From Gluconobacter kanchanaburiensis NBRC 103587 (GTDB taxonomy: Bacteria; Pseudomonadota; Alphaproteobacteria; Acetobacterales; Acetobacteraceae): DNA of 64,000 bases. How positions within the stretch are numbered: the stretch's first letter is position 1; every line of letters begins with the position of its first letter. Below are positions 1 through 64,000 of the stretch, piece after piece. The stretch spans positions 1 to 64,000 of the forward strand of contig NZ_BJVA01000004.1 of the NCBI RefSeq assembly GCF_007988905.1. Direction: 5' to 3'. A program made the translations under genes and the position numbers. The notes under the pieces are model-generated. The model worked only from the letters and a program-made list of their open reading frames with translations. It was not told where the DNA came from and searched no databases.

Positions 1-15
1 CGATGAACCCTGAGC

Positions 16-948
16 CTAGTTGACTGGTGTTAAGACTTTTCCTTCATTGAAATAAGTAATGATATTATCCGCTACAAGATTTGCCATGGCGGCTCTGGTT
101 TCAATGGTGGCAGATGCTTGATGCGCTTGCAGAACAACATTGGAAAGAGAAAAAAAATCATGATTAATCTGAGGTTCGTTTTGAAAGACATCCAGACCCG
201 CGCCGGCAATCTCATTTTGACGTAAATATTTAATTAAGGCAGTTTCGTCTACTACAGTGCCACGAGCAATGTTGACCAGTACGCCGTTCTTGCCGAGTGC
301 ATCAAGGATTTCAGCGTTAACCATATTGGTTGACCGAGGCCCACCTGAAACGGCGAGAATGAGGACATCACACCACCCGGCAAGTGCTTTCAGATCAGGT
401 TCGTATCTATATCTGCTTTCCGGGCGAGCACGGGAATTGAAATAAGCAACTTCCATATTGAAAGCTGAAACACGTTTGGCAATCGCTTGTCCAATATGTC
501 CAAAGCCAGCTATTCCAACACGTTTTCCCGTGAGACTATGACCCATCGGGAGTGGAGCACTGGGCCATTTGCCTGCACGTACGAATTGATCATTTGTGAT
601 AATTCCTCGCATGACAGTCATCATGAGCACGATTGCCATATCTGCCACATCGTCAGTCAAAGTATTCTGGGTCGTGGCAACGCGGATATTGCGTCGGCTG
701 GCTTCATTCAGGTCAATGCGGTCCGTACCGACACCATTGACGGAAATTACCTCGAGATTGGGAAGCATATCCATAATTTCTGTTGATACGCCTGATCCGC
801 CACCTGTTGTAACTCCGCGTATGCGGGTTGAGATGGCCTTTAGATTTTCAAGCGAAGTAAATGGATGGATTGTAAAAATTTTCTCAAGTCTTTCACGCAT
901 CACGTCAGGCATGGGATCAATTGCCAGAATATCGGGATATGATGACAT
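16..948 (-). CDS. D-isomer-specific 2-hydroxyacid dehydrogenase
   Basis: Predicted cytosolic NAD(P)H-dependent reductase of 2-keto acids (hydroxypyruvate, glyoxylate or 2-ketogluconate type), 310 aa. The Rossmann motif GFGHIG lies at about residues 148-153, and the catalytic triad of the family is visible as R229 (IARG), E258 (NEP) and H276 (QAHQ). The NSR sequence after the second Rossmann strand suggests NADPH, as in the 2-ketoaldonate reductases of acetic acid bacteria; this is inference. An upstream in-frame extension exists, but the start at 948 has AGGAAAG just upstream and the typical family length. It lies 38 bp downstream of the phosphatase gene and is probably co-transcribed with it. 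The exact substrate cannot be read from sequence. Confidence 0.88.
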   Translation of the reverse strand: MSSYPDILAIDPMPDVMRERLEKIFTIHPFTSLENLKAISTRIRGVTTGGGSGVSTEIMDMLPNLEVISVNGVGTDRIDLNEASRRNIRVATTQNTLTDDVADMAIVLMMTVMRGIITNDQFVRAGKWPSAPLPMGHSLTGKRVGIAGFGHIGQAIAKRVSAFNMEVAYFNSRARPESRYRYEPDLKALAGWCDVLILAVSGGPRSTNMVNAEILDALGKNGVLVNIARGTVVDETALIKYLRQNEIAGAGLDVFQNEPQINHDFFSLSNVVLQAHQASATIETRAAMANLVADNIITYFNEGKVLTPVN

Positions 949-986
949 CGAACTTTCCTTTTTGATTTTTGTGCAAAAAAAATGAA

Positions 987-1454
987 TTAAGGCCGCGGGC
1001 CTAACACGCTTTGTGCCAGTGCCTTGCAGCCGGCTTCCACATCTGCCCACGTTGTGAGGAAACCTTCGTCTGTTCCGTAATAGGGATCAATCACATCCTG
1101 GCCTGCTCGGGTAGAAACATGATCCAGCATCAGGGAAACTTGGGCTCTTGCGTTTTTAGGCTGCATTTGTTTGAGAGCTATCAGATGCGAGTGGTCCAGC
1201 GCGATAATGTGATCAAACCGGAAAAAGTCGTCTTTTGTGACAAGTCTGGCGCGGTGGCTTGTAGCATCAAGACCTTGTTGGGCTGCGACTGCTTGTGCAC
1301 GCGGATCTGGTGCTTCTCCAAGATTCCAGTGTCCGGTACCAGCAGAATCTATATCGAGGGTGAGACCGCGATTATCAGCTTCCCGCCGCATGGCCAGTTC
1401 AGCGAGAGGAGAGCGGCAGATATTGCCTGTGCATACGAAAAGGAAACTGGTCAT
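987..1454 (-). CDS. Low-molecular-weight protein tyrosine phosphatase
   Basis: 155-aa LMW-PTP family protein. The N-terminal P-loop VCTGNICRS supplies the nucleophilic Cys8 and Arg14 (CX5R), and the DPYYG loop near residue 125 supplies the general-acid Asp. The start at 1454 forms an ATGA overlap with the stop of the upstream AEC transporter, which favours it over the in-frame start at 1469 and implies translational coupling. Members dephosphorylate phosphotyrosine proteins, often in exopolysaccharide control, or act as general small phosphatases; no tyrosine kinase or polysaccharide gene is nearby to settle the role. Confidence 0.9.
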   Translation of the reverse strand: MTSFLFVCTGNICRSPLAELAMRREADNRGLTLDIDSAGTGHWNLGEAPDPRAQAVAAQQGLDATSHRARLVTKDDFFRFDHIIALDHSHLIALKQMQPKNARAQVSLMLDHVSTRAGQDVIDPYYGTDEGFLTTWADVEAGCKALAQSVLGPRP

Positions 1455-2431
1455 GCGCCTGTCAGCCATATGAAGAATGCCATAGTGACAATTGAGCTTA
1501 ACGTTCCGAAAAACAGAACGGATGCAATTTCACGTTCAAGCACATGATATCTCATAGCGAGGATTACGTTGATGGAGGCGCTGGGAATAGCCATTGTCAG
1601 CACGCTTTCTTGTAGCGCGGGCATCGGAAGGTGCCATATTCTGGCTATGACGTACACGATGCTTGGAATCACGAGGTTCCTGATGGTGACGACGACGCCG
1701 ACGAGGGGGCTGAATTTCACTTGACGGGTGAACAACACGACGCCTGAGGCGAAAAGTGCTGCACCGCCCGTGGTTCTTCCAAGAAGAAGAAGGGAGCCTT
1801 TCAGAAACTGTGGCAGTGACGCTCCGATGCTGACGAGGATGAGAGCCATCATTGGAACCCACACGACGGGCTCACGGCATGAGTGCATCAGGTGGCCGCA
1901 GAGCTCCCGAAATTCATTGCGAGAGCTTCCGGCCGTTTCAAGACGGTGGCGTGTTCCACGGTCATGTCCCATCAGAATGAGAGTAATGGGTAACTGCACC
2001 AGATTCATGGCAAGGGACGCGATGGAAATTGGCACTGAGCTGGCTGGACCGAAAATCTGACCCAGCACTGGAATGCCGATAAACGGAACTGATGGACCGG
2101 TGATCGTCATTGCAATCAGGGCGGCCTCGCCCAAGCGCCGCCCAAGCAGAGCTCGCAAAATGGTGAAGATAATTCCGTAGCCGCCGATCATGGCCAGAAG
2201 AATCAGCGCTGCGACTGGTCCTGCTGCGAGGACTTCATTTCTCGGAGTGCTGAGGATGGAGGCAAGCAACTCTAGAGGGAGAGCATACAACATGACCAGA
2301 CGCGTGAGGACGCCCGCCTGCTGAGCGTCAAAATCCTTTCGAAATGCCGCAAAATATCCCAGCCCGAGTGTGACAAGAATCGGGAGAATGGACTGAACGA
2401 TCGTCAGCAGCAGGGCAGGCGAGTTCGTCAT
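1451..2431 (-). CDS. AEC-family transporter (auxin efflux carrier fold)
   Basis: 326-aa inner-membrane protein, almost entirely hydrophobic with about ten predicted membrane segments in two halves separated by a charged central loop near residues 155-185. The pattern matches the AEC / malonate permease family (PF03547), whose bacterial members export or import organic acids. It is the first gene of a three-gene minus-strand set with a phosphatase and a 2-hydroxyacid dehydrogenase, so transport of a keto or hydroxy acid is a reasonable inference. The ATG at 2431 lies about 110 bp from the divergent gene at 2543, so the two share a promoter region. Confidence 0.85.
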   Translation of the reverse strand: MTNSPALLLTIVQSILPILVTLGLGYFAAFRKDFDAQQAGVLTRLVMLYALPLELLASILSTPRNEVLAAGPVAALILLAMIGGYGIIFTILRALLGRRLGEAALIAMTITGPSVPFIGIPVLGQIFGPASSVPISIASLAMNLVQLPITLILMGHDRGTRHRLETAGSSRNEFRELCGHLMHSCREPVVWVPMMALILVSIGASLPQFLKGSLLLLGRTTGGAALFASGVVLFTRQVKFSPLVGVVVTIRNLVIPSIVYVIARIWHLPMPALQESVLTMAIPSASINVILAMRYHVLEREIASVLFFGTLSSIVTMAFFIWLTGA

Positions 2432-2542
2432 AGATGATCCATCAGAAGAAAAATCCGGTCAGGAAAGGATCATCTTTCGTAATGGTCGGTCTGACATTCG
2501 TCTATCCCTGAGACAGATGACAGTTGACCGCGGGCCTAGAGA

Positions 2543-2905
2543 ATGGCTTTGTGGAGTGATATTGTCCTCTTTCGATCGGTGTCAGATCACGTCATGCAAT
2601 CCATACTCGATACATTGTGGGGTCTGATTCTGGGGCTGTTGGGTGTGGTGGTCGCAGGCGTGGCCATCATTGAAGTGATGGCACGAAGCGTGCTGTCCGG
2701 GCTGGGGATCCAGGGAACCTCACAGACCGTTCTGCTGTTTCTGCTCCTGGGCGGCCTGATCGTGGCGGCGTTCAGGCTTTTTGGCCGACTGTTCGCAGTC
2801 CTGCTGGTCGCGGCTTTTTGCGTGTATTTTCTGCACGTTGTTTTCGGGTTTCTGAGCGGCGCCCTTATTCCTGTTCAGACGCCGGCCGGAACGACCGACA
2901 TCTGA
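2543..2905 (+). CDS. Small integral membrane protein, unknown function
   Basis: 120 aa with three hydrophobic stretches, roughly residues 22-48, 61-78 and 80-105, and a short polar C-terminus. I do not recognise the family. The start is uncertain: ATG at 2543 has a poor ribosome binding site and an in-frame ATG at 2594 would begin just before the first membrane segment. It is divergent from the AEC transporter and convergent with acs, only 11 bp separating the two stop codons. Confidence 0.6.
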   Translation: MALWSDIVLFRSVSDHVMQSILDTLWGLILGLLGVVVAGVAIIEVMARSVLSGLGIQGTSQTVLLFLLLGGLIVAAFRLFGRLFAVLLVAAFCVYFLHVVFGFLSGALIPVQTPAGTTDI

Positions 2906-2918
2906 GACGTGAGATGTC
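2897..2918. terminator. Short stem-loop between convergent genes
   Basis: GACATCT (2897-2903) pairs with AGATGTC (2912-2918) around an 8-nt loop. It overlaps the ends of both convergent genes. There is no clear T-run, so it may be only a weak bidirectional terminator. Confidence 0.35.
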
Positions 2919-4824
2919 AGCTCTTTGTGGACTGGACAAGCTCAACCAGAGCCACAACGATTTCCGGGTTGGCGAGCGTAGACAGGTCTCCAAAGCCCTC
3001 GGTCTCACCACAGGCGATCTTGCGGAGAAGGCGTCGGACATTCTTGCCAGAACGTGTTTTGGGAAGATCCGGTACGATATGAATATGCTCTGGTGCCGCG
3101 TAACGCCCTACCTTTGAGGTAATGGCTTTCACTGCCCTTATATGAAGATCTTCTGGCGCTTCGGCGCGCGGAACGACATAGACGACGATCCCTTGGCCCT
3201 TCAGGTCGTGAGGAACACCGATTGCTGCGCTTTCTGCAATGGTAGGTTCTGTGGCCAGAGCGTCTTCGATTTCTGCCGAGCCGATACGGTGTCCCGAGAC
3301 ATTGATGACGTCATCTACACGTCCCGTGATCCAGTAATAGCCGTCTTCGTCCCGTCGGGCGCCGTCGCCAGTAAAGTAAAAGCCGGGGTAAGGTTGTAGA
3401 TAGGTGCGTTCGAAGAGGGTTGCGTCTTTCCAGATGGAGATTGCCCGTCCGGGCCAGGACCCGCGCAGACACAGCACACCTTCAGTCGCGCCCGCCTTTG
3501 GAACCCCCTGTTCGTCAAGCAGAACAGGATGGATGCCGGGAAGGGGAAGTGTAGCCGATGCCGGTTTTTCCGTGACAGCGCCAGGCACTGGAGAAATCAT
3601 GATCCCGCCGCTTTCTGTCTGCCACCAGGTGTCCACAAAAGCGCACCGTCCGCCTCCGACATGGTTGTTAAACCACGACCAGGCTTCCTGACTGATAGGC
3701 TCGCCTACTGTTCCAAGAACCCGAAGAGACGACAGATCGTAACGTTGTACAACGTCATCGCCCTCGCGCATGAGTGCGCGGATGGCAGTAGGGGATGTAT
3801 AGAACGTCGTGACTTTATGGTCTTGGATAACGTTCCACCAGCGTCCGGGGCTGGGATGGGACGGCATGCCTTCGAACAGCAGCACGGTCCCGCCATTCAG
3901 TAGTGGCCCGTAAACGCCATACGTATGACCGGTGATCCAGCCGATATCGGCTGTGCACCAGAAAATATCACCGTCCTGATGGTCGAAAACCAGGTCATGA
4001 GTATAGGACGCCCAGACCAGATAGCCCCCTGTGCCATGAACAATTCCCTTCGGCTTGCCTGTGCTGCCCGACGTATAAAGCAGAAAGAGTGGAGCACAGG
4101 ACGGCATGTGCTGCGGCGTACAGTCAGACGACGCCGCGTCCAGAAGTGGTGAAAGCCACTGGTCACGTCCTGCGTCCATGCTCACGTCATCTTCCGTGAC
4201 GCTCACCACCAGAACATGGCGGATGGAGTGTGCATCAGGATGAAGGGCAAGGGCAGCATCGAGGGTTGTTTTGAATGGAATGCGTTTGGCGCCCCGACGT
4301 CCCACGTTTGCCGTAACGGCAACAACTGCGCCGCTATCTGCCAATCTATCGGCAATGGCTTCTGGGGAGAACCCTCCGAACAGAACGACGTGAATGGCGC
4401 CAATGCGCGCGCAGGCGAGCATTGCGATGGGGCCTTCGGGGACGGAAGGAAGATGGATGGCGACTCGGTCGCCTATTTTCACCCCAAGGCTGCGCAGCAC
4501 ATTCGCCATACGACAGACGCGTTCGTGAAGCGCCTTATAGGTAAGGCGGAGAACGTTACCTGTATCTTCGGCCTGCCAGATCAGGGCATTCTGATTTCCG
4601 CGTTTCTCAAGATGCCGGTCCAGGCAGTTGACGCTCGCATTGAGAGCGCCATCCGCGAACCACCCCTTTTCTTTACAATATGCCGCGCTTGGTTCGGCAG
4701 TCCACGTCAGGCGTCTGCCTTCACGTTCCCAGTAGAGCTCCGGTTGGGCTGCGGCATTTGTTGTCAGGGCGTTGTAATCCGCCGGTGATAGACGAAATGT
4801 GTGAGGGTGAGAGGAAAGAGACAT
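2917..4824 (-). CDS. acs: Acetyl-CoA synthetase (AMP-forming)
   Basis: 635-aa ANL-superfamily adenylate-forming enzyme that activates acetate (possibly also propionate) with ATP and CoA. Visible signatures: the phosphate loop YTSGSTGKPKG near residue 250, the acetate-pocket motif DTWWQTESG near 400, the hinge and C-terminal lid beginning at GRVDDVINVSGHR, and the catalytic, acetylation-prone lysine near residue 594 in PKTRSGKNVRR. N-terminal and C-terminal domains are complete and the length is normal for Acs. Its upstream region holds a perfect 14-bp palindrome next to a -10-like hexamer. It stands alone on the minus strand, downstream of the tRNA-Arg gene. Acetate assimilation fits an acetic acid bacterium. 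Confidence 0.93.
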   Translation of the reverse strand: MSLSSHPHTFRLSPADYNALTTNAAAQPELYWEREGRRLTWTAEPSAAYCKEKGWFADGALNASVNCLDRHLEKRGNQNALIWQAEDTGNVLRLTYKALHERVCRMANVLRSLGVKIGDRVAIHLPSVPEGPIAMLACARIGAIHVVLFGGFSPEAIADRLADSGAVVAVTANVGRRGAKRIPFKTTLDAALALHPDAHSIRHVLVVSVTEDDVSMDAGRDQWLSPLLDAASSDCTPQHMPSCAPLFLLYTSGSTGKPKGIVHGTGGYLVWASYTHDLVFDHQDGDIFWCTADIGWITGHTYGVYGPLLNGGTVLLFEGMPSHPSPGRWWNVIQDHKVTTFYTSPTAIRALMREGDDVVQRYDLSSLRVLGTVGEPISQEAWSWFNNHVGGGRCAFVDTWWQTESGGIMISPVPGAVTEKPASATLPLPGIHPVLLDEQGVPKAGATEGVLCLRGSWPGRAISIWKDATLFERTYLQPYPGFYFTGDGARRDEDGYYWITGRVDDVINVSGHRIGSAEIEDALATEPTIAESAAIGVPHDLKGQGIVVYVVPRAEAPEDLHIRAVKAITSKVGRYAAPEHIHIVPDLPKTRSGKNVRRLLRKIACGETEGFGDLSTLANPEIVVALVELVQSTKS

Positions 4825-4873
4825 GGACCTGAAACCTTACGCACAGAAAACAAACGCCATGAAGCGAGCGTGC

Positions 4874-4900
4874 TGTTATATTGGGCTTACGGGCCCGTAA
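4874..4900 (-). promoter_or_regulatory. Candidate acs promoter with palindromic operator
   Basis: On the minus strand the hexamer TATAAC (4880-4875) lies about 50 bp upstream of the acs ATG. A perfect 14-bp palindrome TTACGGGCCCGTAA (4887-4900) sits where the spacer and -35 element would fall. A dimeric regulator binding there would block or modulate the polymerase. The palindrome is seen directly; its function is inferred. Confidence 0.45.
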
Positions 4901-5018
4901 ACAGAGAGAATTTCAAATCCAGGAGCATATCAAAGAAAATCGTCCGGATGTGTCTCCGGCCGCAGATGCCTGTCGTTCAGTAAAACTGTCAGGGTAGGTA
5001 GGGCTTTTTTTGTTCGTA

Positions 5019-5327
5019 TGGTGTCCGCGAGAGGATTCGAACCTCCGGCCCCAGGATTCTTACCACTTCGGTTTTCACCGCCACGCTATCAAGCGTGTTC
5101 GTGGTCTGGACTGTCTCTTCACCACGGTCACAAACGGGACCAAGGTGTCGCCCGTACAGTCTCTACACCTTCTTTCCGGCGAACCGGAGAGCTTGGCTCG
5201 GGATTGGCACGATCAAGACGATCAGAGCGTTCCCCGAATTTGAGCGAATCCACCATGCAGTTTCCGGACATGGCGCCCAATTCATACCTTAGGAATCCTG
5301 TGCTCTATCCTGCTGAGCTACGCGGAC
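5019..5327 (-). tRNA. tRNA-Arg(CCU), interrupted by a group I intron
   Basis: The 5' exon is 5327-5291 and the 3' exon 5058-5019. Spliced, they give a complete cloverleaf: acceptor GTCCGCG/CGCGGAC, D-stem GCTC/GAGC, anticodon stem CAGGA/TCCTG with loop TTCCTAA (anticodon CCU, arginine), T-arm GGAGG-TTCGAAT-CCTCT, discriminator A and an encoded CCA (5021-5019). Without removing 232 nt, no anticodon arm can form. The break lies between anticodon base 36 and base 37, the classic site of the alphaproteobacterial tRNA-Arg(CCU) intron. No other tRNA copy is visible in the window. Confidence 0.95.
5059..5290 (-). ncRNA. Self-splicing group I intron (Azoarcus-type, IC3-like)
   Basis: The 232-nt intron carries no open reading frame. 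P1 is visible: exon CCU plus intron AA (5293-5289) pairs with UUGGG (5280-5276), placing the diagnostic U.G wobble at the 5' splice site. P7 is GACTGT (5161-5156) with ACAGTC (5114-5109). Core segments GAGCCAAGC, GAAGGTGTAGAGACT and GTGGTGAAG match what I recall of the Azoarcus tRNA-Ile intron core. The intron ends in G (5059), the omega-G. Activity is inferred from these conserved elements. Confidence 0.92.
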
Positions 5328-5713
5328 GAACCGCTACTTCTTATCTCTGCTTGAATATTTCCGCAACCTTGATGCACTGTTTCAGTGTCCTGAGCGTTCT
5401 GGGAGGGGCTGCTTACAGGGAAATCAGGGCAGGGTGTTTCGGCTCTTTCAACGTTTTTTGGATACGTTAAGTGTCAGGGGCATCGTTACGGCCTTGCAAG
5501 GCGCCTTTTTTCCATCAAAAAGGTGTTCTGTTTTCTGGTAGCACCAAATCCTGAGTAGGATCGATCGCGTTTGCGTCCGGATATCCTACACAATACCTCT
5601 CATGTAGGGGGTTTTGCAGGTTTGACCGGGTTGAGAATTGCCATGATCTGCACTGTTGACGACCAAACCGCCAAAAGGCGCGAACGCCTCATACCCTCTC
5701 TGAGCTGGGGCTG
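5328..5713. other. Intergenic region, tRNA-Arg to BTAD regulator
   Basis: 386 bp without a supportable gene. It must hold the promoters of the minus-strand tRNA and the plus-strand regulator, but no convincing -35/-10 pair stands out. Overlapping palindromes GCCTTGCAAGGC (5491-5502) and AAGGCGCCTT precede a T-run at 5506-5511. CCTACA/TGTAGG repeats flank 5585-5608. A small hairpin AGGCG-CGAA-CGCCT lies about 25 bp before the regulator start. Confidence 0.5.
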
Positions 5714-7834
5714 ATGGTGGAAGTGACCAAGATGACTGATTCTTCATCCAGTCACGTCCGCGAGACTGATCCTACGCTTCTGCGTTTGAAACTGATTGGG
5801 CAGATGGAGGCAAAAACGCTTACTGGAGAGAGCGTTCTTCCGGTTGGCGGTAAGACACGGGCTCTCCTTGCTGTTCTTGCACTGTCTGACCGGAAGCCGG
5901 TTCTGCGGTCGCGGCTCGCTGAGCTGCTGTGGAGCCAGCGTCCGGAAGAAATGGCCCGTGCTTCCCTTAGGCAGGAAATTCACAGACTTCTGGACGCCTT
6001 GAGCCCACTGGGTGTGGATGTCATTGACGTTCAGCGGCACTCTCTTACGCTGAAGCCGGCGCTCACCTCGGTAGATGCGGAGAGACTGCTGACTGCCAGC
6101 TCGCGGACGATCGACGGCATTACCGTGCTCGAAGAGCCTCTTCTTGGTGAACTCGCGGGTGTGGATCCGGCGTTGGATGACTGGCTTTTTCAGCAAAGGG
6201 AGCGGCTTTGCGTCCATCTTCGGAATGTCTACGAGAATGCTGTCCTGGAGCTGACAGATCCTGATCAGGTCGACGAGGTGGCGGAACGTCTGTTGAAATT
6301 CGATAACCTCAATGAAACGGCCTGGCGTGCAAAAATCCAGACGGCGCTCCATCGAGGTGACCATACGCGCGCCGCAGGGCTGGCAGAACAGCTGACACAG
6401 CTTTTTAACACGTTCGATGGACATTCCATGGCGCCTGCAACGCAATCGTTGATTGCGGGTATTTCCATGGAACAGGGAGGTACTGAGGCGCACCGCGACT
6501 TTCCGGGGGCGTCAACATCTTCTGCAGGAGATGCGTCATTAGGTTTTGCGGGACGGCCGGATCCCATGCTCGCACTGCCTCTCCATTATACGACCATGGA
6601 GGGTTCCGCCGCGGAGCCAAGAAGAATCGCTTTGGTTTTTCTTCCGCCTCTTTGTGCGGATGAAACGTTGATGGATCACGGGCAGGCGGTTCGCGATCAC
6701 CTCGAACTCATCTTCGTCCACATGGGAACCTTTGATATTCTGGCTGCCCCGGTCGTCCCGCTGCCGGATCCCGTACAGGCTTCCGCTGTTTGTCGGGGGA
6801 TGGGAGCGGATTACATCATATCCGGCATGCTGCGGCGCAGTCCGGACCACGCGAATAACCGTCTGATCCTACGTGTGTTGGATGCCCGGCGTCATGGTGT
6901 TATTGTCTGGGGCACACATTACGACTTTCCCGGAGCGGGTCCTGAAACGGCGGAAAGCAGCCTGCTGACCCCAGCGCAGGCGATGCAATGGAACCTCTTT
7001 GTTGCCGAGGCGCGGCGTATTACCGGACGTCCTGACGCGGAGCTTTCGGCCTTGGGCATGGGGCTCAGGGCATTCATGCTTCTTCTGCGTCATGACGTAT
7101 CTTTTTTTGAAAGGGTAGGGGGGCTGCTTGAAGGTGCCTTCAACCTTGATGCCGATGACGGTGCAATCGCACTTATTGATGCGCTCTATTGTTATATCTG
7201 GTATCTGAATGACTGGAGTGAGGATGCTGATGCCATCCTTGAGCGGGGGCTGAAAAAAGTCCGGGACGCTATTTCCCTGCTGCCGGATCTGCACGCCGTT
7301 GAAGTGCTTCTTGCCACCTATCTTATGCATGATCCGGCTCGCCACACTACCGCGCTCTCTGTCGCTCGTGCCGCCGAAGCGGGAATCCTGAAAAACGATC
7401 GCAATCACAGGGATTCACCGGATTATCTTCTGGTCCGGATCGTTCTGGATCTGCTGGAAGGAAACCCGAGATCGGCAGCGAAAACCGTCAGGGTTCTTAC
7501 GGAAAATACCTGCCGTTCCCAGTTTCTGGAACTGCTGAGGCCTGTATTCATGATGGTCCTGCTGATCGGGGACGACTATCAGGAAGTGATTGCGATGGGC
7601 CGACTGTTCTGTGGTATTTTCCCGGCCTGCCCAAGTGTCTTGGTCTATTACCTCGTGGCGCTCGTAGAACTCGGGGATTTCCCGGAAGAGGCAGCGCGGG
7701 TCCGTCGACATCTGATGCGACTGGCTCCTGACCTGACAGTAGCGAAAATCATGTCGCGTTTTTCTTTTGTGTCACAGTCCCGTCGCGAGACCCTGGCTGA
7801 CGCTCTTCAGAAGGCCGGATTGCCTGTCAGCTAG
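5714..7834 (+). CDS. SARP/BTAD-type transcriptional regulator with FlgO/TolB-like domain
   Basis: 706-aa predicted cytosolic regulator. Residues about 23-113 form an OmpR-like winged helix (KTRALLAVLAL, RLAELLW, RASLRQEIHRL), followed by a bacterial transcriptional activation domain of helical repeats at about 118-225. After a polar linker, residues about 298-400 (beginning RRIALVFLPPL, with GADYIISGMLRR) resemble the TolB/FlgO-like module often joined to BTAD or CadC regulators, and the remaining 300 residues are helical, TPR-like. There is no receiver domain, kinase or cyclase motif. The start may be 5714 or the ATG at 5732. It is monocistronic, and its targets cannot be named from context. 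Such regulators are best known from actinomycetes but also occur in proteobacteria. Confidence 0.75.
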   Translation: MVEVTKMTDSSSSHVRETDPTLLRLKLIGQMEAKTLTGESVLPVGGKTRALLAVLALSDRKPVLRSRLAELLWSQRPEEMARASLRQEIHRLLDALSPLGVDVIDVQRHSLTLKPALTSVDAERLLTASSRTIDGITVLEEPLLGELAGVDPALDDWLFQQRERLCVHLRNVYENAVLELTDPDQVDEVAERLLKFDNLNETAWRAKIQTALHRGDHTRAAGLAEQLTQLFNTFDGHSMAPATQSLIAGISMEQGGTEAHRDFPGASTSSAGDASLGFAGRPDPMLALPLHYTTMEGSAAEPRRIALVFLPPLCADETLMDHGQAVRDHLELIFVHMGTFDILAAPVVPLPDPVQASAVCRGMGADYIISGMLRRSPDHANNRLILRVLDARRHGVIVWGTHYDFPGAGPETAESSLLTPAQAMQWNLFVAEARRITGRPDAELSALGMGLRAFMLLLRHDVSFFERVGGLLEGAFNLDADDGAIALIDALYCYIWYLNDWSEDADAILERGLKKVRDAISLLPDLHAVEVLLATYLMHDPARHTTALSVARAAEAGILKNDRNHRDSPDYLLVRIVLDLLEGNPRSAAKTVRVLTENTCRSQFLELLRPVFMMVLLIGDDYQEVIAMGRLFCGIFPACPSVLVYYLVALVELGDFPEEAARVRRHLMRLAPDLTVAKIMSRFSFVSQSRRETLADALQKAGLPVS

Positions 7835-7968
7835 GAACATCTTGCGCAGGTGCTTGGCCTTGTGACGCCAGCGCGATATGAACAGTCAAACGGAAGTTGC
7901 CGGTTACAGACCTCGCCAGTCTGTATCCTTGCTTGTGACCGGCCCTGGCGCGGCCCGCAGGACCACAC

Positions 7969-8484
7969 ATGATGTCTCGCACCCAGTTGACTGTTCATCG
8001 TCCCCATCCTCGATCCGCTCGTATAGTTCTTGGTCTTCTGACGCTTGGTGCGCTTGCTGCCTGTGGTGGAGGACGTGACCCCAGCACGCTGACGGCGCCC
8101 CGCAATCATCTTCTGGGTGTTGATCGTGGCGCAGAAGGTGGCGCAGATGAGCTTCGGGGAGGGGTCAACGCCTATCTCTGGCGTGGCGCGATCGATACCC
8201 TGTCCTTTATGCCTCTTGCTTCTGCGGATGCCGTCGGTGGTGTGATCCTGACGGACTGGTATCAGCCATCGGCGAGTCAGAACGAACGCTTCAAGATTGC
8301 GGCTTACGTCCTTGATCGACGCCTTCGCTCCGATGCGCTCCGGGTTTCAGTCTTCCGGCAGGTGCTGCAGGATGGACAGTGGGAAGACACGCCCGTTTCC
8401 GCCACAACGACATCCGACATTACAACCCGTATCCTGACGCGTGCTCGTCAGTTGCGTGCCGAAAACGGTGAGCGGGACAACTGA
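7969..8484 (+). CDS. DUF3576-family lipoprotein
   Basis: 171 aa with a signal peptide and lipobox LAAC (Cys32), so probably a lipid-anchored envelope protein. The body ([39 protein letters not shown]) matches the DUF3576 family, which in many alphaproteobacteria precedes leuS, as here. The start at 7969 follows AGGA by 7 nt; 7972 is an alternative ATG. The stop lies 7 bp before the leuS ATG, so the genes are probably co-transcribed. Its role is unknown, but location beside lptE suggests outer-membrane biology. Confidence 0.8.
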
Positions 8485-8491
8485 GATAAAC

Positions 8492-11089
8492 ATGACCGAC
8501 ACTCCAGTCCCCGCTTTCGATTTCAGGCATCGCGAACCTTACTGGCAAAACGAATGGGCACGCCGGAACAGTTTCTCTGTGCCGGATGTTCCTCCCGCTG
8601 ATCGTCCCAAATATTATGTTCTGGAGATGTTCCCTTATCCATCGGGGCAGCTTCATGTCGGGCATGTCCGTAATTATACGCTCGGAGATGTCGTCGCGCG
8701 CTACAAGCGGGCCCGGGGTTTCGCCGTCATGCACCCCATGGGCTGGGACGCGTTTGGACTTCCGGCTGAAAATGCCGCTCGTGAGCGGAATGTGCATCCC
8801 GGGGCGTGGACGATGGACAATATCGCCACAATGCGGGCGACGTTGCAGCGGCTGGGCTTTTCGCTCGACTGGGATCGTGAAATTGCGACCTGTCTGCCGG
8901 AATATTACGGAAAGCAGCAGAAGCTTTTCATCGACATGATGGGAGCAGGGTTGGTCGAACGACGTGATTCCCTGGTGAACTGGGACCCGGTCGATGAAAC
9001 TGTGCTTGCGAACGAACAGGTCGTCGAAGGGCGGGGATGGCGTTCGGGAGCCCTGATCGAAAAAAAGAAGCTTTCACAGTGGTTCCTGAAGATCACGAAG
9101 TTTGCCCAGCCTCTGCTGGATGATCTCGGAACACTGGATCGCTGGCCCGAACGCGTTCGGACAATGCAGGAGCGCTGGATCGGGCGGTCCGAAGGCGCTC
9201 GCGTGCGTTTTGCCCTTCACAACCCTCCGGCCGGTTATGAGGAGGATCTGGACAGTGTGGAAGTCTTCACGACACGTCCGGATACGCTTTTTGGTCTGAG
9301 TTTCATCGGGATCTCAGCCGAGCATCCTCTGGCGCTCAAGGTTGCGGCAGGCAATCCGGACGCGGCAGCCTTCATTGAAGAATGTCGACGTCTCGGGACA
9401 TCCGAGGAAGTCATCGAGGCAGCTGAAAAACGCGGTTTCGATACAGGTCTGCGTGTTGCCAATCCGCTTGATCCGGAGAAAACGGCACCGATCTGGATCG
9501 CCAATTTCGTTCTGATGGATTATGGTACGGGGGCTGTTTTCGGCTGCCCGTGCGGTGATCAGCGCGATCTCGATTTTGCCCGTAAATACGATCTGCCCGT
9601 TCCGCAGGTTCTTCTGCCTTCCGGACAGGACGCAGGAAGCTTTGTGCTCGGTAAAAAGGCTGTGTCAGGCGACGCGACCCTTTTTAATTCGGGTTTTCTG
9701 GACGGTCTGGATCCGGCCACAGCCCGCACAAAGGTTATCGAGCGCCTTGAGGGACTGGGAGCTGGTAAAGGCGTTGTGAACTGGCGCCTGCGTGACTGGG
9801 GCATTTCCCGTCAGCGATACTGGGGCTGCCCGATTCCGGTAATCCATTGCTCTGACTGTGGGCCTGTAGCGGTGCCTGACGATCAGCTTCCGGTTGTGCT
9901 GCCGGAAGATGTCACATTTGATCGTCCGGGAAATCCGCTGGACCATCACCCGACATGGAAGCACGTCGCCTGTCCGAGCTGTGGTAAACCCGCGACGCGC
10001 GAAACAGATACGTTCGACACTTTTGTCGACAGTTCCTGGTATTTCGCACGTTTTACAAGCCCTCATGCCGATGCTCCGACTGTTCCGGCAGCGGCTAACG
10101 GATGGCTTCCGGTCGACCAGTATATCGGCGGGATCGAACATGCGATTCTTCATTTGCTTTATGCTCGCTTCTTCACGCGGGCGATGCATGAGACCGGCCA
10201 TCTGGACGTGGACGAACCGTTTGCGGGTCTTTTCACTCAAGGCATGGTGACACACGAGAGCTATCGGGATGAGGGCGGCTGGCTTTATCCTGAAGAAGTG
10301 GAGCGTCGTGGAGAGCAGGTTGTCCGGCGTGATTCCGGAACGCCGGTTCAGGTTGGACGCTCGGAGAAAATGTCCAAGTCCAAGCGCAACACGGTTTCAC
10401 CAGTGGACATTATCGAGCGTTATGGCGCTGATACGGCGCGCTGGTTTGTTCTCTCGGACAGTCCGCCCGAACGTGACATGGAATGGACGGCTGCTGGCGT
10501 TGCTGCTGCTGCCCGCTTCGGACAGAGGTTGCACCGGATCATCTCTTCCGTCGCGGCGCGGGATGCCGCCGACAGTCCGCACGGGGCTGCCGGGGATGAT
10601 CTCCGTCGTGTAACGCACCGTACCATCGCGGCTATAGAAGAGGCGCTGGAAGCCTTTACGCCGAACGTCGCAGTGGCGCGTCTACATGAACTTACGTCTG
10701 CTCTCGCAGAGGCTGAGCGTGTCGAGGGAGAAGGCATGGCCGCTGCACGCCGGGAGGCGGCACAGGTTCTGTGTCTGCTGACCGCGCCGATGATGCCGCA
10801 TCTCGCGGAAGACATGATGGCAGTTCTGGAACCGGGTAAGCCTCTGGTCGTGGAACGGCCGTGGCCTGCGGTCGAAGAAAAGTGGCTTGCGGTTCAGAGT
10901 GTGACAATCGGGGTCCAGATCCTGGGCAAGCTTCGCGGAACCATCGAGGTTCCTCCTGATGCCGCACGGGAAGACGTTCTTGCCGCCGCCAGAAACGAGC
11001 CGAATGTCGCACGTCTTCTGGAAGGTAAGCGCGTGGTGAAGGAAATCCATGTGCCGAACCGGATTGTCAATTTCGTGGTGGCTGGCTGA
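8492..11089 (+). CDS. leuS: Leucyl-tRNA synthetase
   Basis: 865-aa class I aminoacyl-tRNA synthetase charging tRNA-Leu. The HIGH motif appears as HVGH in [17 protein letters not shown] and the KMSKS loop as EKMSKSKRN. The CP1 editing domain lies between them (about residues 220-410), with the TTRPDTLFG threonine-rich editing signature. The C-terminal anticodon-binding and leucine-specific domains are complete. The ATG at 8492 is preferred to an in-frame start at 8441, which would lie inside the DUF3576 gene. It is followed with a 1-bp TGATG overlap by lptE, an arrangement common in alphaproteobacteria. Confidence 0.98.
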
Positions 11090-11760
11090 TGAGAGACCGC
11101 CGCGGCGTGCTTTTCCTGGCAGGCTGTCTCTTTCTGGGAGGGTGTGGTTTCTCACCCCTCTACGGAAAGCTGACACCCAGAACCGACATGTCGGGAGAAC
11201 TCGCCCAGATTTATGTCGACAATATTCCCGGCCGGTATGGTCAGCTGCTGCGGCTGGCTCTCCAGAAGAACCTTGCGGGTGCGGGACCGGAAGATCCTCA
11301 TAAATATATCCTGAAAGTCTATTCCGGGATGAATGAGGAAGCAGTCGACATTCATCAGGATAACACGTCGGGTCGTACGCGAAGCACGGCCTCCGCGCAC
11401 TGGGTGCTGATTACGGTCGAACAGAATCCGCGTCTTCTGGCGCAGGGGGATGCGACGACGCTTGATGGCTTCAATACCAGCTTCGAGCAGTATTTTGCCC
11501 AGACACTGAACGACGAAACTCTTCAGGCCCGTGTGTCGGATACGCTGGCACAGACCGTGACCCAGCAGGTCGCCATCTGGTTCCGCAGTCATACAACGCC
11601 GGAAAAGGCTGCTCCCGACGAGCTTCCCCGTTATCTGAATACGGATCGTATGCCTGACGATAATGGGAATGCGGCCACTGACAGAACCGGCGTGGATGGT
11701 TTCCCGGCTTCCGCAACGGGACGTCTGTCCCGTGGAACCACAAGCGCTACTCCGCAGTAA
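11089..11760 (+). CDS. lptE: LPS-assembly lipoprotein LptE
   Basis: 223 aa. The signal peptide ends in the lipobox LGGC (Cys19), followed by the FSPLYG motif typical of LptE/RlpB proteins. LptE plugs and supports the LptD barrel, which inserts lipopolysaccharide into the outer leaflet. The C-terminal third is rich in polar and proline residues, giving a longer tail than in enterobacterial LptE. The start codon overlaps the leuS stop, and holA follows 14 bp downstream, completing a leuS-lptE-holA cluster. Confidence 0.88.
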   Translation: MRDRRGVLFLAGCLFLGGCGFSPLYGKLTPRTDMSGELAQIYVDNIPGRYGQLLRLALQKNLAGAGPEDPHKYILKVYSGMNEEAVDIHQDNTSGRTRSTASAHWVLITVEQNPRLLAQGDATTLDGFNTSFEQYFAQTLNDETLQARVSDTLAQTVTQQVAIWFRSHTTPEKAAPDELPRYLNTDRMPDDNGNAATDRTGVDGFPASATGRLSRGTTSATPQ

Positions 11761-11774
11761 GGCCGGGGACGCGC

Positions 11775-12776
11775 GTGAAGATTGACGCACGGAATATTGC
11801 CCGCAGTCTGTCGGAGGCCGGGTCATGGCGGGCCATCGTTCTGCATGGTGAGGATACAGGTCTTATTCGCGAGCGTGCCGCGCAGGCGGTCAGGCTTGTG
11901 GCGGGTACTCTGGATGACCCTTTCCAGATTGCGCAACTGGATCGTGAAACGCAGGACAGGCTGGAAGAAGAGGCAACGGCGCTCTCCCTGACAGGGGGGC
12001 GTCGTGTCGTGTGGGTTCGGGATGGACAGGACAGCCTGACGCCTCTGTTCAGGCGTGTGTTGGAGACCGATACGGATACGCTCGTCGTGATTGAGGCGCC
12101 TGGCGCTGCGGCGCGCTCCAAATTGCGGATGCTTGCGGAAACGCACAAAAATGTGGCCTCGATTGCCTGTTATCCTGAGGAAGGTCGCGCCCTGTCTCAG
12201 ACGGTGACGGATGCCTTGGCGAAGGAAGGGGTGTCGATCGACCGGGATGCCCTGACCTGGCTTCTGGGTGTCCTTGGCGCCGACCGCAGTGGTGTGCGGG
12301 GTGAGATCGAAAAACTGGTTTTGTATGCTGGAGCGAACGGTCGTCTCGATCTTCAGGCCGTGCAGGATTGTGTCGGCGATGCCGGGGGCAACTCCCTCGA
12401 AGATGCTGCTTACGCCGCATTGTCCGGAAACAGGATGGTGGCGGATGTGGCGCTGGAACGGGCGCTGGCCGATGGCGCCAATCCCGTCGCCGTAGCCCGG
12501 ACGATACTGGGCGTTCTGGTACGACTTCAGAAGGTCGCGGACGCGGTAGGACTGGGACACGGGCGTGCGGAAGCCATGAAAATGCTGAAGCCGCCTGTCT
12601 TTTTCAAACGTACTGCTGCATTCGGGCAGGCGCTCGACCGCTGGCCTCCAGGGGCTCTTGATCTCGCGGCCAGGGAAACACAGGCTTTCGAACTTGCTTG
12701 CAAGCAGAGTGCATCGCCTGATCTTGCCCTGTGCAGGCGCCATATCGCCTCTCTCTGCACAGTTCGGAAGGTCTGA
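11775..12776 (+). CDS. holA: DNA polymerase III delta subunit
   Basis: 333-aa clamp-loader subunit that opens the beta sliding clamp in the replisome. The fold is recognisable from the AAA+-like N-terminus (WRAIVLHGEDTGLIRERA), the SLTGGRRVVWVRDG segment and the C-terminal collar domain ending LCRRHIASLC. The start is a GTG at 11775; no suitable ATG lies nearby. It ends the leuS-lptE-holA run, which links tRNA charging, LPS assembly and replication only by chromosomal order. Confidence 0.92.
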   Translation: MKIDARNIARSLSEAGSWRAIVLHGEDTGLIRERAAQAVRLVAGTLDDPFQIAQLDRETQDRLEEEATALSLTGGRRVVWVRDGQDSLTPLFRRVLETDTDTLVVIEAPGAAARSKLRMLAETHKNVASIACYPEEGRALSQTVTDALAKEGVSIDRDALTWLLGVLGADRSGVRGEIEKLVLYAGANGRLDLQAVQDCVGDAGGNSLEDAAYAALSGNRMVADVALERALADGANPVAVARTILGVLVRLQKVADAVGLGHGRAEAMKMLKPPVFFKRTAAFGQALDRWPPGALDLAARETQAFELACKQSASPDLALCRRHIASLCTVRKV

Positions 12777-13157
12777 GAAACGTAGCGGAGCGTGTTTCCG
12801 TTTTGTGAATAATCAGTGGTCTTCGACAGGTCAGCGGTGCTCTGTCAGCCCCCAAGGGTTCGGCTCGACAGTTCCGTTGCAGCGTCCGGGGCGCCTGCCG
12901 AGATTGTCCCCCCCCTTTATGTTCAGCTTGCGAGCGCGGACGGACGTTATCTGACATCTGATGGGGCAGATTTTCGAAGCAACCAGTGGAACCGGCATTC
13001 CAGGCTAAGCCTGAGCCTGCGAACGGAGTGTTCGTTTCGCTCAATTGAAAAACCGGCGCTTGGCGATCACATTTCGTAATGGTGCATGGCTTTGGACGCC
13101 CGGATCGGGCGTTATGAAAATCATGTATCCTGTAAAGATGTTTCGGGAGAATGTGGA
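12777..13157. other. Intergenic region downstream of holA
   Basis: 381 bp without a convincing gene; short open frames here lack ribosome binding sites and familiar sequence. The one structured element is a hairpin ACGCCCG-GAT-CGGGCGT (13096-13112), about 45 bp before the next start codon, without a T-run. It could lie in the leader of the following gene. Confidence 0.5.
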
Positions 13158-14384
13158 ATGAGCATGAAGCGTCGTCTTTTTCTGAGGAGCGCTTCAGCAG
13201 CTCCCGTGTCTCTGGCCGTATCAAGCGCTCTGCCTCTGGCGTCCGCAAAGGCTGCTGGAAACGTGGATCGTGGGACTGCCCCTTACGGAGCTCTCGATAT
13301 CGTCGCAGAATTCGACGGACCGGGGCCTTCTGGGATTGTGGTGTTGCCTAATGGACGGACATTCGTAGGCTTCCCCCGGCATGCCATTGATCACAAGGGG
13401 GCTACTCTTGGTGAGCTGATCGATGGAAAGGTCGTCCCCTATCCATCCGTCAGCATGAGTATGCCTGGCGCCCGCCCTACGGATTGTCTGGTGTCTGTGC
13501 ATGGAATGACCATGGACCGGCAGGGCAGGCTCTGGATGATTGATGACGGAAAGAGGGCAGGGCACCCTCTTCAGCCGGGTGCGGCGAAGATTGTCTGTGT
13601 CGATCCGCAGACGAACCGTGTGGTTCACAAAATCATTCTCAAAGCCCCTGTGCTCTTGAATGATAGCCACATGAATGACCTGCGCGTGTCGCTGTCACAT
13701 GGTGCTCAGGGTACGGTGTTTGTGACGGACTCGTCTTTCGGGAACAGCCCCGGTCTGGTGATTGTTGATGTTGCGACTCAGCAGGCGCGACGCGTCCTGA
13801 CTACGCATCCTGCCATTCTTCCTGAAGAGGGATTCATGGCTATCGTCGAGGGGGAACCCCGTCGCTACATCGCCGGTCACCCGCAACTCGTGTCCGGTGG
13901 CGTGGATGGTATTGCCCTGACAAAAGACGAAAAACGTCTGTATTTCGCCCCCCTTACCAGCCGTCGGCTTTACAGTATTTCCGTCGATCTGCTAGCGGAT
14001 CCGGCGTCCGATGATGCCGTTCTGGGGCCTGCCATCCAGAACGAAGGGGAAAAAGGTGTGGCGGACGGCCTGGCTCTGGATGATCACGGCAGGCTTTACA
14101 CAACGAACTACGAGCACGACTGTATTCTGCGACGGGACCCGGATGGCTCTTTTCACATGATGCTGCGGGATCCGCGTGCCCTGTCTCCGGACGGAATTTT
14201 TGCGACAGCGGATCATGTCTATTGCACGTTCGGTCAATGGAACAGGCTGGCATCGTTTAATGAAGGTGTTGATCGGCGTGCTCCGCCCTATCTCCTGATC
14301 CGCTTCCCCATAGAGCAGCCCAAACCCTATGACGCGCTGCCTCATGATCCGGATCAGGGCAAAAGTCCGGGGCAGGGAGCCTGA
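13158..14384 (+). CDS. Tat-exported royal-jelly/yellow-family protein
   Basis: 408 aa. The N-terminus MSMKRRLFLRSASA has a twin-arginine (RRxFL) motif and a hydrophobic stretch ending near ASAKA, so Tat export to the periplasm is likely. The mature part matches the MRJP / yellow beta-propeller family (PF03022): ...LWMIDDGK, MNDLRVSL, VFVTDSSFG, GVDGIALTKDEKRLYFAPL, YTTNYEHD. Bacterial members are sometimes called L-dopachrome tautomerase-related or gluconolactonase-like, but the substrate is unknown. The start at 13158 is preferred over 13086 because GGGAGAAT precedes it and the signal peptide then begins at once. Transcription ends at a strong hairpin just downstream. Confidence 0.82.
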   Translation: MSMKRRLFLRSASAAPVSLAVSSALPLASAKAAGNVDRGTAPYGALDIVAEFDGPGPSGIVVLPNGRTFVGFPRHAIDHKGATLGELIDGKVVPYPSVSMSMPGARPTDCLVSVHGMTMDRQGRLWMIDDGKRAGHPLQPGAAKIVCVDPQTNRVVHKIILKAPVLLNDSHMNDLRVSLSHGAQGTVFVTDSSFGNSPGLVIVDVATQQARRVLTTHPAILPEEGFMAIVEGEPRRYIAGHPQLVSGGVDGIALTKDEKRLYFAPLTSRRLYSISVDLLADPASDDAVLGPAIQNEGEKGVADGLALDDHGRLYTTNYEHDCILRRDPDGSFHMMLRDPRALSPDGIFATADHVYCTFGQWNRLASFNEGVDRRAPPYLLIRFPIEQPKPYDALPHDPDQGKSPGQGA

Positions 14385-14393
14385 TTGAGCAAT

Positions 14394-14430
14394 AAAAAAG
14401 CGCCCAAGGATCTCTCCCTGGGCGCTTTTC
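14394..14430. terminator. Bidirectional Rho-independent terminator
   Basis: GCGCCCAAGGA (14400-14410) pairs with TCCCTGGGCGC (14414-14424) with one mismatch, flanked by A-run 14394-14399 and TTTT after the stem. It serves the royal-jelly-family gene on the plus strand and possibly the yidB-like gene on the minus strand. Confidence 0.88.
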
Positions 14431-14482
14431 GCAAGCTTTGGATTTCGGTCTCGAAAACTCGCTCTGAAGACTGACCCGGATG

Positions 14483-14842
14483 TCAGACTGTGGTTGTGGG
14501 CGCCTCACCTTCAGGGGTGTGCTTGTCCACGGCAGCGGGAAGAAGCTGTGCCAGAGCAGGCAGGATCGTTCCAGCGGGAAGGCCAGTCTTGGCGACGATG
14601 GTCTGGATTTGCTGGTCCGTCAGAAGACTGCGCAGCTCGTCTGTGGTGATGGGCAGGTTTTCGCCGTGGCCGATCCAGGACTGGATCTTATCCGCCAGGC
14701 CCGCACTCTGCGCCTGGCTTACGAGCATGTTCAGCCCGTCTCCTTTAAGGAAATCGCCGATGCTGCCACTGAACTTTTCACCAAGCTGACCGCCAATGGC
14801 ACCCACAGCCTGGTTCATGAGGTTTCCGAGAAAGCCGCTCAT
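14483..14842 (-). CDS. YidB-family (DUF937) protein
   Basis: 119-aa small soluble protein. The N-terminus MSGFLGNLMNQAVGAIGG and the middle segment ADKIQSWIGHGENLPIT are typical of YidB/DUF937, as is the following DELRSLL...QIQTIVAKTGL block. The function of this family is not established. It lies 55 bp downstream of minE on the same strand and may be read through from the min operon. Confidence 0.82.
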   Translation of the reverse strand: MSGFLGNLMNQAVGAIGGQLGEKFSGSIGDFLKGDGLNMLVSQAQSAGLADKIQSWIGHGENLPITTDELRSLLTDQQIQTIVAKTGLPAGTILPALAQLLPAAVDKHTPEGEAPTTTV

Positions 14843-14897
14843 CCGTAATGCTCCGTTCTGTCAGAGACGGCTCCTGCCGCCAGTTGTTATCGTGTTA

Positions 14898-15185
14898 TCA
14901 GGACGACGAGACGCGTTTGCCACTCAATTCCTGAGGGACCTCGACATCGATTTCGAGCATGGAACAACCGCTACCACGGTCAACCTTGATCTGGACCTTG
15001 TCCTGATCCACAGCGACATGGCGCGCAATCACTTCCATGATTTCCTTGTGAAGCTGCCGGATCAGGTCGGACTCTCCTGTGTCAGATCCTGTGCTGCGTT
15101 CATGGGCCAGCAGGATCTGAAGACGGTCCTTGGCAACGCTGCTGGACTGCTGACGCCGGGCGAAGATGTTAGCGAGAAAACTCAT
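14898..15185 (-). CDS. minE: Cell division topological specificity factor MinE
   Basis: 95 aa. The N-terminal segment MSFLANIF is the membrane-targeting and anti-MinCD helix, followed by [13 protein letters not shown], the MinD-contact motif, and the C-terminal dimerisation domain with the VDVEVPQ-like strand (IDVEVPQEL). MinE stimulates MinD ATPase so that the Min system oscillates and restricts FtsZ rings to midcell. The start at 15185 is chosen over upstream in-frame codons because it begins the conserved helix. It is 4 bp downstream of minD. Confidence 0.95.
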
Positions 15186-15189
15186 GAAT

Positions 15190-16002
15190 TCATGCGTCCC
15201 TCTTAAAGAGCCAGTCGAAGAAACCACGCTTCTCGGTCGGTACCGAGACATCAAGTTTCTCGCCATTCAGCCGTCTGGCGGCCTCGAAATAGGCGCGGGC
15301 AGGGAGGCTGGAAGGCGCGGCGAGAGTGACGGGCGCGCCAACGTTGGAAGACTTCAGCACGTCCTCGCTCTCGGGAACGATCCCAAGAAGGGGAATTGAA
15401 AGGATTTCGAGAACGTCTTCGACGCTCAGCATTTCCTTGCGCGCCGCCCGGGCCGGATCGTAGCGGGTCAGCAGCAGGTGTTTGTCCACCTTTTCGCCGC
15501 GCTCGGCCTTCTGCGTCTTGCTGTCTAGCAGGCCGATGATGCGGTCAGAGTCACGCACGGAGCTGACTTCGGGATTGGTAACGATCACGGCCATATCGGC
15601 GTGATACATGGCGAGCTGCGCGCCACGCTCAATACCTGCCGGACTATCGCAGATGACCCAGTCGAACTTCTCACGAAGCTCGTCCATGACGCGGGCTACG
15701 CCTTCGGATGTGAGCGCGTCCTTGTCGCGGGTCTGGGACGCGGGAAGGATGGAGAGTGTCTCGCAGCGCTTGTCGCGGATCAGAGCCTGTGACAGACGGG
15801 CATCGCCCTGAACCACGTTGATGAGATCGAAGACGACCCTGCGTTCGGCGCCCATGACCAGGTCGAGGTTGCGCAGCCCGACATCGAAATCAACCACTAC
15901 CACATTCTGTCCGCTCTGAGCGAGAGCGGCGCCGAGCGCGGCGGTCGATGTCGTCTTGCCGACGCCACCCTTGCCGGAAGTGACAACCAGAACCTTGGCC
16001 AT
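15190..16002 (-). CDS. minD: Septum site-determining ATPase MinD
   Basis: 270-aa ParA/MinD-type ATPase. The deviant Walker A motif [10 protein letters not shown] is near the N-terminus, Walker A' and switch regions include [11 protein letters not shown] and ICDSPAGIE, and the C-terminal amphipathic membrane-targeting helix reads [13 protein letters not shown]. MinD recruits MinC to the membrane and is released by MinE. It is preceded by minC (149-bp gap) and followed at once by minE. Confidence 0.97.
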
Positions 16003-16151
16003 GAATACTCCAAAATAACGTCTCTGCGGTTCCGCGGCCGACTTTGCCGGAATACCGTAACCGATTTCGCATTCTATGAAAGTTTTATCCCCTGCGGCAA
16101 CCTAGGAATAAGGGTACTTTCGTGGCGAATGAAGACAGCGCTGTTTATGGT

Positions 16152-16877
16152 TCAAGCTGGCAGCGAGGTCACCCTGACCCTGTCTTCATTGAGGGCGGCC
16201 TGTGCGGCCTGACCAAGAAGCGCCGGGTCAATGTCCTCTGTTACGGCGTAGTACCCGTCCAGCGCCAGAAGTTCGGCCTGCATCCTGCTGGCGAAAATAC
16301 GGCTCTGGGCCTGGCCACCCACGCCTGCTATCGCCCGTCCGCGCAGGGTCCCATAGACGTGGATTGAGCCGGCGGCCACGATTTCCGCTCCAGAGGAAAC
16401 CGAACCCAGAATAATAACATCCCCCTGCATGTGCTGGATGCTTTGGCCGGAGCGCACCGTCTGGTCGATGATCAGGGTGCCGCCCCCGGAAACCGGGCCT
16501 GTCGCGCTGGTGGACGGATCTTCCGGGATTTCCACCTCGCCGGCCGGGCGGCCACCATCCAGTGTTTCGGGCCAGTCCCAGTGCGCTGTGGCAGGCCAGT
16601 GACGGCTGCCACCTTCAATCCCGATGATCCGCACGCCACGGCTGCGGATGTCGTCCATAAGCGTTGCAAGCCCGGGAGTGGTTTCCGCTAGAAGGCCGAG
16701 ATCAAGAATGACCGGTTTCCCGGTAAAGAGTCCGCCTGAACGGGCGATCTGATAGTCGAGCCCTTCCAGCCACAGCGGAAGAGGTGCCTCGGGCGACAGG
16801 ACGAGCGCAAGGAAAGAGCGGCCTCGTGCGCGGATACGCATGGGAGCGGGCGGGGCGTTGGAAACGGGATCGGGCAT
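16152..16877 (-). CDS. minC: Septum site-determining protein MinC
   Basis: 241 aa. The N-terminal FtsZ-inhibiting domain spans about 13-110, and the C-terminal beta-helix, which binds MinD, spans about 125-220 and includes the conserved RSGQ patch and GSVSSGAEIVAAGSIHVYG repeats. No clear Shine-Dalgarno sequence precedes the ATG at 16877; an internal start near residue 13 would remove little of the fold. It is first in the min operon and divergent, by 76 bp, from fzlA. Confidence 0.93.
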   Translation of the reverse strand: MPDPVSNAPPAPMRIRARGRSFLALVLSPEAPLPLWLEGLDYQIARSGGLFTGKPVILDLGLLAETTPGLATLMDDIRSRGVRIIGIEGGSRHWPATAHWDWPETLDGGRPAGEVEIPEDPSTSATGPVSGGGTLIIDQTVRSGQSIQHMQGDVIILGSVSSGAEIVAAGSIHVYGTLRGRAIAGVGGQAQSRIFASRMQAELLALDGYYAVTEDIDPALLGQAAQAALNEDRVRVTSLPA

Positions 16878-16953
16878 CTGAAAATCGTCGGACCTGTGTC
16901 GGGCAGTCGGTGAGGCTCTTGTGAGCGGATATCGGCTGACTTAGAAAGTGGTA

Positions 16954-17622
16954 ATGCGTATCCTGCATCACCTTCCACTTTCTCCGCAATGCCGTCTTGT
17001 CCGGCTCGCTCTCAGCGAGAAGCGCCTTCCTTTCGAACCGGTTATCGAACGGGTCTGGGAGCAGCGCGAGGAGTTCTTGCATCTCAATCCGGCAGGCGAA
17101 GTGCCTGTGCTGGTTGAGGAAAACGGTCTGGCCGTGCCCGGCGGCCGTGTCATCTGCGAATATCTGGACGAAGCGTATCCCGATACGCCACTTCTCGGAC
17201 GAACCCTTTCCGATCGTGTCGAAACACGGCGCCTCGTGGACTGGTTCGACACGCGGTTCGCACAGGAAGTCACCCGCAATCTTTTGGGCGAGAAAGTCGA
17301 CAAGCGTCAATTCGGCCGCGGCCATCCCGACGGGAATGCGCTCCGGGCCGGGTATGCGAATATGCGTTTTCATCTCGACTATATCGGCTGGCTTGCGGAA
17401 ACGCGCTCCTGGCTGGCGGGCCCTGCGTTGTCTCTGGCGGATTTCGCGGCCGCGGCTCATCTGTCAGCGCTGGACTTCATCGGGGATATCAACTGGTCCA
17501 AGGCTCCCGCCGCGAAGGACTGGTATGCCCGGGTCAAATCTCGCCCCTGTTTCAGGGGGGTGCTGTCTGATAAAGTCAGCGGCATTACGCCGCCTGCCCA
17601 TTACGCCAATCTGGATTTCTGA
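16954..17622 (+). CDS. fzlA: FzlA-like glutathione S-transferase-fold division protein
   Basis: 222-aa GST-fold protein with a thioredoxin-like N-terminal half (LSPQCRLVRLALSEK, HLNPAGEVPVLVEE) and an all-helical C-terminal half. The C-terminus PPAHYANLDF and DWYARVKSRP block are the signature I know from FzlA, the FtsZ-binding division factor of Caulobacter and other alphaproteobacteria, which promotes FtsZ filament curvature and septal wall synthesis rather than glutathione chemistry. ATG at 16954 is preferred to the GTG at 16948. It is divergent from minC, so division genes sit back to back. A plain GST is the alternative. Confidence 0.8.
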   Translation: MRILHHLPLSPQCRLVRLALSEKRLPFEPVIERVWEQREEFLHLNPAGEVPVLVEENGLAVPGGRVICEYLDEAYPDTPLLGRTLSDRVETRRLVDWFDTRFAQEVTRNLLGEKVDKRQFGRGHPDGNALRAGYANMRFHLDYIGWLAETRSWLAGPALSLADFAAAAHLSALDFIGDINWSKAPAAKDWYARVKSRPCFRGVLSDKVSGITPPAHYANLDF

Positions 17623-17630
17623 GGCGTGCT

Positions 17631-18824
17631 ATGGTGAACCCTGCCGCAATGAACCCCGATGTGATTGTGCTCGGAGCCGGCGCGGCGGGGCTGATGGCGG
17701 CCGCGACTGCGGGGCAGAACGGCGCACGGGTGCTAATTCTGGACCATGGGCCTGAGCCGGGGCGCAAAATCCTGATTTCCGGTGGCGGCCGGTGCAATTT
17801 TACACATCTTGAAACTGGGCCGAACTGTTTCATTTCGCAGAACCGGCATTTCGCTCGTTCGGCTTTGGCACGATACACGCCTCAGGATTTTCTTCGGCTG
17901 GTGAACCGCTACGGTATTGCATGGCACGAGAAGGCCCGGGGACAACTCTTCTGTGACGGGTCCGCCGGGCAGATCGTGGGCATGCTGGTCGCCGAATGTC
18001 GGGCCGCGGGCTGCGAAATCAGGATGCAGACGCGTATTCTCGATGTGCGTCAGGCTGAACATGGATTCATTGTCTCGACCGACGGGGGGGAAATTCGCAC
18101 GGGGGCCGTGATCCTTGCGACGGGTGGCCTGTCCATTCCCAAGCTCGGAGCGTCGGATCTTTCCCTGCGTCTGGCCCGCCGGTTCGGGCTGCGTCTTGTG
18201 CCGACCGCGCCGGCGCTGGTGCCGCTTGTTCTGGCGGACGCGGATCCGGAACTGGCCGGCGTATCGCTGCCAATCGTGGCGCGTGTTGGAAAGAAGGGGC
18301 CGCGTTTCGAGGACGGGATGGTCTTCACCCATCGTGGTGTCTCCGGACCGGCCATTCTTCAGATTTCGTCCTATCTGGAGGCAGGCGAGACTGCCCAGAT
18401 CGATCTCCTGCCTGGGCGAAATGCTCTGGAGAATTTTCTGAAAATCAAGAAGGAGCGCCCAAAGGCTCTCCCGCCAAGTCTGCTGGAAGCGCTTCCTCAG
18501 CGTCTCGCGCGTGTTCTTGCTGCCGGGTTGGGGGATACAATGCTGGCCAATCAGCCTGACCGTGTCATCAGGGCGCTCGCCGACCGGATCTCGAACTGGC
18601 AGCTGCGTCCCGCGGGCACCGAAGGATACGCCAAGGCTGAAGTCATGCGGGGTGGAATTGATACGCGGGATCTGTCGTCGCAGACTCTCGAAGCACGGGA
18701 TATTCCGGGGCTTTATGCGATTGGTGAGGCCGTGGACGTAACGGGCTGGCTGGGTGGCCACAATTTCCAGTGGGCCTGGGCGAGCGGGGTTGCCGCCGGG
18801 AAAGCCGCGGCTGGGCATCGTTAG
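17631..18824 (+). CDS. BaiN/YhiN (HI0933)-family flavoprotein
   Basis: 397-aa FAD-binding protein. It has the dinucleotide-binding motif VLGAGAAGLMAA near the N-terminus, the family motif KILISGGGRCNFTH, an ATGGLSIPKLG segment, and a C-terminal FAD-contact region ending GWLGGHNFQWAWASG. The HI0933/YhiN family is predicted to hold NAD(P)-dependent reductases; some members are linked to bile acid or RNA-related chemistry, but the role in this organism is unknown. It begins 8 bp after fzlA, so the two are probably one transcript. An ATG at 17649 is an alternative start. Confidence 0.88.
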   Translation: MVNPAAMNPDVIVLGAGAAGLMAAATAGQNGARVLILDHGPEPGRKILISGGGRCNFTHLETGPNCFISQNRHFARSALARYTPQDFLRLVNRYGIAWHEKARGQLFCDGSAGQIVGMLVAECRAAGCEIRMQTRILDVRQAEHGFIVSTDGGEIRTGAVILATGGLSIPKLGASDLSLRLARRFGLRLVPTAPALVPLVLADADPELAGVSLPIVARVGKKGPRFEDGMVFTHRGVSGPAILQISSYLEAGETAQIDLLPGRNALENFLKIKKERPKALPPSLLEALPQRLARVLAAGLGDTMLANQPDRVIRALADRISNWQLRPAGTEGYAKAEVMRGGIDTRDLSSQTLEARDIPGLYAIGEAVDVTGWLGGHNFQWAWASGVAAGKAAAGHR

Positions 18825-18971
18825 CCGCTCTTATGGTCCGTCCTGTGAAATGGCCGCCACAGGATTGCCATTCTCGCATCCGATGACGCGGCAACCGGAA
18901 GGGCAGGAAATCGTTTCCGCTGTTCTGGACATTCGTATTGTGCAACTGGCCGACAAGGACACCCCCCTCAA

Positions 18972-19217
18972 ATGTCTCCTTCCCTCATTCGTCACGCCCT
19001 TCGTGCCGCCGCCGGTCTGTCCCTGCTGGGACTCGGAGCCTGTGTTGGCACGGCAGCGTCGGGTCCGGTTGCTCCGGGAACACCGGTTGCGGGATACGGC
19101 TACACCTGCAAGGCGGGAATCTATACCTGCAAGATGCCAACGCAGGTTCCTCTTGGAGCGCCGTGTTCCTGTCCCGGACTGGGTGCGGCGTCGTACGGCA
19201 ATATTCATCAGCCATAG
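18972..19217 (+). CDS. Small cysteine-rich lipoprotein
   Basis: 81 aa. A signal peptide with lipobox LGAC (Cys24) is followed by a short Gly/Pro linker and a compact domain with four cysteines: C46, C53, C65 and C67 (YTC...YTC...APCSCPG). The paired spacing suggests two disulfides or a small redox or metal site in the envelope. I recognise no named family. It stands between the flavoprotein and rmuC, 147 bp after the former. Confidence 0.65.
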   Translation: MSPSLIRHALRAAAGLSLLGLGACVGTAASGPVAPGTPVAGYGYTCKAGIYTCKMPTQVPLGAPCSCPGLGAASYGNIHQP

Positions 19218-19263
19218 ACCGGAGGGCATTGGCCCGGAGGATCTGACGGGATAGGACAGCGCC

Positions 19264-20514
19264 ATGCAGGAGAATTTTTCTGGAATGGCGCTGTTTCTTC
19301 CCTGGATCGTGGCCGCTGTTGCGCTGCTTGTTGCTCTCGTAAGCGTTCTGAGGGGCGGCGGTGGACGCTTTGAGCGATTGCTGGAGCGGGAAGCGCAGGA
19401 GCGGGCGCAGGATGTGGAATATCATCGGGCGCATCTCTCAGAAGTGGAGCGTGTTCTTTCGGGACGGCTGGATCAGTTCCGCCTGGAAACAAGCGAGCGT
19501 CTCAGTCTTCTCGCCCGGAGCCTTGGACAGGATCAGGCAGAAGGACGACTCCTGTTGTCCGACGCATTGCGCGATATGGCGCAGAGTCAGAACGAGCAGA
19601 TCGAGCGCATTCGCGCCACCGTGAACGAACAGCTTCACGGTGCTGTGGAAAAGCAGATGCAAACGAGCTTCCAGCGCGTGGTGGAGCAGTTCAGTGCCAT
19701 GCAGAAGGCGCTGGGTGAAGTTACGAGTGTCACTGCACAGATCGGTGATCTCAAACGGCTGTTCTCCAACGTCAAGACCCGTGGGGGGTGGGGGGAGGCC
19801 CAGTGCCGGAGCATTCTGGACGATATCCTTCCTGAAGGGAGCTACGAGACGAATTTTCGTTTGGGGACAGGTGGAGAGAATGTTGAGTTTGCAGTCAAAA
19901 TGCCTGTGCGGGGTTCAGACGTTCCGCCCCGGCTTGCAATCGACAGCAAGTTTCCGACCGAAGCTTATGAACGTCTGCTGAACGCATTCGAAGCCGGGGA
20001 TGCAACCGCGGAGCGTCAGGCGCGCAAAGAGCTGGAAAATGCCGTTCGGTTCGAAGCGAAGAAGATTGCTTCCAAATACATTCTTCCGCCAGTGACGGTG
20101 GAGTTCGCAGTGCTCTATCTGCCGACTGATGGCCTCTATACGGAAATTGCCCGGATGCCGGGCGTGATTGATGAAATCGGGCGTTTGTATCGGGTGATGG
20201 TGATGGGGCCGTCGCTCCTTCCTGCGATGCTGAGGACGGTGCATCTCGGGTACGTTACGCTGACGCTTGAAGAGCGGACGGAGGCTATTGCGGGACTTCT
20301 GGGAGCAACCCGGCAGGAAATGTTGCGGATGGATCAGGTTCTCGAAAAGCTTCATCGCAATGCGGGCACGATGGGCAATACGATTGAGGAGGCGAGGCAG
20401 CGAACCCGGGTCCTGGGACGCCGTCTGCGTGCTTTGGACGGGACTAACGAAGATATGGAAGAGTCCCTGCGCGCGACCGGTTCAGATGTCTCTGGCAAAC
20501 TAGGCTCGGGTTGA
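19264..20514 (+). CDS. rmuC: DNA recombination protein RmuC
   Basis: 416 aa. One N-terminal membrane anchor (FLPWIVAAVALLVALVSVL) is followed by a long coiled coil (about residues 35-150) and the RmuC nuclease-like domain (about 165-370), with the GGWGEAQ segment and the LAIDSKFPTEAYERL motif, whose D-x-K resembles a PD-(D/E)XK site. RmuC limits DNA inversions at short repeats; the biochemical role is incompletely known. The ATG at 19264 has GACAG only, so the Shine-Dalgarno site is weak. Confidence 0.92.
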   Translation: MQENFSGMALFLPWIVAAVALLVALVSVLRGGGGRFERLLEREAQERAQDVEYHRAHLSEVERVLSGRLDQFRLETSERLSLLARSLGQDQAEGRLLLSDALRDMAQSQNEQIERIRATVNEQLHGAVEKQMQTSFQRVVEQFSAMQKALGEVTSVTAQIGDLKRLFSNVKTRGGWGEAQCRSILDDILPEGSYETNFRLGTGGENVEFAVKMPVRGSDVPPRLAIDSKFPTEAYERLLNAFEAGDATAERQARKELENAVRFEAKKIASKYILPPVTVEFAVLYLPTDGLYTEIARMPGVIDEIGRLYRVMVMGPSLLPAMLRTVHLGYVTLTLEERTEAIAGLLGATRQEMLRMDQVLEKLHRNAGTMGNTIEEARQRTRVLGRRLRALDGTNEDMEESLRATGSDVSGKLGSG

Positions 20515-20744
20515 CGCCTGAGATTGATCGGTCGGTTTAGATCTGGCTCAGGAAAATCGGGTGTAAAGGCTTTTTCCCTCCCCGGATATGTGAGCGAAAG
20601 TCTGGAGTGCTGGCTCCGTTTTTGTCCAAGACATGATGGAGCTAATCCCCTTTCGCATGCCTATGGATTGAACGCTGGAACGGATTTGCGCGGATTTGAC
20701 TCTCTCCTGTATTGAGGCGAGCCGCGGTGAGTCTTTCCCAAATT

Positions 20745-21280
20745 TCAGTCGATGAATTTTTTCTGGCTCAAGCGTTGATGGAGAAGGGCGTGGATGAAAA
20801 GGACGACGTCCTCACCGTCCGGATAGTCTGCAGGAGCGAGGAAAGCATCCGCACCTGCACTGAGGAAGCTCGTTGCGAACGAGGCGGTTCCGGCTGCGCA
20901 GGCTGTTATCAGGACAAGGCGGCTTTTCATACAGTCTGGCGGGAGGCGCAGATGTCTGGCCGGGAAGCTGCCAGCGAGCAGTTGCCTCGTATCAACTTCA
21001 GGTGAGAATTCACCGAAAACGAGGCCTGTTTCATCCCCATGGGCACAGATGACAACCATCTGGCTCGTTGGAGGACGGGCAGCAAGGGGGGCCAGAAAAT
21101 CTACTGGATTGCCGGATGGAGAATAATCGGTTTTGCAGCCGAGGCTTTCAAAATGAGATGCAAGGTCTGTGCTTTGCTGATGCTGTCACCAATTGCAATG
21201 ATGGTCGCGTCCGGTTGATAAGGAATTGGATGTTTTCTGGATGTAGCTTGAAGACTGAGGTGGGCCAATCGCCTTGACAT
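20745..21280 (-). pseudogene. Frameshifted gene with caspase-like His/Cys motifs
   Basis: Two minus-strand frames join into one apparent protein of about 178 aa. Frame 1 starts at ATG 21280 and reads MSRRLAHLSLQ..., then PDATIIAIGDSISKAQ, before stopping at 21103-21101. Frame 2 is open from below about 21190 and reads ESLGCKTDYSPSGNPVDFL, MVVICAHGDE and LVLITACAAG to the stop at 20745. One missing base between about 21190 and 21103 would explain this. The AHGD and TACAAG motifs resemble the catalytic His and Cys loops of caspase-fold (clan CD/CHAT) proteins. No slippery heptamer is seen, so decay or a sequencing error is more likely than programmed frameshifting. Confidence 0.6.
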
Positions 21281-21344
21281 GCACGCTTTAGCCTTAAGAG
21301 CAATTTTAATTGGATGACAGGCCGTGCGGCCTCATGTGAGGATT

Positions 21345-22076
21345 ATGACCATGACGTCCGGACATGAACATGCGGCACCCGAGCGTGGTGCCATCCTCTC
21401 CCCACGGGTTCTCCTGATTGAGGATGACGACAGCATTGCCGCTGAGGTCGTGGAAGAGCTCACGATCCGTGGCTATGAGGTCACGCGGGCTTCGACTGGG
21501 ATCGAAGGACTGGATCATGCCTGCACCGGACAGTTCGATCTGATGATTGTGGACCGGATGCTTCCGGAACTTGACGGGCTGACCGTCATTGAAAGCGTGC
21601 GCGCACAGCGGATCAACATTCCGGTTCTGGTGCTTTCTGCGCTGTCGGCAGTGGATGATCGGGTCAGTGGCCTCAAGGCCGGCGGCGACGACTATCTGAC
21701 TAAGCCTTTTGCCATGGAGGAGCTTGCGGCACGGCTTGAGGCACTCTTGCGGCGGCCAACGGACAGCCGGGTGACGACACTGCGCGTTGGGCCGCTTGAA
21801 ATGGACCTGATTGATCGCAAGGTCTTCCGGAGTGGTCAGGAAATCGAACTGCTCCCGCGTGAATTCCGGCTTCTGGAGTACATGATGCGTCGTCCGGATA
21901 CGGTGCTGACGCGGACCATGCTTCTGGAAGATGTTTGGAACTATCGTTTCGTGCCGCAGACGAATCTGGTGGATGTTCACATCGGAAAGCTGCGTCGTAA
22001 GATTGACCAGCCGGGGGAACCTCCGCTGATTCACAGTATTCGCGGCGCGGGGTTCAGTCTGCGTGTCCCGACCTGA
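21345..22076 (+). CDS. OmpR-family response regulator
   Basis: 243 aa. The receiver domain has the acidic cluster E26-D29, phospho-acceptor Asp70 (IVDRMLP) and Lys120 (YLTKPF). The C-terminal OmpR/PhoB winged helix covers about 140-240 (LLPREFRLLEYMM, VDVHIGKLRRKID). The start could be 21345 or 21351; GAGG at 21338-21341 gives better spacing for 21351. Its stop overlaps the sensor kinase gene, and an RND efflux operon follows in the same direction, so it probably senses envelope or drug stress and controls that pump; this is inferred from order only. Confidence 0.92.
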   Translation: MTMTSGHEHAAPERGAILSPRVLLIEDDDSIAAEVVEELTIRGYEVTRASTGIEGLDHACTGQFDLMIVDRMLPELDGLTVIESVRAQRINIPVLVLSALSAVDDRVSGLKAGGDDYLTKPFAMEELAARLEALLRRPTDSRVTTLRVGPLEMDLIDRKVFRSGQEIELLPREFRLLEYMMRRPDTVLTRTMLLEDVWNYRFVPQTNLVDVHIGKLRRKIDQPGEPPLIHSIRGAGFSLRVPT

Positions 22077-23493
22077 CCTGCGGCTTTCCGAACTGTTTAG
22101 GGCCGATCTTTTCCGGACGGTCACTTTCCGGCTGACACTGGCGTTCGTCGTCGCGATCATAGCGGGAATGGCGCTTCAGTTTGGGCTCGTTTATGGGCAG
22201 ATGAACGGGTACGAGCAGCAGCGTTCCACGGATCTGCTTCAGCGTGAGGCCGCCCTGCTGGTCCGGGAAACCCCCGCCCAGCTCGAATATGAAGTGCGCG
22301 AGCGCAGCAAGACCGATCTGCGCGTAATTCTGAACGGTGCGGCCTTGTTTGACATGAGCCGCAACCTAATTGCGGGCGACATCAAGAAATGGCCGGTCGG
22401 CCTGGAAGTCTCGCCCCGGACGCAACGTTTGTGGGACGCGCCGCCGGGGGATACTCCTTACGAGATGCGTTATCTGGCAGTCGAGGTTGAGGGCGTTCAG
22501 GGTAACCGGGACCGCATTCTCGTTCTCGCCCGCTCCCTGCACATGGCTAACGAGTTACGTTACATCACAAAGCGCGCAGCGCTCATGTCGGTTGTACCAG
22601 TCGTGGCGTTTGCGCTGATGGCAGGAATTTTTCTCAGTCATCGTGCATTGCGGCGGGTCAAGGAGATGCACGAGGCGATCGACCGTATTATGGATGGCGA
22701 TCTACATGAGCGATTGCCGGCCGGGCGTGAGCGCGACGATATCGAGCGGCTTGCAGTTTCGGTTAACCGAATGTTGGATCGGCTGGAACATTTGCTGGAC
22801 GAGATCCGGGATGTCGGCAACGATATTGCCCACGATCTGAGGACGCCTCTTGCGCGGGTCAAGGCCAGGCTCGAGCGTGTCTCGGCGATCACGAACGATC
22901 CGACGGCCCTCCACGGCGCGATTGAGCGGGCTACGCAGGATCTTGAACAGTGCTTTTCCGTCATTACCGCTCTGTTGCGGATTGGAGAAATCGAAAACGG
23001 CCGGCGCCGGGCAGGATTTGCAATGCTAGATCTGCGAGAGCTTCTGGTCGGGGTTGTGGATCTTTATGAGCCGATTGCCGAGACGCAGGATGTGCTCCTC
23101 CGGATCGCAGAATCTAACCGTCCTGTGCCGCTGTTCGGAGACAAGGATCTTCTGAACGAGGTTCTGGTCAATCTCGTGGACAATGCCATCAAGTTCACGC
23201 CCGCTCCAGGCAGTGTGGACCTGAGTGTCGGGCAGGAGCCAAACGGGGCGAGCTGGCTTCGGGTCGCGGATACCGGAATCGGCATAGCAGAAGAAGAGCG
23301 CCGGGCGGTCATGGGGCGCTTTTATCGTTCGGACAAGAGCCGGCATGTTCCGGGAAGCGGGCTGGGTCTTAGTCTTGTTTCCGCTATTCTGAGGCTTCAT
23401 GGAGCATCGCTGGAAATTGGCGCGGCGCGGACCAATCATGCCCTTCCAGGCGCGGTCTTCACCATTCATTTTCCAGTCGCTGCAACCGCCTGA
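22063..23493 (+). CDS. Two-component sensor histidine kinase
   Basis: 476-aa inner-membrane kinase. Membrane segments at about 22-44 and 173-191 flank a periplasmic sensor region of about 128 residues. HAMP follows (about 192-245), then HisKA with phospho-acceptor His257 in DIAHDLRTPL, and a HATPase domain with the N-box NLVDNAIKF and the G-boxes DTGIGI and GSGLGLSL. Translation starts at a GTG (22063) overlapping the regulator by 14 bp, indicating coupling. It is partner to the OmpR-family regulator just upstream. Confidence 0.92.
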   Translation: MSRPDLRLSELFRADLFRTVTFRLTLAFVVAIIAGMALQFGLVYGQMNGYEQQRSTDLLQREAALLVRETPAQLEYEVRERSKTDLRVILNGAALFDMSRNLIAGDIKKWPVGLEVSPRTQRLWDAPPGDTPYEMRYLAVEVEGVQGNRDRILVLARSLHMANELRYITKRAALMSVVPVVAFALMAGIFLSHRALRRVKEMHEAIDRIMDGDLHERLPAGRERDDIERLAVSVNRMLDRLEHLLDEIRDVGNDIAHDLRTPLARVKARLERVSAITNDPTALHGAIERATQDLEQCFSVITALLRIGEIENGRRRAGFAMLDLRELLVGVVDLYEPIAETQDVLLRIAESNRPVPLFGDKDLLNEVLVNLVDNAIKFTPAPGSVDLSVGQEPNGASWLRVADTGIGIAEEERRAVMGRFYRSDKSRHVPGSGLGLSLVSAILRLHGASLEIGAARTNHALPGAVFTIHFPVAATA

Positions 23494-23663
23494 CGACAGT
23501 TGTGTTGCGACGAACTGTTTCAATTCTTTCTGTGTGTCTTGATATTTAAACAGAATTTTCCTTGTCGTGCGGGTCTCGATCGATATGACTTGGAGTAATT
23601 TGCAAGGGGGCACCCGTTGAGAATGACCGGACCAGGAAGAGCCCGAAGGGGTAGTCTGACCGC

Positions 23664-26600
23664 ATGAATGCCATCGTCGTTACCGCGCTGAAGCGGCCTT
23701 ACACCTTCGTTGTTCTTTCGATCATGATCCTGATTTTCGGAGTCAGGGCAATCGTTTCCACGCCGACGGACGTGTTCCCTTCGATCAAGATCCCGATCGT
23801 CGCTGTCATCTGGTCCTATACTGGCCTGATGCCAGAGGACATGTCGGGTCGTATCGTCTATTATTACGAGCGTGCCCTGACCGCGACTGTGAGTAACGTC
23901 GAGCATATCGAAAGCTCGTCTTATTACGGACGCGGCATTGTCAAGGTTTTCTTCCAGCCGGGGACCAATACGGCGGTCGCGCAGACGCAGATCACGTCCG
24001 TATCGCAGACGGTCATCAAGCAGCTTCCAAACGGAGCGACGCCGCCTTTGATTCTGGCGATGGATGCCTCTTCGGTTCCTGTTTTGACGCTTCAGGTTAA
24101 CAATCCGACCATGTCAGGGTCGGAAATCTACAATATGGCGTCCAACCTGATTCGACCGGAACTGATTTCGGTTCCCGGTGCGGCCATCCCCAACCCTTAT
24201 GGTGGGTTGGCGCCTGATATCATGGTCGATATCGACCCCATCAAGCTCCTCGCGCACAGGCTTTCGCCTGAAGATGTTGCGACAGCGCTGAACCTTCAGA
24301 ATATCGTTCTCCCTGCAGGCGATCAGCGCATCGGTCAGCTTGACTGGATGGTCAAGACCAATTCCACTCCCATGGATATCGATGTCTTCAACAGGATGCC
24401 CATCAAACAGGTGGGCAACTCGGTAATCTATCTGCGCGATGTCGCCTGGGTACATAGGGGAGGGCCGCCTCAGATCAATGCCGTTCTCGTTAAGGGAAAG
24501 CAGGCGGTTCTGATCGTCGTCCTTAAAAGTGGTGACGCTTCTACCCTTTCCGTTGTGAGTGGTATCAAGAAGCTTCTTCCTCAGGTTCAGGCGACCCTGC
24601 CGGCGGGGACAACAGTGAACGTCCTGACCGACGCGTCCAGTTTTGTGAAGGAATCGGTCGTCGATGTGGTCCGTGAAATGATCACGGCGGCCATTCTGAC
24701 CAGCTTGACGGTCATGCTGTTTCTGGGATCCTGGCGTTCGACGGTGATCGTTGCGACGTCTATTCCACTCGCCATGCTGTGCTCGCTGATCGGTCTAAGT
24801 ATTGCCGGTCAGTCGATCAATGTGATGACACTGGGCGGACTTGCGCTGGCCGTGGGTATTCTCGTGGACGACGCTACCGTCATGATCGAGAATATCGACG
24901 CACATCTTGAGACCGGCAAGGACCTTGAAGACGCCATCATTGATGCGGCGAACCAGATCGTTATTCCGACTTTTGTGTCCACGACCTGTATTTGCATCGT
25001 GTGGCTGCCGCTGTTCGAATTGACGGGCATTTCCGGCTGGCTGTTCATGCCGATGGCCGAGGCGATCATCTTTGCCATGATCGCTTCGTTTATCCTGTCG
25101 CGGACGCTGGTCCCGACCATGGCGAACTGGATGCTGGCGGCTCAGGTGCGGATGCATCGTGATCCTGAATGGCACAATCGCAAACTCAGTATCTTTGGTC
25201 GTTTCCAGCGGGGGTTCGAAGCGCGCTTCACGAGTTTCCGTGAGCACTACAAGTCCATTCTTGAGACCCTGATTTCGATCCGTGGACGCTTTGTAACGCT
25301 GTTCCTGCTCGCGGCCATTTCGTCCATGGCGCTTCTGCTGTTCATCGGTCAGGACTTCTTCCCCGAGATCAGATCCGGCACATTGCAGATGCATATGCGC
25401 GCGCCTGTCGGAAGCCGTCTCGAGGAGACCGGAAAGATCGCCGGGCTGGCGGAGCGCAGAATCCGCAGTCTGTTGCCCGGAGAAGTGGTCAACGTCGTGC
25501 ACAACTGTGGTCTACCGTTCAGTCAGTTGAACCAGGCAATGATCCCGTCTCCCACAGTCGGCTCGCAGGACTGCGACATCACAATCCAGCTTCGTGACTC
25601 TGAAAGCCCGATCCAGGAATACCGTCGGCGCCTTCGCAAGGGACTGACCAATGATTTCCCGGGAACGGTCTTTACGTTCCAGCCTGGCGACCTGACCGCC
25701 AAGATCCTGAATTTCGGTCTGCCTTCGCCCATCGATGTGCAGGTTGTCGGACGTGATCTGCGAGGAAACTTCAGTTTTGCGACCCGCCTTGCAAAGAAGC
25801 TGCGCCACATTCCCGGAATTGCGGATGTGTCCATTCAGGAGCCGATGACGCAGCCGACCATTCTCGTCAACAACCGCCGTAGCTTCGCGCTCGGGACGGG
25901 TATTACGGAACGTGACGTTGCCCTCAATGCGCTTGTAACGCTTTCCGGCAGCGGGCAGGTGGGGCAGACCTATTACCTCAATGCCCAGGGCACTTCCCAG
26001 CTGATCGATGTTCAGGCTCCTGCGAATTATCTTCAGACCATGAATGATCTGGAGATTCTGCCCATTGACAAGGGCGACGGCAATCCGACGAACCAGACGC
26101 CGCAGCTCCTCGGGGGGCTGAGCGAATTGGTCCAGACGGGGACGCCATCGGAGATCGCGCATTACAACATCATGCCGGTTTTCGATATTTATGCCGCTCC
26201 GGAAGACATGGATCTGGGAACGGTCTCGCGGGAAGTGAACCGGATTGTTGATCATGAGCGCAAGCTGTTGCCACATGGTTCAAGTCTTGTCGTCCGGGGG
26301 CAAGCGGTGACGATGAACGATGCCTATGTCCAGCTTATTGGCGGGCTCGCGCTGTCGATCATACTGGTCTATCTGATCATCGTCGTGAACTTTCAGTCTT
26401 GGCTCGATCCGTTTGTCATCATTACCGCGCTGCCGGGGGCGCTCGGTGGAATATCGTGGAGTCTGTTCCTGACCCATACGGCCATGTCGGTACCGGCACT
26501 GACGGGCGCAATCATGTGCATGGGAACGGCAACGGCTAACGCCATTCTTGTGGTGTCCTTTGCTCGTGAGCGGATGGACCATCATGGCGATGCTGTGCTG

Positions 26601-26831
26601 GCGGCCCTTGAGGCGGGATATGAACGTATCCGGCCAGTGCTTATGACGGCGCTGGCGATGATGATCGGTATGATTCCGATGTCCATCAGCAATTCTGACA
26701 ACGCACCACTGGGCAAGGCCGTAATCGGCGGCCTACTGGTTGCGACGGTTGCGACCCTGCTTTTTGTACCCTGTGTTTTTGCCCTGATTCATTACAGGCG
26801 GCCTGCCGGGCCTGAAGGAGACCACGCGTGA
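23664..26831 (+). CDS. RND efflux transporter, permease subunit
   Basis: 1055-aa inner-membrane proton-driven pump of the AcrB/HAE superfamily, with twelve predicted membrane helices and two large periplasmic loops. The TM4 proton-relay pair is present (D402, D403 in GILVDDATVMIENI). The TM10 lysine of AcrB (K940) is not: the aligned GTATANAIL places Ala958 there. The protein therefore belongs to a divergent RND branch, and its relay must differ from that of AcrB. It is the first gene of a permease-adaptor-outer membrane factor operon, 170 bp after the sensor kinase. Substrate unknown. Confidence 0.92.
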   Translation: MNAIVVTALKRPYTFVVLSIMILIFGVRAIVSTPTDVFPSIKIPIVAVIWSYTGLMPEDMSGRIVYYYERALTATVSNVEHIESSSYYGRGIVKVFFQPGTNTAVAQTQITSVSQTVIKQLPNGATPPLILAMDASSVPVLTLQVNNPTMSGSEIYNMASNLIRPELISVPGAAIPNPYGGLAPDIMVDIDPIKLLAHRLSPEDVATALNLQNIVLPAGDQRIGQLDWMVKTNSTPMDIDVFNRMPIKQVGNSVIYLRDVAWVHRGGPPQINAVLVKGKQAVLIVVLKSGDASTLSVVSGIKKLLPQVQATLPAGTTVNVLTDASSFVKESVVDVVREMITAAILTSLTVMLFLGSWRSTVIVATSIPLAMLCSLIGLSIAGQSINVMTLGGLALAVGILVDDATVMIENIDAHLETGKDLEDAIIDAANQIVIPTFVSTTCICIVWLPLFELTGISGWLFMPMAEAIIFAMIASFILSRTLVPTMANWMLAAQVRMHRDPEWHNRKLSIFGRFQRGFEARFTSFREHYKSILETLISIRGRFVTLFLLAAISSMALLLFIGQDFFPEIRSGTLQMHMRAPVGSRLEETGKIAGLAERRIRSLLPGEVVNVVHNCGLPFSQLNQAMIPSPTVGSQDCDITIQLRDSESPIQEYRRRLRKGLTNDFPGTVFTFQPGDLTAKILNFGLPSPIDVQVVGRDLRGNFSFATRLAKKLRHIPGIADVSIQEPMTQPTILVNNRRSFALGTGITERDVALNALVTLSGSGQVGQTYYLNAQGTSQLIDVQAPANYLQTMNDLEILPIDKGDGNPTNQTPQLLGGLSELVQTGTPSEIAHYNIMPVFDIYAAPEDMDLGTVSREVNRIVDHERKLLPHGSSLVVRGQAVTMNDAYVQLIGGLALSIILVYLIIVVNFQSWLDPFVIITALPGALGGISWSLFLTHTAMSVPALTGAIMCMGTATANAILVVSFARERMDHHGDAVLAALEAGYERIRPVLMTALAMMIGMIPMSISNSDNAPLGKAVIGGLLVATVATLLFVPCVFALIHYRRPAGPEGDHA

Positions 26832-28120
26832 GCCATTCCACGGACGGGGGGCGCGTGCCTCCGACAGATCATCCGTCCCAGAAGCGCTCGGGGGCACGAG
26901 GGCGGATCATCCTGCTGGTCGTGGTTGTGCTGGCCATTGCGCTGGCGGCCTGGGGCATCGTGCAGCGGGGGGCGCATTATCACTCCCTGGCGGGCGTGAC
27001 AGAAGAAGCAGCAATTCCGCCCGTCACTCTCATAAAACCGCAGCCCGGTCCCGCAACACGACAGGTGGACCTGCCGGCCAATCTTGCCGCGTGGTATGAA
27101 GCGCCGATCTATGCGCAGGTCTCAGGCTATGTGAAGATGTGGTACAAGGACTACGGTGCGCATGTGAAGCGCGGCGATGTTCTGGCTGAAATCAGTACGC
27201 CGAGCATTGATGCGCAGTTCGAGGCTGCCAAGGCGCACTACAATGTTATTCTCGCGCGCTACAATCTGGCTGTCATCACGACCCAGCGCTGGACGGCCCT
27301 GAAGGGCACACAGGCGGTCTCACGTCAGGAAGTGGACGTGCAAGCTGCGAATGCCGCTGCACAGAAAGCCGAGCTGGAAGCAGCCCGCCACGACGTCGAC
27401 CGGTTTCAGGCTCTCGAGGATTTCAAGAAGATCGTGGCGCCTTTTGATGGCATCGTGACATCCCGTCTGGTTAATGTAGGAGACTATGTGAACGCGGGAG
27501 GAGGCAATCTCAATTCGCGCGGGACTGCGTCCGAACTCTTTTCTGTCGCCGACGTGCATAGAATGCGCGTGTTCGTATCGGTGCCGCAGGATTTCGCGAG
27601 CGTCATTTCTCCCAAAATCGAAGCGGAACTGACCGTTCCGCAATATCCGGGTAGCCGGTTCCGGGCGACCTTCCTTGCGACGGCAAACGCTTTCAACGCA
27701 TCTACCCGCACGGTTACGACCGAATTGACGCTGGATAACAGCAACAATCTTCTTTGGCCAAATTCCTATGCCACAGCCCATATTTCAGCACCTGGGAATC
27801 CGGATATCCTGATCTTGCCGGAAGGGGCGATTATCTTCCGGGCAGAGGGGACACAGGTTGCCAAGGTCATCAACAATCATGCTCATTTGGTCAATGTGAA
27901 GGTGGGCATCAATTTCGGGACGACAGTTCAGATCCTCAGCGGTATTACAAAAGACGACCGTGTTGTTGCTAACCCGACGGCTGATCTGCTGGATGGAGAT
28001 GAGGTCAGGATTGTCCCGACCACGCCGGGATACAATACGCCAAGCAAGGCGCAGCAGGATGCGGGCCAGCAGCCTGCCCATCTGCACGACGCAACCCCCG
28101 AGGAGGCCGGATCTCACTGA
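26828..28120 (+). CDS. RND efflux periplasmic adaptor
   Basis: 430-aa HlyD/AcrA-type membrane-fusion protein. It has a single N-terminal membrane anchor (about residues 25-46), a lipoyl/barrel-sandwich domain (YAQVSGYVKMWYKDYGAHVK ... GDVLAEI), a helical hairpin (about 125-190), and a beta-barrel and membrane-proximal domain. The start is a GTG at 26828 forming a GTGA overlap with the permease stop. It bridges the permease and the NodT-type outer membrane factor encoded next. Confidence 0.9.
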   Translation: MSHSTDGGRVPPTDHPSQKRSGARGRIILLVVVVLAIALAAWGIVQRGAHYHSLAGVTEEAAIPPVTLIKPQPGPATRQVDLPANLAAWYEAPIYAQVSGYVKMWYKDYGAHVKRGDVLAEISTPSIDAQFEAAKAHYNVILARYNLAVITTQRWTALKGTQAVSRQEVDVQAANAAAQKAELEAARHDVDRFQALEDFKKIVAPFDGIVTSRLVNVGDYVNAGGGNLNSRGTASELFSVADVHRMRVFVSVPQDFASVISPKIEAELTVPQYPGSRFRATFLATANAFNASTRTVTTELTLDNSNNLLWPNSYATAHISAPGNPDILILPEGAIIFRAEGTQVAKVINNHAHLVNVKVGINFGTTVQILSGITKDDRVVANPTADLLDGDEVRIVPTTPGYNTPSKAQQDAGQQPAHLHDATPEEAGSH

Positions 28121-29775
28121 TGAAACCGGAAAGTTCCCCGTCATCCCCGACTGTTTCGCCTCCCTCCGCACGCAGGCGGGGCCGCTGGCGGATGACCACG
28201 GCGCTCGCGGGCGTTTTATCGATTGGACTGGCTTCTTGCGATCTGGCTCCTAATTACCATCCCCAGAAATTTCTCTATCCCGAGGGATGGGAAGGGAAGG
28301 GCCCCATGGTCAATGCCAGTCCTGCAGATGGGGCGGTTCGCAGCGACTGGTGGACGATGTTCAGCGACCCTGTCCTGAACGGGCTGGAACAGCGCATGCT
28401 GACTGCGAATCCGGATCTACAGGCTGCAGCCGAGGCCTTCACGCAGGCCCGTGACGTGGCCCGTGAAACCGAAAGTCGGCTGTACCCGCAGGTGACTGGC
28501 GCAGCCCATATGAGTGACAACAAGGGCTCGATTGGTCGCCTATATAACAATCCGGCGCGAAGCAGTAGTCTCGTTTATGAGTCCAATCAGGCCTATAGCG
28601 GTGCCGCGACCTGGGAGCCGGATTTCTGGGATTCTATCCGCAACACCACCCGGATGCAGAAAAACCTCGCTCAGGCTTCGGCGGCAGAATATGCCGTGGC
28701 GCGGCTGGGGCTCGAGGCCGAACTGGCATCCGATTATATCGCTCTGCGCGGCTTGGATGCACAGAATGCCGTGTATGATGATTCCATCCGCTATTTCCGG
28801 GCGGCAGTCGAGATTACCGAGCTGCGTCAGGCTGGATCGATCGGCGCCGGGCTGGACGTCTCTCGTGCGGAAACGCAGCTTTATTCGGCACAAGCGGGCA
28901 AGAGCAATCTGATTGCCCGTCGTGACGTCATGGAACATGCGATCGCGGTTCTGCTTAATACGGCTCCCGCGAGCTTTCACATTGCGCCTGTCAAAGACGT
29001 AAAAATGCACTTCGGGGTCGTGAAAATCGACGCAGGGCTGCCCTCCGTGTTGCTCGAAAGGCGGCCTGACATAGCGAGCTCCGAGCGCCAGATGGCCGCT
29101 GCTGCACGCGCGATCGGCGTATCACGTGCCGCATTCTATCCTCATATCACTTTCAGTGCGCAGGGTGGTTTCGAGGACGGCGGTTTCGATCTTGCCAGTA
29201 TTTCCCGCGCTTTCTGGAAAATCGCTGTGCAGGCTGTCGAACCTGCTTTCACCGGAGGCCTGAGGCGTGCAGCCTTGCAGCGCTCCTGGTCGCAGTATCG
29301 GGAGATGGTGGATAATTACAGATCCGTGGTCCTCTCGGCATTTCAGGATGTCGAAGACGGTCTGACACAGACCCGCCAGTTCAAGATTGCTCAGGACCAG
29401 CAGCAGAAAGCTGTCGAGGCGGCACTCCGGACCCAGAGCATGACGATGGCGCTTTATACTGGCGGACTGTCGAACTATCTCGACGCTCTTGTGGCTCAGC
29501 AGGATGCCCTTCAGGCAAGACTGTCAGAAGTGGAAGTCCAAACGGCGCAGGTTCAGTCCTCCGTTCGGCTGGTCCGTGCGCTGGGCGGCGGCTGGAGCAC
29601 GGCGGATCTGCCCGGTATCAAACAGATCGATCCTTTTGGACCCCTGCAATACAGAGATCTCAGAACGCCCAAGTCAGTCAGCGGAATCGATAGCCATATT
29701 TCTACCCTTGATAATGATCTGCGAGGCAATCAGGCGTCAGTATCAGGGGTAAAAGGCTTGACGGGTCGTCCCTGA
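28120..29775 (+). CDS. NodT-family outer membrane efflux lipoprotein
   Basis: 551-aa TolC/OprM-like channel. The signal peptide ends at a lipobox (LASC), followed by the APNYHP motif typical of NodT-family factors; two OEP repeats each with long helices follow (SDWWTMFSDPVLNGL ... ; RRPDIASSERQMAAA). The ATG overlaps the adaptor stop by 1 bp (TGATG). It completes the tripartite pump. Its 3' end lies only 99 bp before rplK, with no clear terminator between. Confidence 0.9.
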   Translation: MKPESSPSSPTVSPPSARRRGRWRMTTALAGVLSIGLASCDLAPNYHPQKFLYPEGWEGKGPMVNASPADGAVRSDWWTMFSDPVLNGLEQRMLTANPDLQAAAEAFTQARDVARETESRLYPQVTGAAHMSDNKGSIGRLYNNPARSSSLVYESNQAYSGAATWEPDFWDSIRNTTRMQKNLAQASAAEYAVARLGLEAELASDYIALRGLDAQNAVYDDSIRYFRAAVEITELRQAGSIGAGLDVSRAETQLYSAQAGKSNLIARRDVMEHAIAVLLNTAPASFHIAPVKDVKMHFGVVKIDAGLPSVLLERRPDIASSERQMAAAARAIGVSRAAFYPHITFSAQGGFEDGGFDLASISRAFWKIAVQAVEPAFTGGLRRAALQRSWSQYREMVDNYRSVVLSAFQDVEDGLTQTRQFKIAQDQQQKAVEAALRTQSMTMALYTGGLSNYLDALVAQQDALQARLSEVEVQTAQVQSSVRLVRALGGGWSTADLPGIKQIDPFGPLQYRDLRTPKSVSGIDSHISTLDNDLRGNQASVSGVKGLTGRP

Positions 29776-29874
29776 CTGGTCTAGGGGTCCGCCTCACTTC
29801 GAACGCGGGAGGAGGCGGCATGGCCGACTCCGTTGAACCGCGGTTCGGGAACGACAAACAGGGGAGTCCCGGAT
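29776..29874 (+). promoter_or_regulatory. rplK leader, candidate L1-binding or promoter region
   Basis: 99 bp between the efflux operon and rplK. A CGCGGGAGGAGG element and a later CCGCG can pair around a loop, resembling the leader in front of alphaproteobacterial rplK where L1 autoregulation is expected. I see no convincing -35/-10 pair. Confidence 0.3.
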
Positions 29875-30309
29875 ATGGCCAAAAAAATCGTTGGCTACAT
29901 CAAGCTTCAGATCCCGGCTGGTAAAGCCAATCCTTCTCCGCCGGTTGGTCCGGCTCTGGGTCAGCGCGGCCTGAACATCATGCAGTTCTGCAAGGAGTTC
30001 AACGCCAAGACCCAGCAGCTCGAGCCCGGCATGCCGATCCCGGTGGTTATCACCGCCTATGCGGATCGCACCTTCTCCTTCGTGACGAAGACGCCGCCGA
30101 ACACGTACTTCCTGCTGAAGGCCGCCAAGATTTCCAAGGGTAGCCAGACGGTTGGCAAGTCCGCCGCAGTCGGTTCCGTGACGACGGCTCAGCTGCGCGA
30201 AATCGCTGCCGAGAAGTTCAAGGACATGAATGCCAACGACATTGATGGCGCCGTGCGTATGCTCGCAGGTTCCGCCAAGTCGATGGGCCTGAACGTGGTG
30301 GAGGGCTGA
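29875..30309 (+). CDS. rplK: 50S ribosomal protein L11
   Basis: 144-aa L11 that binds 23S rRNA at the GTPase-associated centre and stimulates factor-dependent GTP hydrolysis and RelA. The typical N-terminus [20 protein letters not shown] with the proline-rich PPVGPALGQ segment and the C-terminal rRNA-binding domain are intact. The ATG at 29875 follows GGGGAG. An upstream in-frame ATG at 29833 lacks family sequence. Normally secE-nusG lies just upstream; here it does not. Confidence 0.98.
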
Positions 30310-30313
30310 TCCC

Positions 30314-31006
30314 ATGGCCAAGAACAAGCGTCTGAACGCCGCGCAGGCAACTGTCGAGCGTAACAAGCCGTACGGTCTGGCCGAGGCTGTGGCTCTGGTG
30401 AAGAGCAACGCCAAGGCAAAGTTCGACGAGACGATCGAAATCTCGCTGAACCTCGGCATCGACCCGCGTCACGCTGACCAGATGGTCCGTGGTCTGATCT
30501 CTCTGCCGAACGGCACGGGCAAGACCCTGCGCGTCGGCGTATTCGCCCGTGGCCCGAAGGCTGAAGAAGCCCTTGCCGCCGGTGCGGAAGTCGTTGGTGC
30601 GGAAGATCTGGCTGAAAAGATCCAGGCTGGCGAAATCGAATTCGACCGCTGCATCGCAACGCCGGACATGATGGCTCTCGTGGGTCGTCTGGGTAAGATC
30701 CTCGGACCGCGTGGTCTGATGCCTAACCCGCGTCTCGGCACGGTGACCATGGACGTCAAGGGTGCCATCACAGCAGCCAAGTCCGGTCAGGTTGAGTATC
30801 GTGCCGAGAAGGCCGGTATCATCCATGCGGGTGTTGGCAAGGCGTCTTTCGAGGCAGCCAAGCTGGTTGAGAACATCAACGCTCTGGTCGATGCCGTTCA
30901 GAAGGCTCGTCCGACGGGTGCCAAGGGAACATATCTGAAGAAGGCAGCTCTGTCTTCCACGATGGGTCCGGGCGTCCGCGTTGAAGTTTCGAGCTTCGAA
31001 GCCTGA
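30314..31006 (+). CDS. rplA: 50S ribosomal protein L1
   Basis: 230-aa L1, which forms the mobile stalk at the ribosomal E site and, in bacteria generally, represses translation of its own L11-L1 mRNA. Recognised by [19 protein letters not shown]-like strand ([19 protein letters not shown]), the [15 protein letters not shown]-like motif ([13 protein letters not shown]) and the C-terminal MGPGVRVE. It begins 4 bp after rplK and is followed by a perfect hairpin. Confidence 0.98.
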
Positions 31007-31311
31007 TTGACAGGAGGTCTCCCTTCTGGGAAGACCTCCGCGAAATGACGTTGCACTTTCGGGTGTGATGGCTGAGGGGTGATCTGCTTGCAGGTCGCTT
31101 CCAAACCTGTCCAAGACCGCACGTGGACCTTCGGGTCCTTAAGGATTTTTCGGGATCGCGGGCGTCAGACGGGGCGACAGTATTTTAGTGGCTCTGCTGC
31201 GATGTGCTGGGTTCGCTCACTTCTGTGGACAGGCGAGCGGAGAAAGTTCGAAAGAGCTAACTCCATGGGTAACCTGGTCCGGCGCAAGTCGGACTGACGA
31301 GGAGACAGGTT
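31007..31311 (+). promoter_or_regulatory. rplA-rplJ intergenic region and probable L10 leader
   Basis: 305 bp with no gene. A strong hairpin GGAGGTCTCCC (31013-31023) with GGGAAGACCTCC (31028-31039) starts 7 bp after rplA and could end or process the rplKA message, though it lacks a T-run. The rest, from about 31135 to the rplJ start, is the expected site of the L10 leader, where L10(L12) binds to control rplJL-rpoBC. I infer this from position; the exact fold needs a covariance model. Confidence 0.5.
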
Positions 31312-31836
31312 TTGGACCGTACGGAAAAACGGGCCTTTGTTGAGTTCCTCGCCGATGTGTTTGGCAGCACGTCCATGGTTGTCGTCACCCAAAACAAGGG
31401 TCTGACGGTTGCCGATGTGACGGAACTGCGTCGACGCATTCGTGCGGCAGGAGCGACATACAAGGTTGCGAAGAACCGGCTGGCCAGCCGCGCTCTGGAT
31501 GGGACCCAATTCGACGGCATCGCGCCGCTGCTCAAGGGGCCAACCGCGCTTGCGTGGTCCGAGGACCCGGCATCGGTGGCGAAGGTGATCGTCGAGTTCG
31601 CCAAGACGAATGACAAACTGGTGGTGCTTGGTGGCGCCCTGGGTTCCCAGACGCTTGGCGTCGACGGAGTCAAGGCCCTCGCCGAGCTGCCGTCGCTGGA
31701 CGAGCTGCGTGCGAAGCTGGTGGGTATGATCAATACCCCCGCAACGCGTATCGCAGGCGTTGTCCAGGCGCCGGCTGGCCAGCTTGCTCGCGTTCTTGGT
31801 GCCTATGCCAAGGCCGGCGAAGCAGAAGCCGCCTGA
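31312..31836 (+). CDS. rplJ: 50S ribosomal protein L10
   Basis: 174-aa L10, the base of the L7/L12 stalk. Sequence features are the N-terminal rRNA-binding domain ([33 protein letters not shown]) and the C-terminal helix that carries L12 dimers. The start is a TTG at 31312 with AGGAG about 9 nt upstream; a start at the first internal methionine would remove the conserved N-terminus. Rare start codons are plausible for a gene under tight translational control. Confidence 0.95.
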
Positions 31837-31903
31837 GAATGATGGTCTGCGCTGCGGCGTAGGCCGGAACCTGATCAACAGTACATCTATTTAGGATAAG
31901 ACC

Positions 31904-32278
31904 ATGGCCGATCTGGCAAAGATTGTTGAAGAGCTTTCCGCTCTGACCGTTCTGGAAGCTGCAGAACTCTCCAAGATGCTCGAAGAGAAGTGGGGCGTTT
32001 CCGCTGCTGCTCCAGTTGCAGTTGCTGCTGCTGCCGGTGGCGCTGCTGCTGCACCTGCTGAAGAGCAGACCGAATTCACGGTTGTCCTGGCTGACGCCGG
32101 CGACAAGAAGATCAACGTGATTAAGGAAGTCCGTGGCATCACGGGCCTGGGTCTGAAGGAAGCCAAGGACCTGGTCGAAGGCGCACCGAAGACCGTCAAG
32201 GAAGGCGCGTCCAAGGACGAAGCTGCCAAGATCAAGAAGGCTCTTGAAGACGCCGGCGCCAAGGTCGAAGTTAAGTAA
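31904..32278 (+). CDS. rplL: 50S ribosomal protein L7/L12
   Basis: 124-aa stalk protein that recruits translation factors. The N-terminal dimerisation domain ([19 protein letters not shown]) is followed by an alanine-rich hinge (about residues 37-54) and the globular C-terminal domain ([21 protein letters not shown] ... [13 protein letters not shown]). It is followed by a 241-bp gap before rpoB with a long stem-loop. Confidence 0.98.
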
Positions 32279-32335
32279 TTTACTGACTTCAGGCTGCTTC
32301 GTTCGCGGAGAGGCCTCTGCCTGGCAGACAGATGG

Positions 32336-32361
32336 GGCGGGGATCGCATGCGGTTCCCGCC
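32336..32361 (+). terminator. rplL-rpoB intergenic stem-loop (attenuator or processing site)
   Basis: GGCGGGGATCGCA / TGCGGTTCCCGCC forms a 26-nt self-complementary element in which every position is Watson-Crick or G-U, allowing a small terminal loop. There is no T-run. Its place matches the partial attenuator and RNase III site known between rplL and rpoB in enterobacteria, so a similar role is inferred. Confidence 0.5.
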
Positions 32362-32519
32362 CGATTTGCCGTTGGAGCAGAACGGGCGTATAGTGCGCGG
32401 CTCGCCACGTACTGAAAATTTCATAATGGCCGGTCGTTCCGGTCGTCCGCAATGCTGGGGCTAGTTTCCCCAATGCCGTTTACGGGCGACTCGAAGGTCT
32501 GGTGCAGAGGGCAGAAGAG

Positions 32520-35500
32520 ATGAACGCGATCACCAAATCGTTCACGGGACGCAAAAGGATCCGCAAAAGTTTCGGGCGTATTCCCGAAATTGCGCCGATG
32601 CCCAATTTGATCGACGTGCAGCGCGCCTCCTATGAGGCATTCCTGCAGATGAACGTGAGTCCTGACAGTCGGCAGGATGCCGGGCTTCAGGAAGTTTTCC
32701 GTTCGGTTTTCCCGATCAACGATTTTGCGGGTCGCGGCCGTCTGGACTTCATGTCCTACGAATTCGAAGATCCGAAATATGATGTCGAAGAGTGCATTCA
32801 GCGCGGTCTGACCTATGCAGCGCCGCTGAAGGTTATTCTTCGTCTGACAACGTGGGACATCGACGAGGACACTGGTTCGCGTTCGATCCACGACATGAAG
32901 GAACAGCCGGTTTACATGGGCGACATGCCGCTCATGACTGATAACGGCACCTTCATCATCAACGGTACCGAGCGTGTCATCGTCTCGCAGATGCATCGTA
33001 GCCCGGGCGTGTTCTTTGATCACGACAAGGGCAAGACGCATTCTTCGGGCAAATATCTTTTTGCCGCCCGCGTCATTCCGTATCGTGGATCTTGGCTCGA
33101 CTTTGAGTTTGACGCCAAGGACCTGATTTATGTCCGCATCGACCGTAAGCGCAAGCTGCCGGTCACGACGCTCCTTTATGCGCTTGAAGGTGCCAACTAT
33201 CTCGCGCAGCGTGCTCAAAAAATTTCTGAAGGCGGCGACGTCGATAGCCTTGATGTTCGCGGTATGGATCAGGATGAAATCCTGTCCTACTTCTATCAGA
33301 CGGTTCCGTTCACCCGTCTGGGTGGCGAATGGGCCCGTCCGTTCGATCCCGATGCGTTCCGAGGCCTGAAGCTGCTCAGCCCGCTGGTCGATGCCGATAC
33401 GGGTGAGGTGGTTGCCGAAGCCGATGCGAAGCTGACCGCGCGCATGGTTCGCAAGATCGCTGAGAAGACTCGCGTCGTGCAGGTTGGTCGTCTCGATATC
33501 CTCGGTCGTTTCTTGGCCTATGATCTCGTCAACGAGAACACGGGTGAGATTTACGGCGAGGCGGGCGAGGAACTGACGGAAGATCGTCTCGCTGCTCTTG
33601 AGGAAATGGGCATCACGGAGCTTCCGCTGCTGTCCGTTGACGGTTCGCATGGCCCCTGGATCCGTAATACGCTGGCCGCCGACAAGAACAGCTGCCGCGA
33701 CGAAGCCCTGATCGATATCTATCGCATCATGCGTCCGGGTGAGCCGCCGACCAAGGAAACGGCGGAAGCCATGTTCCATGGTCTCTTCTTCGACCAGAGC
33801 CGTTACGACCTGTCGGCCGTCGGTCGTGTGAAGATGAATATGCGTCTTGATGTCGACGCACCGGACACCCTCCGTGTTCTGCGTAAAGAAGACATCCTGC
33901 GTACGATCAAGATAATGGTCGACCTCAAAGACGGGCGCGGTCAGATCGACGATATCGACAATCTCGGGAATCGTCGTGTCCGCTCTGTCGGCGAACTGAT
34001 GGAAAACCAGTATCGCGTTGGTCTGCTTCGTATGGAGCGTGCTATTCGTGAGCGTATGGGCTCGGTCGATATCGATACGGTCATGCCGCATGACCTGATC
34101 AACGCAAAGCCGGCTGCGGCTGCGGTGCGTGAGTTCTTCGGTTCCTCGCAGCTTAGCCAGTTCATGGATCAGACGAACCCGCTCTCCGAAGTGACACACA
34201 AGCGTCGTCTTTCGGCGCTTGGTCCAGGTGGTCTGACCCGCGAGCGGGCAGGCTTCGAGGTTCGTGACGTCCATCCGACGCATTACGGTCGTATCTGCCC
34301 GATCGAGACGCCGGAAGGCCCGAACATCGGTCTGATCAACTCGCTGTCGACTTATGCGAAGGTGAACAAGTACGGCTTCATTGAGACGCCGTATCGTCTG
34401 GTGGAAGAGGGCGTTCTTCAGGATGGCTGGAAATATCTTTCCGCCATGGAAGAAGAGAAGCTCGTTGTTGCTCAGGCTGATGCCAAGCAGGACGATGCAG
34501 GTCGATTGACGGATGAACTCGTTTCTGTTCGTCGTTCGGGCGATTTCCGCGTCGTGCCGCCTGAGCAGGTCACAGCCTGTGACGTTTCGCCAAAACAGCT
34601 TGTCTCCGTGGCTGCCGCGCTCATTCCGTTCCTTGAGAACGATGACGCCAATCGTGCACTGATGGGCGCGAACATGCAGCGTCAGGCTGTGCCGCTGGTG
34701 AAGGCTGATGCCCCGCTGGTCGGTACCGGCATGGAAGCCGCTGTTGCACATGACTCCGGTGCGACCATCGTGGCCAAGCGCCGCGGTGTGATCGACCAGA
34801 TCGACGGTGCACGTATCGTTGTTCGTGCCACGGACGAGGCTGGCGCTACACAGGGCGTGGATATCTATCGTCTGCGCAAGTACATGCGCTCCAACCAGTC
34901 CACCTGCATTAACCAGCGTCCACTGGTGAAGGTCGGTGACACTGTTCATGCGGGTGATATCATTGCGGATGGTCCGTCCACCGAGCTTGGTGAACTGGCT
35001 CTGGGTCGTAACGTGCTCGTCGCGTTCATGCCCTGGAATGGTTACAACTTCGAAGATTCGATTCTGATCTCCGAACGTATTGCACGTGACGATGTCTTCA
35101 CTTCGATCCATATCGAAGAATTCGAAGTCATGGCCCGTGATACGAAGCTGGGTCAGGAAGAAATCACGCGTGACATTCCAAATGTCGGCGAGGAAGCCCT
35201 GCGCAACCTCGACGAAGCCGGCATTGTGTATGTTGGTGCGGAAGTGAACCCGGGTGACATTCTCGTTGGTAAGGTGACGCCGAAGGGTGAAAGCCCGATG
35301 ACGCCGGAAGAAAAGCTTCTGCGCGCCATCTTTGGTGAAAAGGCTTCCGACGTCCGTGATACGTCCCTGAAGCTGCCACCCGGCACGACTGGCACGATTG
35401 TCGACGTTCGCGTCTTCTCCCGCCGTGGCGTGGACAAGGACGAGCGCGCCATGGCGATCGAGCGCGCCGAGATCGAGCGCCTCACCAAGGATCGCGATGA

Positions 35501-36692
35501 CGAGCGCGGTATTCAGGAGCGCAGCTTCTATAACCGTCTCCGTGAACGTCTGGTGGGCCAGACGGCCGGCGCAGGTTTCAAGGGCCTCCGTTCGGGTACG
35601 CCGATCACGGAAGAGGTCCTGGACGAGCATCACCGCGCGACCTGGGCCAGCATTACGGTCACGTCCGACGACGTCATGGCGGAGCTCGAAAAGCTTCGTG
35701 GTGAGTTCAAGGAAGCGACCCGCCGGATTGATGCGCGCTTCGATAGCAAGGTCGAGAAGCTTCAGCGCGGTGACGAACTGCCACCTGGCGTGATGAAGAT
35801 GGTCAAGGTCTTTGTTGCCGTGAAGCGTAAGCTTCAGCCCGGTGACAAGATGGCCGGTCGTCACGGTAACAAGGGTGTTGTTTCCCGCGTTGTTCCCGTT
35901 GAGGACATGCCGTTCCTTGAGAACGGTCAGGCTGTCGATATCGTTCTGAACCCGCTGGGTGTGCCGTCGCGCATGAACATCGGTCAGATTCTCGAGACCC
36001 ATCTGGGCTGGGCCTGTGCGAATATCGGCGCAAGCATTGGCGAGATGGTGGACGAGTATCAGCGGACGGGTGAGCGCAAGCAGGAACTGCTGGATCGTCT
36101 GCATGACGTCTATGGAGACGTGGTCTTCAATGACGACATCGCGACGCTGCCGAATGAGCAGCTGATCGAGCTTGCGAACAACCTTCGCAAGGGTCTGCCG
36201 ATTGCAACGCCGGTGTTCGATGGTGCTTCCATTCCCGACATCGAAGAGATGCTCGAGAAGGCTGGCGTGAACAAGTCCGGCCAGTCGCAGTTGATTGACG
36301 GTCGTACAGGTGAACTGTTCGAGCGTAAGACAACGGTCGGCTACATCTACATGCTGAAGCTGCATCACCTTGTTGACGACAAGATCCATGCCCGTTCGAT
36401 CGGTCCTTACTCGCTCGTCACGCAGCAGCCGCTGGGTGGTAAGGCGCAGTTCGGTGGTCAGCGCTTTGGTGAAATGGAAGTGTGGGCCCTGGAAGCATAT
36501 GGTGCAGCCTACACGCTGCAGGAAATGCTGACGGTGAAGTCGGATGACGTGTCTGGCCGTACCAAGGTCTATGAGGCAATCGTTCGCGAACAGGACGATT
36601 TCGAAGCCGGCATTCCGGAAAGCTTCAACGTTCTGATCAAGGAACTGAAGTCGCTCGGCCTGAATGTCGAACTCGAGCAGAGCGGGCTTTAA
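32520..36692 (+). CDS. rpoB: RNA polymerase beta subunit
   Basis: 1390-aa beta subunit of RNA polymerase. All major blocks are present, including the rifampicin-pocket region [20 protein letters not shown] and [11 protein letters not shown], of the usual sensitive type for alphaproteobacteria, [17 protein letters not shown], and the C-terminal [20 protein letters not shown] clamp. The ATG at 32520 is preferred to GTG 32502 because it begins the conserved [10 protein letters not shown] and has AGAAGAG upstream. An open frame of over 1300 codons on the opposite strand is a codon-bias shadow. Confidence 0.99.
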
Positions 36693-36772
36693 TTGCCCGC
36701 TCCCTCCTCCTCGCTACGGTTCATTTTTAAGGTGTCCGCGGTGCGCCGCGGAACACATTGGGGTTTCGGCGC

Positions 36773-39700
36773 ATGAACGAACTCATGAAGATCCTGGGTC
36801 AGACCGGCCAGTCGGTGACCTTCGACCAGATCAAGATCCAGCTCGCATCCAGCGAGCAGGTTCGGTCATGGTCTTACGGCGAAATTAAGAAGCCGGAGAC
36901 CATTAACTACCGGACGTTCAAGCCTGAGCGTGATGGCCTGTTCTGTGCTCGTATTTTTGGTCCGATCAAGGACTACGAGTGTCTTTGTGGCAAGTACAAG
37001 CGGATGAAGTTCCGCGGTATTGTCTGCGAAAAATGCGGTGTGGAAGTCACGCTAGCCAAGGTGCGCCGTGAGCGCATGGGCCATATCGAACTGGCATCCC
37101 CGGTTGCGCATATCTGGTTCCTGAAGTCCCTGCCGAGCCGCATTGCCACGATGCTGGATCTGCCGCTCAAGGACGTCGAGCCGGTTCTGTATTTCGAGAA
37201 GTTCCTGGTGCTCGACAAGGGCGTCTGTGAATCCGACCAGATCGATTCCTACAAGAACGGCAAGAAGCGCGATCAGTACCTGCTGGACGAAATCCGCTGC
37301 GAAGACCTGCTTGATGAATATCCCGATGCGGGCATCGACGTCGGCATCGGTGCCGAAGCCATCAAGCGCGCCCTGTCAAGCTATGACTGGGGGCTTCCCA
37401 ACGATCAGGAACGTGAGCTGAGCCTTGCGGCGAAGGAAAAGGGCCTCCCGGATCCGTTCGACTATGACGCCGATGTCATGGAGGGCGATTCCGAAAAAAC
37501 CATGATGCGTAAGAAGCTGCGCAAGGCGACCTCGGAAGCTGCGCGCAAGAAGCTCGTCAAGCGTCTGAAGCTGGTTGAAGCCTTCGTAGAAAGCGGCTCG
37601 CGTCCGGATTGGATGATCATGGATATCGTTCCGGTCATTCCGCCGGAACTGCGTCCGCTGGTGCCGCTTGATGGCGGTCGTTTCGCCACATCCGATCTGA
37701 ACGACCTGTACCGTCGCGTCATCAACCGTAACAACCGTCTGAAGCGGCTGATTGAGCTGCGTGCGCCGGACATCATTGTCCGCAACGAAAAGCGCATGCT
37801 CCAGGAAGCTGTTGACGCTCTGTTCGACAACGGCCGTCGCGGCCGCGCCATCACGGGTGCCAACAAGCGCCCGCTGAAGTCGCTGTCCGATATGCTGAAG
37901 GGCAAGCAGGGTCGTTTCCGTCAGAACCTCCTCGGAAAGCGCGTCGACTATTCCGGCCGTTCTGTCATCGTGGTTGGTCCGGAACTGAAGCTGCATCAGT
38001 GCGGACTTCCGAAGAAAATGGCGCTCGAGCTGTTCAAGCCTTTCATTTATTCGAAGCTTGAGAAGTATGGTCATGCCACCACCATCAAGGCTGCAAAGCG
38101 TATGGTGGAAAAAGAGCGTCCGGAAGTCTGGGACATCCTCGAAGAGGTAATCCGCGAGCATCCGGTCATGCTGAACCGCGCGCCGACGCTGCACCGTCTG
38201 GGTATCCAGGCGTTCGAGCCGACGCTGATCGAAGGCAAGGCCATTCAGCTTCATCCGCTTGTTTGCACCGCGTTCAACGCTGACTTCGACGGCGATCAGA
38301 TGGCTGTTCACGTGCCGCTGTCGCTTGAAGCCCAGCTTGAAGCCCGCGTGCTGATGATGTCCACGAACAACATCCTCAGCCCCGCGAACGGCAAGCCGAT
38401 CATCGTTCCGTCCCAGGATATCGTTCTGGGCCTGTATTACCTGAGCCTTGAAGTTCCGGAATACCGCGAAACGCCGGACGAGGCTGTCATCAAGGATGGC
38501 AAGGTCGTCACGGCTGCTCCGCCGGCCTATTCGGATGTGGCCGAGATCGAAAGCGCCATGCTTTCGGGCTCGCTCAAGCTGCATGACAAGATCCGTTTGC
38601 GTCTGCCGACGATCGATGCAGACGGCAAGTCCGTTCGTCAGACGATCGTGACGACGCCGGGGCGTGCGTTGATTGCGCAGATACTGCCGAAGCATCAGGC
38701 CATTCCGTTCAGCCTGATCAACAAGCAGTTGACCAAGAAGAACGTGTCGGACGTTATCGATACGGTCTATCGTCACTGTGGTCAGAAGGAAGCCGTGATC
38801 TTCTGTGACCGACTGATGGGGCTCGGTTTCCGTCATGCGGCCCGCGCCGGCATTTCCTTCGGTAAGGATGACATGATCATTCCGGAAGCCAAGGCGACGC
38901 TGGTCGGCAAGACTTCGGAAGAGGTCAAGGAGTTCGAGCAGCAGTATCAGGACGGTCTGATCACGGCTGGCGAGCGCTACAACAAGGTGGTCGATGCCTG
39001 GTCTCGCTGCACGGACGAAGTCCAGGCTGCGATGCTCAAGGAGATCTCCAAACAGGTCATCGGAAAACCGACAAACTCGGTCTGGATGATGAGCCACTCC
39101 GGTGCCCGTGGGTCGCCGGCACAGATGAAGCAGCTTGCCGGTATGCGCGGTCTGATGGTGAAGCCCTCGGGCGAGATTATCGAGCAGCCGATCATCGCGA
39201 ACTTCAAGGAAGGCCTGTCGGTTCTCGATTACTTCACGTCCAGCCACGGTGCCCGTAAGGGTCTCGCGGATACGGCGCTGAAGACCGCGAACTCGGGTTA
39301 CCTGACGCGTCGTCTCGTCGACGTGGCGCAGGACTGCATCATCGTTGAGCCGGATTGCGGTACGGAACGTGGCCTGACGGTTCGTGCGGTCATGGATAGC
39401 GGCGAAGTCGTTGCGTCCCTGTCCGAGCGTATTCTGGGTCGCACGTTGTCCAAGGATGTCATCCATCCGGTGACGCAGGATGTCATCCTGCCGCGCAATA
39501 CGCTGATCGAGGAAGCCGAAGCTGAGCTTATCGAGAAGGCTGGTGTCGAAAGCGTGGATATCCGCTCTGTTCTGACCTGTGATAGCCGTGTTGGGATCTG
39601 TGGTCACTGTTATGGCCGTGATCTGGCGCGTGGTACGCCAGTCAACATCGGTGAGGCCGTAGGTGTTATTGCTGCACAGTCCATTGGTGAGCCTGGCACG

Positions 39701-41092
39701 CAGCTGACGATGCGAACCTTCCATATCGGTGGTGCGGCGACGCGAGGCGCAGAACAGTCGACTGTTGAAGCGTCCCGCGATGGCATCGTGACCATCCGTA
39801 ACCGCAACGTGGTTGAGAATTCTCAGAAAGTTCTGGTTGTGATGTCGCGTAACTGCGAAATCCTGCTGACTGACGAGAACGGTGTGGAACGTGCCCGCTA
39901 CCGTGTGCCTTACGGTGCACGTCTGATGGTCTCGGAAGGCGAAGCGGTGACGCGGACCCAGAAGATGGCCGAGTGGGACCCGTACACCCTGCCGATCATC
40001 ACCGAGCAGGCCGGTACCGTCGAGTATCTCGACCTGATCGACAGCATCACGCTTGTTGAGCGCATGGATGAGGTCACCGGTCTGAGCTCGAAAGTCGTCG
40101 TTGACTACAAGCAGGCAGCGAAAGGCGTGGATCTGCGTCCGCGTCTGCAGCTCAAAGACGCGTCGGGTAACGTTGTCAAGCTCGCCAATGGTAATGACGC
40201 CCGCTACTTCCTCTCGCCTGACAGTATTCTGTCTGTGGAGAATGGAGCGGAGGTCAACGCTGGTGACGTGCTGGCCCGTATTCCTCGCGAAGGCTCCAAG
40301 ACCCGTGATATTACCGGTGGTCTGCCACGTGTGGCCGAACTCTTCGAAGCGCGTCGTCCGAAGGATCATGCGATCATCGCCGAAGGTGAAGGCCGCATCG
40401 AATTCGGGAAGGATTACAAGTCCAAGCGTTGCGTCATCGTCAAGAATGACGATACGGGCGAAGAGACCCAGTACCTTATTCCGAAGGGCAAGCACGTTTC
40501 CGTTCAGGAAGGCGATTTTGTTCAGAAGGGCGATCCGCTGGTCGATGGTCCCCGAGTACCGCATGACATTCTTAAGGTCATGGGTGTCGAGGCTCTGTCC
40601 GACTATCTCGTGAACGAGATCCAGGACGTCTATCGACTGCAGGGCGTGAAGATCAATGACAAGCATATCGAAGTCATTGTTCGTCAGATGCTGCAGAAGG
40701 TGGAAATCCTTGAGCCGGGTGATTCAACCTACCTGATCGGTGAGACCGTGGACCGTATCGAGTACGAAGGTGAGAACCAGCGTCTCATGGAGAACGGGGA
40801 CACGCCTGCGAAGGCCATGCCGGTTCTGCAGGGCATCACCAAGGCTTCCCTGCAGACACAGTCCTTCATCTCGGCCGCGTCCTTCCAGGAGACGACCCGT
40901 GTCCTCACGGATGCAGCTACGTCGGGGAAGGTCGATACGCTGAACGGTCTGAAGGAAAACGTGATCGTCGGGCGTCTGATTCCGGCGGGGACGGGAAGTG
41001 TAATGAACCGTCTGCGGGGTATTGCCGCAAGCCAGGACCGCCAGCGTGTGGGGGGGGCCTCTCCTACGGCTGTGGAAGACGCTGCCGAGTGA
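36773..41092 (+). CDS. rpoC: RNA polymerase beta' subunit
   Basis: 1439-aa beta' subunit. The N-terminal zinc-binding cysteines (CLCGKYK...CEKCGVE), the catalytic magnesium loop [12 protein letters not shown], the bridge helix/trigger loop region ([19 protein letters not shown]) and the second zinc site ([13 protein letters not shown]) are present. The start at 36773 ([10 protein letters not shown]) is chosen over upstream in-frame codons; 36785 is possible. It lies 80 bp after rpoB and is followed by two perfect inverted repeats. Confidence 0.99.
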
Positions 41093-41470
41093 TGCAACGG
41101 ATCCCTGCCTTGGAAGAGCGCGGGGATCCGTTAAATCCGATTCTACAAACTTTTGCTTTAGAATCGGGTGAATTTGGCTGAACTACTTGACTTGGCGCTG
41201 AACCGTCCGTAGGTTCCGCGCCCACGGCTCCTGCCTTCCTGGAAGGCGTAGAAAGCCAAAAGAGTTAAAAGAATCGCATGTGGTGCCGCTCTTCTTCGCA
41301 GGAAGCAGATGCCAAGGCCGCAAGCTGAAGAGAGAAGGGAACAGTTTGTGCTGTTTCCTTTTCACGATGTGGAAATGGCAGGCGGTCCTACCGCATGTCG
41401 GTTGGAACAAATGTCAGGGTGGCGGCAGCAATGTCGATGCCTGAAATAGGACAAGGATTGGGAAGGGCGC
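41093..41470 (+). promoter_or_regulatory. rpoC-rpsL intergenic region: hairpins, promoter and leader
   Basis: 378 bp without a gene. Two inverted repeats follow rpoC: AACGGATCCC (41096-41105) with GGGATCCGTT (41123-41132), and CCGATTCTA (41137-41145) with TAGAATCGG (41159-41167). Neither has a T-run, so Rho-dependent ending or RNA 3'-end protection is possible. A promoter-like pair TTGACT (41187-41192) and TAGGTT (41210-41215), 17-bp spacer, follows, then about 255 bp of leader before rpsL. This suggests rpsL-rpsG-tuf has its own promoter. Confidence 0.5.
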
Positions 41471-41842
41471 ATGCCGACCATCAACCAGTTGATCGCGAAC
41501 GGCCGTGAGCCGGCCGCAAAGCGGAACAAGGTCCCCGCACTGCAGGGCTGCCCGCAGAAGCGCGGCGTTTGCACGCGTGTGTATACCGTAACGCCGAAGA
41601 AGCCGAACTCCGCTCTGCGTAAGGTCGCTAAGGTGCGTCTGACCAACGGGTATGAGGTCGTGAGCTACATTCCGGGTGAAGGTCATAACCTTCAGGAGCA
41701 CAGTGTTGTTCTGATCCGTGGTGGCCGTGTGAAGGATCTTCCTGGCGTCCGTTATCACATCCTGCGTGGTGTGCTTGATACACAGGGTCTCGCCAAGCGT
41801 CGTCAGCGTCGTTCGCTGTATGGCGCGAAGCGTCCGAAGTAA
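41471..41842 (+). CDS. rpsL: 30S ribosomal protein S12
   Basis: 123-aa S12 of the decoding centre. The sequence is complete from MPTINQLI to GAKRPK. Both lysines where streptomycin resistance changes commonly occur are wild type ([11 protein letters not shown] and [13 protein letters not shown]), as is the proline nearby. It begins a short operon with rpsG and tuf. Confidence 0.99.
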
Positions 41843-41854
41843 GAGGTATTTGGA

Positions 41855-42331
41855 ATGAGTCGCCGTCACCGCGCTGTAAAGCGCGAGATCCTTCCCGATC
41901 CGAAGTTCGGAGACGTCGTCATCACGCGCTTCATGAATGCGCTGATGTATGATGGTAAAAAATCCACTGCCGAGGGCATCGTTTACGGTGCGCTTGAAGT
42001 CATGCGCCGTCGCGGCGGCACTACTGCAGATCCGGTGGCCATGTTCCACTCGGCTCTGGACAACGTGAAGCCTGCGGTTGAAGTCCGCTCGCGTCGCGTC
42101 GGTGGCGCAACCTATCAGGTTCCGGTCGAAGTCCGCGCCGAGCGTCGTCAGGCGCTTGCGATCCGCTGGCTGATCGATGCCTCCCGCAAGCGTGGCGAGA
42201 ACACGATGCAGGAGCGTCTGTCCAACGAACTGATGGATGCAGTCAACAACCGTGGCTCCGCTGTCAAAAAGCGCGAAGACACGCACCGCATGGCTGAAGC
42301 CAACAAGGCATTCAGCCACTATCGCTGGTAA
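41855..42331 (+). CDS. rpsG: 30S ribosomal protein S7
   Basis: 158-aa S7, which nucleates assembly of the 30S head and contacts E-site t[15 protein letters not shown], the [15 protein letters not shown] block and the C-terminal [15 protein letters not shown] are typical. It lies 12 bp after rpsL. In many bacteria fusA follows; here the next gene is tuf after a 115-bp gap containing the hairpin CCCGATC-TTGT-GATCGGG (42363-42380). Confidence 0.99.
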
Positions 42332-42446
42332 TCAGAACCGGTTAAAGGGCTTCCGGCGGTGTCCCGATCTTGTGATCGGGCACTGGCTGGTTTGAACTTT
42401 CAGTCTTACTCCCGTTCCAGGTGGGGCGGGGTTTTGGAGAAAGACG

Positions 42447-43637
42447 ATGGCAAAGGCTAAATTCGAGCGGACGAAGCCGCACTGCAACATCGGCACCATC
42501 GGTCACGTCGATCACGGCAAGACCTCGCTGACTGCTGCAATCACCAAGGTGCTGGCAAAGACCGGCGGCGCAACGTTCAGCGCCTACGACCAGATCGACA
42601 AGGCTCCTGAAGAGCGCGCTCGTGGCATCACCATTTCCACGGCTCACGTTGAGTACGAGACGGCCAACCGTCACTATGCTCACGTCGACTGCCCGGGCCA
42701 TGCTGACTACGTGAAGAACATGATCACGGGTGCGGCTCAGATGGACGGCGCGATTCTCGTCGTTTCCGCTGCTGATGGTCCGATGCCGCAGACGCGTGAG
42801 CACATCCTGCTCGCCCGTCAGGTCGGCGTTCCGGCTCTGGTTGTATTCCTGAACAAGGTTGACCAGGTTGACGATCCGGAGCTGCTCGAGCTCGTGGAAA
42901 TGGAAGTTCGTGAACTTCTGTCTTCCTACCAGTTCCCGGGCGACGATATCCCCATCGTCAAGGGCTCTGCTCTTGTGACGCTGGAAGATGGCGACGCAGC
43001 AATCGGTGAAGATCGCGTTCTCGAGCTGATGACGCAGGTTGACGCCTACATCCCGCAGCCGGAGCGTCCGGTTGACCGTCCGTTCCTGATGCCGATCGAA
43101 GACGTGTTCTCGATCTCGGGTCGTGGTACGGTTGTCACGGGGCGTGTCGAGCGTGGTGTTGTCAACGTGGGTGACGAAGTCGAAATCGTCGGCCTGAAGG
43201 ACACCATCAAGACGACCGTTACGGGCGTTGAGATGTTCCGCAAGCTGCTCGATCGCGGTGAAGCCGGTGACAACATCGGGGCGCTGGTTCGCGGCACGAA
43301 GCGTGAAGACGTCGAGCGTGGCCAGGTTCTGGCAAAGCCCGGCTCCATCACGCCGCACAAGAACTTCAAGGCTGAGGCTTACATCCTCACGAAGGAAGAG
43401 GGCGGTCGTCACACGCCGTTCTTCACGAACTATCGCCCGCAGTTCTATTTCCGTACTACCGACGTCACGGGCGTCGTGACGCTGCCGGAAGGCACGGAAA
43501 TGGTCATGCCGGGTGATAACGTTGCCATGGACGTGGAGCTGATCGCTCCGATCGCCATGGACGAAGGCCTGCGCTTCGCTATCCGCGAAGGTGGCCGTAC
43601 CGTGGGTGCCGGTGTGGTTTCTTCCATCACCGCCTAA
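42447..43637 (+). CDS. tuf: Elongation factor Tu
   Basis: 396-aa translational GTPase that brings aminoacyl-tRNA to the ribosome. The GTP-binding motifs are GHVDHGKTS (G1), [12 protein letters not shown] (G3), NKVDQVDD (G4) and GSALV (G5), followed by domains II and III. It directly follows rpsG, with elongation factor G absent from its usual place. A stem-loop ends the unit before rpsJ. Whether a second tuf copy exists cannot be told from this window. Confidence 0.99.
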
Positions 43638-43667
43638 AGTCCTGCGTTTAGCTGTTGGCTTTGACAG

Positions 43668-43698
43668 CCCCGGTCAGATTTTTTCTGACCGGGGTTCC
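43668..43698 (+). terminator. Stem-loop after tuf
   Basis: CCCCGGTCAGA (43668-43678) and TCTGACCGGGG (43684-43694), an 11-bp perfect stem with an all-T loop, 30 bp after the tuf stop. Only a short TTCCCTTT tract follows. It probably ends or attenuates the str-type operon before rpsJ. Confidence 0.65.
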
Positions 43699-43757
43699 CT
43701 TTCAGGGGCAATGGCAGTAGGACGACACCCGAATTTTTGAGTTGGACGAACAAGAAC

Positions 43758-44066
43758 ATGGACAACCAGAACATCCGCATTCGCCTTAAGGCGTACGATC
43801 ATCGCGTGCTGGACAACAGCACCAAGGAGATCGTAAACACGGCGAAGCGTACGGGTGCGCGGGTTCGGGGTCCGATCCCGCTGCCGACGCATATCGAACG
43901 GTTCACAGTGAACCGCTCGCCACACGTGGATAAGAAAAGCCGCGAACAGTTCGAAATTCGGACTCACCGTCGGCTGCTCGACATTGTCGAGCCGACCCCG
44001 CAGACCGTGGACGCCCTCATGAAGCTCGACCTCGCCGCTGGCGTGGATGTCGAGATCAAACTCTAA
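43758..44066 (+). CDS. rpsJ: 30S ribosomal protein S10
   Basis: 102-aa S10, part of the 30S head and, with NusB, of transcription antitermination complexes. [19 protein letters not shown] and the [17 protein letters not shown] block are diagnostic. The start at 43758 is preferred to the in-frame 43737. It opens the S10 operon, followed 10 bp later by rplC. Confidence 0.99.
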
Positions 44067-44076
44067 GGTCCAGACG

Positions 44077-44760
44077 ATGCGAACCGGATTGATTGCAAAG
44101 AAGCTGGGAATGACCCGGCTGTTTAAGGAAGATGGCACGCATGTGCCTGTGACGGTCCTTCACCTTGACAATGTCGAGGTTGTGGATGCCCGCACGAACG
44201 AGCGCGACGGCTATACCGCCATTCAGCTCGGACTTGGTAATGCTAAGGTGAAGAATGTCACCAAGGCGAACCGTGGCCATTTTGCCCGGACCAAGGTCGA
44301 GCCAAAGAAGCATCTGGCGGAGTTCCGCGTCTCTGAAGACGCCCTGCTGGAAGCTGGAACCAAGCTGTCCGCTGCGCACTTCGTTGTGGGGCAGAAAGTT
44401 GACGTCACGGGCCAGAGCAAGGGCAAGGGCTTCGCGGGTGTTATGAAGCGTCATAACTTCGCGGGTCTCGAAGCGTCCCACGGCGTCTCCATCAGCCACC
44501 GTTCCCACGGTTCTACAGGCCAGCGCCAAGATCCTGGCAAGGTCTTCAAGGGAAAGAAGATGGCAGGTCACATGGGTGACGAGCGTGTTACCACGCTGAA
44601 CCTTGAGATCGCTGCCGTGGATGAAGAGCGAAACCTGATTATGGTCAGGGGTGCAATTCCTGGTGCGAAGAACGGCCTTGTGCTGATTCGCGATGCAATC
44701 AAGAAGGCTCGCCATGCTGATGCGCCGTATCCGGCAGCAACAGTGGCGGTCGCCGGTTGA
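44077..44760 (+). CDS. rplC: 50S ribosomal protein L3
   Basis: 227-aa L3, an early assembly protein near the peptidyl transferase centre. [16 protein letters not shown], the [14 protein letters not shown] loop and the [21 protein letters not shown] glutamine-methylation-type region mark it. The ATG at 44077 is chosen; the upstream extension would run back into rpsJ. Confidence 0.99.
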
Positions 44761-44771
44761 GGACGAGGGGC

Positions 44772-45386
44772 ATGGAATACGATATCAAGACCCTCGATAA
44801 CGGTAGCGCAGGCTCTGTCGCGCTTCCGGAAGAGATTTTCGCGGTTACTCCGCGCTCTGACATCATGGCACGTGTTGTACACTGGCAGCTCGCAAAGCGC
44901 CGCGCCGGTACGCATCGTACGAAGGGCATGGGTGAGATTTCTGGCACGACCAAGAAGCCTTACCGCCAGAAAGGCACGGGTTCTGCCCGTCAGGGCTCGT
45001 TGCGCGCGCCGCAGTTCCGTACGGGTGGTGTTGTCCATGGTCCGGTTGTTCGCGACCACGGCTATGACCTTCCCAAGAAGGTTCGTCGTCTTGGCCTGAT
45101 CTGCGCCCTGTCGCAGAAGGCAGCTGAGGGCAAGCTGATCGTTCTTGATGCAGCCAACGGTGTCACCAAGACCCGTGAAGCCGCAGCGAAGATCAAGGCT
45201 CTGGGCTGGACGTCTGCGCTGATCGTTGATGGTGCCGTTGACGAGCAGTTTGCTCGCGCGATCGCCAATCTGCCGAAGATCGACGTTCTGCCGACCATTG
45301 GTGCAAACGTCTATGACATCCTCAACCACGACGTGCTGGTCATCACCCGCGCCGGCCTTGAGGGTCTTAAGGAGCGTCTGGCATGA
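44772..45386 (+). CDS. rplD: 50S ribosomal protein L4
   Basis: 204-aa L4, a component of the exit-tunnel wall; in E. coli L4 also represses the S10 operon. It has the [20 protein letters not shown] tunnel loop and GGVVHGP segment. The ATG at 44772 follows GAGG by about 9 nt; an in-frame TTG at 44757 overlaps rplC but is less likely. Its stop overlaps rplW. Confidence 0.98.
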
Positions 45387-45724
45387 CCACCAATACCGTC
45401 ATGAACGCACACAAGACGGCACAGAACATGTCGCAGGAAGCCCTGTACGACGTGATCCGTGCACCGCTGATCACCGAAAAGGCGACGCTTCTTTCCGAGC
45501 GGAACCAGGTGGTGTTCAAGGTCGCTCCCGGTGCGACGAAGCCTCAGATCAAGGCCGCGGTTGAGAAGCTCTTCAACGTGAAGGTAACCGGCGTGAACAC
45601 GCTGGTGCAGAAGGGCAAGCTCAAGCGCGTCAAGGGTCGTCCCGGCCGTCGTTCGGACATCAAGAAGGCGTATGTGCAGCTTGCCGAAGGTCAGTCCATT
45701 GATCTTACGGCCAAGCTGGGCTGA
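45383..45724 (+). CDS. rplW: 50S ribosomal protein L23
   Basis: 113-aa L23 at the tunnel exit, the docking point for trigger factor and SRP. The core [21 protein letters not shown] and [13 protein letters not shown] is standard. The first 20 or so residues are an N-terminal extension if the ATGA-coupled start at 45383 is used; internal ATG codons at 45401 and 45428 are alternatives. Confidence 0.97.
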
Positions 45725-45740
45725 CGCGGGGTAGGATACC

Positions 45741-46571
45741 ATGGCACTCAAGCACTTTAATCCCACGACGCCGAGCACACGCGGCACCGTGCTGATTGAC
45801 CGCAGCGAGCTTTTTAAGGGCAAGCCGGTCAAGCAGCTGACGGAAGGCAAGAACAAGTCGGGCGGCCGTAACAATCACGGTCGTACCACCGTTCGCTTCC
45901 GTGGCGGCGGGCACAAGCAGTCCTATCGTTATGTCGACTTCAAGCGTCGCAAGTTCGATGTGGCCGCAACTGTCGAGCGTCTCGAATACGATCCGAACCG
46001 CACGGCGTTCATTGCGCTGATCAAGTATGAAGATGGCGAGCTCGCTTACATCCTTGCTCCGCAGCGCGTGAAGGTTGGCGATCGCGTCATCTCCGGCGCC
46101 CACACGGACGTCAAGCCTGGCAACGCCATGCCGCTGGGTGCAATGCCGGTCGGAACGATCGTGCACAACATTGAGCTGAAGCAGGGCGCTGGTGGCAAAC
46201 TGGCCCGCTCCGCTGGCACATATGCCCAGCTGGTTGGCAAGGACGCTGGTTACGCACAGGTCAAGCTGCAGTCCGGTGAGCTGCGTCTTGTTCGCGGTGA
46301 ATGCATGGCAACCGTTGGCGCCGTGTCCAACCCGGACAACATGAACCAGCACATGGGCAAGGCCGGTCGTTCCCGCTGGCTCGGACGTCGTCCGCATAAC
46401 CGTGGTGTCGTCATGAACCCGGTCGACCATCCGCATGGTGGTGGTGAAGGCCGTACCTCTGGTGGCCGTCATCCGGTTACGCCGTGGGGTGTTCCGACCA
46501 AGGGTTACAAGACGCGTGTTAACAAGAAGACGGATAGTCTGATCATCCGTCGCCGTAAGTCCGGCAAGTAA
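45741..46571 (+). CDS. rplB: 50S ribosomal protein L2
   Basis: 276-aa L2, required for subunit joining and peptidyl transfer. The [42 protein letters not shown] and GKSGK-like end (RRKSGK) blocks are conserved. The highly conserved histidine of the HPHGGG loop is present. It lies 16 bp after rplW in the S10 operon. Confidence 0.99.
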
Positions 46572-46587
46572 GAGGGGGCAAACAGAG

Positions 46588-46866
46588 ATGGCACGTTCCG
46601 TCTGGAAGGGCCCGTTCGTTGACGGGTATCTGTTCGGCAAGGCTGAAGCGTCCCGCGCTTCGGGTCGTAACGAAGTGATCAAGATCTGGTCGCGTCGTTC
46701 GACGATCCTTCCACAGTTCGTTGGACTTACGTTCGGCGTCTATAATGGTCACAAGTTCCTGCCTGTGCAGGTCACGGAGAACATGGTCGGTCACAAGTTC
46801 GGTGAGTTCTCACCGACGCGGACTTACACCGGTCATGGCTCTGACAAGAAGTCGAAGCGGGGCTGA
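46588..46866 (+). CDS. rpsS: 30S ribosomal protein S19
   Basis: 92-aa S19 of the 30S head. [32 protein letters not shown] and the [16 protein letters not shown] block are typical, with an alphaproteobacterial length. It is 2 bp upstream of rplV. Confidence 0.99.
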
Positions 46867-46868
46867 AA

Positions 46869-47297
46869 ATGAGCAAGCCGAAGCACATCCGCACGCTCGC
46901 TGACACGGAAGCGCAGGCTGTTGCCCGCAATATCCGCGTCAGCCCGCGCAAGCTGAACCTGGTTGCGGCCATGATCCGTAACCAGCCGGCTGACAAGGCT
47001 ATCGCCGCTCTGACCTTCTCGCGTCGTCGTATCGCGCAGCAGGTCAAGAAGACTCTTGAGAGCGCCGTGGCCAACGCTGAGAACAACCACCAGCTCGATG
47101 TCGATCAACTGGTGGTCAAGACGGCAGAAGTTGGCAAGTCCATCGTCATGAAGCGGTTCCACGCTCGTGGCCGTGGTCGTTCCGCTCGGGTCGAGAAGTT
47201 CTTCAGCCACCTGAAGATTGTTGTTGCCGAGCGTGCGGAAGCACCGGAAGAGACGAAGCCGTCTCGCGGAACCAACAAAGAGCAGAAGGCAGCCTGA
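46869..47297 (+). CDS. rplV: 50S ribosomal protein L22
   Basis: 142-aa L22, which lines the nascent-peptide tunnel. The [19 protein letters not shown] and [27 protein letters not shown]-type regions are conserved. It carries a charged C-terminal extension of about 25 residues ([19 protein letters not shown]) beyond the usual length. Confidence 0.98.
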
Positions 47298-47300
47298 TCC

Positions 47301-47978
47301 ATGGGACACAAGGTCAATCCGATCGGGCTTCGGCTCGGTGTCAACCGTACCTGGGACAGCCGCTGGTACGCTGGTCAAGACTACGCACGTCTGCTGCATG
47401 AAGATCTGAAGCTTCGTGCATTCCTGCGTCGCAAGCTTTCCGGCGCAGGCGTGTCCCGCGTTGTTATTGAGCGTCCGGCAAAGAAGCCCCGCGTGACGAT
47501 CTACGCTGCCCGTCCGGGCGTCGTAATCGGTAAGAAGGGTCAGGACATCGACGCGCTCCGCAAGGAACTGAGCCGTATGGCGAAGACCGATGTGGCGCTG
47601 AACATCGTCGAGATCCGCAAGCCGGAAATCGACGCCACTCTCGTTGCCGAGAATATTGCTCAGCAGCTGGAGCGTCGCGTTGCATTCCGTCGCGCGATGA
47701 AGCGCGCAATCCAGTCCGCAATGCGTTTGGGTGCCCAGGGCATCCGGATCACCTGCGGTGGACGTCTGGGTGGTGCTGAAATCGCTCGTGCTGAAAAGTA
47801 TCGTGAGGGACGCGTTCCCCTGCACACGCTTCGCGCCGATATCGATTACGGTACGGCAACCGCCAAGACAACGTATGGTACCTGCGGTGTGAAGGTATGG
47901 ATCTTCAAGGGTGAGATCCTGGCTCATGACCCGCTGGCACAGGATCGCCGTGCTGCGGAGCAGGCTCCCCAGCGCTAA
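47301..47978 (+). CDS. rpsC: 30S ribosomal protein S3
   Basis: 225-aa S3 with mRNA-helicase role at the entry channel. The KH domain carries [18 protein letters not shown]; the C-terminal part includes [31 protein letters not shown]-type sequence. It is followed by a perfect stem-loop before rplP. Confidence 0.99.
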
Positions 47979-47980
47979 GG

Positions 47981-48000
47981 CTGTGAGCGAAAGCTCACAG
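47981..48000 (+). other. Perfect GAAA-tetraloop hairpin between rpsC and rplP
   Basis: CTGTGAGC-GAAA-GCTCACAG, an 8-bp stem closed by a GNRA tetraloop, 2 bp after the rpsC stop. The absence of a T-run argues against full termination. A role in RNA stability, partial attenuation or protein binding is possible. Confidence 0.6.
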
Positions 48001-48035
48001 TTCCTTTGCTGGTGCTGATTTGAGGATTTAACAAC

Positions 48036-48452
48036 ATGCTTTCCCCGAAGCGGACAAAGTTTCGTAAGGCCCACAAGGGCCGCATTCACGGTCTGGCGAA
48101 AAGCGGAACCCAGCTGAACTTCGGTGCCTTCGGCCTGAAGGCTCTGGAGCCGGAGCGGATTACCGCTCGCCAGATCGAAGCCTCTCGTCGTGCGATCACG
48201 CGTGCAATGAAGCGTGCCGGTCGCGTGTGGATTCGTATCTTTCCGGACACTCCGGTCTCGACAAAGCCAGCAGAAGTGCGTATGGGCTCCGGTAAGGGTA
48301 ACCCCGAGTACTGGGCCGCACGTGTCAAGCCGGGTCGTATCCTGTTCGAGATCGAAGGCGTTCCGCCTGAGGTCGCCAAGCTGGCCCTGAGCCTGGGTGC
48401 TGCAAAGCTTCCGATCAAGACCAAGTTCGTTCAGCGTATCGGAGACGCGTAA
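48036..48452 (+). CDS. rplP: 50S ribosomal protein L16
   Basis: 138-aa L16 near the A-site tRNA elbow. [19 protein letters not shown], the [20 protein letters not shown] block and the [20 protein letters not shown] region are diagnostic. Its TAATG stop-start overlap with rpmC indicates coupling. Confidence 0.99.
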
Positions 48453-48685
48453 TGGCCGACACGTACAAGCCTGCCGATCTGCGCGCGAAGAGTGAGGACG
48501 AGCTGAATGCTCTTCTGCTCGATCTCAAGCGCGAACAGATCAACCACCGTTTTTCGGCTGCCACCGGGCAGTCGGAGAACACAAGCCGCGTCAAGGTCGT
48601 GCGCCGTGCAGTTGCACGTATCAAGACACTGGCTCACACATCGAAGAACCGTGCGGGCGCCAAAACGTCCGCCGCTAAGTCCTGA
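48452..48685 (+). CDS. rpmC: 50S ribosomal protein L29
   Basis: 77-aa L29 from the tunnel exit. The helical hairpin ([25 protein letters not shown]) and [11 protein letters not shown] are typical. The tail is about 10 residues longer than average and rich in Lys/Ala. Confidence 0.95.
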
Positions 48686-48698
48686 GAGGAGACGGACG

Positions 48699-48971
48699 AT
48701 GCCAAGGCGCGTCCTGACGGGTCGGGTCACGAGCGACAAGATGGACAAGACGGTTACCGTTCTTGTTGATCGTCGGATCATGCACCCGCTCTACAAGAAG
48801 TTTATTCGCCGCTCCAAGAAGTACGCGGCTCATGACGAAGAAAACGTCTGCCAGACGGGTGATCTGGTTCGCATCGAAGAATGCGCACCGATCTCCAAGC
48901 GCAAGACGTGGTCTGTCGTGTCGCGCAACGGCGAGGAGCTGACTTCAGTCTCCTCTTCCGTCAGCGCATAA
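48699..48971 (+). CDS. rpsQ: 30S ribosomal protein S17
   Basis: 90-aa S17, an early 16S rRNA-binding protein of the OB fold. [21 protein letters not shown] and [14 protein letters not shown] are typical. The ATG at 48699 lies 13 bp after rpmC with a GAGGAG-type site; the longer open frame upstream overlaps rpmC and is not coding. Confidence 0.98.
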
Positions 48972-48983
48972 GGGGGTAGGCAC

Positions 48984-49352
48984 ATGATTCATCCCGAGAC
49001 CAACCTGGACGTCGCCGATAACTCGGGCGCACGTCGGGTGCAGTGCATCAAGGTGCTGGGCGGTTCCAAGCGGAAGACCGCCTCGGTCGGCGACGTCATT
49101 GTCGTGTCCGTCAAGGAAGCAATTCCCCGCGGCAAGGTGAAGAAGGGTGACGTCCATCAGGCCGTTATCGTTCGCACCTCCTACCCGGTTCGTCGTGCAG
49201 ATGGCTCCGCCATCCGCTTCGACAAAAATGCTGCTGTTCTTCTGAACAAGCAGCAGGAGCCGATTGGTACGCGTATCTTTGGTCCGGTGGTTCGTGAGCT
49301 GCGTGCGCGTAAGTTCATGAAGATCATCTCGCTGGCTCCGGAGGTGCTGTAA
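48984..49352 (+). CDS. rplN: 50S ribosomal protein L14
   Basis: 122-aa L14 at the subunit interface. [28 protein letters not shown] and the [24 protein letters not shown] end are diagnostic. It opens the spc-type part of the block; its stop overlaps the rplX ATG by one base (TAATG). Confidence 0.99.
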
Positions 49353-49672
49353 TGGCTGCTCGTATCAAAAAGGGTGACCAGGTTCTGGTCCTCTCCGGCA
49401 AGTCCCGTGGCGTTCGCGGCGAAGTTCTCGCTGTGATGCCGAAGGCCGAAAAGGCTGTTGTGCGCGGCGTGGCTATTGCCAAGCGTCACACGAAGCCCAA
49501 CCGCGCAGGCGGAGAAGGTGGAATCATCGAGCGTGAAATGCCGATCCATCTTTCCAACCTGAAGCTGGTTGATCCGAAGAGTGGCAAGCCGACGCGTGTT
49601 GGCTTCCGCATTCTGGAAGACGGTCGCAAGGTTCGTGTTGCCAAGGCAACCGGCGAAGTGATCGAAGGCTGA
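49352..49672 (+). CDS. rplX: 50S ribosomal protein L24
   Basis: 106-aa L24, an initiator of 50S assembly. The KOW motif is visible in [20 protein letters not shown], followed by KRHTKPN and the [16 protein letters not shown] segment. Confidence 0.98.
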
Positions 49673-49683
49673 GGAACGCAACA

Positions 49684-50247
49684 ATGAGCGAACAGAAGAA
49701 CGCTTTGCCGCGTCTGCATCAGCGTTACGAAGATGTGCTGAAGAAGCAGCTTCGCGAGCAGTTTGGTTATGCCAACGAACTCCAGGTTCCCAAGCTCGAG
49801 AAGATCGTGCTGAACATGGGCGTTGGTGAGGCCGCCGGTGATCAGAAGAAGCTTGATGCCGCTTTTGCGGAAATGACTGTGATTTCCGGTCAGAAGCCCG
49901 TCAAGACCCTTGCTCGCAAGGCTATTGCAGGCTTCAAGATCCGTGAAGGTCTGCCCATTGGCTGTAAGGTCACGCTTCGTCGTGCCCGTATGTACGAGTT
50001 TCTTGACCGTCTGGTGACGATCGCCATGCCGCGTATCCGCGATTTCCGCGGCCTGCCGGCCAACAAGGGTTTTGATGGACATGGCAATTTCGCCATGGGC
50101 ATCAAGGAACAGATCGTGTTTCCTGAGATCGAATATGACAAGATCGATGCCGTTCGTGGCATGGACATCATCTTCGTGACCAGCGCCAAGTCTGATGCTG
50201 AAGCAAAGGCCCTGCTGAAGGCCTTTGATCTGCCGTTCAACGGCTGA
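49684..50247 (+). CDS. rplE: 50S ribosomal protein L5
   Basis: 187-aa L5, which binds 5S rRNA and P-site tRNA. Recognised by [11 protein letters not shown], the [21 protein letters not shown] block and [28 protein letters not shown] 132-bp gap with a terminator-like hairpin separates it from rpsN, wider than the neighbouring gaps. Confidence 0.99.
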
Positions 50248-50287
50248 TCCATAATTTTTCAGACCGATCACGGTTAAAATCAGGATT

Positions 50288-50318
50288 CGGCCTTCCATTG
50301 GAAGGCCGCTTTCCTTTA
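50288..50318 (+). terminator. Hairpin with pyrimidine tail between rplE and rpsN
   Basis: CGGCCTTCC (50288-50296) pairs with GGAAGGCCG (50300-50308) around ATT, followed by CTTTCCTTTA. It resembles a weak Rho-independent terminator or attenuator inside the spc operon. Confidence 0.55.
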
Positions 50319-50379
50319 TAGACACGCTGATTGGAAAACCGTCGGGATAGGCCTGACAGGTTCCGGGAGAAAATTCGAG

Positions 50380-50685
50380 ATGGCGAAGGTCTCAGCGGTA
50401 AACCGTAATAACCATCGCGCTGCCCTGGTGAAGCGCGACAAGGAAAAGCGGACCGCTCTCAAGAACATCATCAAGGATCGTACACTGTCGGTTGAAGACC
50501 GCTTTGATGCGACCCTTAAGCTGGCCCAGATGCCGCGCAATGGATCCGCAACGCGCGTCCGTCTGCGTTGCAAGCTTTCTGGTCGCCCCCGTGCCAACTA
50601 TCGCAAGTTCGAACTGAGCCGTATTGCTCTGCGTGATCTTGCCTCCGCCGGCCAGATTCCTGGTATGGTCAAGTCGAGCTGGTAA
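50380..50685 (+). CDS. rpsN: 30S ribosomal protein S14 (zinc-independent form)
   Basis: 101-aa S14. It has the long form without CXXC zinc motifs, unlike the short zinc-binding paralogue. The C-terminal [25 protein letters not shown] block is diagnostic. The site GGGAGAA upstream of the ATG is good, and the wide gap in front may hold its own promoter. Confidence 0.98.
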
Positions 50686-50697
50686 AGGGTAGATCGA

Positions 50698-51096
50698 ATG
50701 TCTTTGTCTGATCCACTGGGCGATATGCTGACCCGGATCCGCAATGCACAGCGTGCCCGTCATGCTGTCTGCGTTGCGCCTGCATCCAAGCTGCGCGCAA
50801 GCGTTCTGGAAGCCCTGAAGCGTGAAGGCTACATCCGTGGCTTTGCTGCTGAAGAGCTCCGCAAGGGTGTTGCACAGCTCCGTATCGAGCTGAAGTATGT
50901 AGAAGGCCAGCCGGTCATCAAGGAAATCCATCGCGTTTCCAAGCCCGGCCGTCGCGTCTACTCGAAGATCAAGGAACTTCCGCGCGTTTATGCCGGCCTT
51001 GGTGTGTCGATCCTGTCCACCCCGCGTGGCGTCCTGTCGGACGTCGAGGCTCGCGCTGCCAACGTTGGCGGCGAGGTCCTCTGCCGCGTCTTCTAA
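50698..51096 (+). CDS. rpsH: 30S ribosomal protein S8
   Basis: 132-aa S8, a central 30S assembly protein and, in E. coli, the translational repressor of the spc operon. [18 protein letters not shown] and the [20 protein letters not shown] block are conserved. It is 12 bp after rpsN and 10 bp before rplF. Confidence 0.99.
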
Positions 51097-51106
51097 GGAG
51101 GATCGC

Positions 51107-51643
51107 ATGTCTCGCGTAGGTAAATATCCCGTCGAAGTTCCGGCTGGCGTGCAGGTTTCTCTTGCTGATGGCGTCTTCAAGGCCAAGGGCAAGCTGGGTG
51201 AACTGACCGTGCCGGTTTCCCGCCATGTGGAAGTCAAGATCGAAGGCAGCAACGTCTCCGTCGCTCCTGTCGGTCGTCGCTCCCGCGAAAACTGGACCAT
51301 GTGGGGAACGACCCGTGCTCTGATCGCCAATACGGTCAAGGGTGTTTCTGACGGTTTCACCAAAGGCCTTGAAATTCAGGGTACGGGTTTCCGTGCTGCT
51401 GTTCAGGGTTCCAATCTGGTGATGAACCTCGGCTTCTCGCACGATGTTGTCTATCCGATTCCGGAAGGCATCAAGATCACCACTCCGCGTCCGACCGCGA
51501 TTGTCGTTGAAGGCAATGACAAGCAGCGTGTTGGTCAGGTTGCGCTCGATATTCGCAGCTTCCGCAAGCCGGAGCCCTATAAGGGCAAGGGCGTTCGGTA
51601 CGAGACCGAGGTTCTGCGTCGCAAGGAAGGTAAGAAGAAGTAA
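51107..51643 (+). CDS. rplF: 50S ribosomal protein L6
   Basis: 178-aa L6 of two repeated domains near the sarcin-ricin loop. [34 protein letters not shown] and the C-terminal [23 protein letters not shown]-type end are typical. The ATG at 51107 follows AAGGAGG. The upstream open frame overlaps rpsH and is not coding. It overlaps rplR by one base. Confidence 0.99.
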
Positions 51644-52005
51644 TGGCAACGCAGCAAGGATTGCAGGAACGCCGCCGTCAGCGGCTGCGCTTCCAGCTTC
51701 GTCGCAAGAGCGGCGGCCGGCCGCGTCTGTCGGTCTTCCGTTCCAGCAAGCACATTCACGCCCAGATCATCGACGATGCACAGGGCCGTACACTCGCCAG
51801 CGCCTCCACGCTGGAGAAGACGCTTCGCGACGCTGGCAAGACCGGTGCCGATGTGTCCGCGGCTACGGTTATCGGCAAGCTGATTGCCGAACGTGGCGTG
51901 GCGGCTGGCGTCAAGACCGTCGTGTTCGATCGCGGCTCTTATCTGTATCATGGCCGGGTCAAAGCCCTGGCAGAGGCTGCCCGTGAGGGCGGACTCTCGT
52001 TCTAA
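51643..52005 (+). CDS. rplR: 50S ribosomal protein L18
   Basis: 120-aa L18, a 5S rRNA-binding protein of the central protuberance. [28 protein letters not shown] and the [24 protein letters not shown] end are diagnostic. TAATG coupling with rplF and AAGGAGG before rpsE indicate one message. Confidence 0.99.
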
Positions 52006-52017
52006 GGAGGATCACAC

Positions 52018-52593
52018 ATGGCACGTGAGCCAAGAGAAGGCGGCCGTGGTGGTCGTGAGCGCGAGCAGGGCGATGATCTGGTCGACAAGCTTGTAACCAT
52101 CAACCGTGTCGCCAAGGTCGTGAAGGGTGGTCGTCGTTTTGCGTTCGCTGCCCTCGTGGTTGTTGGCGACCAGAAGGGACGCGTTGGTTACGGTGCGGGC
52201 AAGGCCCGTGAAGTTCCCGAGGCGATCCGCAAGGCAACCGAGCGCGCGAAGCGCACGATGATCCGCGTACCGATGAAGGAGGGGCGTACCCTTCATCACG
52301 ATACGTTCGGTCACTACGGGGCTGGCAAGGTTGTTGTCCGTGCGGCCGAAGCCGGTACGGGTATCATTGCTGGCGGTCCGATGCGTGCAGTGTTCGAAAG
52401 CCTGGGCGTCAATGACGTCGTGGCCAAGAGCCTGGGAACGCGGAACCCGCATAACATGATCAAGGCAACGTTTGCTGCCCTCGAAAAGGCCAGCAGCCCG
52501 CGTCATGTTGCATCCCGTCGCGGCAAGAAAGCCGCTGAACTGTTTGGTAAGCGCGAGCAGGGCCAGACGGAAGTGGAGGTGACAAATGGCTGA
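52018..52593 (+). CDS. rpsE: 30S ribosomal protein S5
   Basis: 191-aa S5, involved in decoding accuracy and mRNA unwinding. The N-terminal basic Gly/Arg-rich tail ([12 protein letters not shown]) precedes the dsRBD-like domain ([17 protein letters not shown]) and the [17 protein letters not shown] block. Its 3' end overlaps rpmD by 8 bp. Confidence 0.99.
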
Positions 52594-52774
52594 GAACGGC
52601 AAGACCGTCCAGGTTACGCAGATCGCTTCGGTGATCGGTCGTAAGCCGGGCCAGGCTGAGACCATCACGGGTCTTGGTCTGCGTGGAATTGGTTCCACGC
52701 GTACGCTGGAGGATACTCCGGCCGTCCGTGGCATGATCCGCAAGGTTGCCCACCTCATCAAGGTGGAGGGTTGA
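52586..52774 (+). CDS. rpmD: 50S ribosomal protein L30
   Basis: 62-aa L30. The [26 protein letters not shown] block and the [16 protein letters not shown] end are typical of the short bacterial form. Translation is probably coupled to rpsE through the overlap. Confidence 0.97.
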
Positions 52775-52775
52775 A

Positions 52776-53264
52776 ATGAACCTTAACGAACTGCGTGACA
52801 ACGAGGGTTCTCGTTATCGCAAGAAGCGTCTTGGGCGCGGCATCGGCTCTGGCAAGGGCAAGACGTCGGGTCGTGGCGTCAAGGGTCAGAAGGCACGTGA
52901 GGGTGTTTCCCTCAACGGCTTCGAGGGTGGTCAGCTTCCGCTGTACCGTCGTATGCCGAAGCGTGGCTTTGTGAACATTTTCCGCAAGGAATATGCTCCG
53001 GTGAATCTTGGTGCCATCTCCAAGGCCATCGAAAGCGGCAAGCTGGACAAGGCCTCGACTGTCAATGAAGAGGCTCTCCGCAAGGCTGGTCTCGTTAATG
53101 GCAGCAAGCTGGCTGGTGTCCGTCTTCTTGCGCATGGCGAACTTTCGCATGGCGTGACCATCGAAGTTGCCGGTGCTTCCGCTGCGGCTCTTGCCGCCGT
53201 CGAGAAGGCCGGCGGTACCGTCAAGGTACTCGAAGTCAAGAAGGAAACTCAGGCTGAGGCTTGA
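52776..53264 (+). CDS. rplO: 50S ribosomal protein L15
   Basis: 162-aa L15. [22 protein letters not shown], the [18 protein letters not shown] block and [18 protein letters not shown] are diagnostic. The ATG at 52776 lies 1 bp after the rpmD stop. A hairpin with a T-run separates it from secY. Confidence 0.98.
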
Positions 53265-53307
53265 GTTCTCCTTTCTGGGGTTTTTCCCGGAATAGGATTG
53301 GATAGTG

Positions 53308-53345
53308 AACAGCGTCCCGTGCTTCAGTGCGGCGACGCTGTTTTC
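53308..53345 (+). terminator. Terminator/attenuator-like hairpin before secY
   Basis: AACAGCGTC (53308-53316) pairs with GACGCTGTT (53334-53342); inside, CCGTGC and GTGCGG extend the stem with G-U pairs around TTCA. A TTTT run ends the element 17 bp before the secY ATG. It could attenuate transcription into secY or act in the untranslated leader. Confidence 0.6.
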
Positions 53346-53361
53346 ATGAAAGGACAGGTGG

Positions 53362-54735
53362 ATGGCTTCCGCAGCAGAGCAGCTCGCCGCCAATCTCAAT
53401 ATGAGTTCGTTTTCCAAGGCGACCGAACTCAAGAAGCGTATCTGGTTTACGCTTGGTGCGCTGATTGTTTATCGGCTTGGTACCTATATTCCGGTACCTG
53501 GTGTGGATGCGACGGTGATGGGGCAGCTTCTTGCCCAGCACCAGGGTGGTATTCTGGGCATGTTTGACATGTTCACGGGTGGTGCTCTGGGGCGTATGGC
53601 CGTGTTTGCGCTGAATATCATGCCCTACATCAGTGCATCGATTATTATTCAGCTGCTATCCACCGCACTTCCTTCCATGGAAGCCATGAAGAAGGAGGGG
53701 GAGGCAGGTCGTAAAAAACTCAATGAGTACACGCGTTACCTGACAGTCTTCATTGCCTTGTTCCAAGCATATGGCATTGCGGTCGGGCTTGAAAACATGA
53801 CCGCGCATGGTGCCAGCGCCGTGGTTGCACCGGGAATGTTCTTTATCGCCTCGTGTGTTGTCACACTTGTCGGCGGTACGATGTTCCTCATGTGGCTCGG
53901 AGAGCAGATCACGTCGAGGGGCGTGGGAAACGGGATCTCCCTGATCATCTTCGCCGGTATCGTCGCCAATCTTCCTCATGCATTGGCCAGTCTTTTTGAG
54001 CTAGGCCGCACGGGCGCGTTGTCTCCGATATTCGTGGTTATTTTCCTTGTTCTGGCGATTGCCGTCATCGGCTTTATCGTATTCATGGAACAGGCTCAGC
54101 GTCGTGTGGTGATCCAGTATCCCAAGCGTCAGGTGGGTAACCGTATTTTCGGTGGTGACTCGACCCATATGCCGCTGAAGGTGAATACGGCAGGCGTTAT
54201 TCCTCCGATCTTTGCGTCGTCGGTTCTGCTAATTCCTGTCACCATTTCTGGTTTCATGAGCGGGCACTCGATGCCAGGCTGGCTTTCCGTTCTTGGTCAG
54301 CAGCTTGGGCAGGGACAGCCGCTTTACATGCTGTTCTACGCCGCAATGATCCTGTTCTTTTCCTATTTTTACGCTGCGATCACCTTTAATCCCGAGGAGA
54401 CGGCTGAAAATCTGCGTAAGCAGGGGGGCTTCATTCCTGGTATCCGTCCTGGTGCCAATACGGCGACCTATTTCGACCGGATTCTGTCCCGACTGACGGC
54501 GATCGGTGCGCTTTATCTGGTTGTCGTATGTCTGCTGCCGCAGATTCTGATCAGCAAATATAACGTCCCATTCTATTTCGGGGGCACGAGTCTGATCATT
54601 ATTGTTTCGGTTACGATCGACACGGTGACACAGATCCAGTCCCATCTGGTGGCGCATCAGTATTCTGGACTGATCCGCAAGCAGCGTAATCGCGGCAGCC
54701 GTAGCGGAATACAGGGGGGAGTACGTCGTCGATGA
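53362..54735 (+). CDS. secY: Preprotein translocase subunit SecY
   Basis: 457-aa inner-membrane channel subunit of the Sec translocon. Ten membrane helices are discernible, beginning IWFTLGALIVYRLGTYIPVPG; the plug region and the cytosolic loops (QRRVVIQYPKRQVGNRIFGG; TFNPEETAENLRKQGGFIPGI-type) are conserved. The start has AGGACAGG upstream. Its stop overlaps the adk ATG (ATGA), coupling the two. Confidence 0.98.
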   Translation: MASAAEQLAANLNMSSFSKATELKKRIWFTLGALIVYRLGTYIPVPGVDATVMGQLLAQHQGGILGMFDMFTGGALGRMAVFALNIMPYISASIIIQLLSTALPSMEAMKKEGEAGRKKLNEYTRYLTVFIALFQAYGIAVGLENMTAHGASAVVAPGMFFIASCVVTLVGGTMFLMWLGEQITSRGVGNGISLIIFAGIVANLPHALASLFELGRTGALSPIFVVIFLVLAIAVIGFIVFMEQAQRRVVIQYPKRQVGNRIFGGDSTHMPLKVNTAGVIPPIFASSVLLIPVTISGFMSGHSMPGWLSVLGQQLGQGQPLYMLFYAAMILFFSYFYAAITFNPEETAENLRKQGGFIPGIRPGANTATYFDRILSRLTAIGALYLVVVCLLPQILISKYNVPFYFGGTSLIIIVSVTIDTVTQIQSHLVAHQYSGLIRKQRNRGSRSGIQGGVRRR

Positions 54736-55313
54736 ACATCATTCTTCTTGGTCCGCCCGGTGCGGGCAAGGGTACCCAGGCCAAGCGCCTGGAGACGCTT
54801 TATGGGTTCAAGCAGATTTCCACCGGCGATATGCTTCGTGCGGAGGTCGCTGCCGGCTCGACGATCGGTAACGAAGCCAAGGCGATCATGGAAAAGGGTC
54901 AGTTTGTTCCTGATCCAATTATCATCGCCATGATTGAGAATCGCATCGCCCAGACTGACTGTGCACGTGGATTCATTCTGGATGGTTTTCCACGTACGGA
55001 AAGTCAGGCGGAAGCTCTGGATACCATGTTGTCCCACCGTAATCTGACTATCGACGCTGTGATCCTGCTGGACGTTGATGAAGACGAACTGGTGGAGCGA
55101 ATCGCAAGCCGACGCGGAGAAGATGGTAGCCGTCGTCCGGATGACAACCCGGATGTCGTGCGTGCGCGTCTGGACGTTTATCGAAAGCAGACAGCGCCGA
55201 TCCTGCCTTACTATGAGAAGGCGGGTCGTCTGCTGCATGTGGACGGAATGAAAGATGTCGAAACCGTCGGAAGAGCGCTGGACGTTCTTATCGGCGGGGG
55301 ACAGAAAGTCTGA
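54732..55313 (+). CDS. adk: Adenylate kinase
   Basis: 193-aa enzyme interconverting ATP + AMP and 2 ADP. The P-loop GPPGAGKGTQ is at residues 7-16, the AMP-binding STGDMLR and GFPRT motifs are present. The LID domain is short, running directly from SRRGEDGSRRPDDNPD, without the four-cysteine or four-residue zinc site of the long form; this is common in alphaproteobacteria. It sits between secY and rpsM. Confidence 0.98.
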   Translation: MNIILLGPPGAGKGTQAKRLETLYGFKQISTGDMLRAEVAAGSTIGNEAKAIMEKGQFVPDPIIIAMIENRIAQTDCARGFILDGFPRTESQAEALDTMLSHRNLTIDAVILLDVDEDELVERIASRRGEDGSRRPDDNPDVVRARLDVYRKQTAPILPYYEKAGRLLHVDGMKDVETVGRALDVLIGGGQKV

Positions 55314-55350
55314 GTTTTTTGAAGTATCACGGAAAAGTGATCCGTATCGT

Positions 55351-55378
55351 TTGACTCAGTGAGGGTCAGCAGTATATT
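55351..55378 (+). promoter_or_regulatory. Candidate promoter of the rpsM-rpsK-rpoA-rplQ operon
   Basis: TTGACT (55351-55356) and TATATT (55373-55378) with a 16-bp spacer lie in the 215-bp gap after adk. This is the best -35/-10 pair seen in the ribosomal block and is well placed for an alpha-operon promoter. Confidence 0.55.
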
Positions 55379-55491
55379 GCGCGCCCTCGACACAGGTGTG
55401 GTCCAGACCATCAGTCGCTTTCCGGAATCGGTTTGTGACGGGTCGGGCTGCGAGACCAATGACCTGACTTCGGTCGGGGATTTAACAGTCT

Positions 55492-55520
55492 GGTACGGTC
55501 CTGAGCCGTACCAATGGGAG
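55492..55520 (+). promoter_or_regulatory. Hairpin abutting the rpsM ribosome binding site
   Basis: GGTACGG (55492-55498) pairs with CCGTACC (55506-55512) around TCCTGAG; GGGAG (55516-55520) follows at once, 8 nt before the GTG start. The loop sequence TCCTGA could itself touch the Shine-Dalgarno site. Translational control, as by S4 in E. coli, is possible. Confidence 0.45.
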
Positions 55521-55528
55521 TAACAGGC

Positions 55529-55906
55529 GTGGCACGTATTGCCGGCGTAAACATTCCGACCAACAAGCGGGTCGTCATTGCCCTGCGTTATGTCTACGGC
55601 ATCGGTCCGTCGACGGCGCAGTCCATCTGCAACAAGCTCGAGATCCCTGATGCCAAGCGCGTCAACGAGCTGTCTGACGATGAGATCGTGAAGATCCGTG
55701 AGTTGATCGATTCCGAACTGCGCGTCGAAGGCGATCTGCGTCGCGAGACAGCAATGAACATCAAGCGTCTGATGGATCTCGGTTGCTACCGCGGCCTCCG
55801 TCACCGTCGTGGCCTTCCGGTCCGCGGTCAGCGTACGCATACCAATGCCCGTACCCGTAAGGGCAAGGCGGTTGCGATTGCAGGCAAGAAGAAGGTCACG
55901 CGCTAA
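55529..55906 (+). CDS. rpsM: 30S ribosomal protein S13
   Basis: 125-aa S13 that bridges the 30S head with the 50S subunit. The sequence [20 protein letters not shown] and [24 protein letters not shown] are typical. I take the GTG at 55529 as the start because S13 proteins begin [10 protein letters not shown] and GGGAG lies 8 nt upstream; the in-frame ATG at 55514 overlaps that ribosome binding site and adds five unconserved residues. Confidence 0.97.
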
Positions 55907-55963
55907 TCCGCGCTTGATTCTCTTATCGACGTTTTTCGTTAAACTTTTAGGACGACCTCTCTC

Positions 55964-56356
55964 ATGGCCAAGGCCGCTGCTCCGCGTATCCGCAAGAAGG
56001 AACGCAAGAATATCATTTCCGGTGTTGCTCACGTGCTTTCAACGTTCAACAACACCATGATCACCATTTCTGATGCCCAGGGTAACGCGATTGCCTGGTC
56101 GTCGTCGGGTGCGCAGGGCTTTAAAGGCTCCCGTAAGTCCACGCCGTATGCTGCTCAGGTTGCTGCCGAAGATGCCGGCCGCAAGGCACGCGAGCATGGC
56201 ATGGAAACGCTTGAGATCGAGGTTTCCGGCCCGGGTTCGGGGCGTGAAAGCGCGCTTCGTGCCCTTCAGGCCGTAGGGTTCAACATTACGTCCATCCGCG
56301 ACATGACGCCTGTGCCGCACAATGGCTGCCGTCCCCGGAAGCGTCGTCGCGTCTGA
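55964..56356 (+). CDS. rpsK: 30S ribosomal protein S11
   Basis: 130-aa S11 of the 30S platform. Recognised by [22 protein letters not shown], the [25 protein letters not shown] block and the C-terminal [18 protein letters not shown]. Two hairpins in the following gap separate it from rpoA. Confidence 0.99.
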
Positions 56357-56366
56357 GTGATGCTTT

Positions 56367-56392
56367 ACTGCGTGTCGCTGGCGACACGCAGT
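56367..56392 (+). other. Long perfect hairpin between rpsK and rpoA
   Basis: ACTGCGTGTCG (56367-56377) pairs exactly with CGACACGCAGT (56382-56392) around CTGG, 11 bp after the rpsK stop. A second hairpin, CCGCACC-TCT-GGTGCGG, follows near 56418-56434. No T-run; attenuation or processing is possible. Confidence 0.6.
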
Positions 56393-56488
56393 ATCTTTAA
56401 GTGATTGCATCTTTTGCCGCACCTCTGGTGCGGGCCCGGATGCCGCCAATTTTTCTTGGCGTGCTTCGTTGTTTGAAAGGCCACGACC

Positions 56489-57508
56489 TTGGTTCTCCAG
56501 AAAAACTGGCAGTCCCTCATCAAGCCGGAGAAGCTTGAAGTCGAGCCCGGACCGGTTGCCTCGCGCATTGCCACTGTCGTGGCCGAGCCTCTGGAACGCG
56601 GCTTCGGCATGACGCTCGGTAACGCCCTGCGTCGTATCCTTCTGTCGTCGCTGCAGGGCGCTGCTGTGACCGCCATCCAGATTGATGGTGTGCTGCACGA
56701 GTTCTCCGCCGTGCCGGGTGTTCGCGAAGACGTTACGGACATCGTCCTGAACGTCAAGCAGCTTGCGCTGCGGATGCATGGTGAAGGCCCCAAGCGCATG
56801 ATCCTGACGGCTACAGGCCCAGGTGAAGTGACGGCCGGGCAGATCCAGGCAGGGCACGACATCGAGATCATGAATCCTGATCTGGTGATCTGCACGCTCG
56901 ATGACGGCGTAAAGCTCGGCATGGAGTTCACGGTGAACATGGGCAAGGGCTACGTTGCTGCCGCAGCAAACCGTCCGGAAGACGCTCCGATCGGTCTGAT
57001 CCCGATCGATGCCATTTATTCGCCCGTTCGTCGCGTCTCGTACAAGATCGAGCAGACGCGTGTCGGTCAGGTCACTGACTATGACAAGCTGCTCCTGACG
57101 GTCGAGACCAATGGTGCGGTGACGCCGGAAGACAGCCTGGCTCTTGCAGCCCGGATTCTTCAGGACCAGCTGCAGCTGTTCATCAACTTTGATGAGCCGC
57201 GTCCGGTCCAGCATGAAGAACCGCAGGATGACCTGCCGTTCAATCGTAATCTTCTTCGCAAGGTTGACGAACTTGAGCTCTCGGTGCGTAGCGCCAACTG
57301 CCTCAAGAACGACAACATTGTTTATATTGGCGATCTGGTGCAGAAGTCCGAACAGGAAATGCTCCGTACGCCTAATTTCGGGCGTAAGTCGCTCAACGAG
57401 ATCAAGGAAGTTCTCACCGGTATGGGGCTGTCGCTCGGCATGAGCGTCCCGGCCTGGCCGCCAGAGAACATCGAGGATCTGGCCAAGCGTCTCGACGAGA
57501 CGTTCTGA
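56489..57508 (+). CDS. rpoA: RNA polymerase alpha subunit
   Basis: 339-aa alpha subunit, the usual length. The N-terminal assembly domain ([29 protein letters not shown]-like [10 protein letters not shown]) and C-terminal domain contacting UP elements and activators ([30 protein letters not shown]) are complete. The start is a TTG at 56489 with GAAAGG about 9 nt upstream; no ATG precedes the conserved [15 protein letters not shown]. Confidence 0.97.
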
Positions 57509-57535
57509 GAACTTTCAAGGTAAGGAAAACTAGCA

Positions 57536-57958
57536 ATGCGTCATGGTGTGAGTGGGCGTAAGCTCAATGTCACCTCTTCTCACCGCGCTGCCATGTTCCG
57601 CAACATGGCCGTGGCTCTCATCAAGCACGAGCAGATCACGACGACGCTCCCGAAGGCGAAAGAACTTCGCCCGGTCGTCGAAAAGCTGATCACGCTCGGC
57701 AAGCGTGGCGATCTGCACGCCCGCCGTCAGGCTTTTGCACAGCTGCGTGACGATGCTGTCGTGACCAAGCTGTTCTCGGCTGTGGCCGAGCGTTACAAAG
57801 GACGTGCCGGTGGCTACTCCCGTGTTCTGAAGGCTGGCGTGCGTTATGGCGATAATGCCGATATGGCCGTGATCGAACTGATCGATCGCGATGTCGCTGC
57901 AAAGGGCCAGGACAGCGGGCCGAAGCAGAACGTGGCCGAGGAACAGGAAGCCGCCTGA
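57536..57958 (+). CDS. rplQ: 50S ribosomal protein L17
   Basis: 140-aa L17, last gene of the alpha operon. [24 protein letters not shown], the [21 protein letters not shown] block and [24 protein letters not shown] are typical. The C-terminus has a short acidic tail. A strong terminator follows 27 bp later, closing the whole ribosomal block. Confidence 0.99.
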
Positions 57959-57985
57959 GGCTCTTGTTTTTGAAGCATTGAGAGA

Positions 57986-58015
57986 GGCCGGGACAGGAAT
58001 GTCCCGGCCTTTTTT
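57986..58015 (+). terminator. Rho-independent terminator of the ribosomal block
   Basis: GGCCGGGACA (57986-57995) pairs exactly with TGTCCCGGCC (58000-58009) around GGAA, followed by TTTTTT. This is the strongest terminator in the region. Confidence 0.95.
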
Positions 58016-58295
58016 GATTCGTGGTTTCTTTACCACGATGTTGTGTGATATTGACTCCTCACTCTTTGCAGACCCATTCCTGTCCTTTGTCGGGGCAGCG
58101 TGAAATTCCGTTTCCTCACGGGAGCGGTCACCGCTCATTTGGAGAACGTTTCGCCGTTCTTCGCGGGGGGCTGCACAATTCTGAGAAACAGGCCCGAGCA
58201 CTCTCGTAGGGCCTGCCACGACGCATCGAATATGTATCCAGACAATGAGGTCCGGGTAGGTTCGTGATGCGTCCAGCGTTTTGGAGAGCGTTATA
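58016..58295 (+). promoter_or_regulatory. Polyol permease upstream region with inverted repeats
   Basis: 280 bp between the rplQ terminator and the MFS gene, with no coding frame. It holds a hairpin CGTGGT-TTCTTT-ACCACG (58020-58037), a near-perfect operator-like palindrome GAGCGGTCACCGCTC (58122-58136), a second repeat AGAACG/CGTTCT (58143-58160), and a large stem from GACGCATC (58220-58227) and GATGCGTC (58266-58273). GGAG at 58283 is the ribosome binding site. No convincing -10/-35 pair was found. Confidence 0.45.
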
Positions 58296-59606
58296 ATGTC
58301 CGAATCTTCTCCCGCGAAACACGGACTTGCGGAAACTCTCGGCATTCCCAGAGCTCTGTTCTGGGCGTTTGTAGGACAGCTCCTGTTCATGGTCGGCGAT
58401 GGCGTGGAGGCAGGGTATCTCGATACCTACATGCTTCATCATGGTCATACGCAGGGTTTCGTGAATGAGATGTTCACGTTTTACGGTATCACCGTGATGA
58501 TCGCCGCCTGGTTTTCCGGGCCTCTGTCTGATCTCATGGGACCGAAGAAAGTCATGTGGCTCGGTCTTATTCTGTGGAGCATCCTGGAAGTAGGATTTCT
58601 CGCTCTTGGACTGGGGCCGAACAGCGGACCAATGATCCTTCTGTTCTATACGTTGCGTGGGTTCGCCTATCCGCTTTTTGCGTATGGTTTTCTTGTCTGG
58701 ATCGCGGCAGCTACTCCGACGGCGATGTTGGGCTCTGCGGCGGGCTGGTTCTGGTTTTCCTTTTCGGCTGGCCTTCCGACCCTTGGCTCACAGTTCGCCC
58801 GGTTTGCCATTCCCCAGATCGGCGAATTACGGACCTTCTGGTGTTCGCTGGGACTGGTGATTATCGGTGGTCTCGTGGCCCTGTTGTTCACTCATGAACC
58901 GACTGGCAAGAAGCGCCTTCTTCCGGATCATGTTCCGACCAAGGATATTTTCTTCGGCTCGATGAGCATCATGTGGCGTGAGCCCAAGACGCTTATCGCA
59001 GGTATTGTCCGGGTCATCGATACGTCGTCCGAGTATGCCTTTCTGGCGATCATGCCCGCATTCTTTGTGGACCATCTCGGCTTTTCTCTTGGGCAGTGGC
59101 TGAACCTTCTTTCGCTGATCTTCCTGAGCAACATCCTCTTCAACCTGGTATCGGGTATGGTCGCGGATACGCTTGGCCATCGGTTTGTGGTTGCCGTATT
59201 TGGTGGGATCGGTGGGTTTGTCGCAATTCCGCTGTTCTACTATGTGCCGCTCTGGTTTCCGGGAAATTTCTGGGCCGTGGCGGCTGCGGGAATTTTCTAC
59301 GGTGCGACAGTGGCAGCGTTCGTTCCGCTCTCCGGCCTGATGCCGCAGATCTGTCCGCGCGAGAAAGCCGCCGCCCTATCCATTCTTGGTCTTGGCGCCG
59401 GTGCGTCCACATGGGTTGGACCGGCCGTTGTTGCAGGCTGTGAAGCTGTTTTCGGGCCGGGGATGCAGTATGTGATCTGGACTTTTGCCGTGATCTATCT
59501 TGCCTCCGCGGGAATGACGATGGCTCTGACCATTTCTCCGGAAGCGCGCCGATACAGCGAGGACGCGGCGGCTCGCAATGAGAACGCACAGGCAGTCGGG
59601 CACTGA
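58296..59606 (+). CDS. MFS transporter, RbtT/DalT/CsbX polyol permease-like
   Basis: 436-aa inner-membrane carrier with twelve predicted helices. The N-terminal GDGVEAGYLDTYML segment and the FYGITVMIAAWFSGPLSDLMGPKKVMWLG loop between TM2 and TM3 fit the ribitol/D-arabitol (RbtT/DalT/CsbX) subgroup of the major facilitator superfamily. Uptake of sugar alcohols would suit an acetic acid bacterium, but substrate is inferred. The ATG at 58296 has GGAG about 9 nt upstream. It is a single gene between two terminators. Confidence 0.8.
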   Translation: MSESSPAKHGLAETLGIPRALFWAFVGQLLFMVGDGVEAGYLDTYMLHHGHTQGFVNEMFTFYGITVMIAAWFSGPLSDLMGPKKVMWLGLILWSILEVGFLALGLGPNSGPMILLFYTLRGFAYPLFAYGFLVWIAAATPTAMLGSAAGWFWFSFSAGLPTLGSQFARFAIPQIGELRTFWCSLGLVIIGGLVALLFTHEPTGKKRLLPDHVPTKDIFFGSMSIMWREPKTLIAGIVRVIDTSSEYAFLAIMPAFFVDHLGFSLGQWLNLLSLIFLSNILFNLVSGMVADTLGHRFVVAVFGGIGGFVAIPLFYYVPLWFPGNFWAVAAAGIFYGATVAAFVPLSGLMPQICPREKAAALSILGLGAGASTWVGPAVVAGCEAVFGPGMQYVIWTFAVIYLASAGMTMALTISPEARRYSEDAAARNENAQAVGH

Positions 59607-59645
59607 TTGTAACGTCCCTTCATCGCCACGAAGGTGTAAGAGAGC

Positions 59646-59680
59646 AGGGCGGTCCGGTATCGGGCCGCCCTTTCTCTTTT
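59646..59680 (+). terminator. Rho-independent terminator after the MFS gene
   Basis: GGGCGGTCCG and CGGGCCGCCC form a 10-bp stem around GTAT (59647-59670), with one G-U pair, followed by TTTCTCTTTT. Confidence 0.9.
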
Positions 59681-59710
59681 CAGCAGTGTCATATCAAGGA
59701 GAAACCTCCC

Positions 59711-59935
59711 ATGGATGCCGATCTTGCACCCTATCTTGATCCCCACGTGCAGCGCCTTCAGGACACAGAAGGATGCTGTATGACAGGGCAGAACGCGCGG
59801 AAGAAGATTTCGCACGCTGCAAGAGAAACGGATGCTCTCGTTAGCGATCTGATGGTGGATCAGCCATTGCTATGGCTTGGGATCGCGTTTCTGGGCGGTC
59901 TTTTTTTTGGAAAACGTCTTTTTCGGGGAAATTAA
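59711..59935 (+). CDS. Small DUF883/ElaB-like membrane-anchored protein
   Basis: 74 aa with a soluble, charged N-terminal part and one C-terminal membrane helix (QPLLWLGIAFLGGLFFG, about residues 51-67) ending in a basic tail. The layout resembles YqjD/ElaB-type proteins that anchor ribosomes or respond to stress, but similarity is slight and the function unknown. AAGGAGAAA lies 9 nt before the ATG. A DUF1328-like gene follows 61 bp later. Confidence 0.6.
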   Translation: MDADLAPYLDPHVQRLQDTEGCCMTGQNARKKISHAARETDALVSDLMVDQPLLWLGIAFLGGLFFGKRLFRGN

Positions 59936-59996
59936 ACTTCCACGCGGTCTTCACGTTACGACATGACCACGAACTCTTGGGCGAGGATCCTGTGTC

Positions 59997-60167
59997 ATGT
60001 TGCACTACGCAATTGTTTTCTTCATCATTTCCATCATCGCCGGTGTTTTCGGTTTTTCCGGTATTTCGGCGGCTACAGCTGGCATCGCAAAGCTGTTCTT
60101 TATTATCTTTCTGGTACTCGCAGTGCTTGCCATTCTCGCAGGGGTGGCCGGACTTCATGCTTTGTAA
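59997..60167 (+). CDS. DUF1328-family small membrane protein (YtjA-like)
   Basis: 56-aa, two-helix membrane protein: [20 protein letters not shown], a short [10 protein letters not shown] loop, then [17 protein letters not shown]. The pattern of this length and the GFSGI turn is the DUF1328 (YtjA) family, of unknown role. It is too short for usual length cut-offs and is easily missed. The ATG is preceded by GAGGAT about 9 nt upstream. A terminator follows. Confidence 0.85.
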
Positions 60168-60193
60168 AAAAAATTTCTACAGAGAAGATGTGG

Positions 60194-60226
60194 AAAGGGC
60201 GGGTGCCGATGGCCCCGCCCTTTTTT
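60194..60226. terminator. Bidirectional terminator
   Basis: AAAGGGCGGG (60194-60203) pairs with CCCGCCCTTT (60214-60223) around a 10-nt loop, with more T's after the stem. It ends the small membrane genes from the left and lies just past the stop of the minus-strand outer-membrane factor. Confidence 0.88.
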
Positions 60227-60233
60227 CTTTGCA

Positions 60234-61778
60234 TCAATTTCCGTTCTTGTCCCTCTGGATGAAGGAGGGGAGCAGCGGGTTATCCGTCTGAAGCGAGCCC
60301 TTGCTTGGAAGTTCATCTGCGCTCCAGCCCCCACCGAGATCGGTGAGCAGTTTCACTTCTGCGAGGAATTGCTGCTGCCGGACATTAAGCTGGGTTTCCT
60401 GATATTGCAGGGCGTTCTGTTCGGCCGTGATTACTGTTGTATAGATCTGTGTTCCTGCAAGATATTCATTCATCGAGACCTGAACGGCCTGCTGAGCCGT
60501 TTTCACGGCTTGATTCTGTAAGGTCAGCTGCTGATCGAGGTACCGAAGACCTGACATCTGGTCCTCGGTATCCTGAAGAGCCGTCAGGACCGTTTGTCTG
60601 TAAGTGGCAACGGCGTTGTCGTAATCCGCTTCGGCGCTACGGACCGCGGCAGAACGCGAGCCTCCCTCGAAAATGGTTTCGGTCGCAGCCGCTCCCAGGC
60701 TCCAGGTACGCGTCGCTGTCTGGATCAGTTGTTCAAGAGGATTTCCGCTATATCCGTAGGAGGCCGAGAGAGTGACCTGAGGGAAGAATGCGCCGATCTC
60801 ATATCCGATCTCAGCATTGTATGCTTCCATGTTTCGCTCTGCCTGCGCCACATCGGGGCGGCGCTGGAGAAGCATGGAGGGTACTGCGACGGGGGCCGCG
60901 GGAATGGTCGCGGGGAGGGGAGAGGACGCGAGAGTCAGCTCCGAAGGAGCGCGCCCGGTGAGGGCTGCGATGGCATGTTCGTACTGGGCTCGGGCAATGT
61001 GTGCGTTAGCCAGGTTCGCCTGCGTCGACTGAAGAAGATAGCGTGCCTGAAGCACGTTCGTCGGGTCAGCAACGCCAGCATCAAGCTGGTTCTGAAGAAT
61101 TTCCAGATTATGACGATAAAGATCGACGTTGCGGGCATAAAGCTCGATCAGGCTGTCCTGATAACGCAGCTCGAAATAATCCTGTGCGAGCTGAAGCTGA
61201 TAGGACAGACGCATGTTTGCTACCAAAGCCGCGTCCGCCTGTGTGGCTGCGACCTGCTGCTGTACCTGACGGCGGATCATGCCCCAGACGTCGACGGTCC
61301 AGCTTGCGGAGGGGCCAGTCGTCCATGTGTTGGAGGTGTAGGACTGGCTGGACGTGTATGGAATGCCGTTGCTGGCATTCGAGGTGCTGCTGCCTTGCGA
61401 GTTGCGGTTGAAGCTGAACTTGCCGCTCAGCGTCGGGAAGAGCTGGGCGCGGATCGAGTCGATCGTGGCCGCAGCCTTGCGGTACTGCGCCTCGTATTCT
61501 TTCAGGCTCTGGTTCGATGTGGCCACGCGCTCTTCCAGTTCGTTGAGGACCGGATCGTTGAAGATCGTCCACCAGTCTCCCTTGGGCATTTTTGCGAGAT
61601 CGGGGGCAGCCTTCTGCCAGCCCGGTGGCGGGGGGGCCTCCTTGAACGTCTGGGAGATGATGGCTTTGGGGCGATGATAGTTCGGCCCGACCATGCCGCC
61701 GATGCAGCCGCTCAGGAAAGGAAGGGTTACCGCCCCCAGCAGGGCATTGCGCAGGGTGGACTTACGGAGGGCGGGCAT
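60234..61778 (-). CDS. NodT-family outer membrane efflux lipoprotein
   Basis: 514-aa TolC/OprM-like channel. The signal peptide ends in the lipobox LSGC, followed by GPNYHRP; the DWWTIFNDPVLNELEE and QRRPDVAQAERNMEA segments mark the two OEP repeats. Its ATG overlaps the stop of the RND permease by one base. It shares only family-level sequence with the other NodT protein at 28.1-29.8 kb, so the window holds two separate pump systems. Confidence 0.92.
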   Translation of the reverse strand: MPALRKSTLRNALLGAVTLPFLSGCIGGMVGPNYHRPKAIISQTFKEAPPPPGWQKAAPDLAKMPKGDWWTIFNDPVLNELEERVATSNQSLKEYEAQYRKAAATIDSIRAQLFPTLSGKFSFNRNSQGSSTSNASNGIPYTSSQSYTSNTWTTGPSASWTVDVWGMIRRQVQQQVAATQADAALVANMRLSYQLQLAQDYFELRYQDSLIELYARNVDLYRHNLEILQNQLDAGVADPTNVLQARYLLQSTQANLANAHIARAQYEHAIAALTGRAPSELTLASSPLPATIPAAPVAVPSMLLQRRPDVAQAERNMEAYNAEIGYEIGAFFPQVTLSASYGYSGNPLEQLIQTATRTWSLGAAATETIFEGGSRSAAVRSAEADYDNAVATYRQTVLTALQDTEDQMSGLRYLDQQLTLQNQAVKTAQQAVQVSMNEYLAGTQIYTTVITAEQNALQYQETQLNVRQQQFLAEVKLLTDLGGGWSADELPSKGSLQTDNPLLPSFIQRDKNGN

Positions 61779-64000
61779 CAGGACTGTGTTCCCCGGGCTG
61801 AGAGATGGAAAAAGGACGCGATATGGGCTCGCAGACGGCCCATGGCGCGTCCGAACCTGTCGAGATACAGGAAAATGACGGGCGTGCTGTAGAGCGTTAG
61901 AAGCTGGCTGACCACGAGACCGCCGAGGATGGCGATCCCGAGAGGGCGGCGGAGTTCGCAGCCGTAACCATTCCCAATGATGAGCGGTACGGCACCGAAA
62001 GCAGCGGCAAGGGACGTCATGAGGATCGGGCGGAAACGCAGATGGCTGGCCTGCCGGATGGCCTCGACGGCCGACAGGCCCTCGCGCTGCGCCACCAGAG
62101 CGAAGTCGATCAGCATGATGGCATTTTTCTTGACGATGCCGATCAGCAGGATGACGCCGATCATCGCCATCAGCGAAAACTCTTCTCCGCAGACCTGGAG
62201 GGCGAGAATAGCGCCGACGCCTGCGGAAGGCAGCGTCGAAAGGATCGTCAGGGGATGGATCAGGCTTTCATACAGAATGCCCAGCACGATATAGACTGCT
62301 GCGAGTGCTGCGAGGATCAGCAGGGCTTCGCTGCCGACCGATTTCTGGAACGCGGCCGCGTTGCCGGCAAATCCGCCGTGAATGTCCGCAGGAGCATGCA
62401 GCTTTACCATCGCGGCCTGTACCGCATCAACGGCCGGTCCGAGGGAGACGCCGGGAGCAAGGTTGAAGGAAATGGTCGTGGCGACGGACTGGCCGTCATG
62501 GCTGACCGTCAGGGCGGTGTTGGTATTGCGCTGACGGGAGACGACTGAGAGCGGAACCATGGTCGCCATATTCGTGGCAACCGCCGAACCACTTGATGCC
62601 GATTTTCCGCCGGCAAGCGCATTCGCTACGGAGTTCTGATAGGACTGTTCGCTCTGGGACAGGGCGGTGACAGCGGTGGTGGCGCGGGCGCGGATGTTGT
62701 TCGACGCCGTGCCGCCCGCGGCAGTTCCGCCGGAGATGCTAACCCACATCTGATCCAGCATCGACGGATCCTGCCAGAAACGGGGAGCGGCCTCCATGAC
62801 GACGCGGTACTGGTTGAGACTTCCATAGATGATGGATGCGGCACGTTGCCCGAACGCATCATAGAGCGTGTTGGAAATGAGCTGGGGCGTAACGGAGTAG
62901 CGCGCCTCGGTGTCGCGGTTGATGGCGATATTGATGCCCTGTCCGCCCTGCTCAACGTTCGAGGTGACATCCATAAGCTCCGGTAGCTTTGACAGCGCTG
63001 CAACGATCTTCGGTGTCCACTCGAACAGTTCTTCGGCGGAGGGAGCCTCCAGTGAATACTGATAGGCCGCGTCACCGGGTCGTGCGCCCATGCGGACACT
63101 GCCCGGTGCCATGAGACGAAGCTGTGCGCCGGGAACGTTGGAGAACCTGCGGGTCAGACGCTGGATGGTGGTGGCCAGATCGTCGCTGCGCTCGGACTTC
63201 GGCTTGAGGGCGACGAACATGTTGGCGGAATTGGCGGACCGTCCTCCCACGCCTCCCATAACGCCTGCGACATCTCTGTCCGACGCCACGGTTTTCATCG
63301 CTCTCACCACGATTTTCTGAAGAGACTGAAACGAAATCGACTGGTCGGCTACCACGCGCCCCATGATCTGCCCGGTGTCCTCGGACGGGAAGAAGCCTTT
63401 CGGCATCTTCACATACAGCACACCTGCGAGAACTAGCGTGGCGGGGAGAGACATGGCGATCAGGAATTGGTGTCCCAGTGCCCAGTCCAGCGATTTTCCA
63501 TATCCTGTCGTGACGCTGCTGATCGTACGTTCCAGAAAACGCCCGGCTTTTTTCCATAGACCCGGGCCGCTGTCGTCCGTGTGTGTCAGGAGCTGAGCAC
63601 TGATCATGGGGGTTAGCGTCAGGGACAGAACCAGCGAGATGCACAGCGTGATGACCATCGTCATCGCGAATTCGTGGAACAGACGTCCCGCGATACCACC
63701 CATTAGCATGATCGGGGCAAAGACTACGATTAGGGAAACGGTGATCGACACGACCGTAAAGGCGACTTCTGTCGTCCCCCGGATTGCTGCCTCCTGACGA
63801 CCGTAACCCATCTCCATGTAGCGGGCGATATTTTCCAGAACCACGATGGCATCGTCGACCACGAAGCCTGTCGAGATCGTCAGGGCCATCAGCGACATGT
63901 TGTCGAGTTGATATCCCATCAGGGACATGGCGCCGAAGGTTCCCACGATTGAGACCGGAACGACGATGGCCGGGATCATGATGGCGGATAGGCTGCGCAG
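61778..64000 (-). CDS. RND multidrug efflux permease (partial)
   Basis: C-terminal part, at least 740 aa, of an AcrB/MdtB-C-type proton-driven efflux pump; the frame stays open to the window edge, so the N-terminus lies beyond 64000. The TM4 relay pair is present (GFVVDDAIVVLENI), as is the TM10 lysine (GIVKKNAIML), so this one has the full classical relay. The next gene downstream is a NodT channel; further pump genes are probably upstream, outside the window. The MdtB/MuxB-like subgroup is the best guess. Confidence 0.93.
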   Translation of the reverse strand: MRSLSAIMIPAIVVPVSIVGTFGAMSLMGYQLDNMSLMALTISTGFVVDDAIVVLENIARYMEMGYGRQEAAIRGTTEVAFTVVSITVSLIVVFAPIMLMGGIAGRLFHEFAMTMVITLCISLVLSLTLTPMISAQLLTHTDDSGPGLWKKAGRFLERTISSVTTGYGKSLDWALGHQFLIAMSLPATLVLAGVLYVKMPKGFFPSEDTGQIMGRVVADQSISFQSLQKIVVRAMKTVASDRDVAGVMGGVGGRSANSANMFVALKPKSERSDDLATTIQRLTRRFSNVPGAQLRLMAPGSVRMGARPGDAAYQYSLEAPSAEELFEWTPKIVAALSKLPELMDVTSNVEQGGQGINIAINRDTEARYSVTPQLISNTLYDAFGQRAASIIYGSLNQYRVVMEAAPRFWQDPSMLDQMWVSISGGTAAGGTASNNIRARATTAVTALSQSEQSYQNSVANALAGGKSASSGSAVATNMATMVPLSVVSRQRNTNTALTVSHDGQSVATTISFNLAPGVSLGPAVDAVQAAMVKLHAPADIHGGFAGNAAAFQKSVGSEALLILAALAAVYIVLGILYESLIHPLTILSTLPSAGVGAILALQVCGEEFSLMAMIGVILLIGIVKKNAIMLIDFALVAQREGLSAVEAIRQASHLRFRPILMTSLAAAFGAVPLIIGNGYGCELRRPLGIAILGGLVVSQLLTLYSTPVIFLYLDRFGRAMGRLRAHIASFFHLSARGTQS

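Follow-up and report, generated by a model that had tools for sequence, protein, structure and literature searches.

The window, a 64,000-nt stretch of a contig from Gluconobacter kanchanaburiensis NBRC 103587, carries a tRNA-Arg(CCU) gene split by a 232-nt group I intron (Table 1). With its intron mode on, ARAGORN reports tRNA-Arg(cct) at c[5019,5327], both from a 450-nt stretch and from the full 64-kb window, and places an intron of 232 nt at nt 36/37, directly 3' of the anticodon. A first-pass annotation made from the letters had drawn the same exons and intron and suggested an intron-aware tRNA search as a check; that search recovers the gene at boundaries exact to the base. Removal of the intron joins ...TTCCT to AATCC..., and ARAGORN reads the spliced 77-mer alone as an intronless tRNA-Arg(cct) with an encoded CCA, in line with the earlier view that the cloverleaf is complete only once the intron is gone. 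Without introns, ARAGORN finds 0 tRNAs in the window, so the warning that tRNA finders may miss this gene was well placed.

Table 1. Positions, in window coordinates, of the split tRNA-Arg(CCU) gene and of the elements of the predicted intron fold.
Feature	Position	Strand	Basis and remarks
5' exon of tRNA-Arg(CCU), nt 1-36/37 region, reaching anticodon CCT	5291..5327	minus	ARAGORN intron mode and letters
Group I intron, 232 nt, without ORF, terminal G at 5059	5059..5290	minus	RF00028 44.7 bits, E 2.7e-10; ARAGORN
3' exon of tRNA-Arg(CCU), encoded CCA	5019..5058	minus	ARAGORN intron mode and letters
P1: CCTAA (5293-5289) with TTGGG (5280-5276)	5276..5293	minus	Splice-site U 5291 opposite G 5278; letters
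P2: CGCCATG with CATGGTG	5251..5275	minus	Compensatory changes, 116 introns
P3, 5' strand TCGCTC	5242..5247	minus	6 pairs with 5153-5148 in 167/167 distinct Arg introns, three pairs varying
P3, 3' strand GGGCGA	5148..5153	minus	6 pairs in 167/167 distinct Arg introns
P7, 5' strand GACT	5158..5161	minus	AGAGACT in 116/116, invariant, hence no covariation
P7, 3' strand AGTC	5109..5112	minus	ACAGTC in 116/116
P9 domain: ACCAC with GTGGT around two hairpins	5062..5105	minus	Consensus fold of 116 introns, hairpins with compensatory changes

The longest stop-free stretch on the sense strand of the intron is 53 codons, which leaves it too short for a homing endonuclease reading frame and bears out its earlier description as ORF-less. 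An antisense ORF of 150 amino acids (5018-5470, plus strand) overlaps the split gene and is taken as spurious. ARAGORN's intron mode makes a second call in the window, a tRNA-Gly whose intron would measure 1,020 nt; this was set aside as noise, as it spans protein-coding ORFs and has no match to the Rfam group I intron model, RF00028. Downstream of the tRNA gene lies an ORF resembling acyl-CoA synthetases (4824-2917, minus strand), and on its other side a regulator-like ORF (5714-7834, plus strand) is oriented away from it, both named by eye. Between 4800 and 5720 there are no flanking repeats that might be the trace of an integrated element, a simple scan gave 0 promoter-like sites, and the three terminator-like sites, with 1.1 expected in shuffles, are not telling.

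The intron matches RF00028 end to end (model positions 1-253) at 44.7 bits, with an E value of 2.7e-10 for the 451 nt searched, and in a search of its own genome it is the single match (E 4.1e-10). The curated cut-off of this model, its gathering score, is 50; the match falls about 5 bits under it, and at default settings Rfam therefore reports no hit in the window. The first-pass annotation had named the lack of a group I hit above threshold as a refutation of its claim. Taken literally, there is no such hit at the gathering score, but the E value makes the score borderline rather than a refutation, and the assignment to group I stands. Of nine genus members scored, three reach 50 (L046, L069 and L070, at 50.4-52) and six lie below it, namely the window, L064 (47.2 bits), and G003, G019, G022 and G023 (45.3-49.6). 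Nor does the intron model reach its gathering score at an Agrobacterium locus (L169) or a Rhodobacter locus (L165). The Rfam cut-off is tight for the tRNA-Arg(CCU) intron family, and the finding in the window is real. For annotation this means that tRNA-Arg(CCU) can be wrongly missing from the tRNA sets listed for such genomes, because a finder without an intron mode misses the gene and the intron scores below the Rfam cut-off.

The split gene is present in 26/26 genus genomes searched, the window's own included, with Gluconobacter taken in a wide sense that has Neokomagataea-named records inside it. This conservation bears on the simplest objection, that the exons belong to no tRNA gene and the whole arrangement is a chance resemblance. 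The blank results of both default scans, ARAGORN and Rfam, are what chance would give; the E value of the RF00028 match, the intron-mode cloverleaf and the covariation described below are not, and recurrence throughout the genus excludes it, so that we give this idea a negligible probability.

In a sample of the family Acetobacteraceae, RF00028 has a match in 68/249 genomes. Besides the window's, we examined 69 loci, of which 51 are in tRNA-Arg(CCU), 17 are inside other tRNA genes or close to them, and one is cut off; L091, at a contig end, was left unclassified. The split tRNA-Arg(CCU) gene occurs in at least 52 family genomes (own included), a lower bound, as the faster RF00028 filter missed further Arg introns. 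A 13-base signature of the unsplit gene is matched in 71/249 genomes, and 19 of the 20 such loci inspected are intact tRNA-Arg(CCU) genes by ARAGORN, the other lying at a contig end. The two sets of genomes overlap only in G003, where the apparent intact second copy was rejected as a chance 13-mer with no tRNA there. Across the class, evenly sampled, a strict exon-gap-exon pattern of the split gene is found in 6/385 genomes, four of the six from the family of the window.

A scan of named contigs by the same exon-gap-exon pattern returned at least 119 rows. Four of the 119 listed, all Acidobacteriota (L184, L198, L204 and L216), might have suggested spread to another phylum; they proved to be intact tRNA-Arg genes, downstream of which the second half of the pattern happens to occur. 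They were dropped before counts were made, which left at least 115. The matches listed come from Acetobacteraceae, Rhizobium, Agrobacterium, Bartonella, Azospirillum, Rhodobacter-like and other alphaproteobacterial genera, and records named 'Proteobacteria bacterium'. Insertion at nt 36/37 is thereby seen in at least 115 named contigs, a set chosen by that very site, and in the 51 family loci.

We aligned the window's intron with 115 others from the matches listed in the named-contig scan, and in these 116 introns the elements expected of a group I core recur. The P1 wobble pair at the splice site and the next C-G pair are kept in 115/116, the one other row being gapped, in accord with the U.G that the first-pass annotation had placed there. 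P2, P5, P6, P8 and P9 show many compensatory changes among these matches. P7, previously described as visible, has both strands present within motifs that are the same in every aligned intron (AGAGACT and ACAGTC, 116/116), and its 5' strand we take to be the guanosine site. P3 was counted separately, RNAalifold alone having paired CTC with GAG in its place; its six pairs hold, compensatory changes included, in all 167 distinct tRNA-Arg(CCU) introns, three of them varying among pair types such as U-A, C-G, G-C and A-U. The last intron base in the window is a G, a feature that the named-contig search pattern demanded and that is no independent test in that set. Such upkeep of core pairs is what selection for splicing would give. 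The core, which the first-pass annotation called Azoarcus-like, would make the intron a candidate for subgroup IC3, the type of the Azoarcus intron in pre-tRNA-Ile, which is marked by core and peripheral contacts of its own.

The genome of the window is a 2.92 Mb draft in 46 contigs, 99.97% complete. It has 42 tRNA-model matches, 41 of them above the cut-off; the 42nd, at a contig end, is by eye a truncated tRNA-Arg(ACG). ARAGORN assigns 39 different anticodons to these loci, those for arginine being ACG, CCG and UCU. CCU is absent from them, and a strict CCU anticodon pattern has no match in this genome either; tRNA-Ile(GAU) and tRNA-Ala(UGC) were likewise not seen in the same draft, which shows the limits of such an inventory. 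Within the limits of a draft genome, then, the window locus is the sole tRNA-Arg(CCU) gene found, and the earlier call to look for another CCU tRNA turned up none. An intact tRNA-Arg(UCU) gene is present. By ordinary wobble rules tRNA-Arg(UCU) can read AGG, so that AGG decoding need not stop without splicing. The first-pass statement that AGG decoding depends on splicing is thus upheld insofar as no second tRNA-Arg(CCU) gene was found, but a strict dependence does not follow, as the UCU tRNA could take over. In 34 long ORFs of the window, picked mechanically, AGG accounts for 76 of the 16,341 codons.

We are highly confident that the locus is the sole tRNA-Arg(CCU) gene found in this genome, split by a 232-nt ORF-less self-splicing group I intron of the alphaproteobacterial tRNA-Arg(CCU) family. 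The computational results establish the structure of the gene, its boundaries, the fold of the intron and their conservation. By analogy with the intron family, the splicing chemistry very probably operates here, and does so in the G. kanchanaburiensis cell. The intron RNA would fold into a P1-P9 ribozyme, in which exogenous guanosine would attack 3' of U 5291 at the splice site. In a second step the released 5' exon would attack 3' of the terminal G (5059), and the ligated exons would give a mature tRNA reading AGG. One could instead picture a decayed intron that no longer splices, with the tRNA gene reduced to a pseudogene and AGG read by tRNA-Arg(UCU). An RF00028 score below the gathering score could be a sign of decay, and the intact tRNA-Arg(UCU) gene would make the loss tolerable, but all core pairs are kept, the exons yield a perfect cloverleaf, and a dead gene is not expected to be carried by every genus genome searched. 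We therefore consider decay very improbable and favor a working, self-splicing intron.

How the intron came to be in this species is a separate matter. We built a quick maximum-likelihood tree from 181 introns, leaving out four loci with no clean splice assignment (L125, L129, L134 and L137); there the window intron is placed in a single tree with the other Arg introns, 167 in all. A set of 26 rows, each from the Gluconobacter group and one of them the window's, falls together (SH-aLRT 95), as do eight Komagataeibacter-type rows (SH-aLRT 95) and five Bombella-type rows (SH-aLRT 99). Bartonella rows are divided between one group of 16 (SH-aLRT 99) and positions elsewhere, Acetobacter does not form a single cluster, and two rows with Aurantimonadaceae names are placed among those of Acetobacteraceae, with forks that are mostly weakly supported. 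Within the genus, the tree favors inheritance of the intron, which looks not to have been newly acquired. The scattered rows of Bartonella, Acetobacter and Aurantimonadaceae argue against a simple story of descent, and transfer between families may have taken place.

A recent horizontal arrival of a mobile intron in this species, rather than descent within the genus, would suit the patchy distribution in the family (split in at least 52 of 249 genomes, intact pattern in 71, one of these by chance) and the weakly supported scatter of Acetobacter and Aurantimonadaceae-named rows. It would also be in keeping with a 1999 paper by Paquin, Heinfling and Shub, the title of which names horizontal transmission and transposition. 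Presence of the intron in every genus genome searched, the grouping of these introns as one set and the lack of an endonuclease ORF speak against it, and we think recent arrival very unlikely, if a little less so than decay; descent within the genus is the reading we prefer.

The finding is already known in kind, site and genus. In a footnote, PMC4596401 lists five acetic acid bacteria, Gluconobacter oxydans 621H among them, as having a tRNA(Arg) split by a group I intron homologue; 621H shares its genus with the window, and the footnote gives neither anticodon nor sequence. Excerpts of PMC7717549 describe BbgpI in tRNA-Arg(CCU) of Bartonella bacilliformis, which splices in vivo and self-splices in vitro, and credit the intron family to Reinhold-Hurek and Shub 1992 and to Paquin, Heinfling and Shub 1999. 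By that description BbgpI is alike in host tRNA and family and differs in alphaproteobacterial order, and other Bartonella introns, such as L167 and L175, are about 75-77% identical to the window's over 190-200 nt. The tRNA-Arg(CCU) intron of Agrobacterium tumefaciens has the same insertion point and terminal G; L169 is 76% identical to the window intron over 198 nt, so the earlier claim of a site shared with Agrobacterium holds. Lengths of the Agrobacterium introns are 223 nt (L169) and 236 nt (L228) versus 232 nt in the window, and the peripheral hairpins differ. The general distribution of group I introns is treated in passages of PMC4033280, PMC11408192 and PMC3984707.

Beyond tRNA-Arg(CCU), group I introns split other tRNA genes of related genomes. 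The host genes were assigned by joining trial exons and scoring the products with ARAGORN, and several had a near-equal alternative reading. A genome of the same genus (G020) has a second group I intron, of 212 nt, that splits tRNA-Lys(UUU) at nt 35/36 (L071, 1458-1745, minus strand). Its exons are identical base for base to the intact tRNA-Lys(UUU) of the window's genome. The split gene seems to be the sole copy in G020, because an 11-base motif of the intact tRNA-Lys(UUU) has no match there. We considered whether this intron arose from the one in tRNA-Arg of G020 and rejected the idea: its place in the tree is beside another tRNA-Lys intron and apart from the Arg introns of Gluconobacter, though its branch is long and was flagged by the program. 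A tRNA-Lys(UUU) intron also occurs in G103 (L105, 237600-238450 of G103:C4), 84% identical to L071 over 213 nt, in a genome that carries a tRNA-Arg(CCU) intron as well. A scan of the open-licence literature gave nothing fitting on group I introns in tRNA-Lys, tRNA-Thr or tRNA-Asn of bacteria or proteobacteria. A passage of PMC5733544 claims group I introns in cyanobacterial tRNA-Lys that measure a few dozen nt, far shorter than the introns seen here.

Similar introns were seen at further sites. In tRNA-Thr(GGU), split after nt 36, three introns of 197-208 nt are akin to the Arg introns (L106, L115 and L119). In tRNA-Arg(UCU), split after nt 34, group I introns of 227 and 233 nt were found (L138 and L143); the intact tRNA-Arg(CCU) pattern is matched in the genome of L143 (G248) and has no match in that of L138. 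Five group I introns lie in tRNA-Leu(UAA) (L088, L128, L131, L140 and L141), and another splits a Leu(CAA)-like gene (L087). All of these, tRNA-Lys included, match one another over about 100 nt or more, and each except L088 has an Arg(CCU) intron among its five best matches. We lean toward the view that in the Acetobacteraceae introns of this family have come to occupy further anticodon loops, with kin of the tRNA-Arg(CCU) intron in tRNA-Lys(UUU), Thr(GGU), Arg(UCU) and Leu(UAA), a more divergent one in Asn(GUU), and the split tRNA-Lys(UUU) as sole copy in one genus genome. If so, translation of AAA in that genome, and not just of a rare codon, would depend on self-splicing. The kindred introns found in further tRNA genes across the family would offer material for studying how group I introns change host genes. 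The intron in tRNA-Asn(GUU) (L075, in G166) has the top RF00028 score of the family sample, 78.5 bits.
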